The position numbers and the translations under genes were made by a program. The notes under the pieces are model-generated. The model was not told the DNA's origin. It saw only the letters and a list, made by a program, of their open reading frames with translations, and searched no databases. Below, in pieces: positions 1-34,514 of a DNA stretch of 34,514 nt (positions are counted from its first letter, which is position 1; each line of letters opens with the position of its first letter). Origin of the DNA: a virus; the IMG/VR virus record IMGVR_UViG_3300038701_000246, positions 1 to 34,514 of that record; one strand, 5' to 3'.

Positions 1-1
1 C

Positions 2-328
2 ATTGAGGCTACCCCTGAGGAACCATGGGTCTATGAGACCCCTAAGATACCTGTAGAGGAAGTCAAGGAGACCAAGCAAGTGTCTTCGGTAAGTCCAGAG
101 AAGGACCCTCTCCTCGACTTCTTCTCAGGTTACAAGACGATCTTCTCAGGCATCTTCGCGTTCATCTCGGGGTTCTTCATGACCCTGTTCGATACCTTGG
201 GTTTTCCTGAGGCGGAGAAGTACGCATCCCTCGCAACTCAAACCTTCCTCATCCTCGTGGTGGTCTTCCTACTCGTGAAGTTCTGGAAGCGCTTCGAGAG
301 GATGGTGAAGCGGAGGATACCGAAATGA
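2..328 (+). CDS. Holin-like two-helix membrane protein (5' partial)
   Basis: The frame is open from base 2, so this gene enters from outside the window; the GTG at 80 is only an internal possible start. The visible part is about 108 residues. An acidic, Pro/Glu-rich segment is followed by two hydrophobic stretches (TIFSGIFAFISGFFMTLF, then FLILVVVFLLVKFW) and a basic C-terminus (KRFERMVKRRIPK). That topology, together with overlap (ATGA) into a spanin-like gene, suggests a holin or other lysis membrane protein. No family motif is recognisable, so the role rests on context. In T7 the holin sits next to terminase; here this gene lies upstream of the capsid gene. An N-terminal extension outside the window could change the interpretation. 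Confidence 0.5.
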   Translation: MEATPEEPWVYETPKIPVEEVKETKQVSSVSPEKDPLLDFFSGYKTIFSGIFAFISGFFMTLFDTLGFPEAEKYASLATQTFLILVVVFLLVKFWKRFERMVKRRIPK

Positions 329-558
329 TCATTAAGTGGATTGAGGACCACCTTAAGGTCCTCCTAGCCGCTATCGGCTTTCTCATCGCACTCGTCTGGT
401 ACTCCCAGAGACGTGCGGTCAACCAATACAAAGATGAGGTACGCGAAGATGCTGAGAAACGCTCTAAAGCCGCTGCTGACGCTTCTCGCGACGCTCAGCT
501 TACTCCTGATTCTGCTGTCATTGACCGCATGCGGGACAAAGGCTGGTCTCGGGATTGA
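325..558 (+). CDS. Rz-like inner-membrane spanin
   Basis: A 77-aa protein with an N-terminal signal anchor (KVLLAAIGFLIALVWY, about residues 11-26) and a highly charged, probably helical periplasmic part rich in Arg, Glu, Asp and Ala. This is the architecture of Rz-type i-spanins, which join an outer-membrane lipoprotein to bridge and fuse the two membranes in the last step of lysis of Gram-negative hosts. The ATG overlaps the stop of the upstream holin-like gene, implying translational coupling. A second lipoprotein frame (449-673) starts inside it, the classic embedded Rz/Rz1 arrangement. It is short compared with lambda Rz (153 aa). Identification rests on topology and context, not on sequence similarity. 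Confidence 0.65.
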   Translation: MIIKWIEDHLKVLLAAIGFLIALVWYSQRRAVNQYKDEVREDAEKRSKAAADASRDAQLTPDSAVIDRMRDKGWSRD

Positions 559-673
559 GGCCGCTTGTGACACCTTCGATTACGTCATCGTATCCCAGTT
601 CGACACCCTTGATACAGTCAAGCAGGTGTACGTCCACAACTCCAAGCTAGAGGCGTTCTGCGATGGCACGTGA
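449..673 (+). CDS. Rz1-like outer-membrane lipoprotein spanin, overlapping Rz
   Basis: This frame starts inside the Rz-like gene and runs beyond it. The ATG at 449 is preceded by GAGG at 436-439 with a 9-nt gap, so it is preferred over GTG 413 or ATG 434. The product, about 74 aa, has a Leu-rich signal sequence ending in the lipobox LSLTACG; the Cys is the predicted lipidation site after signal peptidase II cleavage. A hydrophobic signal, a lipobox and overlap with an i-spanin gene define Rz1-type o-spanins. The mature part has two further Cys residues (EAACDTF and EAFCDGT). It ends inside the start of the HNH gene (663). Confidence 0.7.
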   Translation: MLRNALKPLLTLLATLSLLLILLSLTACGTKAGLGIEAACDTFDYVIVSQFDTLDTVKQVYVHNSKLEAFCDGT

Positions 674-887
674 CTACAAGAAGGAATACGAGAACTACCA
701 TAAGAAGCCTGCTCAGCGGAAACGTAATGACGCCCGTAAGAAGGCCCGTCGCTTGATGATCAAGAAGTACGGCAAGAAGGCTCTCAAGGGTAAGGACGTG
801 GACCACAAGGACCGCAACCCCAAGAACAACTCAATGAGCAACCTTCGTATCCAGTCGAAGAAGAAGAACCGCTCACGGAATAAGTAA
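663..887 (+). CDS. Small HNH-type nuclease-like protein
   Basis: A 74-aa, extremely basic protein. The C-terminal half has the phage HNH signature: DVDHKDRNPKNNSMSNLR, with D47-H48 as the metal/base pair, N56 in the middle and N69 at the end. The first half is Lys/Arg-rich and probably contacts nucleic acid. Small HNH proteins of this shape are common in phages, either as free-standing homing nucleases or as packaging-associated nickases; which applies cannot be told. The start overlaps the end of the o-spanin gene. A non-coding gap with hairpins follows before the capsid gene. Confidence 0.7.
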   Translation: MARDYKKEYENYHKKPAQRKRNDARKKARRLMIKKYGKKALKGKDVDHKDRNPKNNSMSNLRIQSKKKNRSRNK

Positions 888-1163
888 GAATACACTCAGG
901 TGCGTCCCTCGCATTCTCGACATGCCCTGAGTAACACCCGGTCCCTGCCTGCAATTTCAGGCACACCGGGCCTCCCGTCGTCGCTCCTTAGTGAGACGGC
1001 CCTGTAGACGTACAGGAACACAAAGTAAACCCCAAGAAAAACCTAGATGACTGTAGGACCTCCACGGAGACAATCCTAGAGATACGCTGAGTTAACTCGC
1101 GGGGGCATGCTCTTTCAATACTACTGAATATCTCAATACTGCCATTCGAAAAGGAATATTACA
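888..1163 (+). other. Non-coding leader between HNH gene and capsid gene
   Basis: There is no credible gene here. It holds a strong hairpin (937-970), a G-rich element TGAGTTAACTCGCGGGGG (1088-1105) whose first ten bases recur at 23961-23970, and the capsid ribosome-binding site (AAAAGGAA just before 1164). A strong late promoter would be expected here by analogy with T7 phi10, but neither repeated promoter-like motif of this window occurs in it. Confidence 0.6.
937..970 (+). terminator. Long hairpin upstream of capsid
   Basis: Outer arms CCCGGT/ACCGGG and inner arms TGCCTG/CAGGCA enclose the loop CAATTT, with a small asymmetric internal loop (CCC against C). No U-tract follows, so it may be an RNA-processing or mRNA-stabilising structure in the T7 R-site sense rather than a true terminator. 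Confidence 0.45.
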
Positions 1164-2276
1164 ATGGCTCAGACTGGTACTCCGAATCCAGCTCAGGTAG
1201 CAAACTTTGTTACCTCGCAGGACGGCACTGGTAACCATAACACCTACGCTGGTTCCCGTGACCTCCTCTTGAAAACCTTTGGCGGTGAAGTGATGACCCA
1301 CTATGATGAGCGTTTCATCATGAAGGGCCTCGTTCGCTCCCGCACCGTTCCACGTGGCTCCAAGACTGTGCAGTTCCCTGCAATCGGTCAGGCTGCGGCT
1401 GAACACTTCATTCCAGGCCAGCAGATCCTCGGCCAGGCCATGAAGACTGATGAGAAGACCATCGCTGTAGATGACCTTCTGGTATCCTCCGTCTTCATCA
1501 ATAACATCGACGAGATGCTCTCTCATATCCCGTTCCGCGCTGAGTACGCCAAGCAGATTGGTGCTGCCCTCGCTAAGACGTGTGAACTGAAGATCATCCA
1601 GTCCGCAGTACGTGACGCTCGCCTCGGTGACCAGTACAACGCTGCACAGGTACCGGGTAAGGACACGCCATTCGGTGCTGCTTCCGGTGCTGGTAAGGGC
1701 ATCGTTGACATGGAGAACGCTGTAACCAAGCACGTTGGTACTTCTGCTGGTGCTGCTGAACTCCTGTCCACCGCCTTTGAAGCTGCTGCTTACTTCGATG
1801 AGCACGACATGCCAATGGAAGGCCGTGTACTGCTCGTGTCTCCTACCGAGTACTACAACCTGATCAACTCCACGGACACCCGCGTTGTTCGTCTGTTGAA
1901 CAAGGACTTCTCTCAGGGCAACGGCGACTTCGCTGGCGCTGCTATCGCACAGGTAGCTGGCTTTAACCTCGTGAAGACCAACAACCTTCAGGTAGATGGT
2001 ACCGCGAACACCAACACGGGTCCTGATGGCCGTACTCCTCTGAACGCCCCTGCTGGCGGCTTCGGTCAGGACTACGCTACCAACGCGACCGACAGCTTGG
2101 GTCTGTTCCTCCACGGCTCCGGTATTGGTCTCGCGACCGTACAGGATATCACCACCGAGTCTGAGTACTACGTTGACCGTCAGGGTTCCCTGCTGGTTTC
2201 CAAACTCATGAACGGTGTTGGTACGCTGCGTCCTGACGCACTGTTCGAAGTTCGTAAGGCTGCTGACGCTGTCTAA
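1164..2276 (+). CDS. Major capsid protein (T7 gp10A-like)
   Basis: A 370-aa protein of T7 gp10 type. The N-terminal half has the HK97-fold hallmarks of the group: YDERFIMKGLVRSRTVPRGSKT, a TVQFPAIGQA strand and a FIPGQQILGQ turn, then a spine helix region around EYAKQIGAALAKTCE. It follows a good ribosome-binding site and is followed at once by a terminator-like hairpin, as in T7, where gene 10 is the most strongly expressed late gene. Length is close to gp10A (about 345 aa). I see no slippery site giving a 10B-like extension. The coding sequence is dominated by a small codon set, consistent with very high expression. Confidence 0.93.
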   Translation: MAQTGTPNPAQVANFVTSQDGTGNHNTYAGSRDLLLKTFGGEVMTHYDERFIMKGLVRSRTVPRGSKTVQFPAIGQAAAEHFIPGQQILGQAMKTDEKTIAVDDLLVSSVFINNIDEMLSHIPFRAEYAKQIGAALAKTCELKIIQSAVRDARLGDQYNAAQVPGKDTPFGAASGAGKGIVDMENAVTKHVGTSAGAAELLSTAFEAAAYFDEHDMPMEGRVLLVSPTEYYNLINSTDTRVVRLLNKDFSQGNGDFAGAAIAQVAGFNLVKTNNLQVDGTANTNTGPDGRTPLNAPAGGFGQDYATNATDSLGLFLHGSGIGLATVQDITTESEYYVDRQGSLLVSKLMNGVGTLRPDALFEVRKAADAV

Positions 2277-2293
2277 GCGAAATTAAATTTAGT

Positions 2294-2319
2294 GGGGATG
2301 CCTTAGGGTGTCCCCCTTT
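2294..2319 (+). terminator. Terminator after capsid gene (T-phi-like)
   Basis: Arms GGGGATGCC and GGTGTCCCC (two G-T pairs) close a TTAG loop and are followed by CTTT. The position directly after the capsid gene matches the T7 late terminator, which limits but does not stop readthrough into the tail genes. Confidence 0.7.
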
Positions 2320-2345
2320 ACTCTACCTAATGCAAAGGCAGGAAC

Positions 2346-2948
2346 ATGCTTACACAAACTACTGAACTGAGCGCTGTGAACTTCATGCTCGCTGCCGTAG
2401 GTGAAGCTCCTATCACCAACCTCGAGGCAGACCTAGCGGAATCCGAGATTGCTCGCAGTACCCTCGAAGCTACCTCGCGTGAAGTCCAGTCCCGCGGCTG
2501 GTCTTGGAACACACAGCGAAACCGTGAGATGCCCTTGGCGTCCAACGGTGAAATTCTCCTCCCGGTGAACACCTTGAAGGTGGACGTAGTGGACTCCTAT
2601 TCGGGTCGCACCAACCCCAACAAGCGTGTCGCAGCCCGACAGAACAAGCTCTATGACCTTCTCGAGCGTACCTTCGTGTTCGAAGAAAAGCAGAACCTCG
2701 ACTTGGTACTCGGGTTGGACTTCGACGATATCACCGAGAGCGCTCGAAACTACATCAAACTGTTCGCCACCTCGCGATACATGCAGACCGTCCTAGGGTC
2801 TGACGTGGATATGCAAGCCATGCAGCAGCAGGCTCAGATCGCGTGGGTGCAGCTTGAGCAGGAAGAAGATGAACTAGGCGACTTGAACTTCGTGACGGGT
2901 AACCCCCTGTCTCAGTTTACCGCCCTTCGAACCAGGATTCTTGGCTAA
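2346..2948 (+). CDS. Tail tubular protein A (T7 gp11-like adaptor)
   Basis: A 200-aa protein of the T7 gp11 family, which forms the 12-subunit ring between portal and nozzle. Typical features are the start TELSAVNFMLAAVGEAPI, the central SREVQSRGWSWNTQRNREM segment (the recurring W-x-W/N pattern) and a C-terminal ARNYIKLFATSRYMQ helix. Length matches T7 gp11 (196 aa). Its stop overlaps the start of the nozzle gene by one base (TAATG), so the two are probably translated in a coupled way. Confidence 0.92.
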   Translation: MLTQTTELSAVNFMLAAVGEAPITNLEADLAESEIARSTLEATSREVQSRGWSWNTQRNREMPLASNGEILLPVNTLKVDVVDSYSGRTNPNKRVAARQNKLYDLLERTFVFEEKQNLDLVLGLDFDDITESARNYIKLFATSRYMQTVLGSDVDMQAMQQQAQIAWVQLEQEEDELGDLNFVTGNPLSQFTALRTRILG

Positions 2949-5900
2949 TGACGCAAGTAACTGACCATATCCCAAACCTCGTCGGAGGTATCACCCAGCA
3001 GCCCCCTGAGACACGCATCAAGACTGCCGTAGATAGTATGGTCAATGCGTATCCATCGGCTGTACAGGGCCTCTCTAAGCGGCGTGGTGCTGCCTACGTG
3101 GCCTCAATGACCTCAACGGCCCTCGGGTCCACCTCCTTCATGCACACCATCGACCGCGATGAGTTCGAGAAGTACTTCGCGATCACAAACAGTGATGGCA
3201 GTGTCGAGGTGTACGACCTTAACGGTACCGCTCAAGAGGTATCTCAGGATGCTCGCTCTACCGCCTACCTGACCACCACGGACCCATCTAAGAATATCCG
3301 TGCGGTGACCGTGGGTGACTACACGTTCCTAACGAACCGTACTGTAGTGCCAGCGATTGCTGATCCAGTTATCCCTGAGGCGGCAGAGCAAGAGCAGCGC
3401 TCGTCTCACTACCTTGAGTACAAGGTTCTCGAAGCATACTCGCCCTCGTTCGATGCCATTGATAAGGCAGCAACCAAGGTGGACTCCTACGAAGCATTCT
3501 TGGAAATCTCCGTCGATCACGTTAATGCGGACACCTCAGAGCAAACCTTCACGTTCAACCCGTTCGAGGCTCTACGCGACCTTGGGCAGGACTACGAGAT
3601 ATTCCAAGAGCGACAGGATGTAGGCACTACCTCGGGGGTAGCTCTCCCAGTTGGACGAAACGCTATGCGTTTGCAGCGCGTTATCGGCGCTACTCCCTAC
3701 GGCTCTAAAACTGGCGAGCATTCTCTTGATATCATTATGCTCGTTCCAGACTCCAACGTGGATGGTTATTGGGGTTCTGATTTATGTAATACTCACAACG
3801 GGAGCTACCTTAGGCAGGTTACGCCACGGGTCATAGCCACTGCTACCCCTGTAGGACAGGAAACACCTACCGCTGGTACGGCGTATTCATCGTTATCTAT
3901 CACTAACGGTGTCCTAACCGTTCCGATGGCGTCGGCATACCGAGACACGGCGCTATATGATTCCTATGATAACAGTACTCGGACGGTGAATAGGGGAACC
4001 GCCGGGGATAGTAAGGCTCACTACTGGGAAATCTTTGCGGAGCGCCTTGAGGGTGCCACTAAGACCTTCACGGCAACCGATGGTACTGTCCTTACGATCA
4101 CCATCAGTAACGTGACGGTAGAAAAGGGCGGCAAGTTCACCTTCGATACTACCATCCCGTGTTACATCAGTAGTGCCTACGAGGACTTCTCTACGTCAAC
4201 TGTGGTTGCTAAGACCGACGATACACTAGCAACACTCGCAGATAGTCGTGCGAACCCTGACTTGAACCAGTCTCTTCGCGTGTCCTCTCCCACTTTCAGT
4301 ATGCGCCGGGAGATCGTCATAGCCCACCCTAGGACACTCCAAGATGGTACGATAGAGACGTACTACTCTGCTCTGAACAATACGAATTATAGTGGAGCCA
4401 CCCTAGCAACCGCCCTCGCGAGTCTGTCTGTCGCTGGTACTGACGGAGATGGTGTGGCCTTCTCCCTCGATCTAAGTGGCACTACGTTTAACTCGGCGAC
4501 CAACCGGATCGACATTGTTGGTGACGACGTGTTCTATGTAGACTCTTACACTGAGTATGCAACGACAACTCCTTATAATGAGTTACAGACGTCCTCTTAC
4601 GCTAAACGCACCGTCACGGATTTCGAGGATCTCCCTGACTCCGGTAACGTAGGTGAGGTCGTGCGTGTTACAGGCCAGTCTGACGATCCTGAGGATGACT
4701 ACTACGTTGAATGGGACGGCAAGCGTTGGCGCGAGGCTGTTGCTTACGGTAAGCAGGAAGACCTAGACGCTGAGACCCTCCCGCAGGCCCTCGTGCGTAA
4801 CGCTGATGGAACTTGGATTATCACTCCGCACTCTTGGCGTGGTCGTGAGGTAGGCGACGAGTTCTCCAATGAGACCCCTAGTTTCGTTGGTAATCCGATC
4901 CAAGATATCTTCACGTTCCAAGGTCGCCTTGGGTTCTGTGCTGGTGAATCCATCGTTCTCTCTGAGGTCAACTACTTCGAGCAATTCTACAGGTCCACCT
5001 GCATCCAACTCGAGGATGACAACAGGATCGACGTAGAGTTACGCTTCGGTCGCGTAGAGAAACCTCACGCTGCCTTGGCGGTACAGGATGAGTTGATCTT
5101 GTTCTCTGACAAGGGCCAGTTCTCGCTGAACTCCAACCAGCAGACGCTCACACCTAAGACCGTATCGGCCAAGCAGATTGGTGACTTCGAGACCTCCACG
5201 GAAGTGCGACCGCACACCATTGGTAAGTCTGCGTTCTTCACCACGGAACTTGGTGGGTACACTCAGGCTCGTGAGTTCTACTTGGGTGCTGCTACGGATG
5301 ACCGTCTGTTGTCCTCCGAGTTGACCATCCAGTGTCCTCAGTTTGTGACGGGCAATGCTCGCTACATTCAGGCATCTCGAGATCACAAGGCTATCTTCGT
5401 GTTAAACCGTGATGACCCTACGTCGCTGTTCGTCTACAAGTTCGAGTATGATGGTCAAGATAAGATCCAGTCGGCTTGGTGTCGCTGGGACCTTGGCATC
5501 GGGGACATTGAGTCCATCGGTATCTTCCAGAACTACCTCTACTGCGTGTCGTCCCTCGGAAATGAGCGAGAGCTAACTCGGATTGACGTTCGAGATCAGC
5601 CAGACCTACTTGGTACTGAGTTGATGCGCTTGGACATGCAGGTAACTCCTACGAAGGTCTACTACCCGAATGGTGTGGATGGTAACTCTGACCCTGAGAC
5701 ACGTCTGGACCTTCCCTTCGACGGTACGGACCTCGTAGAAGTATGGGACCTCTCAGGTGGTCACACGATCCCTGTGGACCGCTACACCAGCGGAGGCAAT
5801 CTGTTCGTTAAGGGTGACCACTCTAGCTCTTCGCTGATCGTTGGTATCCCCTATACTATGGACGTGAAGCTCTCCACGATCTACCGCCGTGCGCCTAAGA

Positions 5901-6220
5901 AGCCTAGCGGTGAGATCATCGTCACTGATGGTCGTCTGACCGTCAACTACCTCAACATTGCCTACACCGACACTGCAACTTTCCAAGTCGATGTTAGCTC
6001 CCGCGGTCGAGATACCAAGACCTACTACGGGGGTCCTAAGGCAGGCCACTCAACGGTAACCTTCGGGGACGTTCCCAAGTCCTCGGGAGCACTCAGGGTG
6101 CCTGTAATGACACGGAATGATAATGCAGAAATCAACATCAAGAACGTCAGCCCCTTCGGCTGTACGATCCTCCACGTCGATTGGTTCGGCAAACACAATC
6201 CTCACGCGAGGCGAGTATAA
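2948..6220 (+). CDS. Tail tubular protein B (T7 gp12-like nozzle)
   Basis: A 1090-aa nozzle protein. The beginning is diagnostic: DHIPNLVGGITQQPPETR and VDSMVNAYPSAVQGLSKRRG. The later blocks TFQGRLGFCAGESIVLSE, FEQFYRSTC and DKGQFSLNSNQQTLTPKTV are also conserved in the family. Six copies form the tube continuing from the adaptor. It is about 300 residues longer than T7 gp12 (794 aa); the extra length appears to lie roughly in residues 200-600, where the text is Ser/Thr-rich and the DNA more A+T-rich (for example around 3780-3800). That region includes the EDLPDSGNVGEVVRVTG...YYVEWDGKRW segment. The C-terminus may overlap the next gene. Confidence 0.92.
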   Translation: MTQVTDHIPNLVGGITQQPPETRIKTAVDSMVNAYPSAVQGLSKRRGAAYVASMTSTALGSTSFMHTIDRDEFEKYFAITNSDGSVEVYDLNGTAQEVSQDARSTAYLTTTDPSKNIRAVTVGDYTFLTNRTVVPAIADPVIPEAAEQEQRSSHYLEYKVLEAYSPSFDAIDKAATKVDSYEAFLEISVDHVNADTSEQTFTFNPFEALRDLGQDYEIFQERQDVGTTSGVALPVGRNAMRLQRVIGATPYGSKTGEHSLDIIMLVPDSNVDGYWGSDLCNTHNGSYLRQVTPRVIATATPVGQETPTAGTAYSSLSITNGVLTVPMASAYRDTALYDSYDNSTRTVNRGTAGDSKAHYWEIFAERLEGATKTFTATDGTVLTITISNVTVEKGGKFTFDTTIPCYISSAYEDFSTSTVVAKTDDTLATLADSRANPDLNQSLRVSSPTFSMRREIVIAHPRTLQDGTIETYYSALNNTNYSGATLATALASLSVAGTDGDGVAFSLDLSGTTFNSATNRIDIVGDDVFYVDSYTEYATTTPYNELQTSSYAKRTVTDFEDLPDSGNVGEVVRVTGQSDDPEDDYYVEWDGKRWREAVAYGKQEDLDAETLPQALVRNADGTWIITPHSWRGREVGDEFSNETPSFVGNPIQDIFTFQGRLGFCAGESIVLSEVNYFEQFYRSTCIQLEDDNRIDVELRFGRVEKPHAALAVQDELILFSDKGQFSLNSNQQTLTPKTVSAKQIGDFETSTEVRPHTIGKSAFFTTELGGYTQAREFYLGAATDDRLLSSELTIQCPQFVTGNARYIQASRDHKAIFVLNRDDPTSLFVYKFEYDGQDKIQSAWCRWDLGIGDIESIGIFQNYLYCVSSLGNERELTRIDVRDQPDLLGTELMRLDMQVTPTKVYYPNGVDGNSDPETRLDLPFDGTDLVEVWDLSGGHTIPVDRYTSGGNLFVKGDHSSSSLIVGIPYTMDVKLSTIYRRAPKKPSGEIIVTDGRLTVNYLNIAYTDTATFQVDVSSRGRDTKTYYGGPKAGHSTVTFGDVPKSSGALRVPVMTRNDNAEINIKNVSPFGCTILHVDWFGKHNPHARRV
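5854..5863 (+). promoter_or_regulatory. TACTATGGAC motif inside nozzle gene
   Basis: The only exact copy of the TACTATGGAC family outside the 25-34 kb block. It lies within the tail tubular B reading frame (Thr-Met-Asp), so it may be chance or a weak internal promoter. Confidence 0.25.
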
Positions 6221-6647
6221 CGCTCGTCCCTCCACACGGGCAGACATTGAGGCTATCGCAGCCTCGATGCGCCCTGCGGATAAACGTGAGATCATGCTCC
6301 TCTCAGGGCAGGAGCCTAACGAAGCCCTGACAGAATGCTTTGAGCTATCCGATGTATGTCGGACGCTCTCTTATAAAAACACCCCATTAATTATGTACGG
6401 GACTACCCCGGCAGGAATCGTGTGGGGCCTGGGCAGCACTGCTATCGACGATCACACCTTCGGGTTCCTCAGGGTATCCCGAGAGGAAGTCGCGGTGCTC
6501 CAAGGTGACAAACCCCAACTCTACAACCTCGTACACGCTGACAACGAGTTGCACCTCAAGTGGGTCAAGTATGTCGGCTTTGAAATCTTTGACGCCGTGG
6601 AACATTCCAGCGGTGAACTCGTGCATCCCATTCTCAGGAGCAATTAA
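6117..6647 (+). CDS. Internal virion protein gp13-like, acetyltransferase-like N-terminus
   Basis: The 176-aa frame lies between gp12 and gp14 homologues, the T7 gene 13 position. Its recognisable homologous part begins near NARPSTRADIEAIAASMRP, a pattern like small GNAT-type phage proteins, and continues with PAGIVWGLGST and FGFLRVSREEV. The start is unresolved. ATG 6117 or 6123 would overlap gp12 by about 100 bases with a low-complexity Ser/Thr-rich leader (QKSTSRTSAPSAVRSSTS). The next in-frame ATG (6267) would cut into the conserved part, and no standard start lies beside the GAGG at 6209-6212. T7 gp13 is 138 aa and is needed for virion maturation. Confidence 0.7.
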   Translation: MIMQKSTSRTSAPSAVRSSTSIGSANTILTRGEYNARPSTRADIEAIAASMRPADKREIMLLSGQEPNEALTECFELSDVCRTLSYKNTPLIMYGTTPAGIVWGLGSTAIDDHTFGFLRVSREEVAVLQGDKPQLYNLVHADNELHLKWVKYVGFEIFDAVEHSSGELVHPILRSN

Positions 6648-6649
6648 AT

Positions 6650-7285
6650 ATGTGCGGTATCGGACAGGTACTCCAGATGGGCTTCGGCATGATGTCCTCC
6701 GCGGCGCAATCTCGCGCTCGTATTGAGGAACAGAACCGCCAGTATGAAGCCAACAAGGCGGCTGCGAATGCTTCTTATGATGCAGCCAAAGAAACCTCTA
6801 GCATCCAGTTTCTACAGAACAACAAGAAGCTGCGGCAGCAAGGGTTTGACTTCGAGTTAAACGCTAGGCTCCAACAGTCCAACCTTAGAGCACAGGTCGG
6901 CTCCTCCAACTTGGGAGGCACGTCGATCCGCAACACGGTTTCAGACTTCGCAGGTAAGGCGTCCAAGGATGCCCGTAGGTTTATCGACGAGCGCAAGAAC
7001 CTCGCCGTGGCCTACGATCAAGACCTACACAACCTCGAGGTAACTCGGGTCAACCAGATCAACACCGTGATGCAAGGCCGCTGGACGGCTGGCGACACCA
7101 TGGCGATGCTCGCCCCCGTAGTGAACGGCTTCTCTTCCTTGATGATCCAAGGGCAGAACCAAGGCTACCACCAACAGCAGATGAGCCAAGTAGGCCAAGG
7201 AAGCTACGGTGGGTACGGGAGCATGGGCGGCATGGGCGGAGGCTACGGCCTCGGCGCTGGCATGTTCGGTTTCCAAGGAGGCTAA
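6650..7285 (+). CDS. Internal virion protein B (T7 gp14-like ejection protein)
   Basis: A 211-aa protein of T7 gp14 type (196 aa): it starts MCGIGQVLQMGFGMMSSAAQSR, continues as a long Gln/Ala-rich helical region, then DARRFIDERKNLAVAYDQD. gp14 is ejected first and forms the outer-membrane part of the T7 DNA-translocation channel. The last 35 residues are a Gly/Tyr/Gln/Met-rich tail (GGYGSMGGMGGGYGLGAG), possibly flexible and membrane-seeking. The start is two bases after the gp13-like stop, and the next gene begins seven bases later. Confidence 0.85.
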   Translation: MCGIGQVLQMGFGMMSSAAQSRARIEEQNRQYEANKAAANASYDAAKETSSIQFLQNNKKLRQQGFDFELNARLQQSNLRAQVGSSNLGGTSIRNTVSDFAGKASKDARRFIDERKNLAVAYDQDLHNLEVTRVNQINTVMQGRWTAGDTMAMLAPVVNGFSSLMIQGQNQGYHQQQMSQVGQGSYGGYGSMGGMGGGYGLGAGMFGFQGG

Positions 7286-7291
7286 TTAGTA

Positions 7292-9808
7292 ATGCGTACA
7301 CCAATTAACGTCCAAGGTCGCGGCGGTGCTGCCGCTGGCAACGTGGGCAACCGTGCGCAATACCTGCGCCCAGCCCTAGACAACCAGAACTCCCGAATGC
7401 TCGCTAAGGCGTTCGGTCAGATCAACTCTAGCCTTGGCCGTATCGCTGCCAATGAGACCCGTCTCCAGAACAAGGCGATGGCCGATGAGTTGGCCGACGC
7501 TAAGGAGATGCAGGCTCAGCAGGAAGAGCAGGCGAAACAGCTTGGCATGCTCGCTGGCCTGACTGGCGAAGACTACACCAATGAGTTCGTGAACAACCCT
7601 GCGAACATGCAGGCGTACAACGAAACACTCACCATTGGCCTCGTGGACCGGGATATCACCGGAGCATCCCTTGAGATCCAGGCGAGTGAAGCGTGGGGTG
7701 ACCCTGAGAAGCGTGATCAGTTCATGGGTATGATGGCCGACCGCGCCGCTGCTGCGGTTGAGGCTGCTCCCCCAGAACTCCGTGGTGAAGTGGCCGCTCG
7801 CTGGTCCAAAGCCATGCACACCCTCGGTCAGAAGAACGATGCACTGGCGGTAGAGACTGCGCTGAACCGAGAGACAGAAGCTCTCACCAGCACCTTCTCC
7901 ACGTCCATCCTACTCTCTGAGACCCCTGAGGAAATGTTCGCTGAGATCCTCGCTGAACGTGGGACCATCGCGGGTATTCGCGGGACGGAGCGTGGGGTCC
8001 AGATGGCCACCGACGCCCTCACCTCAGCGATCACCATGATCCCCTACCAGAACGACCCTAAGACTGCCGCTGAGGCTATCGAGAAGGTCTACAAGGCTAT
8101 CGACAACAAGGACTTCCTTGGTGCCTTTGGCCGGGATGATCAGGCTCGTATCGTAGCTGCTGCCAATGACGCTCAGCGTTCCCTCGACCGTTCCCTTGCG
8201 GCACTCGCTAAGGAACAACAGCAGGTACTCTTGGAGAAGTCCAACGACCTCTTCAGCCGTGCTCTGGCTGACCGCGGGAACATGCAGGCTTACCGAACGG
8301 AGTTCTTCGCTCTGCACGGTGAGCAGGCTGATGAACAGTGGAAGAAGCTAGAAGACACTATCAGCTTCCTCGACGGTGCGGCGTTCCTCAACGACGATGA
8401 GTACGGTCGTATGCGCTCCAACATGTCTCTAGCGATCCACAAGGAAGCTATGGACACGAAGGCGTTCAAGACCTTCGACGAGAAGATGACCTACCTACTC
8501 GAGAACAAGGGGTCCATGACTCAGGACGACTACGACAAACTCCTGAAGTACACCCCGAAGTTCCCTGAGGCTACTCAAGACCCAACCTTCAAGGCGGCTA
8601 TCTCCAACACCACGGCCATGCAGGACATGCTCAATGAGATCGTGGATTCAAGCGAGATGGACAACTTCCTGATGCAAGGTACAGGCCTAGAGGCAACCTC
8701 GGTTGTCGGTCGGTACTTCAAAGCGTCTCTCAACGCTTACATTCAGGACAACCCCGCGGCCTGGCAAAAGGCAATCGACAATGGCACCCGCAAGCAGTTC
8801 ATGAACGAGGCAGTAAACTCGGCCATGGACAGCATCTTGGACCACGACTTCACGGGCAGTGGTAACACCATGCGTGATGAGGTGACCACGTGGCTACAAG
8901 ACCCTGTAAATGCCGCTAAGTACGCCTCCAACCCACTCATGCAGCAGTACCTAGGTGACACTGGCATTCATCAAGAGGCCATGAAGGTAGTCGATGAGTT
9001 CGCTGCCAGCTTCGAGGCCAACTATCAAGGCTCTCGGACTAAGATCGAGGGTTTAACCCAAGATGACGCTGGGGAAGCCTCTGATGCTCTTACCCGTGCT
9101 GTAGCTGATGACGACGGCGACGGCATCTCCAACGCTCGTGAAGGTCTCCTGTCTCCCGAAGAGGAACTAGAGGTACTCGAGAATAACCTAGATGCTGACA
9201 ACCCGGCTCTCATCATGCAGCAGAATGCACAGGCTGTGGAAGAGGCTACGGGTGGCGCTGAACGTCGTCGAGCTAGTTTCACTCGTGCTGACCTCGGAAT
9301 CGACAACCTGAGTTCTCCTACGCAGTCTAACGGTAGCAGGGTTAACGCCTCCGTTCGCTCGTTCAACCTAGGGGCTATCGGTGAGATGTACCAAGGTGAC
9401 GTGGAGAAGAAGTTCGAGAAGGCGTTCGGTCGTGGTTATGATTCCATTACCCTCAAAGCCTCTGACGGTAACCCAATTAAGACTCCTAAGTTTGATACCC
9501 CAGAAGAGGGTGTTCAGTACTTCGGGTTCTGGTTGAAGCACCGCGGTGAACCTCGGTCTATCGAAGCTATTATCAACAAGTACCAGACGGGTAGCCCAGA
9601 AGCCTACAAGAAGCACGTCGAGAAACTCACGGGTATCCCTCGTGGAGACAAGCTCGATGACGACCAGTTGGCTCAAGTAGCTGTGGCTATGTTCGATTGG
9701 GAAGCAGGTACAGGCTCTCACACCGCTGACCTCGCTAACCAGATCGCGTCCAACATGGATGTCAAAGCAAACATCCTCAAAGGCATGAAGCTCTACGAGG
9801 ATAACTAA
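7292..9808 (+). CDS. Internal virion protein C (gp15-like) with P5-like C-terminal domain
   Basis: An 838-aa, largely helical, Ala/Glu/Gln-rich protein in the gp15 position (T7 gp15 is 747 aa), part of the internal core and periplasmic tunnel of the ejectosome. Residues 606-617 (DDDGDGISNARE) match a Ca-binding D-x-D-G-D-G loop. About residues 690-830 look like a separate domain with the pattern of phage P5-like structural/peptidoglycan-associated proteins: TPEEGVQYFGFWLKHRG, then SIEAIINKY, then PEAYKKHVEKLTGI, and finally LAQVAVAMFDWEAGTG. T7 instead has its transglycosylase at the start of gp16. The domain call comes from pattern recognition without an alignment. Confidence 0.82.
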   Translation: MRTPINVQGRGGAAAGNVGNRAQYLRPALDNQNSRMLAKAFGQINSSLGRIAANETRLQNKAMADELADAKEMQAQQEEQAKQLGMLAGLTGEDYTNEFVNNPANMQAYNETLTIGLVDRDITGASLEIQASEAWGDPEKRDQFMGMMADRAAAAVEAAPPELRGEVAARWSKAMHTLGQKNDALAVETALNRETEALTSTFSTSILLSETPEEMFAEILAERGTIAGIRGTERGVQMATDALTSAITMIPYQNDPKTAAEAIEKVYKAIDNKDFLGAFGRDDQARIVAAANDAQRSLDRSLAALAKEQQQVLLEKSNDLFSRALADRGNMQAYRTEFFALHGEQADEQWKKLEDTISFLDGAAFLNDDEYGRMRSNMSLAIHKEAMDTKAFKTFDEKMTYLLENKGSMTQDDYDKLLKYTPKFPEATQDPTFKAAISNTTAMQDMLNEIVDSSEMDNFLMQGTGLEATSVVGRYFKASLNAYIQDNPAAWQKAIDNGTRKQFMNEAVNSAMDSILDHDFTGSGNTMRDEVTTWLQDPVNAAKYASNPLMQQYLGDTGIHQEAMKVVDEFAASFEANYQGSRTKIEGLTQDDAGEASDALTRAVADDDGDGISNAREGLLSPEEELEVLENNLDADNPALIMQQNAQAVEEATGGAERRRASFTRADLGIDNLSSPTQSNGSRVNASVRSFNLGAIGEMYQGDVEKKFEKAFGRGYDSITLKASDGNPIKTPKFDTPEEGVQYFGFWLKHRGEPRSIEAIINKYQTGSPEAYKKHVEKLTGIPRGDKLDDDQLAQVAVAMFDWEAGTGSHTADLANQIASNMDVKANILKGMKLYEDN

Positions 9809-9826
9809 CAAGGAAAGACAAACTAG

Positions 9827-12800
9827 ATGGTAGAAACCAAAGTTGATCAATCAGTCAGTGCGTTCACCAAAGCGGCTGAACTCCAAACTGACCGCTTGAC
9901 TCCTGAGGTGGCCCGTCCGACCCCCGCCCCTGCTCCTTCGAGTGGGGGTTCCGGTGGGTTCACGGTGCCAGTCCAAGAGACCGAGGTTTCCCCTGAGGTC
10001 TCTCCTGTAGATCAGACTTCCCAAGGCTTGGTGACCACTGACCTGTTCACCGAGCTTTCCCCTAATTCCATGGACCCCGAGATCGTTGCAGACCAACTCT
10101 CGGGTGATCCTTACCTCATGTCCGTGAACCGTCAGGTCTACGGTGACCAAGCAATCCAGCAGGCTATGCAAGCCCGTGAGACTGGTAACCTTCAAAGCAT
10201 GCTCAGCAAGGGCATGTTCCAGCCCCTACCTAACGTCTCCAAGATTGCCTCTGCGTCCGGTGTAGATGTCAAGACGGTAGGATACTATCTGATCGCCAAG
10301 GATAACCCTGCGCTCAAGGCTCGTATGCTCAGCACCATTGGTGAGAGCGACATGGTGGCCTTAGAAACGGCGTACAAGGGCGTTAGTGATCAGGGGGATG
10401 AACCTACCAAGCGTGGCTTTATTGGTATGCTGGGGGCCACTATGGGAGACGTGGCGGGTCTTGTGACCAAGAACGACTTCTACGACGGCACTCGTGCAGG
10501 AATGGGTGCTGCTGCGGCTGACATTGCAGACCTCGGCAACTTCGGTGATTGGGTGTACAACGTCAACGACGCTATCTCCAAGGTACCCGGTGTGGGCGAT
10601 GCGGCTGACTGGCTTGGCATAACCCGAGTACAGGTGGACGTGACCCCTACCAGCGCTGAGCATCTTGAGCAGATCAAGGCGGCTATCCCAGACTACCAAT
10701 TCACTCAGGCAGGCATTGCGAAACTCGAGGATCTCGAAGTTGGCAAACGGTCCACTCTAGCGCTCAACCCTGCGGACCTCCGCGGGTACAACGAGGCGTT
10801 CGGCTTGAAGGGCAACGAAGCCAACCAGCAGTCCCTTGAGGCTCGCACCGAAGAGTGGAACCAGTACGTCGATACGGTGACTGGCGGTCTTCTATCGGTT
10901 GTCACTGAGTATGGCGTGGTCTACGCCTCTACCCCTCAGTTCACCAAGGGTGCAACCTTCGGCTCTCGTGCTCTCAACGGTCTCCTGAAAGGTGCCGCTG
11001 CGGACAACATCGTCTACAACGAAGGTGACGAGAACCTTTCCCGCATGCTCGTGGAGTGGGGAGTTCCAGGCTCGTCTATTCTCGAGTTAACCAACCTCAC
11101 CACCAATGAATCCGACACAGAGATCATGGCTCGCGTTAAGACTACTCTCGAGGGTGCTATCCTTGGTGTAGGTATCGAGACGATTGGCTACATGGTCCTA
11201 GCGGCTCGTGGTGCTCGTGCGGGTAACCCTGAGAAAGCCATCAAGAACTTCGCTGCTGCCACCGAGGCAGAGGCCAAGACTTCCTCCGAGCAGGCTAAGA
11301 ACTACGTCGATGCCATCGATCAGAAGGTGCTGGATAACCCTGATGCCACTCAAGACAACCTCGAGATTGCCCTAGCGGCAAAAGAGGTGGAAGCTGGCAA
11401 GGAAATCCAAGAAGTACTGGCGTTCGACATGGATCGCCTCCCAGATTGGAACGAGATGGACACCAAGGTGCTCAACTCGGTCGATAAATTCGTCCGGTCT
11501 GGTGGTGTAGCCCACGGTGATGCTGATATCATCAATACGGTACTCGGTGAAGGATGGTTCGACGACCTCAAGACCAACAAGATTGGCAATATCTACACCA
11601 TCGACGCTGATGATCAGCTTGCAACGGTCTCCTCGAAGATCGCAGGCGTACTCGGGAAGGTCCAAGAGCCTGTTCCGGTGAATCGGATGCGTGGCATGGC
11701 TGCTAAGGTGCTCTCCGAGTTGGATGAGGACATGCTGGACCCTGATCTACTGGCTCGATACCAGTCGGTCGATCCTGCACAGTGGTCTACCAACGATGCA
11801 GCGAACATCCTGGCTGCTGGGATGCTCCAGCGTACCTACGTTGAGCAGATGGCCCAGATTGCAGCGGATATTTCCTCTCGTGCTGACGTCATGGACTCCC
11901 TCGAGTTCGCTAACCTGAGTAAACGACTGAACGCTCTCCAAGCACAGGTGGCTATCCTCCAAGGTGGCCGTGCTAAGATAGGTCGCAACGCCTCCCACGC
12001 TCTCTTGGCCCTCAAGGCTGAGAAAGGGATCAAGGGTAAGGAGATTGCTGCCACTGAGAACGCTCGTTGGATGCGTAAGCGCAACCTGATCACCGCTAAG
12101 CGTGAGGCTCAGTTGATCGATCAGGCGATGAAGAACTCCAAGAACGCCCGTGCGCAAGCCAAGGTGGCGAACAAGGTGAGCACTGAGATGAGTTTCTTGG
12201 AGAAAGTACTTCAAGTAACCAACGCTGACCTCTTGTTCAACACTTCAACCCAGGCACTGATGATCGTCTCGAACGCAGCCCGTGTAGCTGTACGTAACCC
12301 TGTAGCTACTCTGGTCGAGGGCGCAGTAATTGAGCCTCTCACGGGTATCTTTGGGAGGGACACGTCGGCTTGGTCGCGGTCTCGCTCTAAGTTGGCCCAA
12401 GCGTGGCACACCTATGGGGCAATGGCTAAGGTCATGCCCGACGCAGTACAGGCTTTCGGTCGCTTCTGGCGCTCCGGTAAGTCTCAATTCACCAAACATT
12501 CAATCTTCGATGAACGTGGTACCTTCGCTGGTAAGTCTCTCGCTGAGGTGCGAGCATCTAAGGCGGATGGTGCGCTCGATCAGGGCGTGAAACTGGCTGA
12601 ACACGTCTATCGTTTTATGGGATCGATAGATGAAGCCTTCAAGGAACTCGTAGTGAGCACCGACATGCAAGTTCGGGCCATGACGGGTGACTATGGACCA
12701 GAGCTTCAAGCCATCGCTCAGAAGCACAAGCCTACCACGGAGGACCTCGTGAAGTGGTTCAAGGGTTCCGAGCACTACCTAGAGACCCCTCAGGGTCGCG

Positions 12801-14236
12801 TGGTGGACTCTAGCTCAGTAGACTTGGCTGCACAGTCCATGTTCCAGTCCGAAGCGGTCGATGGTTCGATCAACAAGGTTCTGCGTGACATGCTCTCCCA
12901 GAAGAACTTCGCGGTTCAGATGGTACGCCTCGTGGCAATGCGCTTTGTGGCCACCCCACTGAACGTGATGGAAGAGCGTTTCGCCACCATCCTGTCTGGT
13001 CCGCTGCTGATCTTCGGTGACAACAAGGTGTCCCGAGCGGTTGCTGGCAAGTTCGCTGCTGATCTGTCGGCTGTAGATGCTTACGGTAACCCCGACATGC
13101 GCATCCGAAGCCGCACCCGAGCAGTCCTGGCGACCAACTCCCTGTTCATGGGCCTAGGTGCTGCCTACTTCCTGTATGGCAACGGTCGTGAAGATGACTT
13201 GGTAGACGTGGATACGTCCTCACCTACCTTCGGCCAACTAAAGGTACGCTACGGTAACGGTAAGAAACGCTACATCAACACGATGGACATGGAAGTTCCC
13301 TTCCTGAACGCCTTCGTGCTTGGTCGTATCGGTGCTGAGATCACCTCCCAGATGACTGACCCGCATGAGGCACTCGAGTTCAACGATGCACTCAGCGTAC
13401 TCTCGGCTATCTTCATCAACGAGACCCTTGAGAAGTCTTCCTTGAAGAACCTCACGGATACCCTCGGGGTGATCACGGACGACAAGTTCCGCGGTGCTGA
13501 GCGTCTGACTGCTGGTAACATCGGTGCCATAATGCCGTTCAACTGGTGGCTCACCCGTGCTCTAGAATTGGGTAACGGAGGGGAGTTCCAAGGTAAGCCT
13601 AAGAACCTTCTCGAGGCTATCGGTAAGCAGGTCCCTGTCTTCCGTGCTTTCGGCTGGGGTACCACGAACAAAGAGCGTAACGCATTGGGCGAACTGATGC
13701 CTGCGCAGAACCGTGGCTTCAATCCATTCGTCTCCCGTGAGTTCAAAGAGGATGCCATCAGTGAAGAACTGGCGGATATCCGCCTGACCACTGGTACGAA
13801 CCTCGCTGCCTCGAAGTTCGAGCGTGGTGATATCCCGTATCACGAGATGGCAGTGGATGGGCAGTCGATCTTCGACATGATGCAAGAGGTAATCGCCTCG
13901 GGCGAAGTCAAGATTGATGGTTACACCCTGCGTGAGGCTGCTGGTCAGATGATCAGTGACCCCGATGGAGACTACCAGTCTCACTACAAGCAGTGGCGTG
14001 ACGCTATCGACGTTCAGCCAAGGAACTCCGAAGGAGAACTCTTGGTAAAGGTCGGCGGTGATGACGTCAAAGACCCTCGCGTAGCTCGCTGGAAGTCTCT
14101 CTTGAAGATGTACCGCGAAGCTGCACTCCAACACGTCATGAGCAACGCTGAACCTGAACTCAGGAAGCGTGTTCAAGACATCATCGTCACCTCAGAGTTC
14201 ACTGAGGGAACCATCGAAAAAGCGATACGCAAGTAA
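9827..14236 (+). CDS. Internal virion protein D (T7 gp16-like ejection protein)
   Basis: A 1469-aa protein in the gp16 position (T7 gp16 is 1318 aa). gp16 spans the inner membrane with gp15 and pulls the leading genome end into the cell. The N-terminus has a Pro/Ser/Gly-rich linker (PTPAPAPSSGGSGG) instead of the lysozyme-like transglycosylase motif found at the start of T7 gp16; I see no E-S-x-F/GLMQ-type motif. The rest is long amphipathic helices. A hydrophobic stretch near residues 1100-1117 (LATNSLFMGLGAAYFLYG) may be membrane-active. The conserved-looking C-terminal third carries NAFVLGRIGAEITSQM and GAIMPFNWWLTRALELG. It follows the gp15-like gene after 18 bases. Confidence 0.85.
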   Translation: MVETKVDQSVSAFTKAAELQTDRLTPEVARPTPAPAPSSGGSGGFTVPVQETEVSPEVSPVDQTSQGLVTTDLFTELSPNSMDPEIVADQLSGDPYLMSVNRQVYGDQAIQQAMQARETGNLQSMLSKGMFQPLPNVSKIASASGVDVKTVGYYLIAKDNPALKARMLSTIGESDMVALETAYKGVSDQGDEPTKRGFIGMLGATMGDVAGLVTKNDFYDGTRAGMGAAAADIADLGNFGDWVYNVNDAISKVPGVGDAADWLGITRVQVDVTPTSAEHLEQIKAAIPDYQFTQAGIAKLEDLEVGKRSTLALNPADLRGYNEAFGLKGNEANQQSLEARTEEWNQYVDTVTGGLLSVVTEYGVVYASTPQFTKGATFGSRALNGLLKGAAADNIVYNEGDENLSRMLVEWGVPGSSILELTNLTTNESDTEIMARVKTTLEGAILGVGIETIGYMVLAARGARAGNPEKAIKNFAAATEAEAKTSSEQAKNYVDAIDQKVLDNPDATQDNLEIALAAKEVEAGKEIQEVLAFDMDRLPDWNEMDTKVLNSVDKFVRSGGVAHGDADIINTVLGEGWFDDLKTNKIGNIYTIDADDQLATVSSKIAGVLGKVQEPVPVNRMRGMAAKVLSELDEDMLDPDLLARYQSVDPAQWSTNDAANILAAGMLQRTYVEQMAQIAADISSRADVMDSLEFANLSKRLNALQAQVAILQGGRAKIGRNASHALLALKAEKGIKGKEIAATENARWMRKRNLITAKREAQLIDQAMKNSKNARAQAKVANKVSTEMSFLEKVLQVTNADLLFNTSTQALMIVSNAARVAVRNPVATLVEGAVIEPLTGIFGRDTSAWSRSRSKLAQAWHTYGAMAKVMPDAVQAFGRFWRSGKSQFTKHSIFDERGTFAGKSLAEVRASKADGALDQGVKLAEHVYRFMGSIDEAFKELVVSTDMQVRAMTGDYGPELQAIAQKHKPTTEDLVKWFKGSEHYLETPQGRVVDSSSVDLAAQSMFQSEAVDGSINKVLRDMLSQKNFAVQMVRLVAMRFVATPLNVMEERFATILSGPLLIFGDNKVSRAVAGKFAADLSAVDAYGNPDMRIRSRTRAVLATNSLFMGLGAAYFLYGNGREDDLVDVDTSSPTFGQLKVRYGNGKKRYINTMDMEVPFLNAFVLGRIGAEITSQMTDPHEALEFNDALSVLSAIFINETLEKSSLKNLTDTLGVITDDKFRGAERLTAGNIGAIMPFNWWLTRALELGNGGEFQGKPKNLLEAIGKQVPVFRAFGWGTTNKERNALGELMPAQNRGFNPFVSREFKEDAISEELADIRLTTGTNLAASKFERGDIPYHEMAVDGQSIFDMMQEVIASGEVKIDGYTLREAAGQMISDPDGDYQSHYKQWRDAIDVQPRNSEGELLVKVGGDDVKDPRVARWKSLLKMYREAALQHVMSNAEPELRKRVQDIIVTSEFTEGTIEKAIRK

Positions 14237-14242
14237 CGCCAA

Positions 14243-14260
14243 GGGGGCCTTCGGGTCCCC
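14243..14260 (+). terminator. UUCG-capped hairpin after gp16-like gene
   Basis: GGGGGCC and GGTCCCC (one G-T pair) enclose a TTCG tetraloop, an exceptionally stable hairpin. There is no following U-tract, so it may attenuate or process the late transcript before the tail-fibre genes. Confidence 0.5.
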
Positions 14261-14286
14261 ACCTCTCCCTTCAAGAATAGGATCGA

Positions 14287-15969
14287 ATGATGCCGAATAC
14301 GGTAAACACCTATACTGGTGATGGTGTCCTCACGGACTTTACAATCTCCTTCACCTACCTCGACGAAGACTACATTAACTTCACGGTCGAGAACGAAATC
14401 TTTGAAGATGTCACCGAGAACTACACGGGGTCTATGTTTGACCCATCGACCTTCCGGTTCACCGTGGCTATCCCAAACAACTACCGCGTCACCTTCAAGC
14501 GTGTCACTGACATTAACAACGACATGTTTGGCTGGGAAAGCGGTGCAGTCATCCGCCCAGCGGACCTCTCACAGACCCTCAAGCGTCTTAAGGACTACTC
14601 CGAAGAGAACGCTGACCAGACTATCGCTGCTACGGTGACCGCTGAGTCCGACGCTATTAGCTCTGCTACCACTCAGTCTGCTGCTAGTGCATCTGCTGCT
14701 GCCTCTAGTGCCTCTGCGGCATCTTCGAGTGCATCTGCTGCTGCCTCTAGCGCTTCTGCTGCGGCTACCTCCGAGACTAACGCAGGTACCTCTGAGGCCA
14801 ACGCTGCGGCCTCTGCTAGTGCCGCCAGTACCTCTGAGACTAACGCAGCGACCTCTGCGACTAACTCGGCTGCTAGTGCTACGACGGCTGCAACCCAAGC
14901 AACCAACGCTGCAACTGAGGCAACCAACGCTGCTGCTAGTGCAAGCGCTGCGGCTACCTCTGAGACCAACGCTGCGGCCTCCGAGAGTGCCGTGACGACC
15001 ATCCAGACGAACATGGTGGCCCTCAAGGATGAACTCCTGGGGATCTACCTTGGTGCTCACGTGGACGATGCTACGGCTAACGCTCATGCTGCCACTGAGA
15101 GTTACACGGTGGACACTGGTGACCTCTACTTCGATACGACTTCTGGTCGCATGAAGGTGTACAATGGGTCTGCTTGGGTAGGTGTTGCGTCGTCTATCGA
15201 TGCTACCAACGCAAGTAACTCTGCGACTGACGCTGAGACTGCTCAAGCTGCCGCTGAGGCTGCTCTGGCTGCTCTCCTGAACAAGTTTCACGGCTCCTTC
15301 GCCAACGATGCTGCCTGTGAGTCTGACATTACGGGTGACCCTTCGTTGACCCTTGAGGCTGGTGATCAGTACTTCAACACCACGACTAGCCGTATCCGTT
15401 ACTACGACGGCTCCGCTTGGTACGACGCTGCGGCCACCCAGGTGATCGATACGAGTGCCTTGGGTAACGTGGGTGACGTGACCTTCACAAGCCTTACCGC
15501 AGGTGACCTCATCAAGCGCGTGGGTACTGCGTGGGTGAACGTGCCAGACACGGACTACGCCACGGCTGCTCAGGGTACACTCGCGGATAACGCTTTGCCT
15601 GCTACGAGTTACACTGCGGCTGACGTAAAGACGAAGTACGAGAGCAACGCAGACACTAATGCGTTCACGGATGCTGAGAAGACTAAGCTCACAGGTATCG
15701 AGGCGAGTGCTAAGGACGATCAGACGGGCGCTGAGATTAAGACCCTCTATGAGGCCGAGGCTGACACTAATGCCTTCACCGATGCTGAGAAGACTAAGCT
15801 CTCCGGTATCGAAGCGAATGCCACGGCGGATCAAACCGGGGCTGAAATTAAGACGGCTCTATTCGCTGAGAGCGACACTAACAACCTCACGGATGCCCGG
15901 CTGACTACCCTTAATAATGCAGCCACAACTGGCAAAGCCATCGCGATGAGTATAGTGTTCGGAGGTTAA
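14287..15969 (+). CDS. Tail fibre, gp17-type N-terminus with coiled-coil stalk
   Basis: A 560-aa protein. Residues 1-110 match the T7 gp17 attachment domain (TYTGDGVLTDFTISFTYL, FKRVTDINN, GAVIRPADLSQTLKRL), which anchors fibres to the tail. Residues about 115-240 are an Ala/Ser/Thr/Asn stalk of repeated SETNAATSA/ASASAA units encoded by internally repetitive DNA (14640-15000). Two GDxYFxTT...Y(N/D)GSAW units lie near residues 278 and 359. The C-terminus has two 40-residue repeats containing TNAFTDAEKTKL. No catalytic or chaperone domain is visible, so this is probably the base to which receptor-binding proteins encoded downstream attach. ATG 14290 is an alternative start. Confidence 0.85.
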   Translation: MMPNTVNTYTGDGVLTDFTISFTYLDEDYINFTVENEIFEDVTENYTGSMFDPSTFRFTVAIPNNYRVTFKRVTDINNDMFGWESGAVIRPADLSQTLKRLKDYSEENADQTIAATVTAESDAISSATTQSAASASAAASSASAASSSASAAASSASAAATSETNAGTSEANAAASASAASTSETNAATSATNSAASATTAATQATNAATEATNAAASASAAATSETNAAASESAVTTIQTNMVALKDELLGIYLGAHVDDATANAHAATESYTVDTGDLYFDTTSGRMKVYNGSAWVGVASSIDATNASNSATDAETAQAAAEAALAALLNKFHGSFANDAACESDITGDPSLTLEAGDQYFNTTTSRIRYYDGSAWYDAAATQVIDTSALGNVGDVTFTSLTAGDLIKRVGTAWVNVPDTDYATAAQGTLADNALPATSYTAADVKTKYESNADTNAFTDAEKTKLTGIEASAKDDQTGAEIKTLYEAEADTNAFTDAEKTKLSGIEANATADQTGAEIKTALFAESDTNNLTDARLTTLNNAATTGKAIAMSIVFGG

Positions 15970-15970
15970 C

Positions 15971-16420
15971 ATGAGGAACGTAGAGTGCGTCGTGTGTGGC
16001 GCACCTTTCCAAACTACCCACTGGCAGAAGAAGACCTGCTCCACAGGCTGTCAGCAAGAATGGCAACGAGTGCGGGTGGCTAGAAACTACGCCTCCAACC
16101 ACGAGCGTATCAACCGGAAACGCAGGGAAGACTATGCGGAAAACCCGGATAGGATTCTTGAGCAGAACCGTAGGTGGCGTGAGCAGAACCGCTCGAAAAT
16201 CAATGGAAGCCGTAGGGCGTGGTGGACCTTCTGCAATGAAGATCGAATAGAGGAAGCTCAGGCCCTCCGTCCCATTCTCGACCAACTAGAGTTCACTCCC
16301 GAGAACCGGGAAAAAATCGAAATCATGGCGGACTACATAGAAACAGACCCGTACCTAGTTCATGCACTGGATTGGTACTGGCTTGCGGACGCCCTTATCT
16401 TTCTTGAAAGGAGCCACTAA
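15971..16420 (+). CDS. Zn-ribbon, basic DNA-binding-like protein in tail operon
   Basis: A 149-aa protein starting with a Cys4 knuckle (CVVCGAPF...KKTCSTGCQQEW), as found at the front of many phage HNH/GIY nucleases and small zinc-finger proteins. A very basic, Arg/Asn-rich helix follows (RINRKRREDYAENPDRILEQ; RRWREQNRSKINGSRR), then an acidic C-terminus. No HNH or GIY-YIG catalytic motif is visible, so nuclease activity cannot be claimed. It has its own strong ribosome-binding site (GGAGGTTAAC before ATG) and overlaps the next gene (TAATG). Its place between structural genes suggests a mobile or moron-type insertion. Confidence 0.6.
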   Translation: MRNVECVVCGAPFQTTHWQKKTCSTGCQQEWQRVRVARNYASNHERINRKRREDYAENPDRILEQNRRWREQNRSKINGSRRAWWTFCNEDRIEEAQALRPILDQLEFTPENREKIEIMADYIETDPYLVHALDWYWLADALIFLERSH

Positions 16421-16788
16421 TGGCAAACCCTAATATCGTTGGCGTTACTACGATCAACGGAAACAACGGCAGCGTCTCGGTGACCTCCACGGCGCAAACC
16501 CTCGTGGGCAACGCGACGGGCAGCGGGAAGGTCTACAAGATCAACCAGATTTACGTCTCGAACGTAGACACCGCGGCGGCTGACGAGGTGACTGTAACCC
16601 TCCGGTCTGCTGTGGCAACCACTCCAACCACCGCGACCATCCTCCAGAACGTCTCAGTGCCAGCCAAGGCTACCCTCGAAGTTCTCTCTGCGCCTTTCTA
16701 CGTGAAAGAGGATCAGGACATTCAGGTGGTCGGTGTGGCTGCTTCGGGTGATCTAGAGGCGGTCGCTACGTGGGAAGAGATTAGCTAA
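16420..16788 (+). CDS. Small beta-rich virion structural protein
   Basis: A 122-aa protein beginning MANPNIVGVTTINGNNGS, followed by Thr/Val/Ala-rich beta strands and the phrase LEVLSAPFYVKEDQDIQVVG. Small proteins with this start and composition are recurrent structural proteins in marine phages, where they lie beside tail or decoration genes. The start codon overlaps the Zn-ribbon stop, and the adhesin gene starts three bases after its end. A tail-associated or decoration role is inferred from position. Confidence 0.55.
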   Translation: MANPNIVGVTTINGNNGSVSVTSTAQTLVGNATGSGKVYKINQIYVSNVDTAAADEVTVTLRSAVATTPTTATILQNVSVPAKATLEVLSAPFYVKEDQDIQVVGVAASGDLEAVATWEEIS

Positions 16789-16790
16789 CC

Positions 16791-19280
16791 ATGTATAGAC
16801 GACATAGAAACGCGAGGCTCCTCACCGGGGGCCTCGTAGGTGTTCCGCCGGGGTACGGCGATGAACACTGGGATGACGTTACGATGATGTTGAACGGGTC
16901 CAGCCTGACGGATGACCTGTCTACGGCGAACAACGACGTAAGCAATGCAGGTAGCGTCTCTATTCTAAACACTACTGGACCCTACGGCACTACTCAGGAC
17001 GTTCTCGACTTCGACCGGACCTCATCAAACAGCCACCTAAAAGGTGCTGGGGGAGAAACGGGGATCACCGACCTCGATGATGGCGATCCGTGGACGATGG
17101 AGTGCTGGGTGATGCTGGACGACCTCGGTGCAGACAATGGCAGCAGTACCCTAGACGTACAAGGCGTTTTTGGGGTAGGCACCACCAACACGCAAAACTC
17201 AGGGATAGTCGTCCGCTGGAAAGGCACCCAGTGGTACTGGTGGGTCGGCGGTTGGGGATTGCAATCAACCTTCACAAGACCACGAAAAACTGGTCAATGG
17301 CAGCACATCGCTTTGGTCTACGACGGTGTAAGTTCAAGTACACTTTACGTCGATGGCGTCGCGTCAACAGCCGGAAATCGAGCGTGTGCTTTGGGCGCTT
17401 CGGATAAGGTTGTTCTAGGCAGGCAGTACCCCGACTTTGCGGAGAACCCGCTTGACGGTAAGATCGCGGACTTCCGCATCACCAAAGGCGTCATGAGGTA
17501 CACCTCAAACTTCACCCCGCCAACCGCCAGTTTCCCCACCAATGCACCCGTTGTTGGACGCCGGGGGGTTGGAGAAATAGACAACTCCATCGAGTATCTC
17601 ATTGTCGGCGGTGGCGGCGGCGGCGGTAATGACGTTGCTAGTGGAGGCGGTGCGGGCGGCGTTATCGCTGGTTCATCTACCACGCTTTTAAATAGTGGCT
17701 CTTATTCGATAAGTATCGGGTCAGGTGGCACAGCAGGTCCAACGGCTGGCACTACAGGCAGCAATGGAGGAGACACTAGCGCACTCGGACTTACGGCTAT
17801 AGGCGGCGGCGGAGGCGGCGGTCCGGCTGGCGGCGATGGCGGGTCTGGCGGCGGCGGCAACCCCGTAGGTTCTGGCACTAGTGGACAAGGTAATGATGGG
17901 GGTCTTCCTCTCCAATCTACCCCCTACTTCAACGGCGGTGGCGGTGGCGGTAAAACTTCCGCTGGCGGCGACGCTACCACCTCAAAAGGTGGCGATGGTG
18001 GAGACGGCATCCTGTGGCTTGACGGTAATTACTACGGCGGCGGCGGTGGCGGCGGCTGGCTGCATAATTCTTCTTCGACGGCAGGGTCTTTAGACAACCG
18101 TGGGCTTGGCGGCTTAGGCGGCGGCGGCTCCGGCGGCGTTTCTAGTTACACGACCGTGGTTGCTAGCGCTGCTAATGGCGCTGCCAACACTGGCGGCGGT
18201 GGCGGCGGTGGCGGCTGGCAGAACGGTGGCAATAATGCGGGCGGCGATGGCGGCTCTGGCGTTGTCCTCCTGCGCTACCCAAGCTCCGTGACGCTAAGCA
18301 TTTCCGCTGGACTGACCTACACGAACGACACAACGACAGCTCCGGGCTACACGATAACGAAATTTACATCAGGTAGCGGTACTGTCGAACTAAGCGGTGA
18401 TCCTGCCACCACCCTCCGCACCCGTGGGTACATCGGCGCGGCTCCAGTTCGGGGCGGCATGCTGACGCTTTGTGATCGGCTTATAGCCCGATCCGCAGGC
18501 CTGTCCGAATATAATCCGGCAATAGGCCCGTCTGAGGTCGCCTCGTTGCATAATACGTCTGGCGTCTATTGGATTAATCCAGACGTCACGGGCTGGAACA
18601 CTGCGCGTCGCTGTTGGGTGGATGTCGATAGAAACGGTGGCGGTTGGGTATTGTGGATCGCCAAGTACGGCACGGCAAGTATGGAGGTCCGTTCATACTT
18701 CTCTGAGTACAGCGACGCAACGTATGACCTTTCGGAGCGCACAGACCCCAGCACAACCGGACACCAGAGCCACATGTGGGCAATCCTCAACGGCAGCACA
18801 GAACTCTGGTGGGTCAACAACATCAGCGGCCAATCGTCTTTGAGTGCTGGCAGTTACGTCACGAGCGTGTTGCATGTCGAGGAAAACGGAACGGCAATGA
18901 ACTCCGACGTGAACTACTGGAATATGGACGCTCCCACCACATCTTGCCCAATTGCCACCGGGGTTAACGGTCGGCGTTACGACTACACCGTAACCTCAAC
19001 AGATAGCGGATGGTACAATGGTCACTCCACCTTAGTACATACTTGTTCGGGGTGGGAACACCAAGGAAACCAATACGTCGGAAACTGGGTGGCAGCCAGT
19101 GACAACAACGGCGCCTACGCTCCTGGCTCTCGCCTGTTTGGCAACGGCCCCTCGGGATATTACGCCCACGGAAACGCTTATGACCATGACTTGTTGGATT
19201 TCAGTGGCTCGTCGGAATTCCGTGACGTGCAGATTTCCAGTCATTCTTCAAACAGCAACCAAGTCTGGCTGAGGTGGTAG
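16791..19280 (+). CDS. Large tail adhesin: LamG-like, Gly-rich and fibrinogen-like domains
   Basis: An 829-aa probable receptor-binding protein. A concanavalin/LamG-like jelly-roll occupies about residues 95-250 (DPWTMECWVMLDDLG, GQWQHIALVYDGV, TLYVDGV, DGKIADFRITKG). About residues 265-495 are Gly-rich with runs of up to seven Gly (GGGGGGGN, GGGGSGGV), encoded by repeated GGC/GGT. The C-terminal part has a fibrinogen-like core: C608-WVDVDRNGGGW-VLW, then a Trp/Tyr/Asn/Gly-rich stretch to the end. LamG and fibrinogen-like folds bind glycans, so this is probably the main host-range determinant. There is no gp17-type anchor; it presumably docks on the fibre or nozzle. A terminator-like repeat follows. 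Confidence 0.8.
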   Translation: MYRRHRNARLLTGGLVGVPPGYGDEHWDDVTMMLNGSSLTDDLSTANNDVSNAGSVSILNTTGPYGTTQDVLDFDRTSSNSHLKGAGGETGITDLDDGDPWTMECWVMLDDLGADNGSSTLDVQGVFGVGTTNTQNSGIVVRWKGTQWYWWVGGWGLQSTFTRPRKTGQWQHIALVYDGVSSSTLYVDGVASTAGNRACALGASDKVVLGRQYPDFAENPLDGKIADFRITKGVMRYTSNFTPPTASFPTNAPVVGRRGVGEIDNSIEYLIVGGGGGGGNDVASGGGAGGVIAGSSTTLLNSGSYSISIGSGGTAGPTAGTTGSNGGDTSALGLTAIGGGGGGGPAGGDGGSGGGGNPVGSGTSGQGNDGGLPLQSTPYFNGGGGGGKTSAGGDATTSKGGDGGDGILWLDGNYYGGGGGGGWLHNSSSTAGSLDNRGLGGLGGGGSGGVSSYTTVVASAANGAANTGGGGGGGGWQNGGNNAGGDGGSGVVLLRYPSSVTLSISAGLTYTNDTTTAPGYTITKFTSGSGTVELSGDPATTLRTRGYIGAAPVRGGMLTLCDRLIARSAGLSEYNPAIGPSEVASLHNTSGVYWINPDVTGWNTARRCWVDVDRNGGGWVLWIAKYGTASMEVRSYFSEYSDATYDLSERTDPSTTGHQSHMWAILNGSTELWWVNNISGQSSLSAGSYVTSVLHVEENGTAMNSDVNYWNMDAPTTSCPIATGVNGRRYDYTVTSTDSGWYNGHSTLVHTCSGWEHQGNQYVGNWVAASDNNGAYAPGSRLFGNGPSGYYAHGNAYDHDLLDFSGSSEFRDVQISSHSSNSNQVWLRW

Positions 19281-19285
19281 CGGCG

Positions 19286-19327
19286 AACCCCTCAGAAGCC
19301 CACACACGGCCTCTGGGGGTTTTCCTT
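19286..19327 (+). terminator. Terminator after first adhesin (copy 1 of repeated element)
   Basis: AACCCC-CAGA pairs with TCTG-GGGGTT (one bulged T), followed by TTTCCTT. Bases 19290-19301 (CCTCAGAAGCCC) and 19309-19320 (GCCTCTGGGGGT) recur identically, with the same 7-base spacing, after the second adhesin at 21752-21782. Confidence 0.7.
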
Positions 19328-19373
19328 ATACAACACCCCCAAAATAACTTAACGCCTCTACAGGAGCATTCTC

Positions 19374-19670
19374 ATGTCCGGCAAGGAATGGACACGCACA
19401 GATTACCTCGAAGAGGACGTTCGACGTAACTCTGAGGAGATCCGTGCGCTCACAAAAGTATCGGCTGAACTGCTGGGTGCCGTAAAGGGACTCACAGAAG
19501 TCGTAGAAGCTCGCAAGGCACCCATGGAAGACCATGAGACACGCCTTAGGAGTCTCGAATCATGGCAAGCCCGTTCAGGTACCTACTGGACGATTGCTGC
19601 CTTCGTTATCGCCTCCATCGTTGGGTTCATCTTCAACAACATTGGTGGCCTCTTCAAGTTTGTAACCTAA
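19374..19670 (+). CDS. XhlA/holin-like coiled-coil membrane protein
   Basis: A 98-aa protein. Residues 1-65 form a charged coiled coil with heptad-like Leu/Val spacing (EIRALTKVSAELLGAVKGLTEVV, then LRSLESWQ). A C-terminal membrane helix follows (WTIAAFVIASIVGFIFNNIGGLF). An N-terminal coiled coil with one C-terminal helix resembles haemolysin XhlA-type lysis accessory proteins. The position between tail genes and terminase is where T7 keeps its holin (gene 17.5), so this is a second lysis-gene candidate alongside the one at 2-328. Function is inferred from topology and position. Confidence 0.55.
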   Translation: MSGKEWTRTDYLEEDVRRNSEEIRALTKVSAELLGAVKGLTEVVEARKAPMEDHETRLRSLESWQARSGTYWTIAAFVIASIVGFIFNNIGGLFKFVT

Positions 19671-19686
19671 GCTGCAAGGAGGATTT

Positions 19687-19941
19687 ATGCAGTTCAAAGA
19701 CCCGGCAGGCACCTACAATGCCTACACGTCTGAATATCTCAACCCTGATAAATCTGACGGCAACACCCGCGGTGTATTCCAGGTAGAAATTACTGACGGC
19801 AACGTGACACTTCAAGGCAACATAGGTGGGCCTTGGGTGGACATTCAGACCTTCACCGCTTCTGGTATCTACGAGGTAGTCCTCGCGAATGCCATGCGGG
19901 TTGTCACTACGGGCAACGCTAAGGCATGGGTGGTCCGCTAA
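19687..19941 (+). CDS. Small putative structural protein, unknown
   Basis: An 84-aa protein preceded by a strong ribosome-binding site (AAGGAGG then ATTT before the ATG). Its composition is beta-type (GVFQVEITDGNVTLQGNIGG, WVDIQTFTASGIYEVVL), as in small phage tail or head-surface proteins. No recognised family. It lies immediately before another structural-type gene and inside the host-recognition block, so it is probably a minor virion component. Confidence 0.5.
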   Translation: MQFKDPAGTYNAYTSEYLNPDKSDGNTRGVFQVEITDGNVTLQGNIGGPWVDIQTFTASGIYEVVLANAMRVVTTGNAKAWVVR

Positions 19942-19942
19942 G

Positions 19943-20467
19943 ATGACCAACATGCTCTCAAACATGATCCCCCCGGTCGGGGATGGAGGCTTTGCTGACT
20001 ACAACGATGCCTCGACCTCTACCACTCCTGTAACTTTAGTTGATGATGTTTGGACTGACATTCCAAACGACGGTGCAGGCTCCTTCACAAACATTCAACT
20101 CCCTGATGGCGTCACGACGATGCTTGATCCAGCTACAGGGGCGATCCTGTTGGACGAGCTACCCATCGGCTCCTCGGTGATCATCCGTATGGACTACACG
20201 GTGACGCCCTCAACGAACAACGCAGCGATTGACTTCCGGTATTCGCTGGGGACTGGCGGTAACGCCTACACCCTAGAGACAACTCTGGGACGTCTCGATA
20301 AAGGCTCGGGCATCCCATACCGACACGCACTGGCTGCTCACTACATCTACGTAGGTGACGCCAACACAAAGGATAACCCTGTGCAGCCGCAGGTTCGCAT
20401 CTCCGGTGGCGGAACGCTGGTTAACGCAGGTATGGTTCTGGAGGTGAGAAAAGCCAATGGCTATTAA
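19943..20467 (+). CDS. Putative tail/virion protein, beta-sandwich type
   Basis: The start ATG at 19943 follows the previous stop by one base; an upstream in-frame ATG at 19889 would overlap that gene and adds a non-conserved-looking leader. About 174 aa, rich in Thr, Gly and Asn: TPVTLVDDVWTDIPNDGAGS, then IIRMDYTVTPSTNN and HYIYVGDAN. Residues near the start (TTPVTLVDDVWTDIPND) resemble generic phage structural beta-sandwich proteins. The last codons overlap the start of the second adhesin (20457), implying coupled expression. Confidence 0.55.
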   Translation: MTNMLSNMIPPVGDGGFADYNDASTSTTPVTLVDDVWTDIPNDGAGSFTNIQLPDGVTTMLDPATGAILLDELPIGSSVIIRMDYTVTPSTNNAAIDFRYSLGTGGNAYTLETTLGRLDKGSGIPYRHALAAHYIYVGDANTKDNPVQPQVRISGGGTLVNAGMVLEVRKANGY

Positions 20468-21743
20468 GATTTATAAAGACGAAGCCGCGAGTGCGATCTT
20501 CATCGAGAACGCCAACGGTGTGCAATTTCTGAACTCCCTACAGGCAACAATGGATGACCCTACAGATCAGGTGCTTAGTGTACTAGACCTGTCCAAGAAC
20601 GTGGAGATTTTCTCTGGCATACCCTACGGCGACTTCGTGGACCAGAACGGAGATCCTTGGTCGGACACCTGCTTGGGGACGTGTAACGCCCTGAACGCTG
20701 TGTTTGCGGCTTCCGGTGGCTCCGGTGGTTCTGCCCCTGTGATCACCTCTGCTACCACTGTAAACCTCACTGCGGGTGACACCCTGAACTACGAACTGAC
20801 CGCCACCAACGGTGTCGGCTACGAGTGGTCCGGTCTGCCATCCGGTGTGGTCACTGTAGATGGTAACGTGCGGAAACTCGTGGGTGGCTCTGGGCTGGCC
20901 GTGGGGACTTACCCCATCACCGCTAAGGCCGTGAACTACTTCGGTGAGGACAGCGAGACCATCAACCTCGTGGTGTCTGCGCCTCCGTACTCCAACACCA
21001 AAAGTGTAAACCTACACAACCAAGAGTACATGGGTGCTAACGCTTCCCTGCTTGATCCAATCCTTGGCCGCGCCTCAAACGGCTCCGGGTCGGGGGACGC
21101 TTGGTCGATCAGTCTTTGGTTTAAAGCCCCGACCGATAACACCGGCCAGACCGTCTTCTACTTCGGGGACAATGATGTTACCAACAGTGGCTTCCTTGAA
21201 CTCCGACATAACTCCGGGTCCGGCGGGAAGCGGGTACGTCTGCGCTATGGGTCGAACAACAACTACCTTCAGTTCCAAACGCCTGACGGTAGTATCACTG
21301 CGAATACGTGGCAACACATCCTACTGACCTACGATGGTGGCACTACAGGTTCGTCTTCGGCGGATATGAACAGCTACTACAGCCGCTTCAAAATCTTCGT
21401 TGATGGTGTCCAGCAAAGTACCTCGAACAGCCACTCAAACTACGGGTACACTGGCGGTATCGACCCAGACAACCTGCGGATCGGTCGGTTCGCGTCTGGT
21501 AACTACCTGCGGGACGCTCGGGTCGATGAGGTTGCCATCTGGGGTTCAGATCAGTCTGGGAATATCTCTGACATCTACAACTCTGGGGCAACGCATGACC
21601 TCGCCCTGCTGACAACCTCGCCTGACCACTGGTGGCGTATGGGCGATGGGGACACCTTCCCTACCATTCAGGATAACGTCGGGACTGCACACTTCGTGAT
21701 GTATAACTCGGCAGCGTCTCGGATCGTAACCGACGCACCTTAA
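20457..21743 (+). CDS. Second tail adhesin: Ig-like plus LamG-like domains
   Basis: A 428-aa protein. Residues 1-90 are an N-terminal module (AIKIYKDEAASAIFIENANG). About 95-180 form a putative Ig/cadherin-like domain of the He-PIG type (TLNYELTATNGVGYEWSGLP, GTYPITAKAVNYFGED). From about 200 to the end is a LamG-like jelly-roll (DAWSISLWFKAPTDN, NTWQHILLTYDGG, FKIFVDGVQQ, LRIGRFASGNYLRDARVDEV, then PDHWWRMGDGD). The design parallels the LamG module of the 16791 adhesin with different flanking domains, so the phage carries two carbohydrate-binding-type adhesins. A terminator-like element shared with the first adhesin follows. Confidence 0.75.
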   Translation: MAIKIYKDEAASAIFIENANGVQFLNSLQATMDDPTDQVLSVLDLSKNVEIFSGIPYGDFVDQNGDPWSDTCLGTCNALNAVFAASGGSGGSAPVITSATTVNLTAGDTLNYELTATNGVGYEWSGLPSGVVTVDGNVRKLVGGSGLAVGTYPITAKAVNYFGEDSETINLVVSAPPYSNTKSVNLHNQEYMGANASLLDPILGRASNGSGSGDAWSISLWFKAPTDNTGQTVFYFGDNDVTNSGFLELRHNSGSGGKRVRLRYGSNNNYLQFQTPDGSITANTWQHILLTYDGGTTGSSSADMNSYYSRFKIFVDGVQQSTSNSHSNYGYTGGIDPDNLRIGRFASGNYLRDARVDEVAIWGSDQSGNISDIYNSGATHDLALLTTSPDHWWRMGDGDTFPTIQDNVGTAHFVMYNSAASRIVTDAP

Positions 21744-21751
21744 CAGGAAGC

Positions 21752-21784
21752 CCTCAGAAGCCCGTACAGAGCCTCTGGGGGTCT
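21752..21784 (+). terminator. Terminator-like element after second adhesin (copy 2)
   Basis: CCTCAGAAGCCC, a variable 7-base spacer, then GCCTCTGGGGGT exactly repeat the element at 19290-19320. The CCCTCAGA/TCTGGGGG arms pair with one G-T, and CTCC follows instead of a T-run. Confidence 0.6.
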
Positions 21785-21813
21785 CCCCCTCTCGTTATAC
21801 CAGAAATAGGCCA

Positions 21814-21831
21814 AAGCCCGTCAGTGGGCTT
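21814..21831 (+). terminator. Hairpin before small terminase gene
   Basis: AAGCCC and GGGCTT arms with a six-base loop lie 30 bases upstream of the terminase small-subunit start, which has GGAGGC as its ribosome-binding site. No U-tract; probably a processing or attenuating structure. Confidence 0.35.
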
Positions 21832-21861
21832 CCTGAGGCCGTATGGAGGCATTCTAATACC

Positions 21862-22116
21862 ATGTCTAAAGCTACTGAGCAGGAACTCAGTGAACTCCAC
21901 GGTGAGTTCGCTAGGTTTCTCAAGAAACGACTACAATCTGATGACGTCACTGCTGCCGATCTAGGCCAAGTACGTCAGTTCCTCAAAGACAACCGCATCG
22001 AAGCATCCATCGCTGATAACCCTGACATGGGTGAGTTGGCTACCCTGTCTCTCCCCACGTTCGACGACAGTAAACCCGGTGACGACTTCGATGACACGGA
22101 AGGTTCCTACCACTAG
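21862..22116 (+). CDS. Terminase small subunit (T7 gp18-like)
   Basis: An 84-aa protein directly before the large terminase, the same order and size as T7 gp18 (89 aa). The N-terminal half is helical and charged (ELSELHGEFARFLKKRLQSD), the middle is a short helix (LGQVRQFLKDNRIEASI), and the C-terminus is acidic (DDSKPGDDFDDTEGS). gp18 recognises concatemeric DNA and recruits gp19. The stop codon TAG directly abuts the ATG of the large subunit. Confidence 0.85.
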   Translation: MSKATEQELSELHGEFARFLKKRLQSDDVTAADLGQVRQFLKDNRIEASIADNPDMGELATLSLPTFDDSKPGDDFDDTEGSYH

Positions 22117-23862
22117 ATGAAGAAGATCATGATTGAACAACAGGGAGCCGAGGACCGTCTTACCGCTGTGAAGAACGACTTCCGACTGTTCGTCTTCGTC
22201 CTGTGGAAACACCTCGGCCTTCCTGACCCAACCAGAATCCAATACGACATTGCTCAGTTCTTGCAACACGGTCCCTCTCGAGGGATGATCTCGGCTTTCC
22301 GAGGTGTAGGCAAGAGCTGGCTTACGTCGGCCTATGTAGTGTGGCTGCTACTGCGAGACCCTGACCTCAAGATCATGGTGGTCTCTGCATCCAAGGAACG
22401 TGCTGATGCCTTCTCGGTGTTCGTGAAGCGTATCATCAGTGAACTTGAGTTCTGCCGCCACCTCATCCCTCAGAAGCACCAGCGTAACTCTGCGATCTCC
22501 TTTGATGTAGGCCCTGCCAAGCCTGACCACTCTCCTTCGGTTAAGTCCGTAGGTATCACTGGTCAGATCACTGGTAGCCGTGCCGATATCATCATTGCCG
22601 ATGACGTGGAGGTTGCTAACAACAGTGACACGCAGGTAGCTCGAGATAAACTCTCGGAGGCCGTGAAGGAGTTCTCGGCTATCCTCAAGCCTGATCCTGG
22701 CCCCGAAGAGAAACGCATGGTCCCTCGGATCATCTACCTTGGTACTCCCCAGACAGAGGACTCTCTGTACAACAAGCTCCCTGAGCGTGGGTACACTGTC
22801 ACGATCTGGCCTGCTGAGATGCCTAAGGACGAGGACCTCCCGAAGTATGGGGATACCCTCGCCCCTATCGTCTTCACCTTGGATCTCAAGACAGGGGAAC
22901 CTGTAGACCCTCAGCGATTCAATGAGGAAGACCTGAGAGCACGTAAGGCCGAATACGGTCGAGCAGGCTACCAGCTACAGTTCATGCTCAACACCAGTCT
23001 ATCTGATGAGGAACGCTATCCTCTCAAGATGGCTGACCTACTGGTGACACCCTTGGATAGCTCTAAGGCACCGATGGGGTTCACTTGGATGCCTCACCCT
23101 GACCGTAGGCTCAGTGGAGACACTCCTAACATGGCTATGAACGGGGACTACTTCTACTGGCCCCAAGCTGCCCATGATATCACCATGGAGTACGAAGGTA
23201 TCGTCATGTCCATTGACCCTAGTGGTCGAGGTAAGGATGAGACTGGCTACGCTATCGTAGCTCAACTCAATGGCTATCAGTTCGTACTGGCCTGTGGTGG
23301 CTTCCAAGGCGGCTATGACCGTGAGACTGTACTCAAGCCACTGGCTATGCTGGCAGCTAAGTACAAGGTCTCTGAGATTGTCGTGGAGAGTAACTTCGGT
23401 GACGGTATGTTCAACGAGATATTCCTCCCGGTACTCCGAAAGATTCACCATTGTGGTCTCGAGGAAGTCCGTAGTTCAACTCAGAAGGAACGTAGGATCG
23501 CTGATACCCTCGAACCAGTGATGAACTCCCACAAGCTAGTGATAGACCCTCAGGTCATCCAGGATGACTACAAGAGCATCCAGAAGTATGAGTCTGAGGT
23601 ACGATCATCGAAGTCCCTGATCTACCAGATGTCTCGCCTAACGAGAGACAAAGGGTGTCTCAGACATGATGACCGGCTCGATGCTCTCGCAATGGCAGTA
23701 GCATACTGGTCAGAGAGTATGGCTAAGGATGAACTCCAAGGTATCCAAGATGCTCATGAAGAAGCACTCATGGAAGAGATGGATAAGATCCACGAGGCAT
23801 GGGGATGGAAGGACGTAGTAAACCAACCTCAGTCTACCCCTTGGGGAGGTACGTGGCGGTAG
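22117..23862 (+). CDS. Terminase large subunit (T7 gp19-like packaging motor)
   Basis: 581 aa, close to T7 gp19 (586). The ATPase half has Walker A at residues 60-67 (AFRGVGKS) and Walker B at about 157-165 (DIIIADDVE). The nuclease half begins at D367 (SIDPSGRGKDETGYAI) and continues with IVVESNFGDGMF and RHDDRLDALAMAVAYW, the RNase-H-like acidic sites. It pumps DNA into the prohead and cuts concatemers. It is the last late gene; the non-coding junction region follows. The start 22117 abuts the small-subunit stop; ATG 22129 is an alternative. Confidence 0.95.
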   Translation: MKKIMIEQQGAEDRLTAVKNDFRLFVFVLWKHLGLPDPTRIQYDIAQFLQHGPSRGMISAFRGVGKSWLTSAYVVWLLLRDPDLKIMVVSASKERADAFSVFVKRIISELEFCRHLIPQKHQRNSAISFDVGPAKPDHSPSVKSVGITGQITGSRADIIIADDVEVANNSDTQVARDKLSEAVKEFSAILKPDPGPEEKRMVPRIIYLGTPQTEDSLYNKLPERGYTVTIWPAEMPKDEDLPKYGDTLAPIVFTLDLKTGEPVDPQRFNEEDLRARKAEYGRAGYQLQFMLNTSLSDEERYPLKMADLLVTPLDSSKAPMGFTWMPHPDRRLSGDTPNMAMNGDYFYWPQAAHDITMEYEGIVMSIDPSGRGKDETGYAIVAQLNGYQFVLACGGFQGGYDRETVLKPLAMLAAKYKVSEIVVESNFGDGMFNEIFLPVLRKIHHCGLEEVRSSTQKERRIADTLEPVMNSHKLVIDPQVIQDDYKSIQKYESEVRSSKSLIYQMSRLTRDKGCLRHDDRLDALAMAVAYWSESMAKDELQGIQDAHEEALMEEMDKIHEAWGWKDVVNQPQSTPWGGTWR

Positions 23863-23879
23863 CTACGCTAGCCTTGGCG

Positions 23880-23897
23880 TTAATTAACAGCCATATG
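23880..23897 (+). promoter_or_regulatory. TTAATTAACAGCCATAT-G element, copy 1
   Basis: Seventeen bases identical (except the last) to 29927-29943, ending just before a G. It lies 17 bases after the terminase stop, the place of the T7 phi-OR promoter near the right genome end. See the finding on this element for the promoter hypothesis. Confidence 0.5.
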
Positions 23898-23933
23898 AAA
23901 AGATCCCCCCGGTTAAACATATAGTTATATACA

Positions 23934-23950
23934 CTAAGTGTTACACTTAG
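23934..23950. repeat. Perfect inverted repeat CTAAGTGT-T-ACACTTAG
   Basis: Eight-base perfect arms around one T. It overlaps the first two of the three 12-bp repeats, so the same bases could bind a dimeric protein. Confidence 0.7.
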
Positions 23951-23972
23951 AGTTACACTCTGAGTTAACTGT
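23937..23972 (+). repeat. Three tandem 12-bp iteron-like repeats
   Basis: AGTGTTACACTT, AGAGTTACACTC and TGAGTTAACTGT follow one another without gaps. The first two differ at two of twelve positions and the third is more diverged. A G-rich stretch (GGGGG) follows immediately. Short tandem repeats near the genome ends of T7-like phages may act in end processing or replication. Confidence 0.55.
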
Positions 23973-24040
23973 GGGGGATGTACCTAGGGGAACACGATAG
24001 GTTTTCCTACGGATTAACCCTAAGGGTAACCTTGGTGAGA

Positions 24041-24058
24041 GGGGGCTACCATGCCCCC
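24041..24058 (+). terminator. GC-rich hairpin in junction region
   Basis: GGGGGC and GCCCCC perfect arms with the loop TACCAT. There is no U-tract; it may be a packaging or concatemer-cleavage landmark rather than a terminator. Confidence 0.4.
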
Positions 24059-24074
24059 CATATCCTAAGTTATA

Positions 24075-24124
24075 CCACGGGAGGTAACTCGGAGGTAACT
24101 TGGAGTGAACCCGTGGAGGTTTTT
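24075..24124 (+). terminator. Long-loop hairpin with U-tract, containing direct repeats
   Basis: CCACGGG (24075-24081) pairs with CCCGTGG (24110-24116) and is followed by AGGTTTTT. The loop holds two GGAGGTAACT repeats (24080-24089 and 24091-24100) with an 11-base period. It would terminate transcripts that run rightward past the terminase gene. Confidence 0.5.
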
Positions 24125-24235
24125 GGGAGAAAAATCTGAGTAAGTAATCTATACGTATATACGCAGAAGTTTCCCCATAGCCCCCTGGTAGAAATCTCGG
24201 AGTTTTCCTATCGTTTTAGTATAGGTGGCCTCGGC

Positions 24236-24260
24236 TTGACCAATGATATATTGGTATAAG
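24236..24260 (+). promoter_or_regulatory. Operator-like palindrome with promoter-like bases
   Basis: ACCAAT-GATAT-ATTGGT (24239-24255) is a perfect 6-bp inverted repeat. It overlaps TTGACC (24236-24241, -35-like), and TATAAG (24255-24260, -10-like) lies 13 bases further on, too close for a standard sigma-70 promoter. It could be a repressor site controlling the early region. Confidence 0.35.
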
Positions 24261-24549
24261 CTGGGTTAACCCTCTGTTTTCTCTAGGTTTATTGGGTACT
24301 GCTAATAAGTCTAGGCTCATTGGGCAGCCTATTGGTTGCATTCATCCTGGCTTTCACTCGTTAATGAGTGTGAGTATTCTGCACACGTACACGAGGCGGC
24401 CCACCATATTGCGATCTTTGCACCCAGAGCAAAACTCACTGTGCATCCCATGCAAAACTCAAAGCATCACTCAAGGTTGCACACCGAGCCACTCATACAA
24501 CCTAGCCCCTTAGTATATATAAAGACAACCAGCGGGTTATTCCTTCTGC

Positions 24550-24571
24550 GATAGCGGATACTATCCTTTTT
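24550..24571 (+). terminator. Small hairpin with T-run
   Basis: GATAG and CTATC with a six-base loop are followed by CTTTTT. Short stem, so only a possible terminator between the AT-rich block (TATATATA near 24514) and the first early gene. Confidence 0.35.
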
Positions 24572-24741
24572 GGCTAATGGTAGAAATAAAAGTACCCACT
24601 AAGTTTCCATTAGTTTCAGTGGGTTATCATCTTTTTTCAAAAAAAGTTCCTTCAATGGGTTTACATCCTCAACAGGGAATGTCATCTTCCAATCATCGAA
24701 ACAACAAACACAGCAACCCAGCAACACAGGGACACACCGAC

Positions 24742-24927
24742 ATGGATAGCCAAGAGTTTGCACAAGAGTACCCGTGGATCACGTGGGCAAAGGCTTACAA
24801 GATCGCCAAAGAGCACGGTCTCGAAACTGAGTTAGCATGCGAGGCGCACGATGAGGTAAAGACGCGCGGCACTATCGGCGCAATCGAAGTCAACACGCAG
24901 TCGCTCTTGCTTTGGCTTGGGTACTAA
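24742..24927 (+). CDS. First early protein, unknown
   Basis: The frame is open from 24577, but the ATG at 24742 is preferred: it follows AGGGA at a 9-base distance, and the upstream part reads like untranslated AT-rich leader (low-complexity Asn/His/Lys/Ser). The product, 61 aa, begins MDSQEFAQEYPWITWAKAYK and ends NTQSLLLWLGY. It is mixed-charge, soluble and matches no family I know. As the first gene after the genome-end region it holds the position of T7 gene 0.x host-takeover genes. A terminator hairpin follows. Confidence 0.5.
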   Translation: MDSQEFAQEYPWITWAKAYKIAKEHGLETELACEAHDEVKTRGTIGAIEVNTQSLLLWLGY

Positions 24928-24947
24928 TACGCCCGCTTTAGCACAAG

Positions 24948-24972
24948 ACCCTCAGTAGAACGCTGAGGGTTT
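24948..24972 (+). terminator. Terminator after first early gene
   Basis: ACCCTCAG and CTGAGGGT are perfect 8-bp arms with the loop TAGAACG, followed by only TT. A stable hairpin separating the first early gene from the GP88-like gene. Confidence 0.6.
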
Positions 24973-25055
24973 ACACAGGGTCGCCGCCCTTTTGTCTCTA
25001 TCTCCCAGGACAAACTAGGCGCGTGACTCTCTGTAAACCTTCAACCAATAGGTGA

Positions 25056-25065
25056 TACTATGGAC
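25056..25065 (+). promoter_or_regulatory. TACTATGGAC promoter-like motif 1
   Basis: The upstream bases give TAGGTGATACTATGG, very close to the SP6 promoter core TAGGTGACACTATAG. The motif overlaps the ATG proposed for the GP88-like gene. Confidence 0.5.
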
Positions 25066-25824
25066 GCCCTTATTCAATTTAGTTCTCTCGCTGCTGCACG
25101 TCGTCACGCTGGCCAAGTAAGCGCTCGTAACTCTAAGATGCCCGGTAGCTCTTTCGCTATCTCAGCGAAGCACTGCAAGGTTGGCGCTAAGCTTGCCAAG
25201 ATTGAGGGTAGCACATGCCACAAGTGTTACGCGCTCAAGCTACAAAAGATGCGCCCTAGCGTAGATCAGGGGTGGACTTCAAACCTTGAGCTTTCCACGC
25301 AGGCAATCGCTGATAACCCTGAAATGTGGGTCGCGGCAATGGTCAAGCAGATTGAGCACTTCGCAATCAAGACAGGTGCACCCTATCATCGCTGGTTTGA
25401 CAGCGGCGACCTGCAGTCTATCGAAATGCTCTCAGCAATCTGCGAGGTTGCTGTCATGACGCCCGGCATTAAGCACTGGCTGCCCACGCGTGAGGCTAAG
25501 ATTGTTAAGACCTACCGTGACGCTGGCGGTTATGTGCCTGCAAACCTAATCATCCGCGTATCATCCACCATGATTGATGACGCACCTATTGCATCGCATG
25601 CTCACACGTCCACGGTGCACCGTAAATCATCAACGCCGCACGGCCATGAATGCCCGGCCTACCGTACACACCAAGCGACTGATGGTAGCTTTGAGGTACT
25701 GTCTGACGAGCACTACGCGTCCCTAAACCGTGACGGTAAAAAGCCCTATGACTTTGGTCACTGTGGCGAGTGCCGTGCCTGTTGGTCTCGTGACGTCACT
25801 AACGTGAGCTATGGCTTGCACTAA
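25060..25824 (+). CDS. GP88-like Cys-rich protein
   Basis: A 254-aa protein with two cysteine clusters: HCKVGAKLAKIEGSTCHKCY near the N-terminus and GHCGECRACWSRDVTNVSYG at the C-terminus. The middle carries PYHRWFDSGDLQS and HWLPTREAKIVKTY. This pattern matches the gene-product-88 family of actinophages and marine phages; its function is unknown and the cysteines suggest a metal or Fe-S site. The start is debatable: a weak AGGTGA lies four bases upstream, and the ATG is part of the TACTATGGAC motif, so a transcript starting at that motif would lack it. Next to it is a methylase-like gene. Confidence 0.7.
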   Translation: MDALIQFSSLAAARRHAGQVSARNSKMPGSSFAISAKHCKVGAKLAKIEGSTCHKCYALKLQKMRPSVDQGWTSNLELSTQAIADNPEMWVAAMVKQIEHFAIKTGAPYHRWFDSGDLQSIEMLSAICEVAVMTPGIKHWLPTREAKIVKTYRDAGGYVPANLIIRVSSTMIDDAPIASHAHTSTVHRKSSTPHGHECPAYRTHQATDGSFEVLSDEHYASLNRDGKKPYDFGHCGECRACWSRDVTNVSYGLH

Positions 25825-25847
25825 TTAATCCCTCTCTAGCATTAAAC

Positions 25848-25857
25848 TACTATGGAC
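25848..25857 (+). promoter_or_regulatory. TACTATGGAC promoter-like motif 2
   Basis: Intergenic copy (AACTACTATGGACAAAG) between the GP88-like and methylase-like genes, well placed to drive the latter. The ATG within it opens only an 11-codon frame (25852-25887), unlikely to be a gene. Confidence 0.55.
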
Positions 25858-25903
25858 AAAGACGGCCAGGCCGCGCTGAACCCTTAGACTTGGAGTAAAC
25901 CCA

Positions 25904-26638
25904 ATGCAAAAAGTACTTTCTCTCTTTGATCTCACTGGCAACATGGTGCGCCCTTGGGCAGAAGCAGGTCACATCTGTTTCATCGTGGATACACAGCATG
26001 AGAACGAGGGGATTGTTGAGACATTCCCAGAAACGGGCGGCGCTATCATTGCCGTGAATATAGACCTAAGCGACGCTGATGACGTCAAGTATCTCGCTAA
26101 TTGGGTCCAGCCTGACATCATCTTTTCTTTCCCGCCATGCACTGACCTAGCGGTAAGCGGTGCGCGGCACTTCAAGGCCAAGGCTGAGCGTGATCCTAAC
26201 TTCCAAGTTAACGCTGCTCTCTTAGCGTCAACCGCCAAGTTAATCGCTGCGTGGATGCTCAAAGACCACGGCAAGCAAGTCCCTTGGTTCGCTGAGAACC
26301 CTGTTTCTGTCCTGTCTACGCTGTGGCGCAAGCCGGATCACACGTTCAACCCATGCGACTACGGAGGCTATCTCTCGCCGTCTGAGTATGAGCATCCGCT
26401 TTACCCTGATGTCATCCCAGCGCGTGACGCGTACACAAAGAAGACATGTCTGTGGTCTGGCGGTGGCTTCAAGATGCCCACGCCTATGCCCGTTGAACCG
26501 GAAACAGCAGGGGCAGGCGAGACCACGCCACTACACGCCAAGCTAGGCGGCAAGTCCATGCGAACTAAGAACATCCGAAGCGCTACCCCTCGAGGCTTCG
26601 CCAAGGCTGTCTATCTCGCCAACGTGCAGTCTGCCTAA
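25904..26638 (+). CDS. Cytosine-5 DNA methyltransferase-like protein
   Basis: A 244-aa protein with the skeleton of C5-methylases. The motif I-like segment SLFDLTG (residues 6-12) would bind SAM. An acidic D29 follows VCFIVD-type strand 2 (CFIVDTQ). The motif IV-like segment FSFPPCTDLAVSG carries the candidate nucleophile C79 after PP, and WFAENPVSVL (E131-N132-P133) takes the place of the usual ENV. Downstream, GGKSMRTKNIRSATPRGFAKA resembles a short target/motif IX-X region. It is small for the family and has no obvious target-recognition domain. It may modify phage DNA to evade restriction or act on a different base context. The start has GGAG nine bases upstream. Confidence 0.65.
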   Translation: MQKVLSLFDLTGNMVRPWAEAGHICFIVDTQHENEGIVETFPETGGAIIAVNIDLSDADDVKYLANWVQPDIIFSFPPCTDLAVSGARHFKAKAERDPNFQVNAALLASTAKLIAAWMLKDHGKQVPWFAENPVSVLSTLWRKPDHTFNPCDYGGYLSPSEYEHPLYPDVIPARDAYTKKTCLWSGGGFKMPTPMPVEPETAGAGETTPLHAKLGGKSMRTKNIRSATPRGFAKAVYLANVQSA

Positions 26639-26665
26639 TCAATCCCTCAAAGGAGTATTACCCTC

Positions 26666-26830
26666 ATGAAGACCCAACGCATTGCTAACGCTAAGCTCGC
26701 CCGAGTGCTCACTACTATGGACGGCACGAGCATCACCCACGCCATCACCAAGCGCAAGAACGCCAGCCGTCGCGAGCGTTCCCTTGCCTACAAGATCCGC
26801 AATCGCCGCACCCAAGGAGTAGCAGCATAA
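26666..26830 (+). CDS. Small basic early protein, unknown
   Basis: A 54-aa frame with a good ribosome-binding site (AAAGGAG, 10 bases before the ATG). The product is strongly basic: MKTQRIANAKLARVL at the start, then ITKRKNASRRERSLAYKIR. Its stop overlaps the next start (TAATG), so it sits in a tightly coupled string of early genes. It contains promoter-like motif 3. A nucleic-acid or ribosome-binding role would fit the charge, but no family is recognised. Confidence 0.6.
   Translation: MKTQRIANAKLARVLTTMDGTSITHAITKRKNASRRERSLAYKIRNRRTQGVAA
26713..26722 (+). promoter_or_regulatory. TACTATGGAC promoter-like motif 3
   Basis: CACTACTATGGACGG lies inside the 54-aa basic gene (read there as Thr-Thr-Met-Asp). 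Its position would serve the small early genes that follow. Confidence 0.45.
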
Positions 26831-27048
26831 TGAAGACCGTAACCATTTCAATTGATGCCGCACGGAACGCGGTAACGTGTATCCAACTGCAAGCCCTAGA
26901 AGGCAAAAGGCTAGTAGAGGAGGCGGCAGAAAACTTCGATCATAACTATGCGACCATTGAAGACGCCTTAGTGATCCTACGGGACCTCGAAGCATCTCAG
27001 ATCGAGCTACTGGCCGCCATCGACAGCGTGGAGGAGGAAGCAGCATGA
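26830..27048 (+). CDS. Small acidic early protein, unknown
   Basis: A 72-aa protein with about 15 acidic against 5 basic residues, predicted helical (ALEGKRLVEEAAENFDH, then LEASQIELLAAIDSVEEEAA). The start overlaps the preceding stop and the end overlaps a 29-codon membrane frame. Small acidic early proteins of T7-like phages often bind host enzymes or mimic DNA, but nothing here proves that. Confidence 0.6.
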   Translation: MKTVTISIDAARNAVTCIQLQALEGKRLVEEAAENFDHNYATIEDALVILRDLEASQIELLAAIDSVEEEAA

Positions 27049-27134
27049 GTACCGACCAGGCCTTTCACTTCGCGGTAACCGCCGCAATCGTATTCATCAG
27101 CAGCGTGGGCCTGACCGCTCTCGCTTGCCTCTAA
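27045..27134 (+). CDS. 29-aa single-helix membrane peptide
   Basis: ATG overlaps the stop of the upstream gene (ATGA), and the GGAGGAAGCAGC before it is a good ribosome-binding site. The peptide starts MSTDQAFHFAV and is otherwise one hydrophobic helix (AAIVFISSVGLTALACL). Coupling and composition suggest a real small membrane protein; it is too short to assign by similarity. Confidence 0.5.
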   Translation: MSTDQAFHFAVTAAIVFISSVGLTALACL

Positions 27135-27154
27135 CACCTAAGGAGTAACCCGAC

Positions 27155-27382
27155 ATGACGAAGAAGTATTGCCCCGAAGAGCACCGCAAAGTTTATGATG
27201 CCTACACAAAGATGCTCGATGATTCCGCTAAGTATCTCGATTGGTTTAGCGAGATGCTAGACAGCTACGAGCGTACAGAAGACGACCCAGAAGACCGTGA
27301 AATGTATGCCGATGCAGCCCATGACGTGCGCCAATTGATTGAAGCGCTGAGCCATGAAGTGCAGCGCCGCATCAAGTACTAA
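27155..27382 (+). CDS. Small acidic early protein, unknown
   Basis: A 75-aa protein preceded by CTAAGGAGTAACC. It is helical and acidic overall (about 19 acidic, 12 basic), with an acidic middle (ERTEDDPEDREMYADAAHD). It may be part of the host-takeover set. No recognisable motif. It lies 14 bases before the ATG of the next small gene. Confidence 0.6.
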   Translation: MTKKYCPEEHRKVYDAYTKMLDDSAKYLDWFSEMLDSYERTEDDPEDREMYADAAHDVRQLIEALSHEVQRRIKY

Positions 27383-27396
27383 GGAGAACGCAGCCG

Positions 27397-27594
27397 ATGC
27401 CTAGTGACACAGTTAACGTATGGGACACCGCAACGTGGCCCAAGCTCACCGACCTGCGCCAACAACTGCGCGATGATATCTTTGACCATGATCCATATGC
27501 GATGGACGCTGGTCGCCTCGATGCACTCGAGCGGTCCCTCGCTTGGGTGGAACAGGACATCGCCGCAGGTTTAACACTTGACTATCCTTTTTAA
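27397..27594 (+). CDS. Small acidic early protein, unknown
   Basis: A 65-aa protein after AAGGAGAACGCAGCCG. It is Asp-rich with an amphipathic end (AGRLDALERSLAWVEQDI). About 13 acidic and 5 basic residues. Third acidic small protein in a row. No family recognised. Confidence 0.55.
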   Translation: MPSDTVNVWDTATWPKLTDLRQQLRDDIFDHDPYAMDAGRLDALERSLAWVEQDIAAGLTLDYPF

Positions 27595-27644
27595 TTCGCC
27601 GTATCACTCCCTCGATGGAGAACAATCCGCAAAGGAATATACAC

Positions 27645-27654
27645 TACTATGGAC
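27645..27654 (+). promoter_or_regulatory. TACTATGGAC promoter-like motif 4
   Basis: CACTACTATGGACAATC sits between the 27397 and 27649 genes. Its ATG is also the best start codon for the downstream gene, 12 bases after AAAGGA. Confidence 0.5.
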
Positions 27655-28068
27655 AATCGCTCCACCATCCCAGACAACCGCGCCATCCTTGGCGACCTCC
27701 TCTACGCTGCCAACCTGATCGACAAGACCGTACACGACGACCCTATGATGAACCCTTGTCGCCGCATCCGTCGCCGTGAACTGGCTGAACGTCTGCGCTA
27801 CTACCACGATGAAGGAGTCTGCGTCGGCGGCATCGCTGAGGAAACCGGAAACCCTAACGCACAACTAGCGTCCACCCCTCCGCAGTATATGGGATGGGAC
27901 GAAGCCCGTCGCCTCATGGAAAGCGGACGCCGCTGCCTTCTCGATGGTATGGCGCACCGTATCACCGGAGACACCCTCGAGTGGCTCGATGAGTACAACG
28001 GGGAATGGCGCAAGGCTCACGTCAGTATGTCCCTGATCGACGCAGAGGATTGGCTCATTGTTCCTTAA
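27649..28068 (+). CDS. Early protein with small phage WDE/DW-type C-terminal domain
   Basis: 139 aa. Residues 1-75 are Arg-rich and unrecognised (CRRIRRRELAERLRYYHDEG, a possible helix-turn-helix-like segment). Residues 80-139 follow a pattern common in small phage proteins: MGWDEARRLMESGRR, then a beta hairpin with W, ending in LIDAEDWLIVP. That outline is loosely reminiscent of DUF2829/Tad2-like folds, which block Thoeris signalling, but I cannot confirm it. The start overlaps motif 4, so the real start could be a later Met. Confidence 0.45.
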   Translation: MDNRSTIPDNRAILGDLLYAANLIDKTVHDDPMMNPCRRIRRRELAERLRYYHDEGVCVGGIAEETGNPNAQLASTPPQYMGWDEARRLMESGRRCLLDGMAHRITGDTLEWLDEYNGEWRKAHVSMSLIDAEDWLIVP

Positions 28069-28249
28069 GCGTCTCGCTCGAAACCTTATTGTTCTCCTGT
28101 GTGTGTCACCCTTGGGGTGGCTCACGCTGGTGGCAATCCTAGCCCCCTTCTCTAAGGGAAAGGATCATTGGGCCTACGTGGGTTTAAGTGTCGCAGCGCA
28201 CCTTATGCTCGCTGGACTAATTTCATCCAAACCTGTAAAACGAAAATAA
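28058..28249 (+). CDS. Small two-helix membrane protein
   Basis: A 63-aa frame with a TTG start, eight bases after AGAGGA and overlapping the preceding gene by 11 bases. It has two hydrophobic segments (NLIVLLCVSPLGWLTLVAIL and GLSVAAHLMLAGLI) and a basic end (KPVKRK). It could be an early membrane protein involved in superinfection exclusion or host-envelope changes. Expression depends on a TTG start, so confidence is moderate. Confidence 0.5.
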   Translation: MFLKRLARNLIVLLCVSPLGWLTLVAILAPFSKGKDHWAYVGLSVAAHLMLAGLISSKPVKRK

Positions 28250-28265
28250 CCGTAGGAGGTATCTA

Positions 28266-28361
28266 GTGCTAAATGGGGATTTAACCACTAGAGCTAAACA
28301 TTATCTAAAAAAGAACCAACGCCGTCTCATGAAAGGATATGCACCATGGCAACCCGATTAG
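28266..28361 (+). CDS. 31-aa leader ORF ahead of MarR-like gene
   Basis: A GTG start lies five bases after a near-perfect AGGAGGT (28254-28260). The product starts LNGDLTTRAKHYLKKNQ and is basic. It overlaps the MarR-like start by 16 bases in another frame. The first bases CTAGTG pair with CACTAG at 28284-28289, which could occlude this start. It may be a translational regulator of the MarR-like gene or a small protein of its own. Confidence 0.35.
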   Translation: MLNGDLTTRAKHYLKKNQRRLMKGYAPWQPD

Positions 28362-28738
28362 ACCTTAGAAAACTCCACAGGGCCATTAAGTTGGTCGCTG
28401 AGATTGACCCGTTCATGACCATCACTCGCCTTGAGACGTTCCTTGCGTTCGCCTCAGACAAAGGCATCAACTCAGTGCAAGACCTCCGCGAGTACCTTGC
28501 GCTAACAGACATCAGCTCCAGCGCAGTATCACGCAACGTGAGCTATTGGATGGACCAGCAGTGGCTACGCCCTGATGGCACACGTCCAGATGGTGAAAAG
28601 TTTATTCGGTCGTACCCCGATCCGATGGACCACCGACGTAAGATGATGGAGTTGACCCCACGTGGACACAACTTCTGCGATAAACTTTACGAGGCTACCT
28701 ATGGCTTACCTGAACCAGAACAACACCTACACGACTAA
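28346..28738 (+). CDS. MarR-like winged-helix regulator
   Basis: A 130-aa protein with a winged helix. ITRLETFLAFASDKGINSVQDLREYL precedes the turn, SSSAVSRNVSYWMDQ (about residues 57-71) is the recognition helix, and the wing contains DPMDHRRKMMELTPRG (92-107), the D-R-R-x-x-x-L-T-x-x-G signature of MarR proteins. It starts after GAAAGGA and overlaps the integrase start by 38 bases, so both are translated together. With an integrase and a phage RNA polymerase gene downstream, it is the obvious candidate for a lysogeny repressor or directionality regulator. It lacks a recognisable ligand-binding helix set. Confidence 0.75.
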   Translation: MATRLDLRKLHRAIKLVAEIDPFMTITRLETFLAFASDKGINSVQDLREYLALTDISSSAVSRNVSYWMDQQWLRPDGTRPDGEKFIRSYPDPMDHRRKMMELTPRGHNFCDKLYEATYGLPEPEQHLHD

Positions 28739-29681
28739 GCGCATCGTCTGCCCCGTGACTGGCAAAGGACGCACTAAGACGTTCCCATCTCTGGGCCAGG
28801 CGCAAGCGTGGGAAGAACTAGCCCTAGCTGCACGTGCCGAAGGTAGAGAGCTACCGGATGCCCTTGGTCCTACTATGGACAGAACGCTAGAATCAGTCGT
28901 GCGTCGGCTGCTGGATGAGTTCTATCGGTACAAGACCAAGGCGACCTACGGCACTGCTCGGGGTACGCTCAACCGTCTCATGGTTCTTTGGGGCAAACAG
29001 TCCCCTATCAGCACAGTTCTCACCTCGGAGAACGTCTCGCGTTTCCTTGCGGACCTCATGGATCAAGGGCGCAGTGCGAGCTACGTCAATAGCTTCAACC
29101 AGTACTTCCGCAAGCTAAGCGAGTACTGTCACAAGTGGGGTTACATCGAGAAGCCTATCGACGTGCCTCCTACTCTCAAGCGAGAGCGCACTAAATTCGA
29201 ATGGTGTACTATGGACGAGGTGGATCAACTGGTACACCAGATGCCCAAACGATACGGACCCCTAGTGCGCTTTATCAATGCGACAGGCTTGCGTATCACC
29301 GAAGCCCTCACGATCACCCACAGAGACCTCGAGGATGGCCGTGTACGGGTGTTAGGCAAGGGAGTTAAGCTGAGATACGTCCCGCTATCAGAGACCGCTC
29401 AGCAGGCTCTCAGCGCCGTCCCTAAAGGTGAAGGCCCGGTGTTCAACATCAACTACCAGAGCCTCGCCTACGCCATGAAGGTGGCCAGTGTTCGCTGCGG
29501 GTTCATCCCAACGGTAACCCCGCACACCCTGCGTCACTCCTTTGCTTCTCGCCTAGCTCAGAAGGGCGTGGACATCGTGAAGCTACAGGAACTCATGGGC
29601 CACGCAGATATCTCTATGACCCGCAGGTATATGCACCTACATCCCGACTGGATGGACGAGGTTCACGATCTGTTGGACTGA
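28701..29681 (+). CDS. Tyrosine site-specific recombinase (integrase)
   Basis: The ATG at 28701 (GAGG, six bases upstream) gives 326 aa; ATG 28662 would add 13 residues and lacks a ribosome-binding site. The catalytic set is complete in order: R198 (GLRITEAL), K220/K223 (GKGVKLRYVP), H275-x-x-R278 (HTLRH), H301 (LMGHADIS) and nucleophile Y310 (TRRYMHL). An N-terminal arm-binding/core domain precedes it. It would integrate the circularised genome into the host, as in marine podoviruses that carry integrase next to the RNA polymerase. Two TACTATGGAC motifs lie inside. The downstream non-coding stretch is the natural place for attP. Confidence 0.92.
   Translation: MAYLNQNNTYTTKRIVCPVTGKGRTKTFPSLGQAQAWEELALAARAEGRELPDALGPTMDRTLESVVRRLLDEFYRYKTKATYGTARGTLNRLMVLWGKQSPISTVLTSENVSRFLADLMDQGRSASYVNSFNQYFRKLSEYCHKWGYIEKPIDVPPTLKRERTKFEWCTMDEVDQLVHQMPKRYGPLVRFINATGLRITEALTITHRDLEDGRVRVLGKGVKLRYVPLSETAQQALSAVPKGEGPVFNINYQSLAYAMKVASVRCGFIPTVTPHTLRHSFASRLAQKGVDIVKLQELMGHADISMTRRYMHLHPDWMDEVHDLLD
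28871..28880 (+). promoter_or_regulatory. TACTATGGAC promoter-like motif 5
   Basis: CCTACTATGGACAG lies within the integrase coding sequence (Pro-Thr-Met-Asp). Confidence 0.4.
29207..29216 (+). promoter_or_regulatory. TACTATGGAC promoter-like motif 6
   Basis: GTGTACTATGGACGAGG within the integrase gene, 336 bases after motif 5, upstream of the RNA polymerase gene. Confidence 0.4.
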
Positions 29682-29690
29682 TGTTCTCCA

Positions 29691-29776
29691 TTAGTGAGTT
29701 CACTAATATTAGTGAGAATCCATTGGTGAACTCGCGCAACCCTCTGTAATCATTAGCTTTTCTCGTTGGTAAACTC
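29691..29776. repeat. TTRGTRAACTC repeat cluster
   Basis: TTAGTGA-GT-TCACTAA (29691-29706) is a perfect palindrome whose right half is TTAGTGAACTC on the other strand (29696-29706). TTGGTGAACTC is at 29723-29733, TTGGTAAACTC at 29766-29776, and a partial TTAGTGA at 29709-29715. The spacing and two orientations suit arm-type sites for an integrase or operators for the MarR-like protein. Confidence 0.65.
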
Positions 29777-29869
29777 AGGAAATCAAGTGTTGACTTGTTG
29801 GGATATCGTTCCCTCAACAGCATATAGCGCCAGATAGGCGAGAGATTTCCTATAGATATCAGCGGGTAG

Positions 29870-29898
29870 CCCCAAACAAGTTCAATGCTTGGTCGGGG
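29870..29898 (+). terminator. Imperfect hairpin upstream of RNA polymerase gene
   Basis: CCCCAAACAAG pairs with CTTGGTCGGGG at nine of eleven positions around a 7-base loop. No U-tract. It could attenuate host transcription or be an RNase processing site ahead of RNA polymerase. Confidence 0.4.
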
Positions 29899-29926
29899 TT
29901 AATCCCTCAATAAGGGCCAATGGCAA

Positions 29927-29944
29927 TTAATTAACAGCCATACG
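29927..29944 (+). promoter_or_regulatory. TTAATTAACAGCCATAC-G element, copy 2
   Basis: It ends 38 bases before the RNA polymerase ATG. Identity with copy 3 continues past the G (CGCCCA). This would place RNA polymerase transcription under a phage- or host-recognised element. Confidence 0.55.
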
Positions 29945-29981
29945 CCCAGTCCCCTTTCAGATATCCCTAGGAGGAACACGA

Positions 29982-32585
29982 ATGACCTACTCAGTTGATC
30001 TCTCTAAGCTCAAAGATCCTGACGTCTACGCAGCAGCAGTAGAGCGCTACGGTGAAGACCTCATGTCTCGTCAGGTTGAACTCGAGCGATGGTCGAATGA
30101 GCGTGGTGAGATTAAGTTCACTCGCAATGCTCAGGAAATGGCCAGCAAGGGACGTATCCACGAACACTCCACTGGCCGCTGTGCTGTAGAAGCATACTAT
30201 GGACCATTCCGTGAGGCCCTTGAGTGGCAACTTGAGCGGAGTGGCCGCGGCGCTCGTGCAGCGTGGAAGAACCTCCTAGATCGCAATGGTCACGTAGATG
30301 CTGCTGACGTGGCTCTCATCGCTCTCCGGTCGATCCTCTCAATGGTAGCTCGGGGTGACCGCTCAGAGCAGCAGCAGGTAGCTCGTTTCGTGATGGACAA
30401 CATCAAGACCGAGATCACCACCCGCGAGTTCCAGCAGCAAACCCCGCTAGCCATTAAGGATTACATGCAGAAGGCTCAACGTAAACAGATGAGCATCAAG
30501 CAGATCAAGACTGACGTGAAGGCCATTATGGCGTCTCGTGAGGTATCCTACACCCCGCCAGGCTTCGAGAACTCAGGTAACGTGATCGCAGCAGGCGTGG
30601 CCCTGATGCAGATCCTCATGCAGGCATGCCCCGGTGTGATCGAGTTCTCCAACCCGACCTACGATGGCCGCAAGTCTTACATCTACGTCCATATCGGTGC
30701 TGAACTACAGCAACTGCTCGATGAGAAGATCATGAGTGTAGCCTCGGTGTCCTTCGCAGCGATGCCCCTGTTGGTGCCTCCTGTAGAGTGGTCCACCTCT
30801 AACCTCGCCATGGGTGGCTTCTACTCCACCTACATTCGCAACTACCCTCTCGTGAAGAAGACGCGGAAGCTCTACTCCATTGAGGTACAGAACACCGCCA
30901 AGATCGGTCAGGTTACCTCAGCGGTAAACGCCATGCAGAACACCGGATGGAAGATCAACCATAAGGTGCTCTCTGTGTTCAAGTGGCTGTTCAACCACAA
31001 GGAGCAGTTGGTATCCGGCTTTGCTCGAGCGGATATCCCAGAGGCCCCGCGGTGGGACGAAGAGTATTGGGAGGCGAACAAGCAGGAATGTAAGAAGATC
31101 CTCTTCCAGCACCACGAGGAAGAACGCTCCATGAAGTCGGTGCGCTTGCAGTACCTTACGCTGCTTGAAGCTGCCGAAATGTTTGCTCAAGAGGAAGCAT
31201 TCTACTTCGCTTGGGATCTCGACAGCCGTGGTCGTGCCTACCCCATCACCTCCAACCTGTCCCCTCAAGGGTCAGACTGGACGAAGCACCTGATGCACTT
31301 CGCTAAGGGCCAGGTGATCGAGAAAGACAGTGACATGGATGGTATCCGCTTCGCAGTGGCAAACGCTATGGGCCACGACAAGCTGCCCATCGCTGAACGT
31401 ATCCAGTGGACCAAGGATAACCTCGCAGAGTTGATCGCTGTAGGTCAGGACCCTCAGTCCCACCTACTATGGACGGACGCGGAGGAGCCAGCAGCGTTCC
31501 TAGCTGGTTGCATCGAGTTGGCCGAGTACGCGGAACAGGGCGTGGGCTTCATCTCCCGCATGCCTGTAGCCGTAGACGCCACCTGTAGTGGCCTCCAAGG
31601 TCTCTCAGCGCTCTCTCGTGATGAAGTGGGTGGCAAGATGGTGAACCTCACCTCTGAGGATGAACGCTTCGACATCTACGCAGCAGTGGCCGAAGGTCCA
31701 TTCCGTCGGAAGCTCGAAGAGTGCGCTCGGGGTGACCTAGGTGCCTACGCGGACGTGGAGAAGGCTCAAGAGTTCGCCAAGGCGGCGCTCGAGTTCGGCT
31801 TCGACCGCAAGCTCACCAAGCGTCCAGTCATGACGGTACCCTACGCGGCACAGGAAGACTCCTGCCGTCGCTACGTCCGTGAATACTACCACGACCGTAT
31901 GAAGAAAGAGGGCGCACCTCATGAGCAGTTCGTGAAGTTCTCTACGTTCATGGCGAAGATCCTTTGGGACTCCATCCCTGAGGTGATCGTAAAGGGCCTC
32001 GAGGTCATGAAGTGGCTCCAAGAGGTATCCGTGATTGCCGTCAGGGCTAACCCCAACGTCCCTCTCCAGTGGGATACCCCTGATGGTTTCGTAGGTCGCA
32101 CCAACCGACCTAAGGAACGCTTCATCCAACCCCAGCTTTACATCTACGACTACAAGAGCCGTGGCGCTAAGGCACTCGAGAAGGCAGGCATGGACCACAC
32201 GTCCCTGCGTACCCGGCAGTGGACCGACGTGGAGGACCCTAAGCAGCACAAGAACTCCTGTGCGCCTAACTTCGTACACTCTCTCGATGCTGCTCAGCTC
32301 CGTGCAGTGGTACGCCGTTGGACCAGAATATGTGCTGTACGGGGAACTTCCCCTGAGTTCGCCATGATCCACGACAGCTTCGCCGTGGGTACTCGAGACT
32401 TCTATGAGTTCAACACGGTGATCCGTGAAGAGTTCGTGAAGCTCTACGAAGAGTGTGACCCTCTGGCCGAGTACGAACTGGCCATGCGTGAAATCGCTGG
32501 TCCAGACGCCGTGTTTCCACCGCGCCCTACTATGGGCAGCTTGGACATTCGGGAAACCCTGAACTCGGAATATTTCTTTTCATAG
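29982..32585 (+). CDS. Single-subunit DNA-dependent RNA polymerase (T7 gp1-like)
   Basis: 867 aa (T7: 883). Palm and finger motifs are intact. Motif A is VAVDATCSGLQGLSA with metal ligand D532. Motif B is KLTKRPVMTVPY, with K613 and Y621 eight residues apart, as K631/Y639 in T7. Motif C is MIHDSF with D798. SRGRAYPITSNLSPQGSDW is the usual conserved block. The end, NSEYFFS, replaces the FAFA foot of T7. It transcribes phage middle and late genes. The gene has an excellent ribosome-binding site (TAGGAGGAACACGA) and is preceded by the 17-nt element; three TACTATGG-type motifs lie inside it or at its end. Confidence 0.97.
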   Translation: MTYSVDLSKLKDPDVYAAAVERYGEDLMSRQVELERWSNERGEIKFTRNAQEMASKGRIHEHSTGRCAVEAYYGPFREALEWQLERSGRGARAAWKNLLDRNGHVDAADVALIALRSILSMVARGDRSEQQQVARFVMDNIKTEITTREFQQQTPLAIKDYMQKAQRKQMSIKQIKTDVKAIMASREVSYTPPGFENSGNVIAAGVALMQILMQACPGVIEFSNPTYDGRKSYIYVHIGAELQQLLDEKIMSVASVSFAAMPLLVPPVEWSTSNLAMGGFYSTYIRNYPLVKKTRKLYSIEVQNTAKIGQVTSAVNAMQNTGWKINHKVLSVFKWLFNHKEQLVSGFARADIPEAPRWDEEYWEANKQECKKILFQHHEEERSMKSVRLQYLTLLEAAEMFAQEEAFYFAWDLDSRGRAYPITSNLSPQGSDWTKHLMHFAKGQVIEKDSDMDGIRFAVANAMGHDKLPIAERIQWTKDNLAELIAVGQDPQSHLLWTDAEEPAAFLAGCIELAEYAEQGVGFISRMPVAVDATCSGLQGLSALSRDEVGGKMVNLTSEDERFDIYAAVAEGPFRRKLEECARGDLGAYADVEKAQEFAKAALEFGFDRKLTKRPVMTVPYAAQEDSCRRYVREYYHDRMKKEGAPHEQFVKFSTFMAKILWDSIPEVIVKGLEVMKWLQEVSVIAVRANPNVPLQWDTPDGFVGRTNRPKERFIQPQLYIYDYKSRGAKALEKAGMDHTSLRTRQWTDVEDPKQHKNSCAPNFVHSLDAAQLRAVVRRWTRICAVRGTSPEFAMIHDSFAVGTRDFYEFNTVIREEFVKLYEECDPLAEYELAMREIAGPDAVFPPRPTMGSLDIRETLNSEYFFS
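30195..30204 (+). promoter_or_regulatory. TACTATGGAC promoter-like motif 7
   Basis: GCATACTATGGACC in the RNA polymerase gene. It is read there as Tyr-Tyr-Gly, a different codon phase from motifs 5 and 6, which argues that the nucleotide sequence itself is selected. Confidence 0.4.
31465..31474 (+). promoter_or_regulatory. TACTATGGAC promoter-like motif 8
   Basis: CACCTACTATGGACGG in the RNA polymerase gene, third codon phase (Leu-Leu-Trp-Thr). Confidence 0.4.
32528..32537 (+). promoter_or_regulatory. TACTATGGGC promoter-like motif 9
   Basis: CCCTACTATGGGCAG, one mismatch from the family, near the 3' end of the RNA polymerase gene and 140 bases upstream of SSB. This corresponds to the place of T7 phi1.1-type promoters after gene 1. 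Confidence 0.45.
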
Positions 32586-32599
32586 AATGTTCCCTCTGC

Positions 32600-32612
32600 G
32601 GGGTACTACCCC
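32600..32612 (+). terminator. Hairpin after RNA polymerase gene
   Basis: GGGGT-ACT-ACCCC just after the polymerase stop. Short stem, no U-tract; it may be an early-transcript boundary or processing site, like T7 TE/R1 regions. Confidence 0.4.
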
Positions 32613-32619
32613 CTCTGAA

Positions 32620-32637
32620 TTTATTAACAGCCATACG
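32620..32637 (+). promoter_or_regulatory. TTTATTAACAGCCATAC-G element, copy 3
   Basis: One mismatch to copy 2, with the shared tail CGCCCA. It ends 40 bases upstream of the SSB start, closely matching the spacing of copy 2 to the RNA polymerase start. Confidence 0.55.
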
Positions 32638-32676
32638 CCCACCCAAACCGAAACAGCCAGAAAGGAGATATCTCAC

Positions 32677-33282
32677 ATGGCAGCAAAAGCACAGCGCATT
32701 AACATTCGCGGCATCGCGGTGTACCCCGCCCTTAACACGCCAGACAAGAAGTTCGTGGATGAAGGTCAGTACAAAGCGGACGTGCGTGTTCCTGTTGAGG
32801 AAGCGCAGCCGATCATTGACCAACTCAAAGAAGCCTTCAAGGCGCACACCGGGAAAGCCCTCAAGGGTAACGGTGAGAACCTGTACTCCCTCGAAGAAGA
32901 CGACAACGGTGACCGCACTGGAAACGTGATCTTCAAGTGTAAGGTCAAGAACCGCATTACCAAGGCGGGTAAACTCTGGGACCGTCGGCCTCAGATGTTT
33001 GATGCCACGGGCAAGCTCATCGACGTCCAAGTGTGGGGCGGCACTGAGTACGTTGTAGGTGCAGAAGTCTACTGCTGGACCGCAGGCGACAAGAAGGGCG
33101 TATCCCTCCAGCCACTCGCAGTACAGATCATCAACCTCGTAGGTCCTTCGGGCGGCACTGATGCCTCCGAGTTCGGCTTCGGTGAAGTTGAAGGTGGTTA
33201 CGTTGGCGAAGAAGAATCCTCTGTAGCATTCGATGACGCTGAGGATACACCAGACGAGGACGAGGATAACTTTGACTTCTAA
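32677..33282 (+). CDS. Single-stranded DNA-binding protein (T7 gp2.5-like)
   Basis: The start at 32677 follows AAAGGAGAT and gives 201 aa (T7 gp2.5 is 232); the ATG at 32587 would only translate the promoter-like leader. The N-terminus RINIRGIAVYPALNTPDKKF and the block GQYKADVRVPVEEAQ fit the OB fold of the gp2.5 family. The C-terminus is strongly acidic and ends in an aromatic residue (DTPDEDEDNFDF), the tail through which gp2.5 contacts DNA polymerase and primase-helicase. It overlaps the endonuclease I start. Confidence 0.88.
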   Translation: MAAKAQRINIRGIAVYPALNTPDKKFVDEGQYKADVRVPVEEAQPIIDQLKEAFKAHTGKALKGNGENLYSLEEDDNGDRTGNVIFKCKVKNRITKAGKLWDRRPQMFDATGKLIDVQVWGGTEYVVGAEVYCWTAGDKKGVSLQPLAVQIINLVGPSGGTDASEFGFGEVEGGYVGEEESSVAFDDAEDTPDEDEDNFDF

Positions 33283-33706
33283 GGTACGTTCGTCAGCCAC
33301 ACGAAAACGGGCGCTGGCGGAAGGTTACCGATCCGGTTTGGAAGAAAAGATCGCTCGGGGCTTAACGGCCTCGGGCGTTTTCTTTGAGTTCGAACAGGAG
33401 AAACTTCGGTACACCCAGCCTGCCAAAGAACGAACCTACACCCCTGACTTCGTGATCACCACACGATCCGGCAAGACCATCTACATCGAAAGCAAAGGAC
33501 GCTTCGTGACCTCAGACAGGCAGAAGCATCTGATGGTACGAGACTCCAATCCTGGCCTCGATATCCGCTTCGTGTTCTCCAACCCAAACAACAGAATCAG
33601 CAAGCAGTCCAAGACCACTTACGCCGCATGGTGTGAGAAGAACGGCTTTATGTACGCCAAGTTCGATCCGAACGAGGTGATACCTCAGGACTGGCTGGAC
33701 GAGTAG
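33272..33706 (+). CDS. Endonuclease I, Holliday-junction resolvase (T7 gp3-like)
   Basis: The probable start is TTG 33272, within the end of the SSB gene and six bases after CGAGGATAAC; ATG 33233 would add 13 unrelated residues. The 144-aa product has all catalytic positions of T7 endonuclease I: E24 (RSGLEEK), E39 (FFEFE), D59 (TYTPDF), E73 and K75 (IESKG). DIRFVFSNPNNR and WCEKNGFMYAK also align with T7. It resolves branched DNA before packaging and helps degrade host DNA. Confidence 0.9.
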   Translation: MTSKVRSSATRKRALAEGYRSGLEEKIARGLTASGVFFEFEQEKLRYTQPAKERTYTPDFVITTRSGKTIYIESKGRFVTSDRQKHLMVRDSNPGLDIRFVFSNPNNRISKQSKTTYAAWCEKNGFMYAKFDPNEVIPQDWLDE

Positions 33707-33712
33707 GCCACT

Positions 33713-34162
33713 ATGTACCCTCAACTGTATCTGAGGAAGTGGACACGCGACCGAGACGAGACGAACGCCATTGTGCTGCACTCTCGTCTCACCCCCTCAG
33801 ACCCAAAGGCAATGGATCAGTGGTTTCGCAGGAAGGGCTACCTTCAATGCGGATTCCACTATTGCGTTAGTCGCTCAGGAGTCACCGAGACACGTCACCC
33901 TGCAACCGTAGGAGCACACCTCGGTAGCCTCGATAAGACCTCCGTGGCCATCTGCATTCTGGGCTGGGACGGTAAGCATCCCGACACCCTCGATCCCCTG
34001 ACCAAGGACCACCTTCGGTCCCTTTCACGTCAACTCAAGATCACCTATCCCCACGCCGAGTTCACCGCGGCTCCCGAGCATTTCAGTTCTCAGGGGGGAT
34101 ACGAACCCCTGTTTCAACTGACGGAGGACCTCGCCAATGAACCGCTCAGACCACTCGAGTGA
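33713..34162 (+). CDS. Amidase-fold gp3.5 homologue with degenerate active site
   Basis: 149 aa, in the T7 gene 3.5 position and clearly of that fold: NAIVLHSRLTPSD, QWFRRKGYLQCGFHY, VTETRHPATVGAHLGS. T7 lysozyme (N-acetylmuramoyl-L-alanine amidase and RNA polymerase inhibitor) uses zinc ligands H17, H122 and C130 plus Y46 and K128. Here H23 and H69 are kept, but F48 replaces Y46. The AHHEVAPKACPS region aligns with AAPEHFSSQGGY, so H122, K128 and C130 appear lost. It is probably not a functional amidase and may retain only the polymerase-regulating role. It overlaps the primase start. Confidence 0.8.
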   Translation: MYPQLYLRKWTRDRDETNAIVLHSRLTPSDPKAMDQWFRRKGYLQCGFHYCVSRSGVTETRHPATVGAHLGSLDKTSVAICILGWDGKHPDTLDPLTKDHLRSLSRQLKITYPHAEFTAAPEHFSSQGGYEPLFQLTEDLANEPLRPLE

Positions 34163-34514
34163 CGAGTCCCACTACCTCTTCAAAGAGCACTGTGACGACT
34201 GCGGCAGTAGCGACGCCAAAGCTGTGTACTCCGACGGAGGCACCCACTGCTTCTCCTGCAAGACCACCCACAAGACCAACAATAACGAACCAGCATCACG
34301 AAAGGAGCGCAGCAGCACTACTATGGACAACCAAGCATCGCCTGACTTCCTTCGTGGTGAGTTCAAGTCTCTCACCTCCCGACGTCTCACTGAGGATACC
34401 TGCCGCAAGTATGGGTATCACGTAGCGTCCTCCAAGGGTGGCCCTGTACAGGTCGCCAACTACCGCCGTGATGGTGAGCTAGTGGCCCAGAAGGTCCGCG
34501 GTAAGGACAAGCAG
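34137..34514 (+). CDS. Primase-helicase, N-terminal part (T7 gp4-like; 3' partial)
   Basis: The ATG at 34137 has GGAGG nine bases upstream and overlaps the amidase-fold gene by 26 bases. The frame is open to the window end. The zinc-binding primase domain is present: HCDDCGSSDAKAVYSDGG then HCFSCK, i.e. two CxxC pairs, as in T7 gp4A. The next segment (FLRGEFKSLTSRRLTEDTC, YHVASSKGGPVQVANYRRDG) continues the family. Codon 63 is an ATG (34323), matching T7, where Met64 is the start of the primase-less gp4B. The rest of the protein lies outside. Confidence 0.9.
   Translation, partial: MNRSDHSSDESHYLFKEHCDDCGSSDAKAVYSDGGTHCFSCKTTHKTNNNEPASRKERSSTTMDNQASPDFLRGEFKSLTSRRLTEDTCRKYGYHVASSKGGPVQVANYRRDGELVAQKVRGKDKQ
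34319..34328 (+). promoter_or_regulatory. TACTATGGAC promoter-like motif 10
   Basis: CACTACTATGGACAACC inside the primase gene, exactly over the internal ATG (codon 63). AAAGGAG lies 15 bases upstream of that ATG. Confidence 0.45.

Follow-up and report, generated by a model that had tools for sequence, protein, structure and literature searches.

Gene content of the locus

The window, that is, the whole 34,514-nucleotide stretch of DNA analysed here, is a linear, partial IMG/VR-type virus record of a T7-like phage. Genes for head, tail and internal virion proteins lead into terL (22117–23862) and an early region (about 24–28 kb), followed by a MarR-like regulator gene (marR), a tyrosine integrase gene (int) and a T7-type RNA polymerase gene (RNAP). 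Beyond these lie genes for an ssDNA-binding protein (SSB), an endonuclease, lysozyme and the start of a primase-helicase, within which the contig terminates, most of the middle region being absent from the record. Since late genes are found upstream of early genes, the junction of the genome ends lies within the record. A T7-type collinear gene set (RNAP, SSB, endonuclease, lysozyme and primase-helicase; head, tail and TerL) is thus present on this partial contig, and the single-subunit RNAP gene places the phage in the Autographiviridae sensu lato. We detected no tRNA gene and no Rfam match in the window, and sigma-70 promoters and intrinsic terminators predicted in 23.8–30.1 kb showed no excess over shuffles. 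Among the early ORFs scanned, which comprised part of the small ORFs of a contig without most of its middle region, there was no CI/Cro-like match. Two early genes encode a GP88-domain protein (25060–25824; Pfam 4e-23) and a DNA methyltransferase-type protein (25904–26638; phrog_757 6.2e-72), possibly host-takeover or anti-restriction genes.

The regulator matches phrog_9665 ('transcriptional regulator', 7.9e-17), and its Pfam MarR_2 match is marginal (0.058, below the cut-off). A profile of the regulator and its homologues retrieved mostly MarR-family chains from the PDB (best 6pcp, 1.6e-6), and the protein carries a MarR wing signature of the D-x-x-x-x-R-x-x-x-x-L-T-x-x-G type (DPMDHRRKMMELTPRG); its predicted structure (pLDDT 51.8) was too poor for use in fold assignment. 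A 60% identical homologue is encoded by the related contig L003. The integrase reading frame is open from GTG 28662, and we place its start at ATG 28701 because homologues begin there (MAYQNQN...). Its catalytic set is complete (R198, K220/K223, H275, R278, H301, Y310) and fully kept in relatives 60–63% identical; with both genes intact, this indicates that purifying selection is acting.

These results bear out the first-pass annotation, which had described a lysogeny-type module in which a full tyrosine recombinase overlaps a MarR-like gene ahead of RNAP. Counted from the integrase ATG, the overlap is 38 nt. It was also presented as a special feature of the locus; the overlap is real but not conserved, the marR–int junction being a 12-nt gap in L003, a 4-nt overlap in roseophage CRP-403, and occupied by a tRNA gene in phages LUZ100 and HTVC200P.

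Table 1 Features of the locus (window coordinates) and of two integrated relatives (contig coordinates)
Feature	Position	Strand	Basis or remarks
MarR-like (winged-helix) regulator, 130 aa	28346–28738, ATG start	+	phrog_9665; PDB profile; L003 homologue
Tyrosine integrase, 326 aa	28701–29681	+	Pfam Phage_integrase 9.5e-27; catalytic R-K-H-R-H-Y
Conserved block at/after int stop: TGATGTTCTCCATT into TTAGTGA-GT-TCACTAA-TA-TTAGTGA (29691–29715)	29677–29715	.	Kept in L003, L010, L011
int–RNAP spacer with the presumed attP zone and an RNAP leader that folds strongly	29682–29981	+	RNA fold; prophage att positions
Phage-RNAP promoter AATTAATTAACAGCCATACGCCCA upstream of RNAP	29925–29948	+	Near-copy at 32618; equivalents in related contigs
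T7-type single-subunit RNA polymerase	29982–32585	+	phrog_414 1.3e-185; Pfam RNA_pol 1.5e-68
Second phage-RNAP promoter, upstream of SSB gene	32618–32641	+	One difference from first copy
Third promoter-like copy, directly downstream of terL (GTTAATTAACAGCCATA)	23879–23895	+	Exact 12-mer core at 23884
G385 prophage (L021–L023)	G385:C7:119992–162680		RNAP 120293–122830; marR-int 160929–162658
G682 prophage (L047–L050), in 3.33-Mb contig	G682:C1:77655–118276		RNAP from 77968; marR-int 116704–118126

A family of phage-polymerase promoters

When viral contigs were scanned with RNAP and Int, three contigs bearing int came up, together with L012, which has RNAP only, and a distant one; the other DNA-pattern matches proved unrelated. 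Footprinting across related contigs identified the promoter of the phage RNAP, a promoter family that is a new addition of this study. In the window, the 24-mer upstream of RNAP has a second copy before the SSB gene that differs at one position (0 expected); the 12-nt core of the 24-mer is found once more after terL, in a copy with 4 mismatches to the 21-mer promoter consensus. The 24-mer direct repeat was rejected as an att duplication, as it is the phage promoter. The true start of the SSB gene is probably ATG 32678.

An equivalent element, with its own core in each contig, occurs in 3–4 copies in L009, L010, L011 and L012, and a copy lies upstream of RNAP in every contig covering that region. 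The core reads AACAGCC in the window, CCCGGTA in L003/L009 (four copies), TCCGGTG-type with some variation in L010 and L011 (four copies each) and TCCGGCG in L012 (three copies). It differs between genomes, yet is largely uniform among the copies of one contig; such change in concert within a genome is a prediction of RNAP–promoter co-evolution. As L010 and L011 are near-identical in this region, the comparison comprises four independent genomes. In the window, 33 nt separate the end of the copy ahead of RNAP from the gene, so RNAP should activate itself, as promoter phi1 of LUZ100 also suggests. The footprinted RNAP–promoter pairs may also lend themselves to use as orthogonal transcription parts. 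At 23879–24000, the promoter-like copy after terL is followed by a repetitive AT-rich stretch (CACTAAGTGTTACACTTAGAGTTACACTC); the end region of the genome, with a right-end promoter, probably lies here.

A conserved palindromic array follows the integrase gene

The first-pass annotation had singled out the int–RNAP interval as a control region and described the module as fused to the RNAP operon. The former stands, as the interval holds both a conserved palindromic array and the phage-RNAP promoter; 'fused' is too strong, because 300 non-coding nt separate int from RNAP. The array comprises three alternating half-sites and was found in 0 of 300 simulated windows (first-order, same length). 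It reads TTAGTGA-AA-TCACGAA-TA-TTAGTGG in L003 and TTCGTGA-AA-TGACGAA-TA-TTCGTAG in L010/L011, where an A-to-C change at the third half-site position has spread to all three half-sites, and the adjoining TGATGTTCTCCATT is invariant among the window, L003, L010 and L011. We regard this conserved, co-varying array, which is likewise new, as a candidate for the MarR operator, for part of attP, or for both. A second binding site had been proposed at 24228–24260, which lacks the array found at 29690 and holds an unlike palindrome (CCAATGATATATTGG).

In L010 and L011, a separate 177-aa ORF stands between the conserved block and the RNAP promoter, so that the block stays linked to int and the promoter to RNAP. 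This ORF (L010:840–1373 and L011:1299–1832; in-frame ATG: MNIFYTHHLPSECARDHCDKH...) encodes what we take to resemble a pyrimidine-dimer glycosylase-type protein. The RNAP leader of the window (29720–29930) folds far more stably than shuffled sequence does (RNA fold z-score -3.58), with no intrinsic terminator recognised. A GTGAC motif shared at att regions was enriched in CRP-403, G198 and G682; we dropped it because there was no enrichment in the window, LUZ100 or HTVC200P.

Integrated relatives split the integrase from the polymerase

Searching 399 genomes of a single phylum with an RNAP profile yielded four matches, including a partial one, and two partly overlapping class samples added one more; RNAP-bearing T7-like prophages amounted to 4/399, 2/385 and 1/369 genomes in these overlapping samples. 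G385, G198 and G682 carry int-bearing T7-like prophages, each with marR, whose relationship to the window is distant (phmmer E-values for Int, 4e-22 to 9e-10). All three have RNAP and marR-int at opposite prophage ends, about 40 kb apart, which places attP between int and RNAP. Thus, the module adjoins RNAP in the free genome only. The att core follows int directly in G385 and closely in G198 and G682. Because the known prophages are distant, we infer the attP position in the window by analogy with them and from the conserved block; that attP would lie between int and RNAP is the best-supported step beyond the genes themselves.

In G385 and G682, a host tRNA-Leu is split at the anticodon loop (cores CTGGATTTAGGTT and CAGACTCAAAATCTG, respectively), and a complete tRNA-Leu is present inside the prophage, near int. 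This arrangement resembles the tRNA-dependent lysogeny of actinobacteriophages (PMC10865867). Between attL and RNAP, both prophages also carry a strong intrinsic terminator that would keep transcription from the host tRNA promoter out of RNAP. The G198 site (core GCCTAACGAAGTGTT) is without a detected tRNA; contig C12 reads host–core–RNAP, C34 reads int–core–host, and C16 runs core to core, so that the phage ends meet at the core. These contig ends, as read from the assembly, are consistent with attL, attR and attP coexisting. In LUZ100 and HTVC200P, a tRNA-Leu(TAA) precedes int; instead of being left over from imprecise excision, this gene may serve as a replacement. A further prophage, in G262 (G262:C13:173345–209025; L024–L026), has a full-length RNAP match and no recognisable int or marR; its RNAP is preceded, at a distance of about 590 bp, by a dif-like site (TTTAACATAATATACATTATGCGAAG), and each prophage end has a 15-bp repeat (AAGTGTCATGTAACT) nearby; host XerCD possibly integrated this phage.

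The suggestion that the genome be sought as a prophage therefore holds for distant T7-like relatives, which carry the same three genes integrated; for the window phage, our search of genome contigs found no close integrated relative and no attB. Its sole match, at 39%, covered part of an integrase from a Vibrio genome that has no T7-type RNAP. Searching 754 genomes for attB with the invariant 14-mer TGATGTTCTCCATT gave 15 matches (the reversed control pattern gave 3 in one class and none was seen in the other) and no recurrent tRNA or gene; only two matches share context, a pair of homologous genes, and none lies in a tRNA.

A model for integration and lytic control

Taken together, we consider it probable that this region is the integration and lytic-control region of an integrase-bearing T7-like phage, in which attP follows int, integration disconnects RNAP and the MarR-like protein restrains it. 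In the free genome, host polymerase would transcribe marR and int from early promoters and read through into RNAP, which would then amplify itself from its own promoter and drive the middle and late genes. The integrase would recombine at attP in the spacer directly after int. Upon integration, RNAP, along with its self-promoter, would come to lie beside host DNA, about 40 kb from marR-int at the opposite end of the prophage, and would thereby lose its upstream host promoters. The MarR-like protein would most likely bind the TTAGTGA palindromes, restraining residual RNAP expression and perhaps recombination. A fuller version is more doubtful: that integration is itself the lytic-off switch by cutting RNAP from every upstream host promoter, that in tRNA-integrating members a terminator just inside attL shields RNAP from the host tRNA promoter, and that MarR at the att/operator array couples recombination to RNAP repression.

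The array could instead be solely an integrase attachment site, with core or arm-type Int sites, and MarR could act elsewhere, for example at early promoters. We hold this to be a serious contender, if the less probable one: the array stands directly after the int stop, where the att core lies in G385 and close to which it lies in G198 and G682, and TGATGTTCTCCATT is invariant in related phages. Inverted half-sites 9 bp apart from centre to centre, forming overlapping palindromes, are typical of HTH dimers and not of tyrosine-recombinase cores. The array has this spacing, with two overlapping palindromes, and may therefore not be attP itself; moreover, no anticodon-arm-like core was found at the array or elsewhere near the int end of the window. 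Spacing thus favours an HTH dimer and position favours attP. Much further from likely is a decaying module, with marR and int as remnants in a strictly lytic phage. The missing close relative and attB would suit it, but the intact genes and the catalytic residues kept across int relatives speak against it.

We also weighed an essentially lytic phage that integrates transiently, without lysogeny or stable repression, its MarR-like protein only tuning early transcription. Such behaviour has precedents, as the T7-like cyanophages S-TIP37 and P-SSP7 integrate without stable lysogens (PMC8776855) and LUZ100 lysogens were not obtained (PMC10134795); RNAP-bearing T7-like prophages are also rare. Against this, marR is kept beside int in the window, L003 and 3/3 int-bearing prophages, and in two of these prophages a tRNA gene is split and a substitute tRNA supplied, implying lasting integration. 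We therefore regard purely transient integration as rather unlikely, and favour the region as one of integration and lytic control.

T7-like phages, which serve in phage therapy, were for a long time taken to be strictly lytic. To the question of how their integrase-bearing members lie dormant, the geometry of the split prophages suggests a simple answer, namely that the RNAP gene is physically disconnected. That RNAP control serves as the switch, as the first-pass annotation had it, is the obvious reading and agrees with the model published for LUZ100 (PMC10134795); physical disconnection is not considered in the available portion of that read-through model. Besides the promoter family, this geometric argument is what we add.

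Comparison with known systems

The switch had been called unusual, which does not hold: the marR–int–RNAP order is already known from integrase-bearing 'temperate T7-like' phages of Pelagibacter, Roseobacter, Caulobacter and Pseudomonas (LUZ100). A tblastn search with the regulator matched 24 phage records, including Pelagibacter, Roseobacter, cyanophage, Caulobacter and LUZ100 phages, and the order was the same in all four records opened (CRP-403, LUZ100, HTVC200P and S2B). The window belongs to this group, with marR and int directly upstream of RNAP and a phage-RNAP promoter before it. Its lineage is far from cultured phages. The closest, the Autographiviridae roseophages CRP-403, CRP-118 and CRP-804 (PMC11092137), share about 60% identity in TerL and very low identity in Int and RNAP (about 30%); CRP-403 has the same gene order. 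In its available portions, their description mentions the integrase and no MarR, attP or operator.

Pseudomonas phage LUZ100 (OP329100; PMC10134795) likewise encodes a MarR-like regulator, a tyrosine integrase and RNAP in order, with phi1 directly upstream of RNAP, and its authors, citing earlier work (their refs 14, 15), already proposed that MarR silences RNAP. Unlike the window, LUZ100 has tRNA-Leu between marR and int and terminator T4 after int; in the window the genes overlap, with no tRNA and no clear intrinsic terminator, and MarR and Int are only about 23–28% identical to those of LUZ100. P-SSP7 and S-TIP37 resemble the window phage in having an integrase; their attP, downstream of int, matches tRNA-Leu, and integration needs both int and attP (PMC8776855). 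They probably differ in this tRNA-Leu site and in lacking stable lysogeny, and their authors found no repressor homologue. In our literature search, whose coverage stops short of key earlier work, we found no description of an int/RNAP split in integrated prophages.

In mycobacteriophages of the BPs type, the attachment site is reportedly tied to the repressor. As far as the available part of the work on their integration-dependent immunity goes (PMC4557955), attP lies inside the control region and integration itself alters the switch, as we propose here; unlike in BPs, integration of the window phage would sever RNAP from its upstream promoters.
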